Shown here: positions 1-64,000 of the stretch, piece after piece
Numbering within the stretch: position 1 is the first letter of the stretch
Layout of the letters: each line of letters begins with the position of its first letter
Notes under the pieces: generated by a model
Databases searched by the model: none
The model's input: the letters and a program-made list of their open reading frames with translations, nothing else
What the model was told of the DNA's origin: nothing
NCBI GenBank assembly: GCA_001600495.1
Contig: BCKE01000052.1
Coordinates: forward strand, 211,755-275,754
Length of the DNA stretch: 64,000 bases
Reading direction: 5' to 3'
From: Pilasporangium apinafurcum
Lineage: Eukaryota > Oomycota > Peronosporomycetes > Pythiales > Pythiaceae
Translations under genes and position numbers: made by a program

Positions 1-605
1 GAATACTCATCTTTGACTGCTAATTACTCGACAACCACTAGTTCGATTTGAACGCTGTTTGCTTTGTTCATCATTACAAATAAAAAACTATCCTATGCCA
101 AAATATTATGTGCTAAAAGGCAGTTGCGGATTTTTTGAGTTTAGGAAAACAACTGAAAACTGGCACCGTTGGCTCGCGGATTGCTTGTTAAAGAGAAGAA
201 TTGGTTTTTTGTTCTTGTGGTTGTCAAGAAAAGTAACCTACTTAGATAAGATATTTAAAAAAAAGAAATACCGGTAGAATACTGGTTTACCTGCCATACA
301 AGCCTGGCATCATCATTCACTAAACCCGAGGTTATTATCAAAAGCGCTACTAAGTAATACATTGTAAATATACATGATCCTTTTAAAAGTCATCAAATCC
401 ATCAAATCATATATTAAATATCATAATAATCAACTTTATTTTATTTCTTATAACCTTTTTAAAATAATCATCAGAGCTCTAGTGTTAACGTTCGGCGCAC
501 ACAGATCCATCTAATCTGTTGCGCATACACAGTCACAGCGAGCAGTTTTATTTCAGATTTGGCTCTAGAACGCACAAGCACCTTCGATTGATCTGGAAGA
601 CCACC
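1..605. other. AT-rich upstream region, no gene seen
   Basis: This stretch is AT-rich, with poly-A/T runs around 245-270 and 360-470. A 72-codon open frame at 59-277 has no recognisable motif and looks like chance. The last ~120 bases (after 480) become GC-richer and are probably the promoter and 5' leader of the gene starting at 606. Confidence 0.5.
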
Positions 606-2231
606 ATGGCGTCGTCGTCCGCGCATTTGCAACAGAGTTTGGGCGAGTCGGAAGTCTTTGACTTGGTCTGCGACTACCTCCGCACACGACAGTTCTTTGA
701 AGCCGAACGAACGCTGCGATCGGAGCGTGAACGCGTGGAATTAACCACTGTGCCTGCTTCATCTTCCTCTTCCGCACATGAAAATCAGGAAGATTTCTCA
801 GCGGAATCATCGACGCTCTCGTCGCGATTGGAATTTATGTTGGAACGCAGTTATGTCACACAGCTAGTCTCTGGTTCAGGACAAGCCGAACCGGAAAAGA
901 TTTTCATTCCTCGTCATGAAATTGAAACCAAACCAAAACGGGTGCGTGCGAATTTGGACGGTAATGAAGCATTGGAAGTCACGGACGGCGAGGTGAACCG
1001 TAACGCCTTGGAGGACGAAGACGCGGATGAATTTAGCATCAGCACACGCTTGGTGACCTTTGACGCCTGCAAGGACGACCCGCATGGCTCCGCCACAATG
1101 CCGATCTATCAAACGTCGACTTTCGCCCAGCCTTCCGCCACAAATTTCGGTGCTTATGACTACACACGCTCGGGCAACCCGACACGTGCGGCGTTTGAGC
1201 GACAAATGGCAGAGTTGGAGTACGGTCACCGTGCGTTTGCGTTTACAAGCGGCATGGCGGCACTCTCGGCGGTCACGCGACTGGCACATCACGGTGATGA
1301 GATCGTGTTGTCGGACGATTCCTATGGCGGCACATACCGGTTGCTGAGCAAAGTAGCGGCGAAGAACGGCGTCAAGATCACGTACGTCGACTTGTCAGGT
1401 GAAAATGGCCCCAAAAATTTGGCAGCAGTTGTGTCGGAGGCGACCAAGTTGGTTATGATGGAATCGCCGACGAACCCGATGCAGCGCGTCTGTGACATCA
1501 AGAAGCTGGCAGAAGTTGCTCATCAAGTCGGTGCGTTGCTCTCAGTGGATAACACCATGATGAGCCCTGTGCTACAGAATCCATTGAAGCTTGGCGCAGA
1601 TATCGTTGTCCACTCGGCTACCAAGTTCGTCTGTGGGCATAGTGACACCATGTCGGGGGTTGTTATTGCCAAAGACCCGGAATTGTGCCGCGACATTTAC
1701 TTTTACCAGAACGCTGAAGGGACAGGGCTTGCGCCATTTGACTGTTGGTTGCTGTTGCGTGGTGTGAAGACCATGAGTTTGCGTGTGATGCAGGCGCAAC
1801 AGAATGCAGAACAGATTGCTAGTTTCCTACACGACCATCCATCGGTCACGAAAGTCTACTACAGCAGTCTGTTGCCAGCGAACTCGCCTGATCGTGCGAT
1901 CCATGAGTCTCAGGCGAAGGGATCTGGCTCGGTCGTCTGCTTCCGTACGGGCTCGCTCGATTTCTCGCAACACATTGTCACGGTCACCAAGCTGTTTAAG
2001 ATCACCGTGAGCTTTGGTAGTGTCAATTCGTTGATTTCGTTGCCGGGGGCGATGTCTCATGCGAGTATTCCAGAGGAAGTTCGCAAGGCCCGATCATTCC
2101 CAGAAGATCTTGTGCGGTTGTCGATTGGTGTAGAAGACGTGAAAGACCTCATTAAGGATCTTTCCCAATCCTTCCAGACGTACGTTCCTAAAGAACAACG
2201 ACAAACTACTGCTGCCGCTTTGGTGCAGTAA
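606..2231 (+). CDS. Cystathionine lyase (Cys/Met metabolism PLP enzyme) with N-terminal LisH-like motif
   Basis: Predicted 541-residue PLP-dependent transsulfuration enzyme. The ATG at 606 sits in a near-perfect Kozak context (CCACCATGG); the 29 codons before it in frame are unlikely to be coding. Residues ~13-40 resemble a LisH dimerisation motif (FDLVCDYLRTRQFFEAERTL), followed by a Ser/Glu-rich linker. The catalytic domain starts near residue 145 with STRLVTFDACKDDPHGS, then YDYTRSGNPTR, FTSGMAAL, ESPTNP and the lysine motif SATKFVCGHSD (Schiff-base Lys at about residue 340), and ends with LSIGVEDVKDLIKDL. The family cleaves cystathionine, as beta-lyase (methionine synthesis) or gamma-lyase (cysteine synthesis). 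I lean to beta-lyase of the plant/bacterial kind but cannot separate the two by eye. A LisH extension is unusual for this family. No intron is needed. Confidence 0.9.
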   Translation: MASSSAHLQQSLGESEVFDLVCDYLRTRQFFEAERTLRSERERVELTTVPASSSSSAHENQEDFSAESSTLSSRLEFMLERSYVTQLVSGSGQAEPEKIFIPRHEIETKPKRVRANLDGNEALEVTDGEVNRNALEDEDADEFSISTRLVTFDACKDDPHGSATMPIYQTSTFAQPSATNFGAYDYTRSGNPTRAAFERQMAELEYGHRAFAFTSGMAALSAVTRLAHHGDEIVLSDDSYGGTYRLLSKVAAKNGVKITYVDLSGENGPKNLAAVVSEATKLVMMESPTNPMQRVCDIKKLAEVAHQVGALLSVDNTMMSPVLQNPLKLGADIVVHSATKFVCGHSDTMSGVVIAKDPELCRDIYFYQNAEGTGLAPFDCWLLLRGVKTMSLRVMQAQQNAEQIASFLHDHPSVTKVYYSSLLPANSPDRAIHESQAKGSGSVVCFRTGSLDFSQHIVTVTKLFKITVSFGSVNSLISLPGAMSHASIPEEVRKARSFPEDLVRLSIGVEDVKDLIKDLSQSFQTYVPKEQRQTTAAALVQ

Positions 2232-3410
2232 AGAGAGAAAAGAAGATGCTAGTAATTGCGTGGCATGGGAATCTCTGAAGGCGTGATTATGAACACGCCA
2301 TTCATGGAATCAAACGGTGAAGAGAAGGAACAAGCTGCTAGCAAACAGTTGGTGGTTTGTGATGTTCTCGACTGTCGTTTATCTTATCTCCGCTTCGTGG
2401 ATGTGTGTATGAGAGAGGAAGAAGCGCAGATGAATCCATGCTGGACAAAACTAAGTTAGAACATGTAAGTTTGTGTATATCTAGAGCCAAAAATGAACGG
2501 AACCAGCAATGGCGCGTTTACTATTGTCATTACCGATTATATGTGGTTGATGTTATACTTGATACTCTTCTGTTCTTCGCTTTCATGGAATGAAATCTTA
2601 GTGCAGCAAGCATTTAATGATGATCAAAGATGGCACTTCTTTACGAGTGAATGGAGAACACTTTGTTCTTGACTGAATTAGGCGACAATCTCTTTGGCGC
2701 TTGTGATCGAATAGATGCACACGTGTGTACACAGGAAAAGCACAACCATCTTCAACGAGGCTCGTGTATAAAAAATGTATGTGCAGAGCAGTTTGCACTG
2801 CATTTTTTGATAACGGGAATGCAGCTCTAGAGAATCTTGGAAGCAAGTCCTCGTTGCCCATACTGTTTCATCCCTGTATAAGAAAAGTATGACGCATGTT
2901 CCAAACTTGCGATTTCGGATACGATGACCAATTTTTCACAGAAAAAACGACACACTTCAAACATTGAAAATATTTTTCTTATCTAAGGAAAAGGGATGAA
3001 CACAAAATCAGCCGAGCGCTTGTGGTATCCGAAAAAAAGAATTCAGAGAGAAAGGGAAGTTCCATTATCTCAGGCAAGCTCCGATCAACCACACCAAGAG
3101 CTGCCGCAATTTGGAAATCTGTAACAGTCTGTCTGTGTAGTTTTTCCACACTCGCACCAAGATTTATAAACGTGGACATTGGAGTAGATCAGCGACCTTG
3201 GTATCATCATGAGCGACAATTCTGGCATTGTACTGACCGATGACCTGGAACAATATCATCAGAAGTTGGTTTCTTACATCACCTCTAGTATTCACGAAAG
3301 AAAGAGAGCGAGAGAGATAGAATGAGGGTGAGATGGCATCCAAAGTCTTCTATATTTAAGGACTCTCTCCTTCCCAGTTGCTCGTATCGTTTGCTACACT
3401 GTTCTTTTGC
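2232..3410. other. Intergenic region, no gene seen
   Basis: About 1.2 kb between a + strand gene and the 3' end of a - strand gene, so it mainly holds two 3' regions. Short open frames on both strands (for example 2598-2861 and 3022-3243) show no motif and no domain-like composition. A purine-rich GA tract lies at about 3295-3330. Confidence 0.5.
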
Positions 3411-5143
3411 TTAAGGTGAAAGTGGTTGCCGTTTTTTGAGCCGCCCCAGGAGTGAATCAAGCCGCTGTTGCATATTGTCATCGCTTACTGCCGTCTCGTA
3501 GATTTGCTCCTGATGGGGTCGACTGGCTGATTCGGGTGGAACTACATAATCCGCTTTGTGTTTTTCATGATTCGAAATACTTGGTACTTTGCTTGCCGCT
3601 GTCATCTGAATCGGTTGCGTCTCTGTCCTTAATACCACCTGCGGTGATTGCAAGGAAGATTGAATGGAAAAATGATCATCTTCTGGGTCAAACATCACAT
3701 TTTGACGATAGACATCGCAATGGTGCTCCATAGCTTTATGATGCGTTTCCACTGCTAAATACAAGAACTCATTCGCTTCAAGCAAACGAGTTGTCGTTCT
3801 ACTCGCAGGTTGACTGGATAAAAACGCGTTTGCCGTATGCATAAACTGAAATACACAGACAACATCTGAGCATCGAACAATAATATAACGAGAGGCAGCC
3901 ACACTAGTACTCTCTCACCTCCACATACAAATCGTCCATTTTTGAGCCAAAAATGGTCTGTGACAAAGACTCGACCTGCGTTTTCGATAGCCAAAGTGGA
4001 GAAATGCTAACTGCACTGGAGGATCTGCGTGGCTTTCGATCACTTTCCTGCGACGATTTCGTCGACACCGATGGTCGATATGTGGCTGTGCTTAGCATTC
4101 GCTGAGGGAATCGACGGTGTAAGATACAGAGAATATTCTCATTCGGACACAGTATTTATGAGACTTACATGAAGTGTTGATCTAGCGAACAAAAAGAAAA
4201 CCAATGTTGAATCTGAAAATTTTCCTTGTAGGAAAGATGAAAACAGCTCGATATCGATTCGCTAACGTGCACAGCGTCGAAGAGAGAGAAATCAGGTTGA
4301 TGAAACAAATTATGGACATAAAATGATGAGAATAACAGATTATTACATGTTGGAGACTGGCCAGTCCTTCAATAAGGTCCCATGCTTGCTGTTCAACTAG
4401 TTTCTTAAGCCCAAAACGATTGGTGAGGTAATGGATAATGAATTTCGCAAATTGGTTGGTTGATGCATTCGTATTGCCACTCTCTGATGGCGCCTGTCTC
4501 ATTGTGTAATACATGAATATTGTTTGACGAGGAATCATGGATAGAGCATGAGCGTCTCTACATACATTGCTGCCATTACTGCTGTCTTCATATCGAGCGT
4601 CGTATATATCGTTGATCAGGCGAGCGAGCCGTGTTTCCTTCACATACACACCAGTACCACTTGCAGTATGTACATTGCGGTCTCCGAGCTATTCAAAGAG
4701 TACATATGCACAGGTGTTTACTAGGAATGCGACCAGGTACGTAAAGTGAAGGCAATCAATACCAATAGAATGAGGTTGGCGAATTGATGCAAATGCTCAG
4801 GGACTTTAGCCAACCGAGCATCCAGCGGCGGTTGTGAGTCGGATGTGGTGGCTGGTTTTTCCATTTCTATTTGCTCATCATGCTGATTAACTTGAGCAGA
4901 AAGAATATTCTGAGGTGTTTCTAGGCGAATGTTGGCCACATATCGTCCATCGCTGTCACGTTTGACAAACTGGAAAAGTTTGGGAAAAATCGGTTAGATA
5001 ATCAGCGCGTATACGTCTACTACCCAACGCATTCATATTTAGTGTACCTTCACATCGTTGTCCAGCAGAAATTGCGTGTAACTAACTTTTGCTTTTGGGC
5101 TCAATTCGCCAAAGACCACGACATGTGCGACCTCATCCAGCAT
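3411..5143 (-). CDS. Unrecognised five-exon gene
   Basis: I do not recognise the family. A consistent in-frame splice model on the - strand is 5143-5048, 4969-4722, 4659-4347, 4101-3919, 3845-3411 (424 residues), with GT-AG introns and matching phases (0, 2, 0, 0). The start ATG at 5143 opens with MLDEVAHVVVFGELSP. Visible parts are a hydrophobic stretch (LILLVLIAFTLRTW) in exon 2, a helical exon 3 (TRLARLINDIYDARY, then FAKFIIHYLTNRFGLKK), a Ser-rich basic exon 4, and exon 5 with a helical LLEANEFLYLAVETHHKAME and an acidic patch. The 245-base third intron is long for this locus and may hide a small exon. The preserved reading frame across five exons argues for a real gene. Splice sites are predictions, and the hydrophobic part of exon 2 could be misassigned intron. 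Confidence 0.6.
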
Positions 5144-5633
5144 GTCGCTTTGTCTCCACGTTTGTTTTTCTTTTGAGCTGTAACTTCAACATTCAGTTAA
5201 TTTACCGAAAGATTCGTGTAATTTATAAAACTGACAAATACCGGTATATTACTTTGAAAAGTTCAGAAAACACCCATCCCCATTTCCCCGTTTGTGCAAT
5301 CTGATGCAGCTGGTCGATTCAAACACCTGGTGATGGCAGGTGTGACCAGTCGCCTCTAAGCGTTTCACCTGAAATTAACGACAGGAAAGGATCTATAATC
5401 CGGATTTGCTATTATAATTCAATAAAACCGTCCAATTTTCTTATTGAAAAAATATTCTAAAATCAGGTTTTAGTTTATCTGGTGGTGAAGGTGGAATTTT
5501 CTTGTGCTTTTAGGTTTTTATTGTCAAGTGACCATCACTCCTGCTCGCGAAGGTTGGGATGGAGGTTGCCATTTCCGCATCCACGCCAACCAGTGCAAGC
5601 AGCAACCGCCGATAGATAGCGAAGAAAGCCAAT
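5144..5633. other. Divergent promoter region
   Basis: About 490 bases between the ATG of the - strand unknown gene (5143) and the ATG of asparagine synthetase (5634). It should hold both promoters. I see one initiator-like element (5535-5541) and AT-rich sequence at 5440-5480; no other gene. Confidence 0.5.
5535..5541 (+). promoter_or_regulatory. Oomycete initiator-like element upstream of asparagine synthetase
   Basis: TCACTCC matches the oomycete initiator consensus TCAYTYY and lies 93 bases upstream of the ATG at 5634, a usual 5' leader length for these organisms. The motif is short, so it could be chance. Confidence 0.35.
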
Positions 5634-7421
5634 ATGTGTGGGATTGTAGCGATTTTTGCGTCCATGATGAAGGAGAACGATCTCCGCCAGGCTGCTCTCG
5701 ATGCTGGCAAGAAGTACGTCACTTTTGTTAGATGTTGTCATATGCAACTCTCAATTCATTTAAGAAAAAAGAAAGCTCATTTGTTATGTATGTGATTTTG
5801 AAACAACAGGATCCAGCATCGTGGCCCGGATTGGAACGGCATTCGTGTGTTCCCTGAAAAAGGTATCGCCATTGAGCACGAACGACTGGGAATTGTCGAC
5901 CCGGAATCGGGTGCGCAGCCGCTTTTGAGCTCCGACCCGGAGAAAACCATTACGCTGGCGGTGAACGGTGAAATTTACAACCACAAAGAACTCGCGGCTC
6001 AATTGGAAACACCCTATAAGTTTACCACCAAGTCTGACTGTGAAGTCATCATCCCATTGTACTTGGAGCATGGTGTGAACTTTGTCAACAAGTTGCGTGG
6101 CATGTTTTCGTTTGTGCTTTATGATGCGAAGAAAGATTTCTTCATGGCTGCGCGTGACCACATGGGTATCACACCATTGTACTATGGTTATGGCGCGGAT
6201 GGTAGTGTCTGCTTTGCCTCAGAAATGAAGGCTTTGGAACACGTTTGCGTTCGCTTTGAAGTGTTCCCACCTGGTCATGTGTTTACCAGTGAGACTGAAT
6301 CATGCACCCCATGGTTCAACCCGTCATGGTACGCCCCTGATCACATAGGCAAGACGCCTCTTGATCTTAAGGTCCTGCGTGAAGCGTTCGAAAACTCCGT
6401 GAAGCGACGCATGATGGCTGATGTGCCATGGGGCGTGTTACTCTCTGGTGGGTTGGATTCTTCTTTGGTGGCGTCTATTGCTGTTCGTGAGAAGCAAAAG
6501 TTGGTTGCTGCAGGAGGAGAATGGATGAACAAAATCCACTCGTTCACGATTGGTTTGGAGAACTCACCCGATCTTAAGGCTGCTCAGGAAGTCGCCGAAT
6601 TTTTGGGCACGATTCACCATTCCTATACCTACACGATTCAGGAAGGACTCGATGCGATTTCGGAAGTCATCAAGCATATTGAAACGTATGATGTCACCAC
6701 AATTCGTGCATCTACACCTATGTTCTTGATGTCGCGAAAGATTAAGGCCATGGGAATCAAGATGGTGTTGTCTGGAGAAGGCGCTGACGAGGTGTTTGGC
6801 GGTTACCTGTACTTCCACAAGGCTCCCAATGCAGAAGCGTTCCACCGCGAAACTGTTGACAAGCTTCGAGCTCTGCATCAATACGATTGCTTGCGAGCTA
6901 ACAAAGCCACTAGTGCCTGGGGACTTGAAGCCCGTGTGCCGTTTTTGGATGCTGATTTCTTGGAAGTAGCCATGAATATTGATACACGCGAAAAGATGAT
7001 CGATGCAAAGAACGGCAAACTTGAAAAGTACATTATTCGCAAAGCCTTTGACGACGAGGAGAATCCATATCTTCCTAAGCGAATTCTGTGGCGTCAAAAG
7101 GAGCAATTCTCGGATGGTGTTGGATATGGCTGGATCGATTCGCTGCGGGATTTGGCTGAGCGCACTGTCACTGACCGCCAGATGTTGCATGCCGAACGAC
7201 TTTTCCCATACAACACCCCACAAACCAAGGAAGCTTACATGTATAGAAGCATCTTCCAGAAGCATTTCGAAAAGGAGGTTGCTGCTCAAACGGTTCCGGG
7301 CGGACCAAGTATTGCCTGCAGTACAGCTGCTGCAATCGAATGGGATGCAGCTTTCAAGAACAGTGCTGATCCTTCTGGCCGCGCTATTGCTGGCGTTCAC
7401 GTGGATGCGTACAACAACTAG
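5634..7421 (+). CDS. Asparagine synthetase (glutamine-hydrolysing), class B
   Basis: Makes asparagine from aspartate, ATP and glutamine in the cytosol. Two exons: 5634-5713 and 5810-7421, with a 96-base GT-AG intron in phase 2; 563 residues. The first exon begins MCGIVAIFAS, so the catalytic Cys2 of the N-terminal nucleophile glutaminase is present. Joining restores IQHRGPDWNG, followed by VNGEIYNH and the DHMGITPLYYG region of the amidotransferase domain. The C-terminal synthetase domain has the ATP pyrophosphatase loop SGGLDSS (from about residue 239), MVLSGEGADEVFGGY and WGLEARVPFLD. Length fits bacterial AsnB and plant or animal ASNS. All expected catalytic motifs are intact, so it is probably functional. 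Without the first exon the gene would wrongly appear to lack the nucleophile. Confidence 0.96.
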
Positions 7422-7757
7422 AGTCGTAGTGGTGTTGTGGAGCAGTTTGCTGCTAATCACCAAAGATTTATAGGATAATCGCCAGTCATCATGATAGAAA
7501 CAAATGAACAAATTTGAGCAAGGAATGCATTGACATGGGCATATTGAGATATGTTTTATTTCGTCTTACCATTGTTGGAGTCAGTGTCAGTCTACTTTTG
7601 TAGCCATGATCCCAATCCCCTACCGCGTGTGACGCAATTAGGCCAAAGAAACGACAAAGTGCATGACGACGAAACGTACACAAATGCAGAACCAAGATGC
7701 TTATTTTTGTCAAACATTGTCAATCAAATAGCCTCGATCAAACATCGTTGATTTCAC
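7422..7757. other. Intergenic region, no gene seen
   Basis: 336 bases between asparagine synthetase and the TTLL gene, both on the + strand. It holds the 3' region of the first and the promoter and leader of the second. No structured element or motif stands out. Confidence 0.5.
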
Positions 7758-10700
7758 ATGCAACAAGCAGAAGTTGGCGCGAGCATTGATGCACGCTGGG
7801 AAGAGCCAACCTGTTCGTTCATGTTGAAACCAACACTTCCTTCGCTGCAAAGCGGTGACAAAGGTAGTTCCTCAATCGGAACTCTTCCTCTTCTAATTCC
7901 ACATCCAAGTGCACCGGCACCGCCAGATAACTTAACGCAGCAAGATCAGCGTTACAAGAGTCGACTTCAGCAACCACGCCAGCGATATGCAATGCGTGCT
8001 GAAGAATCTTTGTTACTTAAGTTCCCGACACTCGTGAAGCCACTACACAAACCTGTCACTGAACCAGCAAAGCGCAAATGCAATCAAGAAGAAGAAGATG
8101 ACAGTGTCCCGGAACGAAATGATAGCGAGAATGAGAACAATGGCTGTGAATTTCCAAATCGGACAGGAAGTAGTAGAACCTCTTCATCGTCGTCAGCTCC
8201 TTCACGAGCAGCTATAGATAAGAACCGCGATTTCATCAAGGAGCTAGAAGAGAAAAAGCGAAAGGAAAAGGAAGATCAAGAGCGGAGAGAACAGAGGAAG
8301 CAAAAGTTACATGAGAAACTCAGTCGCAAGATCCTAAACGAAGCAGCGCAAGCCCGGCAGAAGAACATCGCAACGCCAGAAGTAGACGATTCTACGAATG
8401 ACGCGAATCAGCATCAGTCGCGTGAAGGCATAGAAACAGAAGGATCTCCACAGGATGACGGTGCAAATGAAGATAATAAAGATGACGACGCTGAAACTAA
8501 CAATCGGAAGGAAAAGGCCAAGCGACAAAGACGATTGCTCAAAAAGCAACAGGCATATTTGGAGAAAATTGAAGCGAAGAAACGAGAACGCCAAGAGGAG
8601 TTCGAGAAAGAACAGGAACGTGAGCGCCAGAAGCACGAGAAAGTAAAAAGCTCTGTTCTGGACGCAATCTACGACACAAACAAGCGCTTGCTTGAAGATA
8701 ACGAAAGTAACCTTAGAACAGCAGAGGAGACAGAGTTGGAAAGACGCAAAACTGGCAGTGTGCATGTTGGCTCAATGCCTGTCCCGGTTGGAGGGGCGAT
8801 TGCATTATTACGCGAACGAAAGGAACTTTCACAACAAGCAGCTCAAGATGAGATATCCGAAGAACAAAAGCAGCGTCTAAAGGAGCAACGAGATGCGATA
8901 AATAAGAAGCAGCAGGAATACTTACAAAAGCTGGCCGAGCAACGCAAAAACAAACAAAAAGAAGAAGAGGACGCACGAATATTGCAGGAAAGAAAAAGGA
9001 AGAAGATTCAGCAAGAGGCAATGTTACGTCTTCAAGAAGCTGCGAAACAACAGCAAGAAGCCGCTGCATCTGCAAAAGAGAGGCAGGAAGCGATGGCCGC
9101 GGAGAAACCCGCTGCTGGACCTCCAGTAGATGTAGAAGCAATGATTGCTCGACTGAGTAAGTTGAAAGATCGCGATGCTCAAGAAATTCCGGAAGCCCGT
9201 GACTTTAATGCTTGGAAGAAACGTCATGGTGTGCGTCTCGACCAAAAAGTGTTTTGCATGACCGGGTGGTATCCGGTGATTCGAGAGGAATTGGAAAAAC
9301 GTGGATGGTACTACAACCAGGAAAAAGTATCCCCTTTCTTCGATTTAAAATGGTCGCTAAAGAGCGATGATCTCAAAGGTTTTAAACTCGAGAAAGATCA
9401 GTACGTCAACCATTTCTTTCAGAATACCGCAATCACGACAAAGGTTGGTCTTCTTCACAACCTTCGTAATTTGACATGGTTTCAAAGCGAAGACATTGAC
9501 ACCACCTTTCCACGTGCCTACGACTTGAATGAACCACGCGACATGGAAACATTCGTTCAAGACTTTCGATACGTGTACGCGGAGGGTTTGCTGAAGGAAA
9601 TTGCTAAATATGGTCTCGAAGAGAGGCATCGAACGTTGCCAATGTATTTAAACCAGGCGCTACTTGATGTTCTGTTGTCGGTTGGAAGGAAAAAAGTCAA
9701 AAGCAAGCGTGGAGAATATGACGAGTTGATGGAACAAATGGATAAAGATCCTGATGCTCTAGAAGAAAGTATCGATAATCCTTTGTCAATAGGTACTGAA
9801 GAGCTGGTCACGGACTTGGAGTGGGAAGTACTTACGAAATGCCAAATGGATAAGCCGGGCAAGCTGCGTGCATCCTTGACATACAAGAAGCGAACATATG
9901 CTGATGATAAAACGGATTCCATGTTTGCAGCCGACAATGGAGGATCACAGTTTAGCGGGCCACATACCGATACAGTGTTAACAGCGTACGAGAAGAAACA
10001 GCAAAAATTGGTTGAGAAACAGCGAATTGATGCATTTAACCGCGAGAAAGCACGTCTTGGTGATCTAATGACCAAAGTTGCCCCAATCACAGAAGATGCG
10101 ATACAAGAAGTGATTCGTGTGGTGCTACATTTGGAGAAGGTGTGTCCTCAATTTCACATGAATGGCGGTGGTGACTGGCTTGGCCGCAGTCAAGATGAAG
10201 AGAAATTTTTGTCCATTTCAAAGAAAAGTCTAAATGTATGGATCGTAAAGCCAGCAGGGATGTCTCGCGGCCGTGGGATTCGTGTTTTCAACAACCTGGA
10301 TCTGCTACTGGAATATGCCGATGTAGAAAACCATAAAGAGTGTCAATGGGTGGCGCAGAAATACATCGAAAACCCTCTGCTAGTGTGCAAGCGGAAGTTT
10401 GACATCCGTCAGTGGGTGCTAGTCACCGGATGGGATCCGCTGACTATCTGGTTCAACGAGCATTGCTACCTGCGTTTCTCATCCGAGGAATACTCCATGG
10501 ATGATCTCACGGACCAGTATGTACACTTAACCAATAACTCAATCCAGAAATACAGTGACAAGTTCAATGATATCTACACGACGGAGGATGGTGATATGCA
10601 AGTGGAGGGGAATATGTGGCACTCAGACGACTTTAAGGAATATCTTCGAACGAAATTGCAGAAACCTGACGTATGGGAGTCGCAAATCCAGAAACGGATG

Positions 10701-11492
10701 AAGGAAATCGTCGTCAGTTCGCTACAGTGTGTGCAAGATATGGTACAACATCGTAAAAATTGCTGTGAATTGTATGGGTATGATTTCATGCTCGATGAGA
10801 CTATGAAACCGTGGTTGATTGAAGTGAACAGCTCGCCTGCATGTGATTATAGTACACCCACCGCCAAGAAATATGTTGAAGCTGGTCTGGCAGGAATTAT
10901 TAAAATCATAGTAGACCATCGCGACTATGAACAGAAGAAGAAATATGGAGGTGGAGTTGCGGGATTGCAAGAGCCTGATACTGGTTGCTGGCAGCGAATC
11001 CACAAAGCAGAGCATGTTGGAAAACCATTGTCGTCGTTTGGCGCCGATTTCCATGTAAAAGGATTGAAAGTGCAGAAAACCCGACGCAGTGCGAACATAA
11101 ACGCTAATGGAAAAAGCAGCAAAAACAGCAACATCCCTGCGTCTGGATTTAGCGAAGATAGATTGAATGAGTGCCACAGCACAATCGACACTGTGACCAC
11201 CATCGCATCTGCGACAGCTAGGCTATCGATCCAAGATGGCGATACGTTTGACGATAATTTAGAAGGAATTGACGAAGAAGATACTGGCGGTATGAAAGTC
11301 TTGATCAACGAAATTAGTGATGACGACATTTTAGATAGGGACGACTCGTGTAATCATGAGGAAGAAGAAGATAATGATACATGTGGTGATATGTCGAAGC
11401 AAGAGCGACAACGTGATGAAGAAAACGCGAAGAAGCGCTGTCACGTCGCTGCTACGGGGGCAGAGGAAGAGTGCGATGACCCGCTTTTGTAA
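7758..11492 (+). CDS. Tubulin-tyrosine-ligase-like protein, probable tubulin glycylase (TTLL3/8-like)
   Basis: Single-exon, 1244 residues. TTLL enzymes ligate amino acids to tubulin side chains; the TTLL3/8 group adds glycine to axonemal tubulin, which would suit a flagellated zoospore. Residues 1-150 are low-complexity. Residues ~160-460 are a long charged coiled coil rich in Lys, Glu, Gln and Arg. The ATP-grasp TTL core runs from about residue 480 (FNAWKKRHGVRLDQKVFCMTG, RGWYYN) to about 1070. Clear family motifs are WIVKPAGMSRGRGI, WVAQKYIENPLL, KFDIRQWVLVTGWDPL, HLTNNSIQKYS, YGYDFMLDETMKPWLIEVN and the following SSPACDYSTP. The C-terminal ~170 residues are acidic and disordered. The glycylase call rests on similarity to TTLL3/8 in the WYPVIREELEKRGW and YDLNEPRDMETFVQDFR regions; a glutamylase or other TTLL activity is possible. 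Confidence 0.88.
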   Translation: MQQAEVGASIDARWEEPTCSFMLKPTLPSLQSGDKGSSSIGTLPLLIPHPSAPAPPDNLTQQDQRYKSRLQQPRQRYAMRAEESLLLKFPTLVKPLHKPVTEPAKRKCNQEEEDDSVPERNDSENENNGCEFPNRTGSSRTSSSSSAPSRAAIDKNRDFIKELEEKKRKEKEDQERREQRKQKLHEKLSRKILNEAAQARQKNIATPEVDDSTNDANQHQSREGIETEGSPQDDGANEDNKDDDAETNNRKEKAKRQRRLLKKQQAYLEKIEAKKRERQEEFEKEQERERQKHEKVKSSVLDAIYDTNKRLLEDNESNLRTAEETELERRKTGSVHVGSMPVPVGGAIALLRERKELSQQAAQDEISEEQKQRLKEQRDAINKKQQEYLQKLAEQRKNKQKEEEDARILQERKRKKIQQEAMLRLQEAAKQQQEAAASAKERQEAMAAEKPAAGPPVDVEAMIARLSKLKDRDAQEIPEARDFNAWKKRHGVRLDQKVFCMTGWYPVIREELEKRGWYYNQEKVSPFFDLKWSLKSDDLKGFKLEKDQYVNHFFQNTAITTKVGLLHNLRNLTWFQSEDIDTTFPRAYDLNEPRDMETFVQDFRYVYAEGLLKEIAKYGLEERHRTLPMYLNQALLDVLLSVGRKKVKSKRGEYDELMEQMDKDPDALEESIDNPLSIGTEELVTDLEWEVLTKCQMDKPGKLRASLTYKKRTYADDKTDSMFAADNGGSQFSGPHTDTVLTAYEKKQQKLVEKQRIDAFNREKARLGDLMTKVAPITEDAIQEVIRVVLHLEKVCPQFHMNGGGDWLGRSQDEEKFLSISKKSLNVWIVKPAGMSRGRGIRVFNNLDLLLEYADVENHKECQWVAQKYIENPLLVCKRKFDIRQWVLVTGWDPLTIWFNEHCYLRFSSEEYSMDDLTDQYVHLTNNSIQKYSDKFNDIYTTEDGDMQVEGNMWHSDDFKEYLRTKLQKPDVWESQIQKRMKEIVVSSLQCVQDMVQHRKNCCELYGYDFMLDETMKPWLIEVNSSPACDYSTPTAKKYVEAGLAGIIKIIVDHRDYEQKKKYGGGVAGLQEPDTGCWQRIHKAEHVGKPLSSFGADFHVKGLKVQKTRRSANINANGKSSKNSNIPASGFSEDRLNECHSTIDTVTTIASATARLSIQDGDTFDDNLEGIDEEDTGGMKVLINEISDDDILDRDDSCNHEEEEDNDTCGDMSKQERQRDEENAKKRCHVAATGAEEECDDPLL

Positions 11493-12093
11493 CTTGGGTA
11501 TAAATGTACACGCATACTTGCACTTTCGACGACTTCCCCCATTCCTTGGATATCATAGCTTGTGCACCACCCCCATCATCATCCACGACATTGTATGGTC
11601 TATAACGTGGGTTCAGTGGCTAGGCGGTTTACTTACTTTACGTCGCCTTCAGCGTTCAGTTTGCCAGTCCCACGTGCGTGCGTCGTGCAAAAATTCCAGC
11701 CAATGGCCAGCCACAAAGGCGCAGGTAGGAAAGCACATAGACAATTGGTATCGGCGGGACATAGGTTGGTCACGTCCAACTAAACCTCTATCTTTTAATA
11801 CGATATAGTACATGGTCAAAACATTTTAATTGTTACCTATCTTCTACATACTGTTATATTTAATATACCTGTTAATATAGATTTATGTTATATCATTATT
11901 CCAGGGAGGGGGTTCCATGAGGATTTGAGTCCAAGGTTTGAGACCGTTGTTGACTGACTCCTTTTTTCCATCCCTGCCGGAATCATAACGAGCGAGAGGA
12001 AGAGGAAGAAGAGGAGAGAGAGCGAGAGAAAGAGTCGCTACTTATTCCTCAGCAGGTCTTTTTATTCATACACACAGCGACAGTCGGTAGAAG
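11493..12093. other. Intergenic region with purine-rich tract
   Basis: About 600 bases upstream of the first LRR kinase. It includes an AT-rich stretch (11795-11900) and a purine-only GA tract at about 11990-12034, some 60 bases before the ATG, which probably lies in the 5' leader. I see no gene. Confidence 0.5.
11990..12034 (+). repeat. GA-rich purine tract in the 5' leader of the LRR kinase
   Basis: An imperfect run of GA, GGA and GAA units, almost entirely purine on the + strand. Such tracts are common in promoters and leaders. No specific function can be assigned. Confidence 0.5.
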
Positions 12094-14912
12094 ATGGCGC
12101 CGAGGTGGTTGCATCTGGCGCTGCTGGCATTTTCGGCCAGCGCCGGCGTGACACTGGCGGCAGATAGCAGCAGTAGCAGCGAATGCGGGAACGATGGCAA
12201 AGTCATGCTCACAAAAGGCGAAAAAGACAATAAGGCGATCGTCTATGCGGCCAACTGTACCAAGACAGTTCTAGACGTGGACGACGACAACAAACTCTCG
12301 GCAAGCAGCATGAACATCGAAGTCGTTGACAGCATTCCGGACTGCGCGGCACTGTATGTTTTTGGTTTTGCTTTTTGTCGTTGTGAGAACAACAACAAAA
12401 CATGACATCCGCGCGTTCTGTACTTATATTGTCTGAATCTTCTGTGCGATAGGTATATGCCGGCGAACAGTCTCACAAGCTTCCCAGCACTTGATGGCGT
12501 CGATTCGCTTACCACTTTGTACGTGAAAGTTCTGCCTGTTAAAGTTATTTATGGGGAGGTTTTTATGTGGATATTTGATGTTGGTAGGACGCTCACATCG
12601 AATTATTTTTCTTCATGGGATGATATCACCGTGCCTTCCTCTGTGACGTACTTGTAAGTTTACCTCTCAAACTGGCTCACTTGGTCACAGCTTTTCAAGT
12701 TGATGGTGCTGATTATTTATAGGGACTTGAGTTGGAACTCGCTGTCTTCGTTCGATGGCATGACACTGCCCAGCACACTCGCAAAATTGTTCATTGGTGG
12801 CAACAAGTTTACGAGTCTCAGTGACGTCGAGTTCCCTGAATCGCTCACATTGCTCTACGTGCACGACCTTCCACTCTCCAACTCACTCGATGGCGCAAAT
12901 TTGCCATCCACCATCACTTATTTGTATGTTAACTGGGCCTGTGTTGAAGCAATGTCCTAGACAATAATGTTCATCTAATGCTTTCTGCCACCGCTCATGC
13001 AGATCACTAGTCAATTCTGGCGTCAAGACTTTGGACAACGTGGAGTTACCATCCAGTCTCACCAACATGTACGTTGAGTTTGCTGACCTCTTTGTCTGCT
13101 GTGTATTAAAGCAGTACTTTGACTTGGGTGGTGATGTGAAAAAATACAGGGATCTGACCAACAACAGCCTGACAGCACTACCTGATGACCTCCCATCTTC
13201 CATGGAGGAACTGTAAGTAATTCTGTACTATGGCAATGAATATAGAGGAGCAGAGCTGACAACATTTAAATTTTTTTCAGGATTGCTGTGACCAATAAAC
13301 TGACGGAAATCGCCAACATTTCATTTCCAAAGACGATCACGAGCCTGTACGTCCCTGCACATTGGAGTCTATTTGCTTGCAGGTGAAAGTGAGATAAAAA
13401 GCTCATTTTCCTTTGTGTATTTGCAGGAATTTCTCCGACAACCAAATTGAGACTGTCTTGGGAGTTTCTTTTCCATGGAATCTGGAGAAGTTGGATTTTG
13501 GCAGCCATAAAATCTCAACCTTTGAGATTTCTCGATCAGACTATTCGACGTTCAGCAAACTCACAACCTTCAACGCAAACGTCGCGCAGACATCGTGTTC
13601 CACGAGTGGTGCTGAGTTGACTGATACACTTGGCATTCAACTCTGCGTTATTTCTGACGACACATTTAGTGCCATTTACGGCACTGGTAGCAGCGGTTCT
13701 TCTTCTTCTGCTACTACGTCTACAGGTAGTGATGATTCTGGTAGCACCTCAACGCTGCTCATTGTCGTCGTCTGTCTATCGGCGGTGCTAGCACTGGCGT
13801 TGGCTGTTATTGGATTCCGATTGTACCGCACCCGTCAATTGTCCAAGTCGCAGCAATTGGCTGATAGCCATTTCTTTGGTAATCATACGGGAATGTCAAC
13901 AGTGCATGGCTCAAACAGCGGCCAGCATAGCAACCCAACGGGTCCGAGCGGTAGTGGTGTGAACAACAGCTCGTACACATTCAATACGATCTTTAGCGGT
14001 GGCAAAGTGACGATGATGGGTGGGTCGAATGTGGAATCGACGCTCGTCAAATATCGTATCCCGCAACAGGATATTAAGATTGAAAAGCCGATTGCGAAAG
14101 GTGGCTTTGGCATGGTCTTCTTGGCCACATACCAAAAAGAACATGTTGTTCTGAAAAAGCTACTGCCCGAGAAAGCCTCGGATGATCGATGTTTGACCGC
14201 ATTTATTGAGGAGATTAAGCTTTGCTCTACCCTAACGCACGACAAGATTGTGCGTTTCATTGGTGTTTGCTGGAGTATGTTGACTGACATGGCTGTGGTG
14301 CTGGAGTACATGCCAAATGGCGATCTGGATGTTCTCTTGAAGAAACAATTTGAGCGGCAAAAGAACCATCCAGAGGAGTTTGACTGGTATCAGAACTCCT
14401 CCGTGCTCCCAGCGAAGGCGACATTGGCATTAGATATCTTAGACGCTGTGGTATATCTGCATTCATTCAGCTCGCCAATCATTCATCGCGATTTGAAGGC
14501 GAAGAATGTGCTTCTGAGTAAATCATATGAAGCCAAATTGAGTGATTTTGGTATCAGTCGTGAATGGAAGGTAGATGCAACTATGACTGCTGGTATCGGC
14601 ACAATGGCCTGGATTGCTCCAGAAGTGCTCCGTGGCGAACGGTACACGGAAAAAGCAGATATCTACTCATTTGGTGTGATTCTGTCCGAGTTGTCTACAT
14701 GCGCCAAGCCGTTTGAGGGTGTGACGAATGCACTGATTGTGCTAAAAGTCACAAGTGAAGAGAAGCCAAGTATGGGCAAGAACTGTCCTGAGGACATCCG
14801 CGAATTGGCGGACCGCTGTCTGAGTTACAACGCCAGTGATCGACCAAGCGCGATGGTGGCGCATTATGAGCTGCGGACATTACTAAAGCTTCACACAGCA
14901 TTTGAATTGTAA
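12094..14912 (+). CDS. LRR receptor-like kinase (LRR-TM-TKL), eight exons
   Basis: Membrane receptor-like kinase of 757 residues. Exons: 12094-12353, 12453-12518, 12588-12653, 12723-12923, 13003-13068, 13150-13212, 13281-13346, 13427-14912. All seven introns (68-99 bases) are phase 2 and split the Leu/Met codon closing each repeat, so most middle exons are one 21-22 residue LRR; exon 4 carries more than one. There is a signal peptide (LHLALLAFSASAGVTLAADS), then the LRR ectodomain, a Gly/Ser linker, one TM helix (LLIVVVCLSAVLALALAVIG) and a TKL kinase. The kinase has all catalytic motifs: GKGGFGMVF-type glycine loop (AKGGFGMVFLA), VVLKKL, HRDLKAKNVLL, LSDFGIS and GTMAWIAPEVL. It should be an active Ser/Thr or dual-specificity kinase reading an extracellular cue. 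The next gene is a diverged tandem paralogue. Confidence 0.92.
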
Positions 14913-15427
14913 AAGCTATTTAGTGGGAAGTATGTTTTTGCAAAAAAGAAAAATGAGTCGGGTATAAACAACATTGTAGTAAATCAAGTCAAAAGCACTT
15001 TTAATGTGCACTTATCTCGATTGCTGTTTTGATTCGAGGAACAAGAAAAACGATCAAAGCATGCAACGGACGAATGTGAAGAGTGAAGGACAAAGCTACA
15101 CTGACGTTACATAGTAGCTCACTTGTTGAAGCTATATTACCCAATCATTGTCACACATCTTGGCTGTTTTTGCATTCATTTTGCTACCACTAGCGATTTT
15201 CGGTAGTTACTTGCGAATTTTCCATCTTTTGTTCTTTCAATGCATGTTCGTTTTTCCAGTAGTCCAGCGTTGCTGACTCTTTTTCTCTATGCGCTGGATA
15301 TGTAATCGAAACAGTTTGCAATGGATCACATCATTTCATTGGATTATCCACCTCATGGAATGAGGCAAGGACCACAGATCACACACCCAGGAAGCTGTAT
15401 CTACCACACCTCTCAAGACAAATACAC
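14913..15427. other. Intergenic region between the two LRR kinases
   Basis: 515 bases with no open frame of note. It holds the 3' region of the upstream kinase and the promoter of the downstream paralogue. Confidence 0.5.
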
Positions 15428-18400
15428 ATGATGCTTTTAACCTTGGTGATGATTCTATCATCAGCGCCTGTTATTACGGCCGCTGATATTTCTGCATCGA
15501 TCACATGTCCAAAGGCTGGTCAATACGTGCTCCAACGCGACTCTTCAGTGAACGCGACCAATGCCGTAGAGATTGTCTCTCCAACATGCGAGAGCTTTCC
15601 TCTTTCAGTCATAGATGCAACCATGCTAGACGCAAGTGGGAGAAATCTTGATATCGTGCTCAGTTATCCCGACATTCAGCAATTGTAAGTGCTTTTGTGG
15701 ATGATTTTGAGGCATATCGCATCTAATAACCTCATATGTGCACAGAAACCTTGCTTTTAACAGCCTTGAGGTATTTTATCGGGATGAAAATGCACCTTCG
15801 CTGGCAGTTCTGTAAGTTGTTCTCACCAATAGAAGCGAGGGATGTACACCCTTACTTAATATCTTTTTGTGCCCTTTGGATTTGTTTTGCACAGAGACCT
15901 CAGTTATAATCGATTTGCGTCCATGCGTGATATTCAGATTCCCCATGCTCTTAAGAGCTTGTAAGTTGCATTTTTACACAAAGTTACAGGCCCATACCAT
16001 GGATTATGTGACTTACATGCAATTGGTTAAATTGGAAATGATACCAGGGACCTCAGTTACAATCAGCTTACATCGCTGGATGATGCCGCTTTTCCTCCCA
16101 TGTTCGAAAGCCTGTACGTGCACTTGCATTATTTACAACACTGAGGGAAACTAAATATTATTAGAATACTTCCTGTCATTCTTATGTTTTGCAGGCGTGT
16201 GGGAGGTAATGCGCTGAGAACGATCAGCAAAGTCACATTTCCAAGCTCAATAATACAATTGTACGTAATCCTTGAACCATTGTGGGTGAAGTACCAGCGC
16301 TGACAAATGGTACACTAACGATGACAGAGCATTGAACGATCAACCTGGGTTAGATATTGAAACAGCCATTTTCCCATCAACACTTCAAAGCCTGTAAGAA
16401 TGTTGTGCACTTCAGTGTGTACCTCTATGTGGCGCTCATTCATCCTGCTAATTTTCGATCGGCTAGGTCTTTACGCAATACTAGTCTCTCCAGACTGCAG
16501 GACAACGTCACTCTACCAAGATCACTCATCCAATTGTGAGAAATTCGACATCTGCATCTCCCTGTGTAGTTGGAGTAAATGATTGTGCTCATTACTTTGT
16601 CAACATGTACAGAGATCTCTCCAGTAACCGGCTCACCGCCTTTCCATACTTGCTGTCCTTTGCCTCCATTACGGAATTGTAAGACTATGTGCTGATATTT
16701 GTTATTTCGTCATATCCTTATACATGCCTTAACGATATCGTAGAAACATTTCACACAATCTCATCACAAGCATTAAAGGAATTCAGTTCCCGTGGACGCT
16801 TAAGCAGCTGTAAGTCACTTGATATTTTTGCATTTTTCACTTTATCAGGAGGAAAACTCATCAAAATGCTTACATCTGTGACAGTGACTTACGTGGTAAC
16901 GCCATCACTGAGCTTGAGGTAGCACGGTCGGACCTAAAGTTGTTTCAGGACTGGACGTATTCCATCCCACCTGTCAACCAATCCACTTGCACGAATGCTG
17001 TAGCTACACTTGTGTCGATTCAACATATCGACATTTGTGTCTTGGAAGGTGAGCATAGTATATATGAAGCTGTGATGGCTTTCTTGCACGAACCTAACCT
17101 GAAACTACGCTTTGTCTTGTCTTTTCCATACGTAGACATTGATTTCAACCGCATCTACAACTATGAAGAGCATATTATTAATTTTTCGTCTCAGTCTGGT
17201 TCCACGCTCACAAGTGGAAGTAGAACACCAACTCCAATTATTGCAGAACCAAAGAGTGAAAGCGACGACTCACACAGCATGGTGACATGGCCATTTCTGA
17301 TTGCCGCTATTGTGTTCATTTCGGCGGCAGTTGTTGGAATTATCGCCATGCTGATGTGGAGACATCAGCAACTCGAAAAAGAGATGAAGGTAATACTTCG
17401 ACAACGCCGTTTATCGTCAAATGCCAGCATTTTGCAGGAAATTGGTGTCGACGGTGAATTACGGGCATTGCGCATACCGATGGAGAATATCAAGCTCCTC
17501 CATGTGCTCGGAAAAGCAAGTGGTCATGGGATCGTATACTTGGCGGAATGGTCACGAGCAGAGCCTATAGAAAACATATCCACGATTGAGTCATCTTCTG
17601 GTACCTATGAATGTGTGGAACATTTTGTCACAGTCAAGCGTATTCTTCCCGAGCACGCGGAAGAGAAGAGCCCAAGCCTAAGAGCGTTCATGCTGGAAAT
17701 TCAGTTGATGTCTCGACTGGATCATCCCAAGATTGTCCAGTTTGTGGGAATCTCGTGGACTATACTATCGGATATGTCGATGATAGTCGAATTTCTGCCG
17801 AACAGCAACCTCGAAACACTGCTCAAGCTCGACAGAGATCGGCAATCACTTCAGCAACAGCATTCTGCAAGTGGTTTTGCTTGGTTTGACAGTAGCGAAA
17901 CGTCGTGGAGATCGTCGACTACGCTTTCTAGTGCTGTTCTGCCGTTGAAATCCTCACTTGCGTTGGATATTGTAGAAGCACTTCGATATCTTCATTCATT
18001 CAACCCACCAATCATCCACCGCGATTTACGCACCAAAAACGTGTTGCTGAGTGCCACATTCGAGGCAAAACTGAGCAATTTCGGTGCACCATGTGAGTGG
18101 CACATGGACGTAGGACTAGGAGAAAGTTGCGAATCCATGGTCCAATTAGCACCAGAAATGCTCCGAGGCGAGCGGTTCACGGAACGTGCTGACATCTACT
18201 CCTTTGGTGTCTTGCTAACGGAATTATCAGCCAGCTACAAATTTGTCGAGAATCTCCCAAACATTTCGATTATGACGAGTACGATCGACGAGCATGCGGT
18301 TCCCGACATCAGTGACTGTCCAGCGGAGATTGCACTTTTAGCTAAGCGGTGCATGAATAATGATCCAAAAGGCCGTCCAAGCGCATTAAAAGTACATCGG

Positions 18401-18448
18401 CTACTTGTGTCCATTAAAAATAACAGAGCATGTCCGTGTGAATGGTAA
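15428..18448 (+). CDS. LRR-TM-TKL receptor with probable pseudokinase domain, ten exons
   Basis: Tandem paralogue of the upstream LRR kinase, 783 residues. Exons: 15428-15684, 15746-15811, 15895-15960, 16048-16113, 16195-16260, 16328-16393, 16467-16535, 16613-16678, 16744-16809, 16885-18448. Each of the eight middle exons is 66 or 69 bases and encodes one LRR, with every intron in phase 2. A signal peptide (LLTLVMILSSAPVITAAD), the LRRs and a TM helix (FLIAAIVFISAAVVGIIAML) precede the kinase-like domain. The VTVKR lysine and HRDLRTKNVLL are kept, but DFG has become NFG (KLSNFGAP), the glycine loop is altered (LGKASGHGIVY) and the domain has inserts. Loss of the metal-binding Asp predicts little or no catalysis, so it may act as a scaffold or partner. 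A possible 87-base in-frame intron (17049-17135) cannot be excluded. Confidence 0.88.
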
Positions 18449-18709
18449 AAGACAACAAATGATAACTGGTTTTCTGTTGAGTCGTTGCACACATCACATA
18501 TTTCTCACACATCGCAGATTTATCAGATCTCTGTGTCTGAGAATAGAATTCGGTCCTGCTCTCAAGTAGCGGTCGGTTACGGTTCATCTATGGGACCGTG
18601 AGGTTTTTCTCTGTTCCTCCTTTCTGGGTAATGGAAGTGGAAGGCGAGGGCATTGGCGAGTGGAAGGAAGCAGTTATCTCTAGCGGAAGACACAAGAGAA
18701 CGCAGCAGC

Positions 18710-20957
18710 ATGGACCGTGAATTACTACGCGAATGGCTCATCCGGACCCTCGAACCACTGTGCGTAGCGTGCGATATGCTGATTATATGATGCGATTGAT
18801 GTTAATTTGTTTGCTGATGATGAAAAACTATGGTGCTATAGATGTGATGCCGATCCGGAAGTGCTAAGTAAGTACGTCTTGGCGTTGGTGCAGAACGATC
18901 CAAAGAAAGAAGGGCTGCAGGAGATTTGTGTTACGAAATTGGAGGAATTCTTGGGTGATGGTATGTGGCTTATTTCATCTTGATGACTCTGGATGGAATG
19001 GATTAATGAGCATCAATATGACTCTTGTGTTTTTGCAGAAACGAAAGGGTTCGTTACTCGTTTATTTAAGACCATTGAAAGTGGATCGTATAAGTCGACA
19101 CACGAAGAGGGTGAAGAAGTCGATAACAGCGACTACATTCACAATAATCACCAGCATTCGTATCCAAACCGTGGAGATTCCCGACCTGACCGTCGACGAG
19201 GACGGACTGCGTCTGATGATGAAGATGACTACCGGCGATTCAACAAGCGCCGACGGGATGATGACCGATCATCCAGAGATGATCGCTACGATGGCAGACG
19301 ATTAAGTCCACGAGGAGACGCTGGTAACAATAGGCGACAGCCGTTCCCAAGGGGTGCACCGGCTGGCAATGGAGTTCCTGGTCCTCACATGGGCGGGGGG
19401 CGTGGGGGAGGATATGGAGGTGGTATGGATCGACGGCGTAATTTCCCACCTGAATGGGGGATGCCGCCACCACAACACATGGGCGGAATGTGGCCATTCC
19501 CACCACGTGGTGCATTTCCAGGACCTCATCCGATGGGTGATTTCGATCCGAATGCTCCATTTACTCCAGATGCTGCAGGAATGGTAGGACCACCTCCACC
19601 ACATCAAATGAACATGATGAGGCCGCGTCATATGGGTGGACAGTTTTATCCACCGCCAGGAGGCAGAGGACGAGGCGGACGTGGTGGAGGTCATTACGCA
19701 GGCAGAGGAGGCGAACCATCGAAAGATGAGGAAGGAGGTGGTGAGAATGCGCATGTGCATGGCGCAAAAACTACGCTCCGTGTGAGCAACGTGGATCCGA
19801 AGTACGTGAACATGACGAAGCTGAGTCTGCATTTTTCCAAATTTGGCAACGTCGTGAACGTGCAAATGCGACCGAATTTCAAGTGTGCCTACGTGCAATA
19901 CGCGACGGAAGAGGAGGCGAAGAAGGCGTTCCATTCTCCAATTCCGGTCTGCAATAACCGATTTATTGAGGTGAAATGGGCGAAATATGATGCAAAGGAC
20001 CCACAGGGCGCACCGTCGATCGCTGAGCAGTCGGCTGCGGAATTAAAAGAGAATGAAGAAGGAGGTAATACAGGTGAAGTGACGTCGACACTATCAACCG
20101 CAAAGGATGACGACGCTGCTGCTAGCATTCCAGAACGTGAGATGACACCAGAAGAATTACGAGCAGCTGCATTGGAGAAAGGACGGAAAGTGTTGGAAGA
20201 GAAGCGCGAACTGCTAGAAAAGCAAAAGCAACTGATGAAGCAAAAAGAAGAATTAATAAAACGACAACTGGCACAGCAAAAGGAAATGTTGGAGCGCATG
20301 AGTCGTAATAGCGCACAGTTTTCAGTCGCAGACAAACGCGATTTGCTAAACAAGATTACTGCACTCTCTGAAGAACTGAAAGCATTGCAGCCTCGAAGTA
20401 ATACACAGTATCCTGCATCTACAGAGCCAGGAAGTCATTTGAACGGATTGAAAGCAGAGTTGAGTGCATTGGAAGCTCAGGCATCACACCAAGGAGGGCG
20501 TGGCGGTCGTACTGGTGGTCGATGGAGTGCAACAGGTCGAGGGTATGGTCGTGGAAATGGTCGTGGTGGACGAGGAGGCCGAGGTGCGTTCGTCCATCAT
20601 TCTCATACCCTCGACAATCGAACAACTATCGTCAAAGTGGATAATTTGCCTGTAGAGGCTCGTGACCCGAGTGTCCTGGAACAGCATTTCGGAAACTTTG
20701 GGGCGATTGAGCAGGTAGTGTTTGACGAAGCCACCCCGGGACAAGGGTACATTAAATTTCAGGACCGATACGCTGGTCAAGCGGCGTTGAGTCATGGGAG
20801 CATGTTTGGTGACACGAAATTGCAGATGACATGGGTAGAGTCTCAGGAAGCACCGACACTGTTACAGCAAAGCGCAACAACACCGACGCATGTAGCAGCA
20901 ACAGCACCAACGCCAGTCAGTGACAGTAATGAGGTACGCGTAGCTATTGCTGAATAG
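18710..20957 (+). CDS. RBM26/RBM27-like RNA-binding protein (PWI-like domain plus two RRMs)
   Basis: Probable nuclear RNA-processing factor, 695 residues from three exons: 18710-18759, 18842-18960, 19039-20957. The two short first exons supply the PWI-like N-terminus (WLIRTLEPL joined to CDADPEVLSKYVLALV, then KLEEFLGDETKGFVTRLF), which closely follows the start of animal RBM26. Next come an RS/RD-rich charged part, a long Gly/Pro/Met/Arg-rich disordered region, RRM1 (TTLRVSNVDPKYVNMTKLSL, CAYVQYATEEEAKKAF), a Lys/Glu/Gln coiled coil, an RGG segment and RRM2 (TTIVKVDNLPVEARD, GQGYIKFQDRYAGQAAL). Animal RBM26/27 link the nuclear exosome to polyadenylated RNA. I do not see the CCCH zinc finger those proteins carry between the PWI-like domain and RRM1. 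Confidence 0.88.
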
Positions 20958-21488
20958 TTTGTTGTTTTTATTTTTTTAATCTCTAACCCTGTATCCTTTT
21001 GTGGATCATTGATACAGGTGTCTGCGAATGCATAGCCAGCAGTGTTTGCGCCTGTAGTTGTGTCGCAACCGGATGTGCATCTTGAGCAGCGATGCAGTAG
21101 CTATCGAGATGGTGTACGAGTTTACTATCCTTTGAGCGACATAATAGCGACAACTTGCATCGTTCTCATTGGTTAATATTATCAGAAAGAAGATGATTGG
21201 CTAAAATTGGAGGAAAACATGTCGCTTTTGATTGTGGTACCAGCTGGTGTTCCTAAAAAAGCTGATTACGGCAGTTTGATGTCCCAGAACCGAATAGTAG
21301 TTCTCTTTCCCATTTAAAAATGTCATTAAACTGTCACTATTTCGAGGTTTGTTGGGTTTCCCTTTGAAGATCTACGTGATTACGCTCACTCGCTTAGTCA
21401 AAACCACCACCTTCGTGCAACTTTCAACGCAAACACAGTCATCGTCTTCGCTGCTGATTATTTGGCCATTGAACGCGAAGAGCGAGCG
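20958..21488. other. Intergenic region upstream of the flippase gene
   Basis: 531 bases without a recognisable gene. Pyrimidine-rich sequence near 21340-21400 (including GCTCACTCGC) is a weak initiator candidate for the P4-ATPase. A small upstream exon of that gene cannot be ruled out. Confidence 0.45.
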
Positions 21489-24400
21489 ATGCGGAAGCCA
21501 ACGGACGACGAAGAGACCGCTGCAGGCGCGACCAATGCGGACTACAATCGCATGGAGGAAGGATCTGTGACATCTTCCACACGAGCGACGGCCTCCTCTG
21601 TAGATGGAAGCAACGCCAGCACGTTTGTCAGCACGAGTGGTGTCTCGCAACCAAATTCCAGTCGTGTTGCACGGAATTTCCATCGAAACCAAACGGTTGA
21701 AGTATTACCACGCAACACCACGGACCACAAGCCACGACCAAACTCTGATCTCTTTCGCACATTCACGGAATCAGATTTGTTGAGTTACCGACAAAGATTA
21801 CTGGATGATGAAGCTATGGAAGCAGCGGCGAAGCAACAGAATGATGGTACAATCCCCATGCCACCAGGAGCTACAAATGGTGGTAACAACGCTGCCAATG
21901 CACCAGGTCGGAATTCAGGAGGAAGTGTTCCGTACTCACACACCTGGCAATTGTTTTATCGGAATCTGCCGCGTACGCTGCGTTTCCGACAGCACACACG
22001 CTCGACAACACGGTACATTGACCCAGCAAATGCCGCGTCTTTAAGGTCACGATTGCGTGCCAAAGCGGAAGAAGAGCGCAAGAGCTTCAATGACACAATA
22101 CTCTCGCCTGTACCTGGTGCGGGCAATGACCGTGAGTTGACGGATTTCGAGCAGCAAATGGCGAATCTGCAAGACTATAGTAGTGGAGGAGACGCCAAGT
22201 CTCTCAGCAGCTTCCACACCACGGCCACGCCACCAACTGGTCATCATACACTAACACCGAAATCCAGTCGACGGTTTGTTGGACGCACGGAAAGTAACTT
22301 CTCCGTGGATTCGGTTGCGGCAGGCAGTGATAGGAAGATTTACAAGATTGTTAAGATCAACGGTGGCGGTCCTCCCCATCGTGTTCTACATCCTCATGTT
22401 GTTGGTGGTAGTAGTGATGCACCACCAGCGGAGGAAGAAGAGCCATATTTTGCCTCGAACGAGGTCATCACGTCACAGTACTCGTGGTGGAGTTTTGTGC
22501 CAGTGTTTCTTTATTTGACCTTTCAGAAAATTGCCAACTTGTACTTTTTGCTCATTGGAATCTTCCAGATGATCCCCAGCATCTCACCAACCGATGGCGT
22601 TCCGTTGCAGTTTGTTCCGCTCTCAATTGTCATCATCATCGATGCTGTGTTTGCGGGATATGAGGATTACAAGCGTCACGTGGCCGATGACTTGGCAAAC
22701 TCGGCTAAGATACTTGTGTTCAATCGCGAACTGCGTGAATTTGAAGAAGTGGAGTGGCGTGACGTCAAAGTCAGCGATTTTGTAAAGGTAAAGAATCATG
22801 AGATGCTGCCTGCGGATGTCCTCATCCTCTCAGTGATCCCAGCGGAAGGTTCGCGTAGTGGAGGCAACACAGGTGTCTGCTACGTCGAAACGAAGAATCT
22901 CGACGGTGAAACGAATCTCAAGCTACGGGAAGCACCGCAAGTGACTCGCAACATGTTTGCCAACGAAGAAGACGCAGGCGATGTTGTCCAAGGATATGTC
23001 GAAAGTGAGCTGCCGAATGGAAACATCAATAACTATTCCGGCACACTCCACTTAGATGGCCATATGGATGCGGTCCCACTTGGATTGAAGAATATGCTCT
23101 TGCGTGGAAGTAAATTGAGAAACACTAGTTATGTGTACGGATTAGTCGTGAATACGGGCGTGGATTCCAAGATTATGATGAGTTCTGGAGATGAATTCCC
23201 GGTTAAAGTCTCATCAATCGATGAAATGACCAACAAGCAAGTCGGCATCGTCGTAGTATTGCTGTGCATCATGTCCGCGATTGGCGCCATCGGTGATCAT
23301 ATCTGGATGAAGAACCAGACATTTCCGTCGTACTACAATATTTCGGTAAAAAGCATTTTCGGGACTTTTGTGTATTTTTTCACGACGCTGGCATCAATGG
23401 TCCCGATTACGCTATACGTGTCCATTACGCTCGTGAAGGCATTGCAGGCGTATTTCATGGAACATGATTTGGATATGTATGATGAAGAAAGTGATTCACG
23501 CATGATTGCGAGAAACATGCAGCTCAATGAACAACTAGGACAAATTTCTCATATCTTTTCGGATAAAACAGGGACACTCACTTGCAATAAGATGGAGTTT
23601 AGAAAGTGTAGCATCAATGGGATAAGCTACGGCAAAGGTACCACAGCGATTGGACTTGCTGCTCGGATGCGAAGTGATTATAAAGGTGAACGGATCATCC
23701 ACGACGAATCAGATGAGGAAGATGAAAACGATGAATACATGAAAACCCCTGCTCCAAATGTCAATTTCAAGGATCGCAAGCTATGGCAAGATATGAAGAA
23801 CACTGACAGCCAACAAAGTGCAAAGATTCAAGAGTTTTTTACTCACTTGGCGCTCTGTCATGGTGTACTCATTGAACGAATGGATTCTACATTGGAAGGA
23901 ATGGAGATGCCTCCAATTCAGTATTCAGCATCATCTCCTGATGAACAAGCTCTTGTTTGTGGGGCCAAATATTTTGGATACGAATTTGTTGCGCGTGAGC
24001 CGGGCAGTGTGTCTATCAAGAATCCAGACGGAGATATTATCCAGTATGATATTCTTGAAGTATTCGAGTTTGACTCGACGAGAAAGCGTATGTCGGTTAT
24101 TGTTCAAAGGCGAAAAAGTGATGAAGAACTGATGCAAATGACTGAAAATGATGAAGATGAAGTGTTGGTGTTGACGAAAGGAGCTGACAATGTTCTTTTC
24201 CCTCGCCTCGCGTCGAACTCATCCTGCCCAACGAATGACAAGATTCGAAGCGATACATTGGAGCACTTGGAATCCTTTGCTCGTGATGGGTTACGTACAC
24301 TTGTAATTTGCTCGAAAAAGCTTTCGATTACTCAATGGGAAGCTTTTCAAGCACGCTACCGTCTGGCATGCACCGATTTGCATCAAGTAGAAGCGAAAGC

Positions 24401-26597
24401 ACGCGGGGAGAAAAATGCAATTGATCTGCTTCAGGAAGAAATGGAAACCAACTTTGAGTTGTTAGGTGCGACAGCGATCGAAGATCGTCTGCAGGATGGA
24501 GTTCCTGAAACAATGGAACGCCTTGCCATGGCTGGAATCTGTATTTGGGTGCTGACAGGTGATATGGAGGAAACTGCGATCAATATTGGCTATGCATGTC
24601 GTTTGCTCAACAATGACATGCAACGTCATGTGATTAATGCCGCTACTTTTCGTACCAAGGGGTCTATCCTGCGCGAATTGGACAAAATTTTTCATTCGAT
24701 GTATATCTGTGGAGCTACTGATGGATATGAAGAACTTCACTCTCCAGCTGCGACCACGACTGGGACCTTGGAAACTACCGTACCATCTGTCACACCAATG
24801 AAAAATGCCATTGAACATGCGCTTGTGATTGATGGTGACAGTTTGAACTTGATTTTGGAAAATCCAATGTACAATCTCCATCTTCTTCGTGTGGCACTAC
24901 TGTGCAAGGTTGTGATTGCATGTCGTGTATCTCCGCAACAAAAAGCGCAATTGGTGGAACTTGTTAAGCTCAACGTCCCTACATCTCACACACTCTCAAT
25001 CGGTGATGGTGCAAACGATGTCCCTATGATTCAAAGTGCTCATATCGGTATTGGCATTAGCGGACAGGAAGGTATGCAAGCTGTCAATAGCTCCGATTAC
25101 GCGCTGGGTCAGTTCCGTTTCCTGAGTACTCTACTCTTGGTTCATGGTCGATGGAACTACGATCGCGTGGCTGCGTTGGTGGTATACACTTTTTATAAGA
25201 ATATTGTCTACTGCGTATCGATGTTTTGGTATGCCCTATCTCCGACTGCATTCTCCGGAACGATGATTTATTCAGCCTTCATTCAGCAAGGTTACAATCT
25301 CTTCTTCACAGCGCTCCCCATCATGGTGTACTCTGTTCTGGATCGAGATGTTCCGAAGAATGTGGTGCTCAAGTTCCCAGCGCTGTACCATTCAGAGACA
25401 AGAAAACACAGTTTCTTCACCTACCAAATGTTCTGGAAGTGGATTGCATTGGCCATTATCGACTCGCTTGGTGTCTATTTCGTGTCGCTTTTGACAAGTT
25501 ACGACATCATGCGTCGTGGCATCTCCATCGAATACACTGTGCTCGAAAGTGTGGCCTGGACGATTCTCTGTGTGGTCGTGAACGCCCGCTTCTGCTTAAT
25601 GGTGAACTCGTGGGATGTTGTTGAAGGCGTGAGTATGATCCTGACCATTCTTGTTCTCTACGCGTTCCAGTACGTTATCGATATGATCTCATGGAGCGAA
25701 CCAGATTACGATACGTACTCGTTCCCGTGGATCTTTGGACGCTCACAGTTCTGGCTTGGCCAAGTGTTTGCCGTAGTGGCGATTCTGATGAAAGATTTTC
25801 TATATGAGAGCTGCAGGCGCCGCTTTTTGCCAGCTTATCTGGATCTCGTCAGGGAAGCATATGCTGCAAAGCTGACAGTTGAAAGTGAAGAGCTGGCTCA
25901 GTACAAGCCGAAGGCGAGCAACTATCTCAACATTGAATTGGCGAATATGATTGATTACCACGACCGCCGCGCGCAAGAACGATTGCCAGTGCATTATACT
26001 GCACCTGGCCGCTCACAATTGTATCGTGGTTTTGCTTTCGACCAGCCAGCACACATTTTTGGATGGATATTGGCGGGGAACAACACTAATCGTAATGGTG
26101 GACTTTCCCGGCGCAGTAAGGCGATGAACGTGCAAGTTCGACAGTTAATTTTACATTCTGACGACCCTGTCATCTTCGAAAATGAACGATATCAACCATT
26201 CTGCGGCTTTGGAAGCTCCTATCCAGGCTATCTGTTACCCACGGATCGTAGTCGATGGAGTGATCGATCCGGAAAGATCAGTGCGATGGTGATCCCTTTG
26301 GCGGGACTGGAATTGGATTTGAATGTCCCAGGGTGTGACGCAGATGGGTGGGTGTATGAAAACGACTTTGCCTTCTTCCCTTCGACACCTCCAGAACCTG
26401 AGAGCAAGGATGACACCGCTGATGTAGATGAAGTTGTAGTATCCAGACGAAGCTCCAAGGCTTCCAAGCAAAAGATCCGTGGTCACCATGGGCTTGTGCG
26501 ACGCCGTCAGTGGAAACTCTCGGCCGAGTACAAACGCATGGCCGATGAGCGCCATCGCGATTCGACCTCGGACAGTCTCTTCGTTGTCGAAGATTAA
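21489..26597 (+). CDS. P4-type ATPase, phospholipid flippase
   Basis: Large P-type ATPase (1702 residues from the ATG at 21489; the upstream in-frame TTG is an unlikely start). P4-ATPases move aminophospholipids from the outer to the cytosolic leaflet, usually with a CDC50 partner. Motifs in order: a ~290-residue disordered N-terminus; the first membrane pair (FQKIANLYFLLIGIFQMIP); the actuator motif DGETNLKLREAP; PITLYVSITLVKALQ in M4; the phosphorylation motif SDKTGTLT with Asp at about residue 692; SSPDEQALV and LTKGADN in the nucleotide domain; VLTGDMEETAINIGYACRLL; IGDGANDVPMIQSAHIGIGI; then the C-terminal helices (FYKNIVYCVSMFWYAL, FSGTMIYSAFIQQGYNLFFT). A cytosolic tail of ~350 residues follows. 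No other P-type class fits. The gene is intronless as read. Both terminal extensions are longer than in yeast Drs2. Confidence 0.95.
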   Translation: MRKPTDDEETAAGATNADYNRMEEGSVTSSTRATASSVDGSNASTFVSTSGVSQPNSSRVARNFHRNQTVEVLPRNTTDHKPRPNSDLFRTFTESDLLSYRQRLLDDEAMEAAAKQQNDGTIPMPPGATNGGNNAANAPGRNSGGSVPYSHTWQLFYRNLPRTLRFRQHTRSTTRYIDPANAASLRSRLRAKAEEERKSFNDTILSPVPGAGNDRELTDFEQQMANLQDYSSGGDAKSLSSFHTTATPPTGHHTLTPKSSRRFVGRTESNFSVDSVAAGSDRKIYKIVKINGGGPPHRVLHPHVVGGSSDAPPAEEEEPYFASNEVITSQYSWWSFVPVFLYLTFQKIANLYFLLIGIFQMIPSISPTDGVPLQFVPLSIVIIIDAVFAGYEDYKRHVADDLANSAKILVFNRELREFEEVEWRDVKVSDFVKVKNHEMLPADVLILSVIPAEGSRSGGNTGVCYVETKNLDGETNLKLREAPQVTRNMFANEEDAGDVVQGYVESELPNGNINNYSGTLHLDGHMDAVPLGLKNMLLRGSKLRNTSYVYGLVVNTGVDSKIMMSSGDEFPVKVSSIDEMTNKQVGIVVVLLCIMSAIGAIGDHIWMKNQTFPSYYNISVKSIFGTFVYFFTTLASMVPITLYVSITLVKALQAYFMEHDLDMYDEESDSRMIARNMQLNEQLGQISHIFSDKTGTLTCNKMEFRKCSINGISYGKGTTAIGLAARMRSDYKGERIIHDESDEEDENDEYMKTPAPNVNFKDRKLWQDMKNTDSQQSAKIQEFFTHLALCHGVLIERMDSTLEGMEMPPIQYSASSPDEQALVCGAKYFGYEFVAREPGSVSIKNPDGDIIQYDILEVFEFDSTRKRMSVIVQRRKSDEELMQMTENDEDEVLVLTKGADNVLFPRLASNSSCPTNDKIRSDTLEHLESFARDGLRTLVICSKKLSITQWEAFQARYRLACTDLHQVEAKARGEKNAIDLLQEEMETNFELLGATAIEDRLQDGVPETMERLAMAGICIWVLTGDMEETAINIGYACRLLNNDMQRHVINAATFRTKGSILRELDKIFHSMYICGATDGYEELHSPAATTTGTLETTVPSVTPMKNAIEHALVIDGDSLNLILENPMYNLHLLRVALLCKVVIACRVSPQQKAQLVELVKLNVPTSHTLSIGDGANDVPMIQSAHIGIGISGQEGMQAVNSSDYALGQFRFLSTLLLVHGRWNYDRVAALVVYTFYKNIVYCVSMFWYALSPTAFSGTMIYSAFIQQGYNLFFTALPIMVYSVLDRDVPKNVVLKFPALYHSETRKHSFFTYQMFWKWIALAIIDSLGVYFVSLLTSYDIMRRGISIEYTVLESVAWTILCVVVNARFCLMVNSWDVVEGVSMILTILVLYAFQYVIDMISWSEPDYDTYSFPWIFGRSQFWLGQVFAVVAILMKDFLYESCRRRFLPAYLDLVREAYAAKLTVESEELAQYKPKASNYLNIELANMIDYHDRRAQERLPVHYTAPGRSQLYRGFAFDQPAHIFGWILAGNNTNRNGGLSRRSKAMNVQVRQLILHSDDPVIFENERYQPFCGFGSSYPGYLLPTDRSRWSDRSGKISAMVIPLAGLELDLNVPGCDADGWVYENDFAFFPSTPPEPESKDDTADVDEVVVSRRSSKASKQKIRGHHGLVRRRQWKLSAEYKRMADERHRDSTSDSLFVVED

Positions 26598-26911
26598 GAT
26601 GGATAGATAGATGGTTTTATTCAGGCTGATATAAATGTATACAATTGAAAGCTTATTGGACGATAACTCCAATTTGTGATACTGCTTGCATAGCAAATTC
26701 TTTTTTCTCCAAATGTACTACCGGAAGTACAGCTGTACTATATGAAGTACATCCTCTTTTACAGTGTAAGTTAGTTTCTACTGGATTTAGCAACGAGCAC
26801 TCCACTCGGCATAAAGGAGTAGATTCTGAGGATTCTTCTACTATTTCATTTTCTGCAGGGCGACAAATAGTTCTGACGATATTGACGTGTGGGGATTGTA
26901 AGGTAGGTGGG
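26598..26911. other. 3' region of the flippase gene, up to the assembly gap
   Basis: Short non-coding stretch with a palindromic-looking GTAC cluster at about 26715-26752. It may include the left end of the Fanzor element that continues beyond the gap, but nothing decides this. Confidence 0.35.
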
Positions 26912-27376
26912 NNNNNNNNNNNNNNNNNNNNNNNNNNNNNNNNNNNNNNNNNNNNNNNNNNNNNNNNNNNNNNNNNNNNNNNNNNNNNNNNNNNNNNNNN
27001 NNNNNNNNNNNNNNNNNNNNNNNNNNNNNNNNNNNNNNNNNNNNNNNNNNNNNNNNNNNNNNNNNNNNNNNNNNNNNNNNNNNNNNNNNNNNNNNNNNNN
27101 NNNNNNNNNNNNNNNNNNNNNNNNNNNNNNNNNNNNNNNNNNNNNNNNNNNNNNNNNNNNNNNNNNNNNNNNNNNNNNNNNNNNNNNNNNNNNNNNNNNN
27201 NNNNNNNNNNNNNNNNNNNNNNNNNNNNNNNNNNNNNNNNNNNNNNNNNNNNNNNNNNNNNNNNNNNNNNNNNNNNNNNNNNNNNNNNNNNNNNNNNNNN
27301 NNNNNNNNNNNNNNNNNNNNNNNNNNNNNNNNNNNNNNNNNNNNNNNNNNNNNNNNNNNNNNNNNNNNNNNNNNNN
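26912..27376. other. Assembly gap (465 N)
   Basis: An unbroken run of N. Open frames called across it are artefacts. It removes the 5' half of the Fanzor-like gene. Confidence 1.
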
Positions 27377-28642
27377 GTGCAAGCACTCAAACTCAGCATA
27401 GCTTATCCAACCTGATCCCCGCGTACTCCAGGTTCAAGAAGTATCCCATCCCTACTGATGAAGTTGTTTGGATGCAAGAATTATCGGATAGAGTGAGAAA
27501 CGAGATCGAACCGCTGCGACTCAAGTTAAACAAATCACCGGAACGTCACATGCCCTTTCTCCGCACAATACTGATAGACATACAAGCTCACGTGGATGAT
27601 GGAATGAAGGGTTGCCGAGTCTGGTCTCTGCTTCCATAGAGACACTTCAAACCCATTTTCATCAAGATCAACACCACCGTCCTGAAGGAACTTGCTAAGG
27701 CTTTGAGTGACCCTGTTGAGCTTTATGCCGACGAAGCTGAGTTATGGCGCATGTACTTCAATATAAGTCTTGTGACCAAAGTCCAGCGAAAGGAGTTTGA
27801 GTACTTCATCTTGACTGATGGTATGTCAGTTGGTGTGACAATTTCCCGTCCAAAGCTTCCCACAAGAGAGCAAAAAAAGAGAGATTTTCTCTTGAAGACC
27901 GGATCATCGGTTTAGATCCAGGAAGAAAGAAGATATTCACTGCTGTTGTCTACAAAGAGGAAAGCATGGCTACGCTGCAAAAACCGAAAGGAGAGAACGT
28001 GAAACATGAAGTCATCCACTGATCGAAGGATCGTTTCTACAGAGAGTGGGGCTACCATAGACGAACAAAGTTGACCAAAGAGTGAATTGATGCTGAGCCT
28101 GACATCAAAACCTTCAATGAAAACGTTCTTTCGGCAAAAGTTGCGAACCTTGTCTCCTATTTGGAACGGGTGAGATTTTGTCTCATGTATTTGGATTGTC
28201 TTCTTGACGTGTATTCATCAAAGAAGATGAAGAGGCTACGATGGTCGACCTACATCCGTCGACAACAGACGTACGAAAAGGTAGTCAAGAACCTTACAGA
28301 TGGTAATAAACGAACCGTTATCGCGTATGGAGACGCAAGCTCAGCTAAAGGCAACATTGCTGTTCCTACAACGACCCTATGGAAGAAAATTGGTTCCAGG
28401 TGTCGTGTTGTGCTTGCCACAAGAAGATGAAGGGGTTCGTCCTTGACGGAAAAGTTGTCAGTGACGGTATTTATGGTGTGCGACACTGCAAAAATAATGA
28501 ATGTCATCGCACATTGTGGGACCGTGACATCAACGCNGCAATAAACATTTTGAGACTATTCATCGACCAAGTGAAGGAAAAGAGGAGACTCGAGGCGTTC
28601 ACGAGGAAAAAGAATGAATTGGTACTCGAAATCAAAAACTGA
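27377..28642 (+). pseudogene. Fanzor (eukaryotic TnpB-like RNA-guided nuclease) pseudogene
   Basis: Remnant of a Fanzor protein, the eukaryotic relative of the IS605-family TnpB nuclease carried by mobile elements. The frame is open from the gap edge (LSNLIPAYSRFKKYPIP) to CRVWSLLP, where TAG at 27637-27639 interrupts it. It resumes (FKPIFIKINTTVLKEL) and shifts at an A7 run (27872-27878) into the frame with the RuvC-I motif IIGLDPGRKK. TGA stops follow at 28020-28022 and 28083-28085, then VIAYGDASSAKGN, a second frame change near 28405-28430, a zinc-ribbon pair (CCAC, then HCKNNEC) and the RuvC-III-like WDRDIN.AINI; an N at 28537 falls in this motif. Motif order and the C-terminal zinc ribbon before RDIN fit Fanzor/TnpB. 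With three stops and two frameshifts it should be inactive, though some breaks may be sequencing errors. Confidence 0.82.
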
Positions 28643-28679
28643 GGTGATAAACGACCTCATTGCTATGATTCCAGAAACA
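28622..28679 (+). repeat. 58-bp dispersed repeat, copy 1 (3' end of the Fanzor element)
   Basis: Spans the terminal codons and stop of the Fanzor remnant. It matches 53958-54015 with 52 of 58 identical bases and no gaps by direct alignment. The rest of 28680-28870 holds no recognisable gene. Confidence 0.85.
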
Positions 28680-28870
28680 GATGAGTGGAGAATAGAAGCT
28701 AAGGATAACGATGCATACAAGACTATATGGAGACAAGCGATGGTGATACATAACAAAAACCAGCAAAATTCCACCATCATTGTCCAAGTTCGTGAACGTA
28801 CAATAGCGGATATATTGAAGCTAAGTTAGGCACTAAATATGCAATATGAAAAGCACGTGGTCATGACTAT

Positions 28871-29296
28871 CTATGCTTGCTGATCGAGGAACTGGCGAAA
28901 GGCATCGCTCTGGACCAATGCAGGGTTGCTGGCGATCGCATTGAGAATGACTTCGAATTGGTCCTCGCGCTCCTTCATGAGATCGTGATTGTGTTTACCG
29001 CGGAAGTAGGCACGCATACCTGCCTCTGGAAGTGGAGGCAAATCCGCAGGGTTGCTAAGGTTCGCGTAGAGGTTTTTAAAGTCAGTAAAGCGCTTCTTTA
29101 GGGAGACATTGCCATCAGTGGAGTCAATGTAGTAATAGACGACGCCTTGCTCTGTGATGGACACGCCGTTAGTCTTGAAGAACTTCTTGTTGGAGCTGAC
29201 AGGAGCTTGCTCAACTTCAGCTTGAGCGGTTGAGTGGGTAGATGCTGGTGTGGACGAAGTCGGTTCTTTGACTGGTGTGGATTGATTGCAGCCCAT
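28871..29296 (-). CDS. Small PX-domain protein with N-myristoylation signal
   Basis: 141-residue protein that probably binds phosphoinositides on membranes. I start it at the ATG at 29296 (MGCNQSTP), which gives Gly2-Cys3 typical of N-myristoylation plus palmitoylation; the longer open frame upstream has no other sense. After a Ser/Thr/Pro-rich linker (residues ~5-35) the PX domain covers about 40-141: FKTNGVSITEQGVVYYYIDS, then the conserved KKRFTDFKNLYANL (basic and RF/Y motif), DLPPLPEAG, and the terminal helix DAFRQFLDQQ. An initiator-like element lies 74 bases upstream. PX proteins in oomycetes act in endosomal trafficking; the specific role is unknown. Confidence 0.85.
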   Translation of the reverse strand: MGCNQSTPVKEPTSSTPASTHSTAQAEVEQAPVSSNKKFFKTNGVSITEQGVVYYYIDSTDGNVSLKKRFTDFKNLYANLSNPADLPPLPEAGMRAYFRGKHNHDLMKEREDQFEVILNAIASNPALVQSDAFRQFLDQQA

Positions 29297-29369
29297 TGTG
29301 GTAATGCTTCGATGGTGGTGGTGATACGAAGACTTGTTCGTAAAGATTTGGTCTTGATAGAGAAAATAT

Positions 29370-29376
29370 TGGAATG
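29370..29376 (-). promoter_or_regulatory. Oomycete initiator plus flanking promoter-like element of the PX gene
   Basis: Read on the - strand, TCATTCC is followed at once by AATATTTTC. This resembles the oomycete Inr (TCAYTYY) plus FPR (CAWTTTNYY) core promoter, 74 bases before the ATG at 29296. Confidence 0.45.
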
Positions 29377-29813
29377 AACAGGTGTGGTAGATCACTACCA
29401 CGATTTACATTGTTCATCTCGCCACCTCGTTTTCCATTCCGAACTACAGAAAAACAGATGCGATCAGTAACTTGGCATCATTCTCATAGACATCGCCAAT
29501 CCTAATTCTGGAGCATTTTTTTCAGCACTATTTACTATCCAGCTGGCGCTACACACTCTATAGGGTTTGCGCGAGCATATATCGCAGACATAGCGCAGCA
29601 TATGGAGCCCAATATTTTAGTTGGTGTGGGTGGTTCTCCACCTGTACAGACCAGCGGGAGAGAGGATGTCATGTCGCGCATATTGTTTTCTTCTCTGCCA
29701 CCTGTTCGAAAAGACGCGTCTTTTCCTATGCCCCAATAGCAACTAATGGCACGATGGGGCAGATGGCTTCATATCCCAAGTGATACTTTCGATATTGATT
29801 TCCTTGCTTAATA
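29377..29813. other. Intergenic region, no gene seen
   Basis: Upstream of the PX gene and downstream of the EML-like gene, both on the - strand. No motif beyond the initiator element is apparent. Confidence 0.5.
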
Positions 29814-32800
29814 TCAGCAAACTTTCCATACAAAGAGGCTTTTATCGTTGGCACCGATCGTGACCAACCGTGAATCGTCACATGTAAAGACAACGTTGCT
29901 CACGTTCATACTATGGCCACACACCACATGCTGCTCTGTGTGTTTCGATAGACACGGTGCATTGTAAACACGGATCTCACCTTTGTTGTTGCCTGCGACC
30001 AGCATCTCCTCGCTATTGGCTTTGGTGATTGTATGGAAATACTCGTCCTGCTGCGAGAAATCCCAAATGCCCTGGGAAGCCCAGGAAAACACGCACGAAT
30101 GTGTGGCCCACTTGACATCCTTGACACTTGATGGCGTGGTGATTGCACTGCCGTCTAATGTGCTGATGAACAAGAGTTCAAACGCGTCACTATTCACGCG
30201 AACTGCACTACTGTCAGCTGCGAAGTCTAAATGTATCACACGGCCGTTAGGCTTTGTGAATTTGAATCGCAACGAAAAGTTGTCGAGTGTGGAATAGAAA
30301 TAGACGCAATGATCCATCGACCCAAGTGCAAGCAGTGTTAGATCTGGAGAGAATTTGAGATCGAGGATGCTCTGCTTACTATCACGTCCTTCGTAGAGAA
30401 TCTCGAGCGTCGAGGCGTCCAAAATCACAAACGCACCGCTCTTGCTGGTGTTGCTACTGCTAGTGGCAATTGCATTGTCGCCACTACCATAGCCCACAGC
30501 AATCCATTTCCCATCGGGGGAATACGCCACACAGCGTAGTGCTCCATCCAGTGAAACTTTTGTGACCAACTCTCGCTTGTTGAGGTCCCACACGCGCACT
30601 GTATGGTCTTCGCCGGCTGTCACTACTAACTCTGGTTTCTGCGGGTGTGTGCTCAGCGCATGAAGGCCGGTGTAATCAAAATGGCTCTCGATCACGATGC
30701 TGGTCGACCCAGTCAGTCGCGACAATTCGAGGATCTCGCCGCCTTTCGTACCAATGAGTACGCGATCTTCTGCGGTGTCCCAGCACAGTGACCGTACAAT
30801 CGCATTTTCACAGGCAGGCTTCACTTCGTTCATATCGAAATCCGCCACGAAAGCGAGCGTTTTGGACCAAACTTTGACATGTGCGTCTCTCCCGCCACTC
30901 ACACACCCTTGAGTCGTCGCATGCAGTGCATACACGGCACCTGTGTGTGCAGGAATGGCTTTCGACACTACACACGACTCCCAAACATACAAGTGACCCG
31001 TAGAACAGCCAGTGATTACCAGATTCTCTATCGATGCTCCACAGAGCACCGGTTGACAATACGCTTTGGCTCCAAACACTCCACATGTTCCAACGAGCGA
31101 TGGTGCATCGATTTTCCAGAACGTTACATGGTTTTCTCCCCCTGAGACGAGCTGGTAAGTGGCAGTAGGATCGTCCACAAACGTTACAAACAACACTGCA
31201 TTTCGCGTGGTCTTAGTACTGGCGAACAGCCCGCTGTCAAACCATAGTCCACTCGACGAACGGTACACAGCAAGCGAATGGTATTCATCTTGGCCAATAG
31301 ACGCTAAGAGTTTCCCCTGTGAATCGAACGCGACATAGCTTACCGCTTTTGTATGAAATTCACTCAAGATCGTCACATTTGTGCATGAGGTAGGTTCCCA
31401 AATATGAATCCGTGGTCGCTCCAATTGCGTGTTTACACTGCAGATTTCACCCGTTGCGATGAAACCACCGTCTCTTGATGCTGCGAGACTCACGATCGGA
31501 CGAACATGGCCACGATAAAACTGCTGTGTGTGCGTGCGTCGATCGTAGTGAATTCCGACACACGCCGTGTTGTAAATAATGTGCTTCGTTCTGGAATAGA
31601 CTGCGTTGTTGCGTACATCGTACATCCGATAGCCAAACACATACTCCAGCTCAAATGCGTGCTTTTCGGCTGCGCCTTCGCCCTCGTTCGGCTCCTTGAC
31701 ATCAGTAGAGGGAGGAATGATGGAGCTCAAGAACGGTTTGATCTCCTCTGGAGCAAAATTCACAAACGATTCCGGTAGAAACAGTCCTTCAGTAACAATA
31801 TCTGTATCTTCTTCAGGGTCTTTCAATAGTGTGGCGTTGCCCACGTCACTCCCAAGTATATCTTCGCTTGCTTTGGCACGTGTCTTTCGCCACTGAAAAA
31901 TACATCGATCGGTTTTGCCGATACTCACACATTGGGCTCCGCCACCCTGCCCCGAAAACATCACCTCGGCGATCTCACCACTGTGTCCATTGTATGATTT
32001 GAAACCTGAGCCTTTGACAAAACACGGGTATTGATGTAGATTCAGTGCACCATGTGAAGTTCCAGCGATCAAAACTGCTTCCGTAATGTCTTTGGATGCG
32101 CCAGGAAGTGAACAGGCAGAACAAGTGATCTGAATCCCAGCTGCAGAAGCAGTTATGGGCCACACGCCTTGGTTGAACCAATTGTAGATGGTACTGCATG
32201 TCTCCCATTTCTGGTTGCGCAGCGCCGTTGCACTCGCTACATGAGACCCCGTAGTGATATCAGCAAACAAGAGCTCGAAGCCGCCGCAATTGCTACGAAT
32301 ATATTGTGAGTCACTGGAAATGTCGATGTGTGTGATAAAACTCTTGTGTTTATTAAACACAGCGCGTTTAGAGTAGTTGCTGGGTACATCATAAATGTAA
32401 ATGGAGTTATCCATCGATCCGACCACAAGTGATTGACCGTCGGGAGAGAATTTGATGACAGAGATGGGCTGCTTCGTGTCGCGTGTCTCGTAAACAAGTT
32501 CGACGCTCAGCGAACGGTCCTCAAACACTAAAAGACTGCCATCCTTTTTATGCCGTTTTCCAGTCGTACCACCTCCTAGTCCAACAGCGATAAAGTCACC
32601 GTCGTAGGAATACGCACACGCGCGACTGGATGTTTCTAGTTCTTTCACAAGAATCTGCACGTGACGCGCTAAATCCCAAACACGAAGCATGGCGTCATCA
32701 CCCGTTGTACAAAACCGTTCTTTTGAGAAACAGACACTGAGTCCATGCAACTCTTTGCGGAAATGGCATTCGATACTCGATACATCCGTACCATCTGGAG

Positions 32801-35800
32801 TACGAGGCATCACTACGGACCCATCAAGTGACGAAATTTGATGAATACCACTACCGCGTGTTCCGATAACCAACAAATTTCGCTCAAAATCCCAGAAAAC
32901 GCTCCGAATAGGGTGTCTGATAGTGTTAAACTCACCAAATTCACCTAAGCATTCCAAATCAGAGCTCCAGAGCTTTACTAGTCCATCTTTGCCGCCACTA
33001 ACCACGTGGTGAGGAGTACTTGGCACACAGTATAGCGCTGCGACGGAGCGTGTATGGGCTGGAACGATACTCGCGAGCTCTATGCCCTTGAAACGATATA
33101 AATCACCACTGGTGGTGCCCACAATTGCATCTTTTCCGCAGAAAACCACACTTAGAAACGTTTGCACAAGTCCTTTTTTGCCCAGAATTGCGTTTTTCTT
33201 GATCAAGCTCTGGCCAGAGAGTCGCCAAAACGTCAGTGTTTTCGTGCCAACTGTTACCAACACCGTATCGTTGCTAACTGTGACGTTCTTCATATTCGCG
33301 TTGCTTGAAGGCTCGGTATTCGTATTAGCCGCTGAAACGATCTCTTGTTGGAAGCAAAGTCCGAGGATTCGCCCGATATAGTTAGTGCTTGCATGCGCAA
33401 GTAAAACACCACTCTGCCAGTCGTAGACGGCCAATCGGTTTTGATCGTCCAGCCCCACACTTGCGAGTAGATTGCCCGCAGAATTGAACCGCAGCTCCGC
33501 GATTCCATGGCGGTGGAATCCTCTCAACGACATCAGCACTTCTAATGTATCAATGCGCCAGATATGAATTACTGGATATCTACCCATTTGGCCAGATGCC
33601 ACTACCTCTGTCGTATTGAAGATGCTGGCTATATTGCTGGTGTTGACGTTCACTTCTTGATTTCCAGCGGAAAGTTGTTCTTGACCAACCTTTTCATTGG
33701 CTGTCGCTGGTCGCTTTTTCGTTTTAATTCCAAAATGCGTTGCGAGCGCTGTCACCTCATCTGTGTGGTCCTTAAAATGTCGCTGCAACCATAACTTGCT
33801 GTCCAACACCACGACAACATTCGCTGCAGGGTAAATCAGTAGTCCTTTTGCTTTCGTTATAAAGAGGTTATTACGAGCATTGTGGCAGCGATATCCATAT
33901 ACCCATTCGAGCTCCAGATTTTCGTTTGGTACAGCAGACAACCCTAGATCTTTCTCGTCCGGAGCATCTGTGGGAGCAACACTGCTGGCTACCCATGGCT
34001 TCAATGGAAGGGTATTTTGCACGGTTGGTGCCGTTGAAGTAGTTTGTTCGTCGTCACGAGAATATTCAAAGTGCCGTTGATGCAGCAGATCAAGCGCAAA
34101 ATCTCCAGCCATCACGGCTTCGTCGAATGCAGATCGGTAGCTTCCTTTGTCCATCTCAGCCTCGTCATCAGAAGTAGCATGATACTCGTACTCATTTGCT
34201 GCTGTAGTGTCTTCTTCCTCGTATTCTATCCGCCACTGGTAAATGCATCGTTCTTCTTGTCCGCAAGCGATAATGTGGCTGTTGTCAGAGGTAAATCGAA
34301 CCGCAGATATGACACTACTGGCACCTTGAACGGTTTGGCATAAAGAATTGGGATCGATGCATGGAAAACGAAAGAGCCGCAATGTACCAAATGTATCACC
34401 AGCGACCAACAGCGGCGAAGATGCTTGACTGCCTTGGATACTGGATCGGTCGATAGCTGATACTTCGTAATATTGCATCTGGTCGTTTGGCCACACACCT
34501 TGAACCGACCATCCGTACGGACAGGAATACGATAACCATTCTACATCCTTCAGTGTAGCTATTCGTGTGATTTCTATACCGGACGCAGCCTCAAAGAACA
34601 CCATTTCACCTTTGTTGGCTGCGTTTGCCATGATGTATTCACCGGTGGATGAGAAGTCAAAGTGACTCAGGACCATTGCCGTGTCACGTGCTTTACACTT
34701 TCCTTTGGACGCCCAATCTTCTGTGTTGTAGGCATAAATAAAGCTATCATTGGATCCAACAGCAAGCGTCAGCCCATCTCCAGAGAATCGGACGTTACGA
34801 ATATATTTTTTGGAATCTTTTGCTTCGTATTTCATGGTGAGACTCGCTTCCCCCAGTACAGCGAATGCACCTTGCTTGTTGGGATTAATGAGTTTTTGTT
34901 GTTTTGCGGCGAGTTGAGACTCATCGGCTCCTTGTCCAACAGCAATGAGTGACCCATCTGGCGAGTACGCGCAAGTTCTCGCTGGGGCATCGAGCATCGC
35001 CATTCTGATCTGTCGATGGGAGTTCAAGTCCCAGATTCGGACAGCCCGATCATCGCCGACTGTGCAAATCTCCTTTTTGAGTGGATGTATTGACAGTCCA
35101 TGCAGTTCATAAGCAAAGTGGCCGCATAGCATCGCCCCAAAATGTAAGTTCGATCCATCACTTGTTGCAATTTCATAAATTTCAGCGCCAGACGTTGCTA
35201 TCAACAACTTTGCGCCCCCATCTGGTGACGCAACCAAGCTGCGCAAGCGAGAAGAAACACTGCCTAGCGCTTCAACATCAAACTGAGCACCAGGTTCCAT
35301 CCGATTGCTCCACAATCGGATTTTACCATCTTTGCCTGCGCTGAGCACTCCTCCTGCGAAAGTTTGTAGCACGTTGACTGAACTTGAATGGGCGTGGAGA
35401 ACTTTGATGCAATTTCTTCCTTCAAACATTAGGATTTGACCGCGCGCAGAGCCAGCCAGCACCACATTTGGATCATTCGGCAGAGTCGTTAGACAGAGTA
35501 GCGTCTGCACCTTAGCTTTGCGGCCGAGTACGCCTCGTCGCTTGTAAAATACTGCATGCTCACTGGTATATCGTTCATCACTCTCACGGCCCCAAAAAAA
35601 GATATGGCGCGGACCGCAGGTGACGAATTGATTGTTGTTTAACACCAGACACGCATGGACGAGCTCGCGACTACAACGATCAGCAAAGGTAAGAACAACA
35701 GGTTTTGTCCATTCAATCGAGGTTGAGGTTTTCTCCCATTGGTAGACCGCTACGCAATGAAACTCGTCGTTCCCAATGGTGACTAAACTTCTTCCGTTTG

Positions 35801-37196
35801 GCATCCACGCCAGATGCGTGATTCCATTTTTATGGAATCCACGGACGACACTCAACGTGTTTCCAGGAGTCTGCACATCCCACACCACAATTTTCGGTAC
35901 AAGACCTCGTTCTCCTGTTGCGACAATACTTTTTACAGTTGGATGCATCGCAATGGACTGGACAAAATCTGAGTGATGGAAACCAAAGCGCTGTTTGTGC
36001 TCGATCACGTCATACAAAACTACAACACTACCAGCAGGATACACGACTTCGGTGGGGGAACTGTACTTGACAATGTTCCTCAAGTCGCTGTTAAAGCCAT
36101 ATACCCATTCTAAATCCAGGCTCGCTGCCGGTGCGCTGGGATTGATCGCGGGCGGAGCACTGGGGGTCGCATTGGCAACGACATTTTGCCATGGTTTCAG
36201 TGGCACCGGCACAACAGGAGCGAACATGGGTGCTTTGGGGTCAAATGGGAAGCTTTTGTCTTTTTTCCGTGCAGTTTCCGTATCTACAATCGGTAAAATG
36301 GCAAACTCGTGTTCCAAGTCGCTGTCTTCGTTATCGTTCTCATCGACGCGTTCCATAGGACAATCGAAGTAGTCGAGCCATGACGTCATCTCGGGCGTTG
36401 TCTCGGCAAACTTGAGGAACTCGTGCTGCGTGATGTAGTCATCTGGACTGTTCTTCTGCGCCTTGTGGAAAGCGTGCATGGCCATATCTTCCAGCACGAG
36501 TTCCGTAGGGCAAACCACGCCAGTTGAAAGTTTACACAGACCAGTGAGTGTGGATTTCAGTGCCAATGTGAGCTCATCGATTGAGACCTGCCCGGTCTCG
36601 TTGAAATCATAGCAATTGTAAACAACTGTGTATGAAGGGTAAGACTAAATTGTGAGAAATTGAATACTTGACTAATAGAATAGGCGATTTTTAGCGGACG
36701 TACATGTAAGCTTCTGTGGGATTGTCATCGCCGACATGACTGCAAACGTTCCTAGAAACTCCAGCGCATCGACCAGCCCATTCTTGGATGATGTAAAACG
36801 TGCATAGCAACAGCTTATTTTATAAACCGATAGCATTCTGTACATTAACATGAAACGTGGAAGTTCTGTACCTCATCGGTGTCCAGTGCACTGAAGAGCG
36901 CCGCAGTGAGCTGATCCATCTGCGCTTTCGTGTGAATCTCCAAAGTTGGCTGCAATGCACGGCAAATTTCCATCATCTCGTCCTGATTTAACCCAAAGCC
37001 TTCCGCTACATCATTGAATGCTTCCCATAGCTTGTTCACATCTTTCTCTGAGGCTAGCATATCAAGAACCGCAGCCCGTGTGCATATGAATGTTCATCGC
37101 CTTGTTTATCTCCTTAACACTCAAATTGTTTGACATACCATTCAAGAAGGGATTCGTTGCTTGTAGATACGCGGCCTTACCGTGCAATTGCCCCAT
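29814..37196 (-). CDS. EF-hand plus triple EML (HELP-WD40) microtubule-associated protein, EML5/6-like
   Basis: Giant WD40 protein, 2376 residues, four exons on the - strand: 37196-37139, 37053-36872, 36782-36704, 36625-29814. Phases match across all three introns. The first exons code for a calcineurin-B-like N-terminus: MGQLHGKAAYLQ, then helices, NGLVDALEFLGTFAVMSAMT, and a canonical EF-hand loop DFNETGQVSIDE across the last junction. The remainder is three tandem EML units, each opened by a HELP motif (LEWVYGFNSDLRNIVKY, LEWVYGYRCHNARNNLF, LEYVFGYRMYDVRNNAVY) and followed by paired WD40 propellers with repeated VRIWDLN, LRVWDLA and VRVWDLN strands. Animal EML5 and EML6 also have three units; the EF-hand front is additional. 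EMLs bind tubulin at the seam between adjacent propellers, so a Ca2+-responsive cytoskeletal or flagellar role is plausible. An initiator-like site lies at 37298-37304. Confidence 0.9.
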
Positions 37197-37297
37197 GTTG
37201 CGCTGTCCGCTGCTTGACAGTTCATAGTCTGCACAGCGGATCTTTCCTACCCAAGAGTCACCCACTCAAGCGAGTGGACGACGACGTTTCGCACTCA

Positions 37298-37304
37298 GAA
37301 ATGA
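37298..37304 (-). promoter_or_regulatory. Oomycete initiator-like element of the EML gene
   Basis: TCATTTC on the - strand fits TCAYTYY, about 100 bases upstream of the ATG at 37196. Weak evidence alone, but the distance agrees with two other genes here. Confidence 0.35.
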
Positions 37305-38691
37305 TTGCATTAAAGAGTTATTTGTCATGGGGCTGCTTGCCCACTTGTGTGATACCGCCATCATACGTTGTAGTGATTAAATGAACATATTGAAATATAC
37401 AATCGTTCATTTTGAGTTGTTTGTACATGGGCAAAGGTTTGCAGAAATATGATATCACCTTTATATCGTATTTGGATCAAAGTTGAACGTTTCATTCATT
37501 CTCGTCTTTCCATTTGTCATTTTTACCAACTATGATATTTCACTGTGTATGTTGCGTATTTGCATCATTGATTTGTAGCAAAGTGGGCTGCAGAAATTTG
37601 TGAAGAAAGTAACGAGTGCACTTCCACACTTTAGCTTTGCATGAGGGGTCTCGCAGATCTGCAGTACGTGTTCCTAACTACAGTCGTCATCTGCTGCATG
37701 GACACTGACCATACTGTTGGCAGTAAAAATAGAAGCAGTCCTGTGGATCGCCGAGGGTGAGGGGCAATCGCGTTCTCAAGAATCAACTTTGAGGCGTTGG
37801 ACACCGATTCCATTGACCATGATATGCTCAAAAAAGCATTCCACACCCAGTATTGAAGGGCAAAGACTCAATCAGTAGAAATCAGCGGCGTGACTACTAA
37901 TCCAATGATCTGTGTTAGCTCCAAGTCGGTGATAAATCTGTTATTTAGAAATGTGAGAAATTTCCGGCAGATGATGCGCATTTTATAGCGAACATAAATT
38001 CGCGAGTACAGGTGCACCTGAATGAATAAATTCGCACTTGAACCCATATCCATTTATAGTGTACGACCTGAAGTCGTACAACTTTGTTATCTAATCTGAG
38101 ACTGCTTCTCAGCCTCGTTTTATTGCTGTTAGTCATATCCATTGCAACACTGTAGGCTACTGCTAGAGTAGATACTGGGTGCTATACAATTACAGCAATC
38201 ATCAACATTGAGCTACGAGGAGCAAGGAACTGTATAATACCTTCAACAACAGCTATTGGATCTTTACCGTTTGACACTTGCTCAATCGTTGAAGATGGAT
38301 GTCTCCTTGCTCGCAATCTTTTTGTACGCGCACACAAATAGATGAATCAACAGAAAATTTTGCGAAGTGAATACAGCTGAGTGATTAGCATCATGAGTGT
38401 AAAAAGTACAATGATAACGATGTCACTGACAGAAAACAATCTTCCGGTAATCGCAGGTATTAATTACACAACGATTACGTTAATCACAGGCACATCTGAT
38501 CCATCCTTACCCATTATCTCTAGGAAAGAACAACAATATCATTTCGTTTCTGCTGATAACTGGTAACGTCGTCTGACCAAATATCACAATGCATGCTTGC
38601 ATCGTGGGGAAGGCAGCATTCTTGCTTTTTCTACCAAGTGGACACAGCAAAGCAAAACTAACAAATCTGCCCAATTTCACGCGTCGGTGAC
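37305..38691. other. Intergenic region, no confident gene
   Basis: About 1.4 kb, AT-rich, with short open frames only. A - strand segment at 37620-37860 contains scattered Cys-rich codons in broken frames that faintly recall a decayed elicitin-like domain; this is too weak to annotate. Just before the next gene, CCCAATTTCAC (about 38668) resembles the FPR part of an oomycete core promoter. Confidence 0.4.
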
Positions 38692-40008
38692 ATGAAGATC
38701 TCGAAGCCAACACTATGTACTGCTGTTGTAATTGCAGCAGCAATACTTGCGACTGGAAGCTCCGCAGCTTCGTTCTCTGTCTATACAACCTACTCTTCTT
38801 CATCATGTGATGGTGTTCCGCAAGCCATCCACTTTGAAGAAGACGATCCGTGCTCCGAAAGCCAGTCGTGCACGCAAGAAGATTCAGGGAACGTCATTGT
38901 GTACATTATGAAAGGCTGCACGAATAACTATGCGTCTGTGGTGGCTTCTGCATTTGGTAGTTCGCCCCATTTGATTACAGAAGTCTTTGATGATGATGAT
39001 GATGACGGCACGTGCACCCGGATCAAAGAAGTGGATGCCTTTCTCGCCGATGGAACCTGCGCCGTTGAAGCTGATTCCGGTCATGCTAAAGTTATCACCA
39101 TCGATTCTAGCGGCACTGTTGTTGTGACGAGTTATGATGAGACGGATTGCACAGGATCGAATGACGGTGTCCGAACGCTAACGAGTGCCGACCTCAATGT
39201 GTGCAAGGATGAGCGCATAAGTGTGATTGGCTCAGCCGGTAGCACAACAGAATCCACTACCACAACTAGCACGCCTACTACTACAGCGACCGCTACGAAT
39301 GGATCAACGACTAGCTCAGCAACAGCTACAACTACTGATCACTCAGCTTCCTTCTCCATTTATGTGACATATTCTTCTTCTTCTTGTGATGGTATCCCTG
39401 ATGCAATCCACTTTGACAAAGAAAATTCGTGTTCAGCCAGTCAGTTGTGCACACTGGAGGATATTGGTGGCGTAACTGCTTACACAACCAGGAGTTGCGT
39501 TATTAACTATGAGGAGTTTCTCAAGATGACATACGCTAGTTCAGCGTATTTAGTCAAGACAAAGTACGACAGCAATGATGATGATGATGATAGTAATGAC
39601 TCTTGTAACGATGTTGACTCGGGATACGCTCTTCGTACCAATGGCAGTTGTGTCCTTGATGCGGGCACTGACCGTGGGATCCAAGTCTCAGTCGCATCCA
39701 ATGGAACCATGGCAGTGACCGAGTACAGCAATGGCGATTGCAGCGGATCGAGTAGAAGCAACTACCAACTGATGACCTCGGACTTCAATGTATGCAAAGG
39801 GAACGAAATGTGGATGTTCTATACAGCCTCCGCCGAAAACAATACCACTACGTCGAATAGAACAGGAAGTACTAGCTCGCAAACTGCTGGAAATGCAACC
39901 TCTTCTACGCACACAGATTCAAATTCCGCTGCTCCATTGCCTACATCGATGTCGGTTTTGTTGGTGGGTATGGCTATTGTGGCTACTACAGTGGCTTCCA
40001 TGATTTAA
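38692..40008 (+). CDS. Secreted, duplicated 8-cysteine-domain protein, probably GPI-anchored
   Basis: 438-residue cell-surface protein of unknown function. A signal peptide covers residues 1-26 (basic start, then VVIAAAILATGSSA). Two homologous domains follow (about 27-182 and 222-386), each opening with SFS(V/I)Y.TYSSSSCDG(V/I)P.AIHF and closing with (L/F)NVCK. Each has eight cysteines in matching order, an Asp-rich loop and a (D/N)G(T/S)C motif near the middle. They are joined by a Ser/Thr-rich linker (~183-221) suited to O-glycosylation. A second Ser/Thr/Asn-rich stretch leads to a C-terminal hydrophobic tail (SVLLVGMAIVATTVASMI), as in GPI signals. The layout suggests a wall or surface protein. 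I do not recognise the domain. Poly-Asp (GAT) codon runs at 38991 and 39580 could be length-variable. Confidence 0.8.
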   Translation: MKISKPTLCTAVVIAAAILATGSSAASFSVYTTYSSSSCDGVPQAIHFEEDDPCSESQSCTQEDSGNVIVYIMKGCTNNYASVVASAFGSSPHLITEVFDDDDDDGTCTRIKEVDAFLADGTCAVEADSGHAKVITIDSSGTVVVTSYDETDCTGSNDGVRTLTSADLNVCKDERISVIGSAGSTTESTTTTSTPTTTATATNGSTTSSATATTTDHSASFSIYVTYSSSSCDGIPDAIHFDKENSCSASQLCTLEDIGGVTAYTTRSCVINYEEFLKMTYASSAYLVKTKYDSNDDDDDSNDSCNDVDSGYALRTNGSCVLDAGTDRGIQVSVASNGTMAVTEYSNGDCSGSSRSNYQLMTSDFNVCKGNEMWMFYTASAENNTTTSNRTGSTSSQTAGNATSSTHTDSNSAAPLPTSMSVLLVGMAIVATTVASMI

Positions 40009-40521
40009 ATATTTACCAAATCACTTTAACACTACGCCGAAGAGTGTATGATCTGGTTGTCCCTTTGCTTGCTAGCTACACTCAAAATAATAGCAAAATA
40101 CAAAAAAAAAATGGTTTGTATCGACAACAAACATTTTGTGCGTGTTTATTAGAGCAGACAACAGAAACTGAACAAGAAAAAAGAGAGCAACACGTTCCAG
40201 TACGACTAGCTAAAGGGTGTTATCACCTCCCGTAATTAGGTATAGGGCTGTCTCACTGGCATGGTGCGACTACTGAAATGCTAACGCACATTTTAGTAAA
40301 TGATGGTACCCATCACATTGACTAGCTCTTCATCCCATCACCATATCCACAACCAAGTTTCAGATACAAGAATACATAGATATAATTTTGCAACAATCTT
40401 TTCGTACTCATCAAGTATGTATTTTTGTTGTGAAAAAATAAAAAATGCAATCAGTAAGGACTACCTTTTTACAACATAAAGTGGAAAAATTCCTGAATTT
40501 TGAATGCTAGTCAAACAAAAT
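40009..40521. other. Convergent 3' intergenic region
   Basis: About 510 bases between the 3' ends of two converging genes. AT-rich, with A-runs at 40105. No gene seen. Confidence 0.55.
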
Positions 40522-42192
40522 TTAACAGCCGCTGCCACCAGCGATCTTCAGACACGATGTCTTGGACGAGAACGTCATGATGTTGGTCATCAACGACCAA
40601 AGGAACGCGAACGTCAAGTAGAAGATCGTGATGTTTGCCATCATTTTGCTCTTTCCACCGTTACGCTTCAGTTCCTGCGTTTCAGCCTTTTGACGGGGAA
40701 GCAGCACCAAGAACACAAGCGAAAAGAGCTGGAACGCGTAGGCAATGATGTACGCGTATGTGACTTCATTCCGCACATGCGTATCATCTACCACGAGGAA
40801 TGTCGAATCAAGATCAAAGTTGGCGTCAATGTTCTTGTAGAGTACAGTGCAGAACGGGGAAGCGATTGTGGCCACAGTCGAGATGAGACCGAAGACAGCG
40901 GCTTCTTTGCCAACATCGATGATCTCCGTCATGACGAAGGTCGAAACGATGTAGCCGACCGTGGATGGCACAATTTCCAGAAGTGGACCACCGAGCCAGA
41001 ACCACTGAGCGCGATAGACATCCCAGATAGTAAAGAACGTCGGGATGGAATCCACAATGATCACAAGAATTTGCGTTACGGCGATCATTATGCGCCAGTC
41101 CCAGTTGAGGCCGTACTTTTTGGTCCAGTAGCATGCGAGTGCACCGATAAAATAGCCGATGGTCCCAGACAAATTGCTATTAAGCGGTGTGACCTTTGCC
41201 CAAAGTGACTGGATAGGATAGGTGGCCGTAACACTGAAGTACGAAAAGAGATTGCGGAAGAAACGGAATGCAAGGTATTGGTACACAACACGATGCTGGA
41301 CTAGATCGTAAATTTCGCGCACGTATTGCATAAACGGCGGTGTCTGAGTCACTCGCTCTTCTTGAATGCAGTACCATGACATGGGCAGCACTGCCAGCGA
41401 GAAAGCAGCGCAGATGGCCATGACACCATTGAATCCAATTGACGACGAGAAATCGCCACCGTAGTCTTCACTATTCAGTCCAAAGCCGATAATCGCCGAG
41501 GAGACGACGTAGAACGACTCTTGGGTCATGACAGTCATCGACATGGTCGTGCCACGAACATTTTCAGGCTCACGTTGGCCAAGTTCCACCAAGATACCAT
41601 CTGAGGCAGTCAGTGCAATCACACAGCCAAGGTTGGCGAACACCAGCATGACTATGAACTTAACACCAGAGCTGGGCGCGTCGGTGTTGAGCGAATCGAT
41701 TTGCGCAGGCGTCATTTCGTCGGTGGTAAGATACGAAAGTGACAGTTCTGGGTAGTACGGGTCTCCAATGGACATAAAAGTCATGATGAAGCACATCAAG
41801 AAGCTCAAGAGCCAGCCGCCAACAATGTACGGACGACGACGATATCCAAAGATAGGGAAACAATCGGAAATCATGCCAATGAACATCTTGAGCGTCCAAG
41901 GGTACACTAATAGCACGCTGGCTGACGCTGTTTCGACACCACTCATGCGCAGATAGTTGTTCAAGAACGGGTAAACAACACCATAGAGCGAACCGTAGAT
42001 AATGCCAAGTCCCATGTACTGACCCAAAAGACCAATGTGCTGTCGGCTCCAGAGATTGGCTTGACCACCGGCACGCAGCGCACCACCTTCGATAGCATCA
42101 GGCGTCTTCAGACCATTGTACCCCAGTCCTTCTTCCTTGGCGCCAGGATGAGAGGGGTTGGAGAGGCGCTCGATGTGGGTTACCGGGTTCAT
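40522..42192 (-). CDS. BT1-family folate/biopterin transporter (MFS)
   Basis: Polytopic membrane transporter, 556 residues, single exon. I start it at the ATG at 42192 (MNPVTHIERLSNPSHPG); the longer frame begins only at a GTG. After a ~65-residue cytosolic N-terminus come about 12 hydrophobic segments. BT1 hallmarks are GIIYGSLYGVVYPFLNNYLR, LLVYPWTLKMFIGMISDCFP followed by the cytosolic loop GYRRRPYIVGGWLL, and TASDGILVELGQREPE. C-terminal helices include VGYIVSTFVMTEIIDVGKEA. The BT1 family was defined on Leishmania biopterin and folate transporters and is much expanded in oomycetes; the substrate here is not certain. The C-terminal tail ends in a small Gly/Cys-containing peptide. Confidence 0.9.
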   Translation of the reverse strand: MNPVTHIERLSNPSHPGAKEEGLGYNGLKTPDAIEGGALRAGGQANLWSRQHIGLLGQYMGLGIIYGSLYGVVYPFLNNYLRMSGVETASASVLLVYPWTLKMFIGMISDCFPIFGYRRRPYIVGGWLLSFLMCFIMTFMSIGDPYYPELSLSYLTTDEMTPAQIDSLNTDAPSSGVKFIVMLVFANLGCVIALTASDGILVELGQREPENVRGTTMSMTVMTQESFYVVSSAIIGFGLNSEDYGGDFSSSIGFNGVMAICAAFSLAVLPMSWYCIQEERVTQTPPFMQYVREIYDLVQHRVVYQYLAFRFFRNLFSYFSVTATYPIQSLWAKVTPLNSNLSGTIGYFIGALACYWTKKYGLNWDWRIMIAVTQILVIIVDSIPTFFTIWDVYRAQWFWLGGPLLEIVPSTVGYIVSTFVMTEIIDVGKEAAVFGLISTVATIASPFCTVLYKNIDANFDLDSTFLVVDDTHVRNEVTYAYIIAYAFQLFSLVFLVLLPRQKAETQELKRNGGKSKMMANITIFYLTFAFLWSLMTNIMTFSSKTSCLKIAGGSGC

Positions 42193-44028
42193 GGCGAAAT
42201 GTAGAATGATAGAACATTCAACAAAATGCACTACCTCATTAAGTGGATGGAGGAGAAAGAAACGAGCGGGCGGCTACATAATTGATCTACAAGCATCACG
42301 CCAGTTGCACGCTCTCCCAGTTGATCGACTGGAGCGGAGGATGCGTACAGATGCGTTGTTAAAATCGCGCTTACTAAACCAAAGTCTTTCCATCAAAATA
42401 TAGTAGAAGAAACGTTTATTTTTCATCGAGTTAATGGATCGCCTTCGTGGAACTGCTCGAGCGTCACGTGGCTTAAGCCAACCAGATCGTCTCGTGGCAC
42501 GAGCTCTAGAAGTGTTTTGGAGATGGGCTATAATGGCTGTGTAAGAACAGAACATCAGGAGATAAAAACCGACCAAAACTAAAAAGAAATGATAAGCGAC
42601 TGGACCCCCCAAACCTGACAAGTGATCGAACACGAGAGAAAAGGAGATGGGAGAGGGCGACATACACACATACAAACCCTTTTCTGATACGAAAAATCCC
42701 TAGAAGTGTAACTGCTGCTTTTCACTTTACTTGAGGCACAGTTGCGCAAGCGTTTGTATAGCTCAGTCGATCACTTGTCACTGGTGCGCGTGCCGCACTA
42801 AGCGCTGATTCGCTTGTTCCTGGACACTCTATAACTCCATCCACTACCGAAACGTGTGACCCTGTCACTCACCTCGTGAGTACGTTACCGCGGTGTTGTC
42901 ACTTTGGTAGAAAATGTGGCGTCATACAGTGCTTAGTGGTCGAAAGTCTCACATCATAATAATGCGACATCCATTCCAGTGGTCCCGATACAGATAGGGA
43001 CTTGAATTACAGCTTCTAAAACATCGTAGGAGGGATGTGTACGCCGATGATTTCTGAGATAATGGAGTTGTTCCTGCATGTCTGTTACTCTGATGGTGCT
43101 ATCTATGATCTACATCTTCCCATCATCAAGCTACGATGTAGACAATATTATTGCACTGGGAGTCCTCAATGAAACCAAAACCAGCCCTAATACTGTCTTT
43201 TTGCTTGAAACATCGCGTAAAAACTACAGTATAACACAGTAAAGCAGCAAGTAGCTTGTGAGATAACTGGTATATCAGCTAATTGTCGATTAGCTGAGAA
43301 TGAATAGCGATAATAAAAAGAGAGAATATTTATTGTAGGTATGGCACCATAGCGATACAATACCACTAGTTCAATACAATTTAAAATGGTACTTGCAGTT
43401 CGGAATACCGTCTTAATACTATCTGAATGCTTGTAATATCTGTGCGTGCTAGTATGGGTACATATTTATACGGCATGTCAAATCAAAACAAGCTTCTTCT
43501 GTCGGATCGTCTTATTCGTGTTTTCGCTCATTTCCCTGTCTCGATCTCGTTACCGCTCTCATCTCCTGTGTAATGGATCTCCATTACATTACAGACTCAC
43601 CCAGGTGTGCAGGTGTAACTGTTCATTGCTTATGGTTCGTCTATAAGTAAGCATGCTTTACCACATGGAATAAATAGTAAAAGCTACTATTTGTATGACT
43701 AGCTTTATTCGAACTGGACACTCCATTCATCTTTCTGGATAGCTTTATTAAATCCGATAATTCAGTTCCTAAGTTTCCGCCAAAAGAGCAAGTCTCTTTC
43801 GCTTTTTCTCTTTTCTTCGTACGCTTTCTTGTACGTGTATATAATGTGAATGAAGAGAGCTACCCTTTTGCAATCAATGTGCTGGATAGTTATAACATCT
43901 GATCAATCTCGTGCTTTAAATACAAACCTTTCAGTTGTACATACAAAATGCTTGTCACCTCCATCATCTTTATTTATGATTGCTGTGTTCGCTCGCTTGT
44001 TCATCCCACAAGTTTCCAAGAAGCACAA
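42193..44028. other. Long intergenic region, no gene seen
   Basis: About 1.8 kb between the divergent starts of the BT1 transporter and the Crinkler gene. Both strands are rich in stops and the longest open frames have no motif. AT content rises towards 43300-43980. It should contain two promoters. I see no repeat, tRNA or transposon ends. Confidence 0.5.
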
Positions 44029-45329
44029 ATGAAGCTGTTGTACGTGTTGGTGGAAGAAAAAAAGACACTCTCTTCTCCGGGGATATCAATGTGAGCGACT
44101 TGGCTAAGAACTTGAAGAAAGCGGTCAAGAAGGAGAAGAAGAGCGTTCTGGAAAAGTATAATGCAGATCAACTGAAGCTGTATTTCGCCAAGAGGGGCGA
44201 CGCATGGCTTGGATCTCGTAATATTCATGCGAATGCGCTAATGAAAGAATCGATTCCGGATGAGATAGAAGAAGTGTTGAGCGAAGAAATCGATCTAGCA
44301 AGTGAGATCAGTGATTGCTTTGTAGGCGCTCCAGAGAAGAAACCTATACATGTCCTGATAGTCGTTCCGATGCAAATGGACAGTGAAGTCAGCGAGAAGG
44401 ACTCATCTAGAGCGCGATCGATGAAAATGATTGAAGGAATACACGGGCAGGTTATGCAAGCAAATCCCAAGCGTTATGTTCGTTCAGACATGAATTCGAC
44501 AATAGGAACTGCATTTCTTAAAGAAATGAGACAATTCATAAAGTTCGTGAGTGCTATTCCGTCTAGTGCTGACAGCATAAATCACATCAAAGAATTCAAT
44601 TGGGAAGATGTTCGCAATGAAGCGAGGGGAAAAGTGGTACTCACTGAAGAACAAAATCGAGATAGGTACCGAAAGTATGCGAAAGACAACATTGGAGATA
44701 TCTTCATGCGGATGAATCTGTGTGTGTTTGGTGTGGAGAAAGGCAGGAACATCCTGAGTGTCCGAGTTCCTGGTTATGATATTGAGTTGGTTGGACGCAC
44801 GGACCTGCTGATATTGGATCCGATCGTTAAGGAACATATATTTGAACTGGAACTGTTGCCTAATGTGAGGATGTTGATTGAAGTGAAAAGAGAAGTGCAA
44901 ACTAGCTCTATCTTACAAGCCACTTCAGAATTGGTGGTGCTGGATTTTCTTGTTGAACAATCAGCCACAGAACTGTTGACCCATTTGAAGAAGATGTGGG
45001 AGCTTTTCTGGATTGCTGAAGATTACTCAATCGAAATAACGACTCTCACGCGAACTGTTCCAGCGTTTGAAATGATCAAGAAAATACTTGCACATTCTCG
45101 GAGCGGTGGCACTCTTGAAAATCTTTCATACGCACATGAAAGCGCGAAGAGACAAAAGCTGGCGCAGATGCTGCCATCAGTCGCCGAAAGCAATGAAGCT
45201 AGGGGAATTCGTGAGAACATTAAACGGTACTACGACATCGTGAGTATGTCAGGTCCAGATATTGAGATGGCATGCGGTGTTGAGAGACAGATTGTTGGAT
45301 CAATCCCGTACTTCAGTATGTATACTTAG
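44029..45329 (+). pseudogene. Crinkler (CRN)-type effector with nuclease-like C-terminus, frameshifted near the start
   Basis: Crinklers are modular oomycete proteins, many acting inside host nuclei. The ATG at 44029 begins MKLLYVLVEE, a CRN-like first strand, but the frame breaks at an A7 run (44057-44063). The body continues in another frame that has no ATG of its own upstream. That body shows the ubiquitin-like CRN header with DLAKNLKKAVKKEKK and the hallmark LKLYFAKRGDAWL (LYFAK variant of LFLAK). After a DI-like helical section (DVRNEARGKVVLTEEQNRDR) the C-terminal module has GRTDLLILDP and MLIEVKREVQ some 25 residues later, a PD-(D/E)XK nuclease-like spacing seen in CR effectors. No signal peptide is evident. 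One base in a homopolymer separates an intact from a broken gene, so a sequencing error is as likely as true decay. Confidence 0.72.
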
Positions 45330-46193
45330 TCACATATTTTTTTATCCATTTCACACATTTACACTGCGAGGTACTCCATCACATCACACATCATAGACCA
45401 TAGATAGAACATGTGGTTGCTCATGAGCAAATATCACGCATTGCCACTGCACTTGCCACATCGAGTCTTAAAATGCCAAATACATGAAAGATGTTCTTGT
45501 TGATGTCATATTAGATGCCATACTTGCTACATATCTTTCATTTGAAGAAGATAGAGTATCCATAATCATGCTATAAGAATAAAAGAAAAGACGCAGCAAT
45601 TCAATGTGTGGCAGTGCAGCATTAGCTGGAGACGAAGAAGAGAAGCTATTTTCGGAAGCTCAGAATGCATCTGTGATAGTAATCCTAGGATCTCTTCGCT
45701 TTTAGTGCAACTTTGTCGGTAATCACAAATCTCTTTTTCTTCCTCAACTCATATCAAATACACATACGTGACAAAAATGTCTGGTTTGGTTATTGCATCA
45801 GAATGCATATTAACAACTTCATCATTCCATGGAGTTTACTTTTTATCATCTTTTCTATTATCCATGCAAACACTGGAAGTCACGACTGTCTATTAGGCTA
45901 CAACGAGTACTGCCAATTCGGAATCGTTGAGCTCGCTTTTTGGTTGCAAGTTCATGTGAATGTACATCATAAAAAGTTACCGACACGAATACATGTACGA
46001 CTTGCTTTCCAGCAATGTGATGCATATCTAAATTCGAACGCAATCCTTTCGGTTCTCTCTTGATCAATGGTACGCATTATTCTTGAAGCTATCTTTGTGG
46101 TGCTTTTTCTTGCAGAGTGCCTGCTTGCCATTTGACTATCTATTCGAAACATTATCGTTGAGCTCGACCAAATTTAAGAAAGTTCATATTTGG
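45330..46193. other. Convergent intergenic region, no gene seen
   Basis: About 860 bases of AT-rich sequence between the 3' ends of the Crinkler gene and the first ankyrin-kinase gene. A 116-codon frame at 45713-46063 has no motif and a composition like its surroundings. Confidence 0.5.
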
Positions 46194-49100
46194 TTAAGTG
46201 TCAACTCCGGCGAATTTCCTAAGCTCCAGGACCACTTTGTCAATCGATAGTCGCTCACTCGGATCAAATTTGCACATTTGTATTACCAACTGCCACTGAT
46301 TATCTTCAAATTTTGCAGACTGCTTTGGTAGTTTCCCTCTCTTGACGTGAAACTTCACAGTAGCATCAGGAAGTACATTTCCCCATGGAAACTCTCCACT
46401 CACAGCTTCCACAATACACATCCCAAACGAATAAATGTCCGATGCAAATGTTGGTTCCTTGCGTTCTTTGCTTTCCTTGCCTTCCAAACACTCTGGGGCT
46501 TTCCATCGTACTGCGCCAACTGGACTATTAGTGTCGTGCTTTTTTTCGCTTTTGCTATCCAAGCTTAATCCAAAATCTGTTAGTTTCGCCAGACCATCAC
46601 TTCCGACTAAAATATTGTTGCACTTGAGGTCACTATGCACGATATCACGGTAATGCAAGTACTGCAGTCCTAGTGAAGCTTCATACAACTTGGACCATTT
46701 TTCTTTCGGATGGTTCTTCAAATAATCATCCAACTGTCCCTTGCCAGCGAATTCGCATACAAAAAATGGCTGATCTCCGACATGACATGCACCATATAGT
46801 TGCACAACGTGTGGGTGGAAAAGACCGAACCAGATTGCCACTTCTCGTTCAAAAATCTCGCGATAGTCTTTATCTGGTTGACGAAGCACTTTCTTGATGA
46901 CCACACTCGAGTTCAACCACGTTCCGCGATGCACAGACCCATATGACCCTTTGTTAAACGCATCAAGTTCGTCAAAGTTCACTTCATATGGAGGAATAAA
47001 CCAGTCTCTGACGATTTCATCGGATTCGGAGACAATTGCTTTACACGCTTCTTCAATCACATCTGTATTAATCTTTTCGTAGCTGGAACGGTGTTTGCTC
47101 AGTTCGAAACGTAAGCAAGTCAAAGCTTCAGTTCGCTTTTGCTGATCTTCGCTTATGTCACGCAGCAAGGCCTGAGGCTCTTTGAGCTGAGCTGACAAAC
47201 GCTCCAGTTGTTCTTGCCTTTCTGACTTCCATTTGTCGTTCCATAGGTGAATGTCCTCGTGTGTAGATACGCCCAGTAACTGCATCAATCGATCCAATTC
47301 ACCGTGAATTATGAATGTATTGTCTGCTCGCTGTCGACTTGCTGCAAAATTGACCACCAAAGTATCTTTAGTGCTTGTTTGGACTTGATTGTAGAAGCGA
47401 ACAAGGATTTTGACATAACTTTTAAACGGTGAGTGCGGAATTTGATCCAATTCTTGCATTTGCTTGTAGATATCCGCGAGTCGTGCATATACTCGATGAT
47501 TCATTAGGTTCACGGTATTGACTTGCGAACAAAATGACTCAATCCTTTTCAGTGCAAGCACAATTGGGATATTGTTAAGATCGTGGACGCGATATTCTTC
47601 CACGTTTATACAGCTTTCCGATATCGAGTCACGGATGTTGTTCATTCCATCCATTGCTTCTTGTTTGGCAAAATTTTGTAGCTCACGCACCACTATTGAT
47701 GTTGTTGGTCGCTCTTAGGGATCAGACGAGCACATGCATTTTACCAAATTCCATTGATCATCAGTGAAGCCCTTAGGCCGATTAGGTAATCCGAAGGCTT
47801 TCCTATCATAAACGATATGTTCATTAACTAGCTCTCTCCATGGAATATCTCCACTCACAGCCTCGATCACGGTCATTCCCAACGAATAAACATCCGAAGC
47901 AAACGACGGGTATCTATCTTTTAAACCCTCGGGAGCTCTCCGTCTCGCTCCACGAAATATACGTGCGTAGCGCAAAGTATCAATTTGCTTGCTATCAAAA
48001 CTAAAACCAAAATTTGTGAGCTTTGCAACTCCGTCCCCTCCAATCAAGACATTGCTGCATCTGAGATCGCCATGAACAATGTTACGTTCGTGTAAATACT
48101 GTAAACCCAACGCTACCTCATGCAGCTTCGTCCATATGACACGACGGCGGTTGTGTTGTTTCAGGTATGAGTCGAGTGTCCCGTTGCTTGGGTGTTCACA
48201 CACAAAGGATGGTGTACCATCATCCCAGGCGCCGTATAATCTCACCACATGTGGATGGTTGAGATGGAACCACATGCTCACCTCTTGATGGAACAGTGAG
48301 TTAAGATTGCTTGAAGCCATTTTCTTCACTGCTATAGGTGCACCCATCCACTTACCAAAGTGGATGGTTGCGAACATGCCACCTTCTAGAGCATCTACAT
48401 TTGCGTCAAACTCGACGTCGCTTTGGTTAATAGACCAGTCGACAGAAGATTTTTTCTTTGACATTGAGTCACAAACAGCTTCAGCAGTTTGATCATCAGA
48501 TAATCCATGCTTGAGAAATCGTCCATTGTCACACCTTGGATCCGTGTCCACATGTGTGTCAATCTTCAGCGAGTGCTTCTGCGTCCCAGTCATCACTTCA
48601 TTGGGAAGATGCAGTAGTGCTGTCCAATCTGCATTGTTACGATGATTGACTGTGGCACCGTTCTGCAACAAGTACTGCACCATTTTAACGTTTCCAGACC
48701 TGACAGCTTCATGTAAGGCTGTCCGCCCTTCATCGTCGTGATCATTGACTGTGGCACCGTTTTGCAACAATAACTTCACCATTTCAACGTCTCCACTGTA
48801 TGCAGCATCATGTAGTGCTGTGCAACCGAAACAGTAATGCCAATTGACTGCCGCACCGTTCTGCAATAAGCACTGCACCATTTTAACGTTTCCAGACTTG
48901 GCGGCAAGATGTAGTGCTGTCTGACCGAAATCGTTTTGATAATTGACTATGGCACCGTTGTTGACCAAGTACTGCACCATTTCAATATTTCCTCGGGATG
49001 CGGCATGATGTAGTGCTATCCAATCCGCATTGTTATGGTGATTGACTGTGGCACCGTTCTGCACCAAGAACTGCACCTTTTCAATATTTCCGGACAAAGC

Positions 49101-50255
49101 GGCTTCATGTAGTGCTGTCTGACCGTAATTGTCCCAATGATTGATTGCGGCACCATTCCGCAACAAGTACTGCATTGTTTCAACGTTTCCAGACCTGGCG
49201 GCAAAATGTAGTGCTGTCTGTCTGGCATCGTCGTGATCATTGACTGTGGCACCGTTGTTGACCAAGTACTGCACCATTTCAATATTTCCACTGTATGCAC
49301 CTATATGTAGTGCTGTCTTACCGGAAGAGTTGCGCTGATTGATCGCGACACCATTCTTGACCAAGTACTGCACCATCTCAACGTCCCCAGACATAGCGGC
49401 GTGATGTAATGTTATCCGTCCTTCCTTGTCATAATGATTAACCAAGCACTGCAGCATTTCAATCTTTCCTCGGGATGCGGCATAATGTAGTGTTATCCAA
49501 TCTGCATTGTTACAATGATTGACTGTGGCACCGTTCTGCACTAAGTACTGGATCATTTCGATGTTTCTAGAGATAATGGCATGTTCTAGTGGTGTCCGAC
49601 CGAAATCATCGTAATGGTCGACTGATGCACCGTTCTGCAACAAGCACTGCACAATGTCAACGTTTCCACTGTATGCGGCTGCATGTAGTGCTGTCCGATG
49701 TTTATTGTCTTGATAATTGACCATGGCACCATTCTTGACCAAGTACTGCACCATTTTAACGTTTCCAGACCTGGCAGCAAAATGTAAGGCTGTCCGTCCT
49801 TCATCGTCGTGATCATTGACTGTGGCACCGTTGTTGACCAAGTACTGCACCATTTTAACGTTTTCAGATTTGGCAGCATGATGTAGTGCTGTCTGTCCTT
49901 CATTGTCGTGATCATTGACTATGGCACCGTTCTTCAGCAGAAGTGTAAGAGCTGAAATATCTCCATTTTTAGCAGCTTCATGTAACGTACTCCATGAACA
50001 ACGAAAATCGATCTCAGCGCTTGTGTGCTTATCATCTTCATCTATTTGAACTGCAAGTGCAGCGCACACATCCTGCTTGCCTCTTTCTGCCGTATTTATC
50101 GTCTCATCTTCTGGAGGACGAAGAGCAGCGACCGCGCATATGACGTCACCTTCTTGGTCTTCATCCGCTGCAGTTGCTTGTGCATCTTTTCCTGTATTAT
50201 GGGCATCTATCGGTTGGTTGTTCGTATAGGCAAAAGATATTCCTGCCATATCCAT
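46194..50255 (-). pseudogene. Ankyrin - pseudokinase - helical - kinase protein, interrupted by one in-frame stop
   Basis: One reading frame of 1354 codons broken by a single TAA at 47715-47717, in the last helices of the first kinase domain (CMCSSDP, stop, ERPTTSIVVREL). The intact paralogue part at 54112-57660 reads straight through the matching place. From the ATG at 50255: an acidic leader (~1-85), about 14 ankyrin repeats of 33 residues (~86-545), a first kinase-like domain (~600-840) with HGD for HRD and NFG for DFG, a helical linker (~870-1060), and a second kinase (~1080-1350) with VVIKKVL, HSDLKCNNIL, LTDFGLSL and RWKAPECL. The second domain keeps the catalytic Lys and Asp residues. 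It is a TKL-type protein. It could be a recent pseudogene, two separate products, a readthrough gene or an assembly base error. Confidence 0.85.
48600..49990 (-). repeat. Array of ~14 tandem 99-bp ankyrin-coding repeats
   Basis: Near-identical 99-base units, each encoding one ankyrin repeat of the form TALH.AA.SGN(V/I)(K/E)MVQYL(V/L).NGA.VN. One unit near 49430-49450 is 18 bases shorter (6 residues lost before HYDKEG). The high DNA identity between units suggests recent expansion or gene conversion and makes length change and misassembly likely. Confidence 0.9.
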
Positions 50256-52125
50256 CCACAGCGATATAAGAACGATGGTGGCGCTTTACTGGTGATTTTG
50301 AGTATGTGCTTTTCTCTCTCCTCTAAGGTCTCAAATCATGAACGCGCAGAGCATCTCCGGTGGTACTGATTTTTTTGGATCAGATCTGATGGGAAAAATG
50401 AAGCCATTATACCCACATGTTCTATGAAGTATCCATTACGTAAAATTACGAATGGATTCATTAGTAATGAAATATAACGATTTTATTTTGTTCATAGGAA
50501 TTATACTTTGTCTCATGTAATAAAAGCTATAAACTTTTATATTTGTGTATTCGTAGCAACATTGCTACGTTTTAATGTTACATATCAAAACATGGATATG
50601 TTATTGACCAAGTCCCAATTTTGTTTTGAAATTCATGAGAAACTGGTCAAAAAGCATTGCCAGAAAACTTAGAAGTTCACATTGATATTCTACGAAGATG
50701 TGCTGATTCAGGTAAGATCTCTTTTTATCAGATATGATGGAATAAAGATTTCAGATGTTGACATAAAACTATCCAAGTTCTAGTATGTTTCCCATAATTT
50801 GATTGAGTTCATTCATACAGATACATTTACATGTACCTATTTGGTGAACAAGCCCATCCCGTTTCTTCCACAGTAATTTCCCAATATCAAGTCGAAAGGA
50901 GAAAGGAAGCGAATTGAAGAGTGGGGAGGGAAACAAATCCGAGGGATAAACACACAAATCAACCCATCAATAGTAGCTAATTGAGTGCTCGATTTAGTTG
51001 TTTTCAACCAATCAAAAAGAAATATCTCAGTGTTGCATTTTCTGATTTGCCGAAAATGGGGAGCGTCAACCCCGTACTGTTTGCTCCACAGTGCAACTGT
51101 AACTCCAAAAAAATCCAATCGTAGAGGTACAGCATTGATGTCGTGCCGTTAAGGAGGGAATTGGTCGGGTTGGCGTGGACCTCGCTGCCGGAAAGTGATG
51201 GTGTTAGACATACATCCTTTCTTTCGCATCATCTGCCTACACAGGTGCCCAATGTCGAGACCACACATGCTCCATCTCACTTGCGTTCATTTCCGAGCAG
51301 GATTTTTTGAGTATCAAAGATGAAGTGCTAGTCACTCCTGGACAGCTCGACATCCGAACAATATTCCCATCGAAAGCTACATGGATATTGTTTTGCGTCA
51401 TCCTCCACATGGCATATTTGCTCACGATCAGAGCTGGCGATTGGCAGACAAGCCCACCTCCATACCGATATCATGCCGTGTCGTTATGCCGTTTCTGGTC
51501 GAGAAAATCAGTTTGTACCACCTTTATGGCTATACACACCATACCTTCTCCACGCCGCGAGAGCAACAGTCTCGTAGCCTTCTGAGCTGTCTTCATCGTT
51601 CTTCCTGTGAATACTAAATAACTCCTATTCTTGAATGGGGTACACATCGTGCATCCGATTTTCACTGAAAATGATCCACCAAATCTCGTCAATTCCATTT
51701 TCATGTCTCGCGAGTCGCATTCACCAGATATCATGTACATACGGATTTGAATAATACACGACGGTGGTGGTTCTCCACCGTCGTTGTTTCCTGATTAGAC
51801 TACTAGGTTCGATTCGTTGGGCTGTTGAGATGATTCCAGGTGAATTCAAGTAATTGATTCTGCCTGCCCTTTTTGCAATTCTGATCTTTCCGACCCATTG
51901 TGCAAGCATTTCATAATAGTGTGATAAATCAATCCTAAGCTGTGGACCCTAAAGTCGTTCAGCAAAAGAATCCAGTCGACCGCCTGATGTGCAGCGCCGA
52001 TGACTTCTTTCGTTTCTATTGGAGTCGAGCAGGAGAGAAGGACTCGGTGACCGAGCACACGCCTCTTAAAGATGGTCATTTTTTATTTCCATCAACAGCA
52101 CATCACTAACTAAGCTCGAAGAAGC
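50256..52125. other. Long divergent intergenic region, no confident gene
   Basis: About 1.9 kb between divergent starts. The left half (50256-50830) is AT-rich. The right half has several frames of 60-95 codons on both strands without motifs. A CPFC...C.H pattern on the + strand at about 51868-51915 faintly recalls a retroelement zinc finger but lies in a short frame. Confidence 0.45.
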
Positions 52126-53690
52126 ATGCAATCGGTTCTTGGCAACGCAGCGGGGATGACCGCGGATGTGTTCGTCTTCGGCGGCTCGGGCGCAGTTCTG
52201 GTCTCGCTAGCGCAGTTGACCGGGGAGTTGTACGGCAGCAAGCAGATGTGCCAAGATCTCATCAAGGAGATAAAATCTATCCAGCCCCGCTTGAAAGAAA
52301 TAGTGGAGAGCGACAATATCAAGATTAAAACGGCGCTAAAAAATACCACAAACTGCTCACAGACGTCCACAGCTTTCTCGAGGGGCACGTACACAGCAAC
52401 AGTCTGAGGCGGATGCTCAGGCACTGGCAGATGAAAAAGCGCGTGCAGTGCTTCTACACGGATCTTAAAATCATCAAGGAGCTCGCCGGACTGGATTTTC
52501 AGCTAGAGTCGGCGAATCACCGCACGCAGATGACGGAAATGCTCAAACAAAATAGGCGCCTTGATGAGCAGGCCCAGCAAGCGCTCAAGGCGGAAATAGA
52601 ATCGCTCCGAAGCTTCATCGAGAACATGCCGGACGAGCTTATGAACAAGATACGAAGAGAGGGCATTACCCTGACCGACCTGGCCGACCTGAAGAAGGAG
52701 CTGAAATACAATAGCGACGCATACACCAAAGCCGACAACGAAATGCTGCTAGCCGTGTTGAAGAAGATGAGCAAGCTGATGGATGTTAAGGTTCCGCATA
52801 TCACGTCGTGGTACTTGTCCCGGTCCGATATTTGCTTCAATGACCGGGATCCGTTCGTGACAAGTGAGCTCTGCAACCTCTACCACGGCACGTTGTATTC
52901 CGGCACCAAAGTAACAGTTAAGGTCGTAAACGCGACGTTGGATGACGAAAAAACGCTCAAAAAGTTCAACGCCGAAGTAGAAACCTGGTACAATCTGCGC
53001 GACCCGCATGTGCTGCCGCTGTACGGCGCGACCAACATTGGCTACCCGCTGCTATTTGTCTCAGGCCGCGCCGAGCTGGGCAACTTCAACGAGTACTTGG
53101 CGGTGAGCAGGCATCGTGTGTGGCACGTGTTTCTGGACAGTGTACGCGGGCTCGAGTATCTGCATAAGAAAAAGCGAGTCCACGGCAACCTCAAGTGCAA
53201 CAACCTGCTCGTGACCATGGACGGCGTGGGCGTCGTCTCGGATTTTGAATTCACGTTTGAGCGCGATGGCTCGGCGCTGAGCGTCAAGTCGCAGGCACCA
53301 TCCTACTTTTGGAAAGCGCCCGAGTGCTTTGACCTGCGCAATCCCAATCCGCGCTTCGAGTCTGACGTGTACTCGCTCGGTATGTGTCTGTTTGAAGCGC
53401 TGGCTGGCACCAAGCCTTACGCCGGCGAAGACGAGCAAGAAGCCATCCGCAAAATCAAAAATGGCGAGCTGCCTACGCGTCCGGCGAGAGAAAAAATCTC
53501 GGACGAGGCATGGGAGCTGATCTCCAAGATGTGTGCTCGCCAGTACACGTACCGCATCAAGCTGAGCGAGGTCATCTCCGTGTTGGAGGAGTTTGCCGCG
53601 CGCGAGGAGCTTCAGAATCACTGCCTCCCATGCGCCTGCGCGGCACCGTGTTGCCTCCATTGTGGCCACCAGGTCAAGGTGGCGCCATAG
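52126..53690 (+). pseudogene. MLKL-like pseudokinase: N-terminal helical bundle plus C-terminal pseudokinase, with one frameshift
   Basis: Two overlapping frames join into one protein of about 520 residues if a 1-base indel at the A6 run 52338-52343 is allowed; the helical pattern continues across it (IKIKTALK, then YHKLLTDVHSFLEGH). Residues ~1-125 look like a four-helix bundle (LAQLTGELYGSKQMCQDLIK, CFYTDLKIIKELAGL), followed by brace-like coiled coil (~140-230). The kinase-like domain (~240-490) keeps an ATP-site Lys (VTVKVV) but has HGNLKCNNLL for HRD, DFEFTF for DFG, and no recognisable glycine loop, so it should be catalytically dead. This order and motif loss recall animal and plant MLKL. 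The last ~25 residues are Cys-rich (CLPCACAAPCCLHCGH). The gene is clearly GC-richer than its neighbours. Confidence 0.72.
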
Positions 53691-54111
53691 TTTGCTTCGT
53701 TACTTCAAGAAGTAGAGATAGAGAAGGTTGTATCGCTATGCAGTAGGAAACCGTAATTTATAAAACCTGTTCGGATTTGATATGTAATGGATGCTCATTA
53801 CAGCTAGTCTCTGATTGCTGATATCTTCTACTTTGGAAGTTGTGATAAGATGGCATCAACGAGCAACGGTGTTGAAGAGAACACCGCTAAAAAGTGGATT
53901 TAACGGAACGTGAAGCTCGACAAAAGCGAAGAGTCTACACAGTGGCGAAGACTGGCTGTACTCGAAATGAACAACTGAGGTGATAAACGACCTTACTGCT
54001 ATGATTCCGGGAACATGGGTATATTACAATAGTAGCCGATTGTACTATCTGGTAAGTTTCTAGCGAGAACACTTTCCACATCTATGGCTAATCGTAGATT
54101 GGAAGATTCTT
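53691..54111. other. Intergenic region containing a Fanzor-derived remnant
   Basis: Short region between converging 3' ends. It contains a 43-codon frame (53850-53978) beginning MASTSNGVEENTAKKWI, broken by TAA at 53901-53903 and ending VLEMNN-stop. Its tail lies in the 58-bp repeat shared with the Fanzor relic. Confidence 0.55.
53958..54015 (+). repeat. 58-bp dispersed repeat, copy 2 (truncated Fanzor element end)
   Basis: Matches 28622-28679 at 52 of 58 positions, and includes the shared stop codon with a few codons before it. It shows that a second, mostly deleted copy of the same element lies between the kinase genes. Confidence 0.85.
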
Positions 54112-57100
54112 TTACAAAGATGTCCTCACACTATCGAACAGATCGCCCGACTTGCTGTTCGCGCGGCACGACGACTCAGCCGACATTGAAAGAGTACTCG
54201 CAGTGCTACTCTTCTCTGTTTCTGGCTCGGTGGCCGCCGACTCCGACTCGGGCTCGCACTCGCTCTGCGCCGCTGCTTCCCGCTCAGCAAATTGGCGCAT
54301 TGTCTCGGCCACTTCGTTGAGCTTCATGCGCTTTGCCGGATTAAAGCAACACATGCGCTTTACAAGCTCCCATTGAGCATCGTCATCAAAACCTGTGGGC
54401 TTGTCAAACAGCTCACCGTTCAATACAAAGTGACGCACTTCGTCGTCCTTCCGATTCTCCCACGGATATTTGCCTGTCACGGCCTCGACAATGCACATGG
54501 CAAACGAATAAACATCCGATTCGCGCGTCGCCACCTCGCCGCGCAAGACCTCGGGAGCCTTCTACCGGATGGCGCCAATCGGATTTGAGTTGCTCTCGTC
54601 ATCTAAGCTTGTTTGGTCGTCTGCACTTTTTTTCAAACTCAAACCAAAGTCCGTAAGCTTGGCCTTCCCATCTGACCCCACTAGAATGTTATTACATTTG
54701 AGATCGCGGTGAATAATCTTGCGGTGGTGGAGGTACTGCAGACCGAGACAAGCTTCATATAGCTTCTCCCACACACGCTGACGATGTGCCGGTTTCTCCT
54801 TCAAATATATGTCCAGTTGGCCATTACCAGCGTATTCACATACAAAGAACAGTTCACCCACATCACAGGCACCATATAAATTGATAATGTGCGGATGAAA
54901 CAATCGAAACCAGATACCAACTTCTCGCTGAAATGCAGCCACATCGTCGGTCAACACTTTCTTCACCACCATGTCCGAATCAAACCACTTGCCATGATGC
55001 ACTGACCCAAAAGAACCACCACCAAATCTCTCAGATTTATCAAATTGCACTTTGTATGGTGGAATGAACCATGCATATGACGATGAACTGACATCTTTGA
55101 ATAACTCATTTCGTGCTCGATTGAGTACAGTGAACGGTATGGACACGTAACTCGTATGATGTTTGGTTAGCTCAAATCGTAAATATGTTAGCACCTTTTT
55201 CGAATCTTCTTCTTCTTCCTTAAGCTCCTTCACGAGAGCTCCCAGATCGCTTAACTTGGCTGTCAAAGCACCAATCTGTTGTTGGCGGTATTGTATCCAC
55301 ATTTCTTTCCAAACGTGTATAGATCTGCCTTTGGGTAGACCCAGCAAGTCTATCACAGTGTCAATGTGGCGGTGAAGCGAATAGTTGTTATCTATTCGTT
55401 GGCGAATCATAGCGAATTGATCCAATTTCTTCAAGGTATTCATAGTCAATAAATCGGAATAAAAGCGCGCAACGAGCTTTCCATAGTTGTCCAGATTTGA
55501 ACGCACCGGCAACGTCTCCATTTCAGCTATGTGATTGTAGATGTCAAGTAAACGATCGCAAATGTGTCGATTGATGTACTGATCGGGAGTGTTGGCTTCT
55601 GAACACGACAGTTCAATGTTCCGCAGGATAACTTTAAGTTTCACATCCGTTTTGGGCATATGGTACTCAGACAACCTCTGATAACCATTTACAACACCCA
55701 CGCTGGTCTCTGCATTCTCGTTCGCACTTTTATTGCTTGCAAACGCCTCCAATTCCCGTACAACATCCGATATCGTAAGCCGATTGTTTGGATGATAACT
55801 GCACATGCGCTTCACCAAGCTCCATTGCTCGTCGCTGAATTGTTTAGGTTGTTGTGGTAGTTGATGAGTTAGCACGGAGCGCCTCACGCCTATTAACGAT
55901 GTATGCTCCCTCCATGGAATCTTACCGGTGAGCGCCTCAATAATCGTCATACCAAACGCATAAATATCTGACGCGAATAATACAATTTTGCCACCCAAGG
56001 TCTCTGGTGCTTGCCATCGTGTGTCTTCTGCACTGTCGGTTACATCGTATTCTTTGCTATCTTGTGTAGCAAAGCGGAAGTCAGCAAGTTTTGCCAAATC
56101 ATCATTGCTGACGGCGATGCAACTGCATTGAAGTCTCCCTAGAACAATACCGCGTCCGTGCAAGTATTGAAGGCCCAGTGCTACTTCAGTCAACTTATTC
56201 CATATTTTGTCTTTGTTTCCAGCCTGATTAAGATATGAAAGTAGAGTTCCGTGAGTGACATACTCGAAGACAAGCGATGGCTCCTTGTCATGGTAGGCAC
56301 CAAATAGTTTGATGATGTGTGGATGGTTAAGACTGTACCACATGCCCAGTTCATGTCGAAACATGGCCCTTTCGGAGGGGTCAACTGTCGTCAATTTCTT
56401 CACAGCAATTTGTGCGCCAAGCCAATTACCAACATTTCCTTCTTCAGTGCGATTGCTATAGCCAATTTGAGAAGGCTCGATGTACCAATCACCAAAAGAA
56501 GATCGTGGGATCACTATAGCTTTGTCATGGTTGTGTCCGAATAGCTCTAACAAAGCGTTCAAACTCCATCCGTCGTTAGCACGAACACCGATGTCAGCCC
56601 CATTATTTTTTAGAAAAGAAACCACCTTGACATGTCCATTCTGAGCAGCAGCTAGAATTGGCGTTTTGCCATCATTATCTCGGGCGTTCACATTAGCTTC
56701 CTTCATAACAAGGCGTTTTACAACATCCAAATGGCCTTTAGCCGAAGCGCTGATCAGAGGCGTCCTGCCGAATACCGTTGTCGTTTCCAACACAACTTCT
56801 CGCTCCAACAACAAACAAACAACGTCTAAACGGCCATGACGCGCGGCATTGTTCAAAGGTGTTGCACCGATTGAATTTTGTGTCTCCAATACAGCCTTTT
56901 GATCCAACAAAAACTGGACGATCTTTAAATGGCCAAACTCTGCAGCATTGTTCAATGGCGTATAACCGTCTGAATTCTGTATCTCCAAGTTAGCACCTTT
57001 ATCCACCAAAAACTTGACCACATCTAAACGGCCCTCGTCTGCGGTACTGTTCAATGGTGTCCAACCTCGTGAATCCTGTGTCTCTAATTCGGCGCCTTTA

Positions 57101-57660
57101 TCCAGTAAAAACTTGACCACCTTCAAACAGCCCGCCGATGCAGCACTGTTCAATGGCGTCCAGCCGTCTGAATCTCGTGTCTCTAATTCAGCGCCTTTAC
57201 TCAACAAAAACTTGACGACATCTAAACGGTTTTGGCTTGCGGCACGGCTTAATGGTGTCGAGCCGAATAAATTCCGTGTTTCCAATTCAGCGCGTTGTTC
57301 CACCAAAAACTGGACGACATCTAAACGGCCTTGGCATGCGGCATTGTTCAATGGCGTTGAGCCATCTATATCATGTGTTTCTAATTCAGCACGTCGCTTT
57401 AATAACAAACGGACAGCCCTTAAATGGCCACTATCTGCGGCGATGTTCAATGGCGTCCTGTCTCGTAAATCCCGTGTCTCCAATTTAGCACCGTGCTTCA
57501 AAAATAAACGGATGACCTTTAAATTGCCTCGGTATGCGGCATGGCTCAATGTTGTCCAGTCTAGTAAATCCATTACCTCCGATGGACCAATTAGTTGCAT
57601 CAACACGTCGACGACATCTAAGTCGCCCGCAAGAACGGCGTCGATTAGACTTTTTATCAT
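54112..57660 (-). pseudogene. Ankyrin - pseudokinase - helical - kinase protein (second copy), interrupted by one in-frame stop
   Basis: Paralogue of 46194-50255. One frame of 1183 codons from the ATG at 57660 is broken by a single TAG at 54562-54564, which replaces the Trp of the RWKAPE motif (IGAIR, stop, KAPEVL; TGG to TAG). Order: about 11-12 ankyrin repeats (~20-400), a first kinase-like domain (~410-660) with the HRD Asp lost (VLGRLQCSC) and DFR for DFG, a helical linker (~690-890) with WKEMWIQYRQQQIGALTAKL, and a second kinase with GGGSFGSVH, HRDLKCNNIL and LTDFGLSL. An acidic, Ser/Glu-rich tail ends it. The 3' ~450 bases are much GC-richer than the rest. The frame upstream of 57660 stays open to about 57726 without an ATG, so an earlier exon is possible. 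Confidence 0.85.
56570..57620 (-). repeat. Tandem 99-bp ankyrin-coding repeats (second gene)
   Basis: About ten consecutive 99-base units encoding (S/N)G.TPLN.AA..G(R/H)L.VV(K/Q)FLL.K.AELET(R/Q). The consensus differs from that in the 48.6-50.0 kb array (LET versus VND), so the arrays expanded independently. Confidence 0.88.
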
Positions 57661-57726
57661 CGATTTCTGCGCGTCCACGTCAATATCACCCCACCAAAAG
57701 ACCGCACAATCTGAAGTGAATGTTTA

Positions 57727-58109
57727 GCCAGAAAGACACTCACGTACTGCGTATGAACCCGTCAGACCGCCAGATGATTTGTGATTTAGTGAACCCCCTA
57801 TCTTCCCTCGTGATTCGTCTTCCTTAGCAAAGTATGATGGATACATGGTGTCAACTGAATCCTTCCTTTAACATCTGTTTCATGTTTAAATTACAACAAG
57901 TATAAAATCATTTCTATATACTGCACATCAATGGGTACATACTTATGTCATTAAAACCAGGTTTTTGGCATTGTCAAATATGTCCAAAATTGCGAAAATA
58001 TCTTCTAAAATTTATGTCACCCCAAAAGACACTATTTTGGTCAGACAAAAGGGAGATGGACGCTAACTTCAATCATCAGAGACTCGAATTCATCACGATC
58101 CGCCCATAG
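57727..58109. other. Intergenic region, no gene seen
   Basis: AT-rich stretch between the ankyrin-kinase gene and the NPxA-repeat relic. The right end (from about 58075) may be an earlier part of that relic. Confidence 0.45.
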
Positions 58110-59072
58110 ATCCAAGGTAAACTTGATGCGCTCAACTGGGAGCTAGATAAAACCAATGCGTACACGATGTACTTGCGAACAAAGGAGGAATTGGAATAAT
58201 GCAACTGGAATATACTGTTTCCTGAAATGCACGGACCTAGTAAAGACGTAATCTTGCAAGGATTTGACACAGCATTGATCGAACATCCGTATGCAATTGA
58301 TTTCAATATGACTTTGATCAAGGCGTTTACGATACTAGAAGATAAAGCATTGGATGCATTCATCGATTTGGATGATGATATTGAGCCCTCGAATTTGAAT
58401 ATGCTAGAAATATTTGAGCGACTTGATTCAATTGTGAATTTACTTTCGCCAGAAGGGTATGAAATCATCAAGAAGCATCCGTATGCAGTGCGTTTGTTCT
58501 TTATGTTCAAGGAAGAGGGAGGCATAACGTATGTACGACAAGCGTTGTTTAAGAATTCCAATGCGATCGAACTTCTGAGAGAACACCCAGAATACATCGA
58601 CCTCGACTATCTTGCAATGAACCCAAAAGCAAGAGAAGTTGATGGGGACATCCTTGATGAAGGTCCCTATTATAACATGCTGAAGAATCCGACGGTACTT
58701 TCCGAATTGATAAAGAAAGAACCCGAGATTATGGCCGTGCCTGATTATTTTGACGAAGACGATTGGGAAGAATGTTTATCAAGTAACCCTGCAACTGCTG
58801 AAGTTATTGAAAAATTTCCTGATCGTACAAGTTGAAATAAGGTAGCAACCAATCCGGCAGTAGCCTATTCGCTTGAACAACATCAAGAACTGTATGATCT
58901 TGATGACTTTGAAGATCTGATGAAAGGCCCTAACGTGATAACTTGCGATAAGGAATTGATCCGACAAACCAAAGCGGAACTTCATGGAGAGATCATGGCA
59001 AGGCTCTTTCATTCTAATCGTCTTCAATGGTGGATTGAGAGTGGGAATTATGTTGAAGACTATCTTCAATAG
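58110..59072 (+). pseudogene. Decayed NPxA-repeat protein of giant-virus (NCLDV) style
   Basis: A single reading frame broken by TAG 58107-58109, TAA 58197-58199 and TGA 58833-58835, with coherent sequence on both sides of each. The longest piece, from the ATG at 58227, is 202 residues. It has irregular ~35-residue repeats of the kind (hydrophobic)..(L/E)..NP.A...(L/I)...P: YLAMNPKAREV, LKNPTVLSELIKKEP, CLSSNPATAEVIEKFP, and after the TGA, VATNPAVAYSLEQHQ; upstream, KLDALNWELDKTNAYTM. Such NPNAI-type repeats are frequent in uncharacterised proteins of large DNA viruses. The match is by pattern memory only, and similar repeats may occur in oomycete or bacterial genes. Function unknown; the reading frame appears dead. 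Confidence 0.6.
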
Positions 59073-59635
59073 CGCTACTTTTTTCAAATAAACGCTCAAT
59101 AAGATACATTATGCTTTATACAAAGTATGCTTTTTACAAAGAATAGATCATGACAATTTTACAGAACATGTACATTGGTGTGTCAGTTCATGCTTGTGAA
59201 TAAAAGAAAAGAAAACGAACGCGTCAAGATGGTCGAAATGCAAACTCTGTGCGACACGATCAAGGTACTACAAACATAGTTTCCAAGCAGAAGAAACAAT
59301 TGCACAGCTTCTCAAAGATCATGCTACGGAGCGTCCTCACAGTCTCACACGCACAGTTGCATGCGAGTGGCTCGCTTTCTATTAATAGCATTTCATTGCA
59401 GCCTTCACTGCTCTACTGCATGTCGCCATGATCAGACCTAGCTAGAGCTGCGTTCATCCATTCAACATGTTCAGATTCCATTTTACCCAGCCAGCGAGAC
59501 TCAAGCTTCTTCTACAGAGCACGTGATATCCTTCGCGTGTGTTCGCTTTCGGAATTCACTACACTCCGGTCGACCGGTCTGGTTCCCGGTAATTCCGATC
59601 CCTCTTGGCACTTCGTACGGGTTCGTTTCGGCACC
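59073..59635. other. Intergenic region, no gene seen
   Basis: About 560 bases. The downstream frame is open from about 59537 but has no ATG before 59636. No RNA gene or repeat recognised. Confidence 0.45.
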
Positions 59636-60691
59636 ATGCTCGCCAACTGCAACGATGCGAACAACGATGACACTCTCGACCTTTCGAACGCCATGTTCGC
59701 CAACTTGAACGACGAAGACGCTGTCGACGACAGCACTCAACACTCTACGTTTTACGCGCAATATACTCGCAGAATTGTTTCGCACGTGCTCAAAAGTCAA
59801 GGAGAAAACGAATGCATCTGGACCGACGACGATATCGTCGAGTGTGTTGTTCGAAGCATAGAAGCGAAAGCCAGAGCTGTGCCGAGGTTCTGGAACATCC
59901 GGAAAGTCAGCAATGATAACTACCGCGTGGAGCTTGTCGATGAAGCATCTCAGTACTCGGTGCCGACCAAAATTGATCCAGTGATTGAATTCAAGCGTCT
60001 TCACGAGCATCTTCAGACATACTACGGAGAAGCCCTCCACATAGTGTCAAGCACCGTTCTCGATGTTCAAATTAAATCCACGTGCGACGAAATCCCCTGC
60101 ATTTCGGCTCGAATAAAAGACATTTGTCAAGAGAAATACCTGTTGCCATGGGCTGTGATAAGCCAAATAAACCAAGAAAAGGTAGCCCAAAACCAACGGC
60201 GCATCCAAAACAGATTGCGTCTCAAGAAGGAAGGATACCCGGAAATCACGCAGCTCAAGCAAGCACTTGTTGACCAGGCGAGAAAGATACAGGCACTGGA
60301 GGCGCAGATTGCTGAAATTTCCGCCAAACTGCAGTTTGGCAAAGTATTGAACGAGATGGAGAGGAAGAATTTCGGGGGTGTCCTCGCTCAAATTGCTCTT
60401 ACACAGCGGGAAGCCAAAGCCACAAAACTGGGATTCGGAAGAGTCTTCCACGAGATGAAGAAAAGAGACTTCGCACGTCTCTTAGAGGAGATCACTATCG
60501 CAAAGCGAAATGCCAAGGCTGCCGAATTGACCAAGCGTCTGCAACTGCTTCAAATGGAAGCACAACGAGCTGGAATCCCACTTGAAACGCTTGATATGCC
60601 GATAGTCATGCCGGAGGTGGTTATAGTTACTGGCGTCGTGTCACAGTACTCTGACGACATTCCAATGGCGATCCCAATCTCAAAGAAATAG
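59636..60691 (+). CDS. Unrecognised coiled-coil protein
   Basis: 351 residues from the first ATG (59636, ACCATG context). I do not recognise it. Residues 1-40 are acidic and Asn/Asp-rich. Residues ~40-165 look globular (YTRRIVSHVLKSQ, WTDDDIVECVVRSIEAKARA, CDEIPCISARIKDICQEKY). Residues ~170-310 are strongly helical and coiled-coil (QLKQALVDQARKIQALEAQI), with an internal near-duplication: KLQFGKVLNEMERKNFGGVL and KLGFGRVFHEMKKRDFARLL. The C-terminus is short and hydrophobic (MPIVMPEVVIVTGVVSQYS). The frame is intact, in contrast to its neighbours. It lies among mobile-element and possible viral relics, so it may be accessory or transferred. Confidence 0.55.
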   Translation: MLANCNDANNDDTLDLSNAMFANLNDEDAVDDSTQHSTFYAQYTRRIVSHVLKSQGENECIWTDDDIVECVVRSIEAKARAVPRFWNIRKVSNDNYRVELVDEASQYSVPTKIDPVIEFKRLHEHLQTYYGEALHIVSSTVLDVQIKSTCDEIPCISARIKDICQEKYLLPWAVISQINQEKVAQNQRRIQNRLRLKKEGYPEITQLKQALVDQARKIQALEAQIAEISAKLQFGKVLNEMERKNFGGVLAQIALTQREAKATKLGFGRVFHEMKKRDFARLLEEITIAKRNAKAAELTKRLQLLQMEAQRAGIPLETLDMPIVMPEVVIVTGVVSQYSDDIPMAIPISKK

Positions 60692-61137
60692 CGCATATAT
60701 GAAAGGCTAGATGCACCGGTTCCATACATATTCTCTTGATGAACAGGTACGCCTGATCTAGCAGCAGATAGCCTTATTACATGGTCAGCTTGGTCACAAT
60801 GTGTAGCACGCACTTAAATACAGTATTCGCAATGCTAAACGAAGCTGGCTTCAAAGAGAAGGAAACCAAGATTCGCGATCTTAGCGTGAATAATCTAATT
60901 ACAAATAGACTTGACGAATATATTACCAAAATGTGAGGCGTGTGAAGAGGAGTAGAGTGGTCGAACCGCGACTGGCGAAATGTCGCCCACCCGTTGTATG
61001 GCACTTTCGTTTCGTCGCATGCTCCCGTGCGACAAAATGCTGCACAAAAAAATAAGCCCGAGAGGGCGTTTAGTTATTCATTTTCGGTATCCACGTTATG
61101 CTGTCGCATGTGTCGCATCACTTTTTACTCTAAATTA
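60692..61137. other. Intergenic region with one small open frame
   Basis: About 450 bases between the coiled-coil gene and the MULE derivative. Apart from the 51-codon frame listed separately, nothing is recognised. Confidence 0.45.
60781..60936 (+). CDS. Small open frame, possible gene fragment
   Basis: 51 codons from an ATG to TGA, ending with a charged helix-like sequence (EKETKIRDLSVNNLITNRLD). It could be the tail of a lost exon or a degenerate element. Too short for a confident call. Confidence 0.2.
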   Translation: MVSLVTMCSTHLNTVFAMLNEAGFKEKETKIRDLSVNNLITNRLDEYITKM

Positions 61138-61570
61138 TAAGGATAATACAAAAAGGAGCCTGATCTGCCGACACCCCTCCCTGCGTCACACTAGCAAATT
61201 ATTAAAAAAGTGGCGAATTATGAAAAAATGATGAATTATTTATTATTGCATACTAAAACTATCCTGCGAATCCGAACAATGTGGAACAGCTTCCCAGTCA
61301 GCAACAGCTCGGGCCTCAGTTGCTTACAATTCTTGAATCTTGTGCATTTTGGTGACTTTCAAATCATCGACACCGCTTCACTCTGGGCATGTTCTGCGGT
61401 TATGTCCCGCTGATCGCAAATGCGGCACTTTCGTCGTGCTCTTTCCATTGTCTCGAATAGTGAAGGATTTCTTCGAACACTACGAATAATTCACCATTTT
61501 TTAAATAATTTGTCAGTGTAATGGAAGGGGGGGTGTCGGCCGATCAGGTTCCTTTTTATATTTTCCCTTA
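61138..61570. mobile_element. Non-autonomous MULE-type deletion derivative with ~85-bp terminal inverted repeats
   Basis: Left end 61138-61221 and right end 61485-61570 are inverted copies of each other, about 80% identical by eye, both beginning TAAGG and sharing CCTGATC.GCCGACACCC. The 263-base interior has, on the - strand at 61378-61427, a zinc-knuckle coding relic (CRIC, a frame slip, then GHNRRTCPE and a stop). This resembles the C-terminus of the MULE transposase at 62251-64000 (CSNCGQSGHNRRRC). It thus looks like an internally deleted Mutator-like element. I could not see a clean 9-bp target duplication at the edges. Confidence 0.75.
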
Positions 61571-61678
61571 GGGAGAATAAAAAAAATGCCCCAAAAGAGT
61601 GTAATATTTCCGTAATTTTTGTCTTTTGCTAGTAACTGATTATGATAGGTATAAAATCTACTGCTGCTGGAACACTAC

Positions 61679-61751
61679 GCTTCTGTAGCTCAGATGGTAG
61701 AGCGCCCGGTTCACACGCGGGAGGTCGTTGGTTCGAGTCCAACAAGAAGCA
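61679..61751 (+). tRNA. tRNA-Val (CAC), slightly defective
   Basis: 73-base cloverleaf starting GCTTCTG, with D arm GCTC/GAGC, anticodon loop TTCACAC (anticodon CAC, valine), T arm GTTGG TTCGAGT CCAAC and discriminator A. Two stem defects are visible: the last acceptor pair is G-A, and the closing pair of the anticodon stem is G-G (CCCGG against GCGGG). No T4 terminator follows within about 60 bases. A and B box sequences (TAGCTCAGATGG, GGTTCGAGTCC) are present. It may be a functional variant or a recent pseudo-tRNA. No intron. Confidence 0.8.
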
Positions 61752-62250
61752 AATGTTCGGAAACATTAGTCGGTTAATTCTTTGGATTTCAACCTATAGA
61801 ACTGTCCAAAATTGACATCCGTGTCATAGACGACCGTGAGGTTCTTAGAGTGAGTCCGGCTAGTCGCCCGTACGCTTAGTTCAATGATAAGGCGGAGGTC
61901 CTTCTGATATGGGTTCGGGATAGTGAATTCCTAAAATCCTGCATCACAGCACACTCCAGGCGTACAGAGACTAGTCACATCACTCAAATAATCTTTTGCA
62001 CACATACAAGTAGTGTGCTTCAATACTGAAGATATTACTGGTATATCAGCTTATTCAAGCCAACGATACATGAGAGTAAACATGGATGTGAATAAGATTT
62101 ATGCATTGTGCAAGACATAGTAGATCCTTAGTTCATGCTTTCAATCACTAACTCTACATCACCACGTCAAAGGTGCCGCATCGAATTACTCACTGCGAGA
62201 ACGCAAAAAATTTGTTTGTATTGTGCATGAAAACACACATGCACAAAGGC
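61752..62250. other. Intergenic region, 3' side of the MULE
   Basis: Contains a weak tRNA-like stretch at about 61868-61925 that does not fold cleanly. I do not find the inverted terminal sequence of the 61138-61570 element here, so the right-hand MULE either belongs to another subfamily or has lost this end. Confidence 0.4.
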
Positions 62251-64000
62251 TTACTCTTCTGCTTGACATCTGCGCCTGTTGTGCCCACTTTGGCCGCAGT
62301 TGCTGCACTTGTTTGTCTTGGTGAGAGCAATCGTTGCAACTTGAGATTCCTGACGGCGTTTCTTCTTGGGGCGGCCACGTCGTTTTGGGATAGTTGGTGC
62401 ACTGCATGAACCAGGAACCAGCGATTCGACAATGATCGCTGGTGGGAAACTTGGCGCATCGGTACCGGAGTAAGCGGCGGAAAACGTCGACGCTTTCCAG
62501 ATATCGTCAAACAGAGCAGGAGCATCCTCAAGTCGGTTCTCCTGTCTCAAGCAGTGAAGAACATGAGCGCAAGGTGCCTGCATGTCTTTTTCATATCCGC
62601 AAGAGCACCGCTCAGCAGGTGAATCCAGTTGCACTCGATGTTCTCGTAAAGTGATCCGTCCAGCTACAACCTCAGAGACGATAAAAGCTGTCGACGAATA
62701 TTTTGAGATCTTGATTTTGGTGGACGACGTCATTCGTGTATCCATGTCTCTGTTTGCATGACTTGATAGCACTCCCCACTTTGATGGTAGAGAACCATTC
62801 TTGGCCCATTTCTCCCCAACATATCGCTCCAACGCAAGCAGGCTATCAAGTATGGGGAGCTTTCGAATCTTGCGCAGACTGTTATTGACAGATTCGACGT
62901 TGTTTGAGGTCAGCGTTCCAAAACGTGGGCATGGGCTATAGCACGTTGACCACTTTTCTTTCCCCGTATTAAGCAGCCAGTCGAGTGCGCGCTGGTTCAT
63001 TGTTTGCATTTTGGTTGCAATGCGCGCAAAATCTTGGGGGGTCGCAGCTTTCGCGAGGGACCACGCCATATCCTTCAGTGCGACTGACTTAAACTGCTTG
63101 TTGAAGTTTTCCATCAAGTGACGAAAGCAGTAGAAATGGTGGACTTCAACTTCCAGCTTTGCCAGCGCTGGAATCAGGCCCTTGTCGCGGTCCGAGATGA
63201 CGAAGGATGGTAGACCTGTGAGGTGTCCAAATAGAAACCGGAGAAAGAAACTCCAGTTGTCCTCGTTCTCTGTGGATACTGCGGCCACTGCGACAATCTG
63301 GATTTCCTTGTTGCCGTTGCGGAAGCAGGCCACCAAGAGCGTTCCACCCATTTTCGTCTTCATGAACGCCCCGTCGATGCTCAGCCCACACGAAGTATAA
63401 TACGGAAACGCATGTATGCCCTCCCGGTAGACAATGCATAATCGCTTGAAAGTACCGTCTTCAATCTCCAAAGTGGCTTGGTGACCGTTACTCTGCAATG
63501 TCGCGATATACGACGGGAGCAGGGTGTATTGGGTCGATAGGTCTTCAAATAACTCGTTGACTAGTCGCTTGCATGCATTGACACAGTTTTGATATGACGT
63601 GCTATGGCCAAGGCGTTGCACCACATCACGAACCATAATCGGCGTGACGTCTCTTCCATGCTGCACATACAGCTCTTGCACTGCAGGATTCCTGGCGAGC
63701 TGTTTCGCAGTCCAGTTTCTATTGAAGGCGTGGGCTGAGGTATCACTGTCGGTCACTCGGCAGGTATGAGGGACAAACTTGGTCGGTGCGGTGAAGCTCG
63801 ATAGGAAAGCAAATCTGATCTCAAACGGACAGTCTTCGTTCGTGCATGCCGCGTAGTATCGCCGACGATCACTCTTGATCACCTTAAAAGGTCGGAATAT
63901 CGTTTGGTGGTACTTGATGACAGCGTCAACAACATCGTCTTTGGATGAGTACTCAAGACGGTAGAAAAATGTGCACGACTCGTGAAGCGATTGCTGCAAC
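62251..64000 (-). CDS. MULE (Mutator-like) transposase, 5' part beyond the window
   Basis: About 583 codons visible; the frame runs off the right edge without a start (the apparent first Met is a TTG). Order from the N-terminal side: a FLYWCH/MuDR-like zinc part (YYAACTNEDCPFEIRF, PHTCRVTDSD), a helical DNA-binding part (WTAKQLARNPAVQELYV), and the DDE catalytic core with Asp in LSIDGAFMKTK, Asp in FVISDRDKGLIPAL and Glu in NNVESVNNSLR. Then a SWIM zinc finger (CSCGYEKDMQAPCAHVL), an AT-hook-like basic stretch (KRRGRPKKKRR) and a C-terminal CCHC knuckle (CSNCGQSGHNRRRC). All catalytic residues are present and the visible frame is unbroken, so the element may be recently active. It is the likely source family for the small derivative at 61138-61570. 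Confidence 0.92.
   Translation of the reverse strand, partial: LQQSLHESCTFFYRLEYSSKDDVVDAVIKYHQTIFRPFKVIKSDRRRYYAACTNEDCPFEIRFAFLSSFTAPTKFVPHTCRVTDSDTSAHAFNRNWTAKQLARNPAVQELYVQHGRDVTPIMVRDVVQRLGHSTSYQNCVNACKRLVNELFEDLSTQYTLLPSYIATLQSNGHQATLEIEDGTFKRLCIVYREGIHAFPYYTSCGLSIDGAFMKTKMGGTLLVACFRNGNKEIQIVAVAAVSTENEDNWSFFLRFLFGHLTGLPSFVISDRDKGLIPALAKLEVEVHHFYCFRHLMENFNKQFKSVALKDMAWSLAKAATPQDFARIATKMQTMNQRALDWLLNTGKEKWSTCYSPCPRFGTLTSNNVESVNNSLRKIRKLPILDSLLALERYVGEKWAKNGSLPSKWGVLSSHANRDMDTRMTSSTKIKISKYSSTAFIVSEVVAGRITLREHRVQLDSPAERCSCGYEKDMQAPCAHVLHCLRQENRLEDAPALFDDIWKASTFSAAYSGTDAPSFPPAIIVESLVPGSCSAPTIPKRRGRPKKKRRQESQVATIALTKTNKCSNCGQSGHNRRRCQAEE

Follow-up and report, generated by a model that had tools for sequence, protein, structure and literature searches.

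A frame-broken pseudokinase gene of the oomycete Pilasporangium apinafurcum belongs to a large family of TKL kinases with a likely MLKL-type helical bundle

Introduction

Animal MLKL consists of an N-terminal helical bundle, a brace and a pseudokinase in which the HRD and DFG motifs are changed and the beta-3 lysine is kept. The same order of bundle, brace and pseudokinase is described in a report in which the plant AtMLKLs also have pseudokinases, and in which the wheat protein Pm13 (AelMLKL) joins an MLKL_NTD and a brace to a kinase that has all key residues; mutants showed that Pm13 is needed for mildew resistance (PMC10951266). The HeLo, HeLo-like and basidiomycete MLKL_NTD domains of fungi are described as a superfamily of four-helix membrane-targeting bundles that are numerous and often reside on repeat-bearing receptors (PMC12881547, PMC9815663), and among early-diverging fungi MLKL-family homologues are reported from Glomeromycotina only (PMC8778642). 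In the oomycete Phytophthora infestans, the kinome is described as having an expansion of tyrosine-kinase-like (TKL) kinases, with clustered genes, tandem kinase domains, some ankyrin repeats and 19 TKLs predicted to be inactive (PMC3019232). A survey of 67 protists, which searched for MLKL by sequence and used no domain model, reported no homologues of the mammalian necroptosis regulators and viewed the pathway as likely exclusive to vertebrates (PMC7539657). No MLKL-like oomycete protein is described in the titles and abstract openings among the literature matches listed, a range that lies outside preprints and most subscription papers.

The DNA studied here is a stretch of 64,000 nucleotides from Pilasporangium apinafurcum (contig BCKE01000052.1, our contig C52; hereafter the window), set against a genome of 36.5 Mb in 136 contigs. 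An earlier note, made from the letters of the window, described a single MLKL-like gene at 52126-53690, with bundle-like helices, a brace and a pseudokinase, beside ankyrin kinases that might act upstream of it. The layout is real, but it is not carried by one reading frame, and the protein is not a lone one: the gene, whose frame is broken, belongs to a large bundle-kinase family of oomycetes with at least 73 bundle places in this genome. For the family, we consider a phosphorylation-gated bundle-brace-pseudokinase switch to be the best explanation, one that the sequences make somewhat probable.

Results

The window gene and its neighbours

An ATG at 52126 opens the helical N-terminal segment of the window gene. 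Because the 1565 bases from 52126 to 53690 are not a multiple of three, no single open frame spans them: the ATG frame runs into a stop directly after 52404 (93 codons), the frame of 52413 is a different one, and the switch between the two lies at about 52342, which aligns to helix 3 of the bundle. The paralogue L002:1498-3063(-) on contig C68 is intact over the same span, as an uninterrupted ORF of 521 aa with 77% identity. The parts of the window gene are as follows.

52126..52341, + strand: N piece, the 72 codons in the frame of the ATG; comprises the N-terminal segment and, of the MLKL_N-like bundle, helices 1-2 and the beginning of helix 3; 89% identical to L002 residues 1-72; 39.5 bits against the family profile, which was iterated on the family including both pieces, so that the match is not independent
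52336..52350, + strand: frame break inside the bundle coding region; the frames of 52126 and 52413 differ, and L002 is continuous here
52329..53687, + strand: C piece, an open frame of 453 codons (stop to stop); rest of the bundle, brace-like helices, pseudokinase and zinc ribbon
52413-53690, + strand: ATG ORF within the C piece, 425 aa, 77% identical to L002
52338..52838, + strand: brace-like linker helices preceded by bundle helices 3-4; 151.2 bits over positions 48-200 of the family profile, likewise not independent
52809..53627, + strand: pseudokinase domain by the family kinase profile (C-piece residues 161-433); Pfam PF07714, E 2.1e-29
52920..52922, + strand: beta-3 lysine codon (VTVK), kept, by the family kinase profile and the sequence
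53181..53204, + strand: HGNLKCNN replacing HRDLKxxN, catalytic Asp changed to Asn, by the motif table and the sequence
53241..53249, + strand: DFE replacing DFG, by the motif table and the sequence
53271..53282, + strand: SALS of the activation loop, with the LS serine common to kinase-competent relatives; candidate phosphorylation switch, by the motif table and the sequence
53622..53666, + strand: zinc-ribbon-like CxxC...CxxCG at the C terminus, in the sequence by eye

The replacement of HRD and DFG by HGN and DFE was thus read correctly in the earlier note. Its proposal that the neighbouring ankyrin kinases act upstream needs to be recast, since both carry the same bundle and are therefore relatives of the window gene and not only candidate upstream kinases. 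Their parts are given in the order of translation.

46197..50285, - strand: left neighbour; ankyrin-like repeats, altered kinase (HGD, NFG), in-frame TAA at 47715-47717, bundle at 46974-47570, kinase (HSD, DFG)
54115..57723, - strand: right neighbour; ankyrin-like repeats, altered kinase (LGR, DFR), bundle at 55042-55644, kinase (HRD, DFG) interrupted at 54562-54564 by a TAG in frame

Two more TKL kinase-like frames in the window, 13398-14909 (+) and 16823-18445 (+), have no bundle match; one of them reads HRDLKAKN with DFG and the other HRDLRTKN with NFG.

Each of the three bundle-family genes identified in the window is interrupted, by the frame break, the TAA or the TAG, and the window copy may be a decaying pseudogene in a birth-and-death cluster, with the function residing in intact paralogues. 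We give this reading, which is compatible with the others considered below, a chance just short of even. The frame break in the window gene and the in-frame stops of its two relatives argue for it, as do the stops found inside 28 of the 101 kinase matches listed genome-wide, some of which arise because the match overruns the gene's own stop, and the near-identical duplicates L004 and L005 (99.3%). The dN/dS ratios relative to L002 (NG86), at 0.15 for the N piece and 0.39 for the C piece, argue against it by indicating constraint over most of the divergence; within the C piece, the bundle-linker portion has a ratio of 0.52. A one-base break in a homopolymer can also be a sequencing error, and the break here may be either a real lesion or an A run misread in base calling. 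The full protein may no longer be made from the window copy, and we are somewhat doubtful that this copy is functional as it stands.

The family across the genome

Iterated profile search over the window and part of the fetched loci delimited a helical domain of about 200 positions, 19 copies of which cover at least 180 positions. The window gene has this helical domain of 200 positions followed by a TKL kinase domain, and so belongs to the family. Genome-wide, four single-sequence searches, each scoring only the best candidates, were merged (the best 10 of 14 rows from the first and all rows of the other three) to give at least 73 bundle places, of which six are shorter than 400 bases and one, of 930 bases, may be two. 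The places are clustered, with 17 of the 73 on contig C21 and 11 on contig C68, and this clustering, together with the frame break, the two in-frame stops and the near-identical duplicates, looks like birth-and-death evolution.

A kinase domain follows the bundle in the same frame in 17 of the 19 full-length copies, and according to the motif table several bundle-linked kinases have HGD, HSD, HAD or HRD together with DFG. Around this core the architecture varies. Both window neighbours and L025 have ankyrin repeats (by eye), an altered kinase, a bundle and a kinase, while L033 has ankyrin repeats (by eye), a bundle and a kinase. L027 carries a bundle with tandem pseudokinases, and L030:381-5234(+) on contig C21 has three bundle-kinase units in a single frame of 1618 codons, with altered catalytic motifs in two of its three kinases and a zinc-ribbon-like C terminus (by eye). 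In L022:1285-2550(-) on contig C11, RCC1-like repeats (by eye) precede the bundle and the ORF contains no kinase. The tandem-pseudokinase gene L027 is adjoined by an ORF that by eye looks to encode a nuclease of the Fanzor/TnpB type (GLDPGRKK, paired CxxC, DRDINAA; L027:8223-9272(-), also L014:2361-3320(-), contig C21).

Outside this genome, the named relatives are from Globisporangium polare and [Pythium] brassicae. Two proteins, P0001 and P0002, were recovered from 389 candidates with L021 region 20-215 as the query, P0001 being an intact Globisporangium relative. Homologous-protein searches with L002 region 1-235 and L003 region 48-262 returned none among 1615 candidates at E<=1 and none among 433 candidates, respectively. 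P0001 and P0002 give matches (E 4.2e-4 and 2e-3) to the Pfam zinc ribbon family DZR that fall short of its cut-off, and a C-terminal zinc ribbon is present in several family members. The family is best explained as an MLKL_N-type bundle, brace-like helices and a TKL kinase domain, with or without a C-terminal zinc ribbon.

Such architectures bear on what the bundle does. It may be an MLKL_N relative that acts as an assembly or scaffold domain, in which case the pseudokinases would pair with and tune active paralogues and no killing at membranes would be involved; we regard this as a tenable reading that falls somewhat below an even chance. The abundance of bundle places, the frequency with which a kinase follows and the intact motifs of several such kinases are consistent with it, as is the setting of the bundle: flanked by an altered kinase on one side and a kinase on the other (window 54565-57723 and L025), after RCC1-like repeats where there is no kinase (L022), and three times over in one frame (L030). 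Against it, the solved domain most similar to the bundle comes from a protein described as membrane-permeabilising, and a run rich in basic residues, between helix 3 and helix 4, is conserved in all 19 rows. It was selected for being the most basic stretch, with no control for comparison, and holds 2-6 K/R and 0-1 D/E per 15 columns; it may be a lipid contact.

Relation of the bundle to the MLKL N-terminal domain

Two profiles of the bundle, A1 with 18 sequences and A5 with 19 oomycete sequences, have most rows in common. Among the 19 domain rows, L030:7839-8408 was excluded from both profiles and the near-duplicate L026 from A5 as well; the window gene, being in two pieces, is in neither. Against 177,635 distinct PDB sequences, A5 placed MLKL constructs at ranks 1-6 (best E 0.0015), and in the PDB search with A1 MLKL took ranks 1-5 (E 0.0076-0.01). 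Because ranks 1-6 are constructs of evidently one protein, presumably human MLKL, they amount to one match, not six. The more diverged MLKL of entry 4btf, which we take to be the mouse protein, stood at rank 14 with A1 and rank 10 with A5, and each of the seven MLKL sequences with an N-terminal domain identified in the PDB is present in the two lists. Over about 100 residues the match is colinear, and the A5 alignment with the longest construct reaches chain residue 177.

When the MLKL stretch was shuffled 20,000 times, the real score was never reached with either profile, nor was it by any of 60 column-shuffled versions of A1 or of A5; the reversed stretch scored 1.3 and 1.6 bits, compared with 18.3 and 19.2 for the real one (A1 and A5, respectively). 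With hhalign, the single MLKL stretch aligned to A1 with P 1.4e-4 (probability 53%, 73 columns) and to A5 with P 9.6e-5 (probability 58%, 72 columns).

The Pfam model MLKL_N (PF22215) gave matches that all lie below its cut-off of 27 bits: P0002 at E 5.1e-5, the L024 domain at 4.3e-4, P0001 at 8.8e-4, the L002 domain at 1.5e-3 and 18.5 bits, and full-length L002 at E 0.011. The best score was 23.3 bits, for P0002 and for the place C21:497242, a family member and the single place that a six-frame search of the genome with MLKL_N returned (E 9.2e-4). Among the best 25 of the 57 Pfam families matched by the 18 A1 copies, MLKL_N has the lowest E-value. Three of the 18 members match it singly and the other 15 do not at E<=10; DUF3150 and DUF489 tie with it at three members each, at higher E-values.

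Rx_N has weak matches in two members (best E 2.6). The earlier note had also named RPW8 for comparison: in a first look of limited sensitivity, Pfam RPW8 (PF05659) matched no family place at E<=10, and its two sub-threshold places, on C4 and C8, lie outside the bundle family, one of them at 22.5 bits. Pfam HeLo (PF14479) likewise matched none in the family at E<=10 in a first look of the same limited sensitivity, with one place elsewhere (E 0.215), and DUF1221 (PF06760, plant MLKL) had no match in the genome, the control genomes being equally silent, so that this absence carries no weight. Because RPW8 reached 22.5 bits outside the family and MLKL_N made one sub-cut-off match in a bacterial control genome, single sub-threshold matches must be considered weak. 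In NCBIfam, the L029 bundle matches the archaeal coiled-coil family arcadin-4 (E 1.4e-4, far below the cut-off), and the remaining matches are mostly to kinase-bearing families, all far below cut-off.

That the N terminus is an unrelated coiled coil which resembles MLKL by chance therefore has to be weighed. In its favour, the E-values are only modest and do not reach thresholds; P0002 as a single query recovers six other sequences from the PDB at E<=10 but not MLKL, which only the profiles find; and helical sequences of this kind give stray matches, as with DUF3150, ZapD, GAT, Serine_rich and arcadin-4 here and RPW8 elsewhere in the genome. Against this stand the first place of MLKL in two PDB profile searches, though these share most rows, the colinearity of the match, the failure of every shuffle to equal it and the prediction of discrete helices, which together make a chance match improbable. 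Distant homology of the bundle to MLKL_N is the likely reading of the sequences, if an unproven one. The match that the earlier note anticipated thus exists at the level of profiles, which rank MLKL first in the PDB, but not at the level of the Pfam cut-off. Because that cut-off is not reached and the kinase shows no special affinity to MLKL (see below), we do not file the family as MLKL.

Predicted structure

The helical bundle for which the earlier note had sought a structure prediction appears as four predicted helices in the AlphaFold model of the intact relative P0001 (residues 22-35, 41-62, 71-90 and 101-121, of 14-22 residues), followed by linker helices at 130-152, 155-161, 165-179 and 187-204 before the kinase. 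This model was made from a 5-row alignment and has a mean pLDDT of 68.5, with 65-85 for blocks over residues 11-210; the predicted helices are compatible with a brace of several helices behind a four-helix bundle. For the window C piece, the model, also from a 5-row alignment, contains linker helices (63-98, 102-111, 115-127 and 134-150, the first at low confidence) and the kinase, and pLDDT is below 50 for residues 1-72, the truncated bundle. Brace helices between bundle and kinase are accordingly predicted both in P0001 and in the window gene. In Foldseek and VIA searches with the P0001 model, the 50 matches listed for each are all kinase-bearing and do not include MLKL; with the kinase filling the lists, the comparison covered the kinase and not the bundle.

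Origin of the pseudokinase

Nine domains, the window pseudokinase among them, form a group in which Asn replaces the catalytic Asp throughout (HSN, HGN or HNN) and the residues that contact ATP, the beta-3 Lys and the Asp of DFG, are kept; the Gly of DFG is lost in eight. Eight of these nine pseudokinases, among which are several close duplicates, have the LS serine of the activation loop, as do all three of their nearest kinase-competent relatives. In a midpoint-rooted maximum-likelihood tree of 27 of the 41 matched kinase rows (the other 14, fragments or overlapping-locus duplicates, were excluded), the nine dead kinases form one clade with support of 100/100. Its nearest relatives are the two domains of L024 and P0001, which have HGD and DFG, and the forks that nest it among kinase-competent relatives have bootstraps of 83-92 and SH-aLRT values of 51-90. 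Because the clade is nested, if with moderate support, among kinase-competent oomycete relatives, the simplest reading is that catalysis was lost within oomycetes, probably once for this clade, and the resemblance of its motifs to those of MLKL would then be convergent. The altered motifs of L030, L025, L029 and both window neighbours sit elsewhere in the tree, and kinase motifs have thus changed more than once in the family.

The earlier note was right that HRD and DFG are lost as in MLKL, but the kinase of the paralogue L002 is not specially MLKL-like: in a PDB search with this pseudokinase, SYK and RAF lead and MLKL first appears at rank 52 among the 60 matches listed. The distant member L029:1369-3114(+) on contig C68, with HGN and GFE, behaves differently, in that MLKL chains, aligned over the pseudokinase, make up 11 of its top 12 PDB matches. 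When HGN and GFE were masked, a Src-Abl ancestor and CTR1 overtook MLKL, whose best rank was then 4, and this weakens L029 as proof of MLKL orthology. A true MLKL orthologue, with a pseudokinase inherited from the common ancestor of animals and oomycetes, would account for the shared domain order and for the unmasked L029 matches, and is nonetheless very improbable given the nesting of the clade, the low rank of MLKL with L002 and the effect of masking on L029.

Discussion

Among the explanations weighed above, whose odds overlap and do not sum to one, we prefer the phosphorylation-gated switch. We infer three parts to it, a phospho-switch, a release and an action at the membrane. The pseudokinase would hold the bundle through the brace; a kinase-competent paralogue with the same bundle would phosphorylate the loop serine, or bind by bundle-bundle contact; and the freed bundle would then oligomerise at a membrane or with other bundles. 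The LS serine has possibly outlived catalysis as a phosphorylation site, which favours the phospho-switch, and we rate gating by phosphorylation, taken by itself, at about an even chance. Membrane-disrupting cell death, which is suggested by analogy with MLKL, is a doubtful outcome for the family.

Like animal MLKL, the oomycete proteins have an N-terminal bundle by profile, predicted brace-like helices and a pseudokinase with altered HRD and DFG and a beta-3 Lys. Unlike it, their bundle lies below the MLKL_N cut-off, the L002 kinase is not MLKL-like and was probably inactivated within oomycetes, and the family adds many bundle places, many active-looking kinases and a zinc ribbon, which to our knowledge is not a feature of MLKL. 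Wheat Pm13 likewise carries an MLKL_NTD, a helical brace and a kinase at the C terminus on a single polypeptide, and it retains its catalytic residues, as do P0001 and L024; it is a plant protein, and a zinc ribbon, ankyrin repeats and tandem kinases go unmentioned for it in the available text of its description (PMC10951266). The bundles of the fungal HeLo type are likewise numerous and joined to repeats, and the oomycete ankyrin-bundle-kinase genes are similar in spirit; the fungal bundles are described on NLRs or amyloid-triggered proteins (PMC12881547, PMC9815663), whereas those of the oomycete family are on TKL kinases and gave no Pfam HeLo match at E<=10. The P. infestans TKLs (Oomycete Subfamily 1) resemble the present family as a large clustered expansion with tandem kinases and some ankyrin repeats, and differ in that the available text of their description mentions no helical bundle or MLKL link and its main text contains neither 'coiled' nor 'cell death' (PMC3019232). 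The oomycete family probably shares its bundle with the MLKL/HeLo superfamily, and may work like that superfamily.

A bolder proposal, which we think rather unlikely, is that these genes constitute an expanded and fast-turning oomycete family for cell death or recognition, whose single chains unite an ankyrin or RCC1 repeat sensor with an MLKL-type bundle and with kinases, active or dead; roles that animals spread over separate proteins would be fused, and the pseudokinase clade of the window gene would be the dedicated executioner.

If the distant homology of the bundle is true, the four-helix-bundle kinase architecture would extend, through the stramenopiles, to another eukaryotic supergroup, beside animals, plants and fungi, and oomycetes, many of which are pathogens, would gain a candidate system of self-death or recognition with some 70 bundle places in one genome. 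Because active and dead kinases occur on the same bundle, the conversion of a kinase into a switch would be directly testable within this family.
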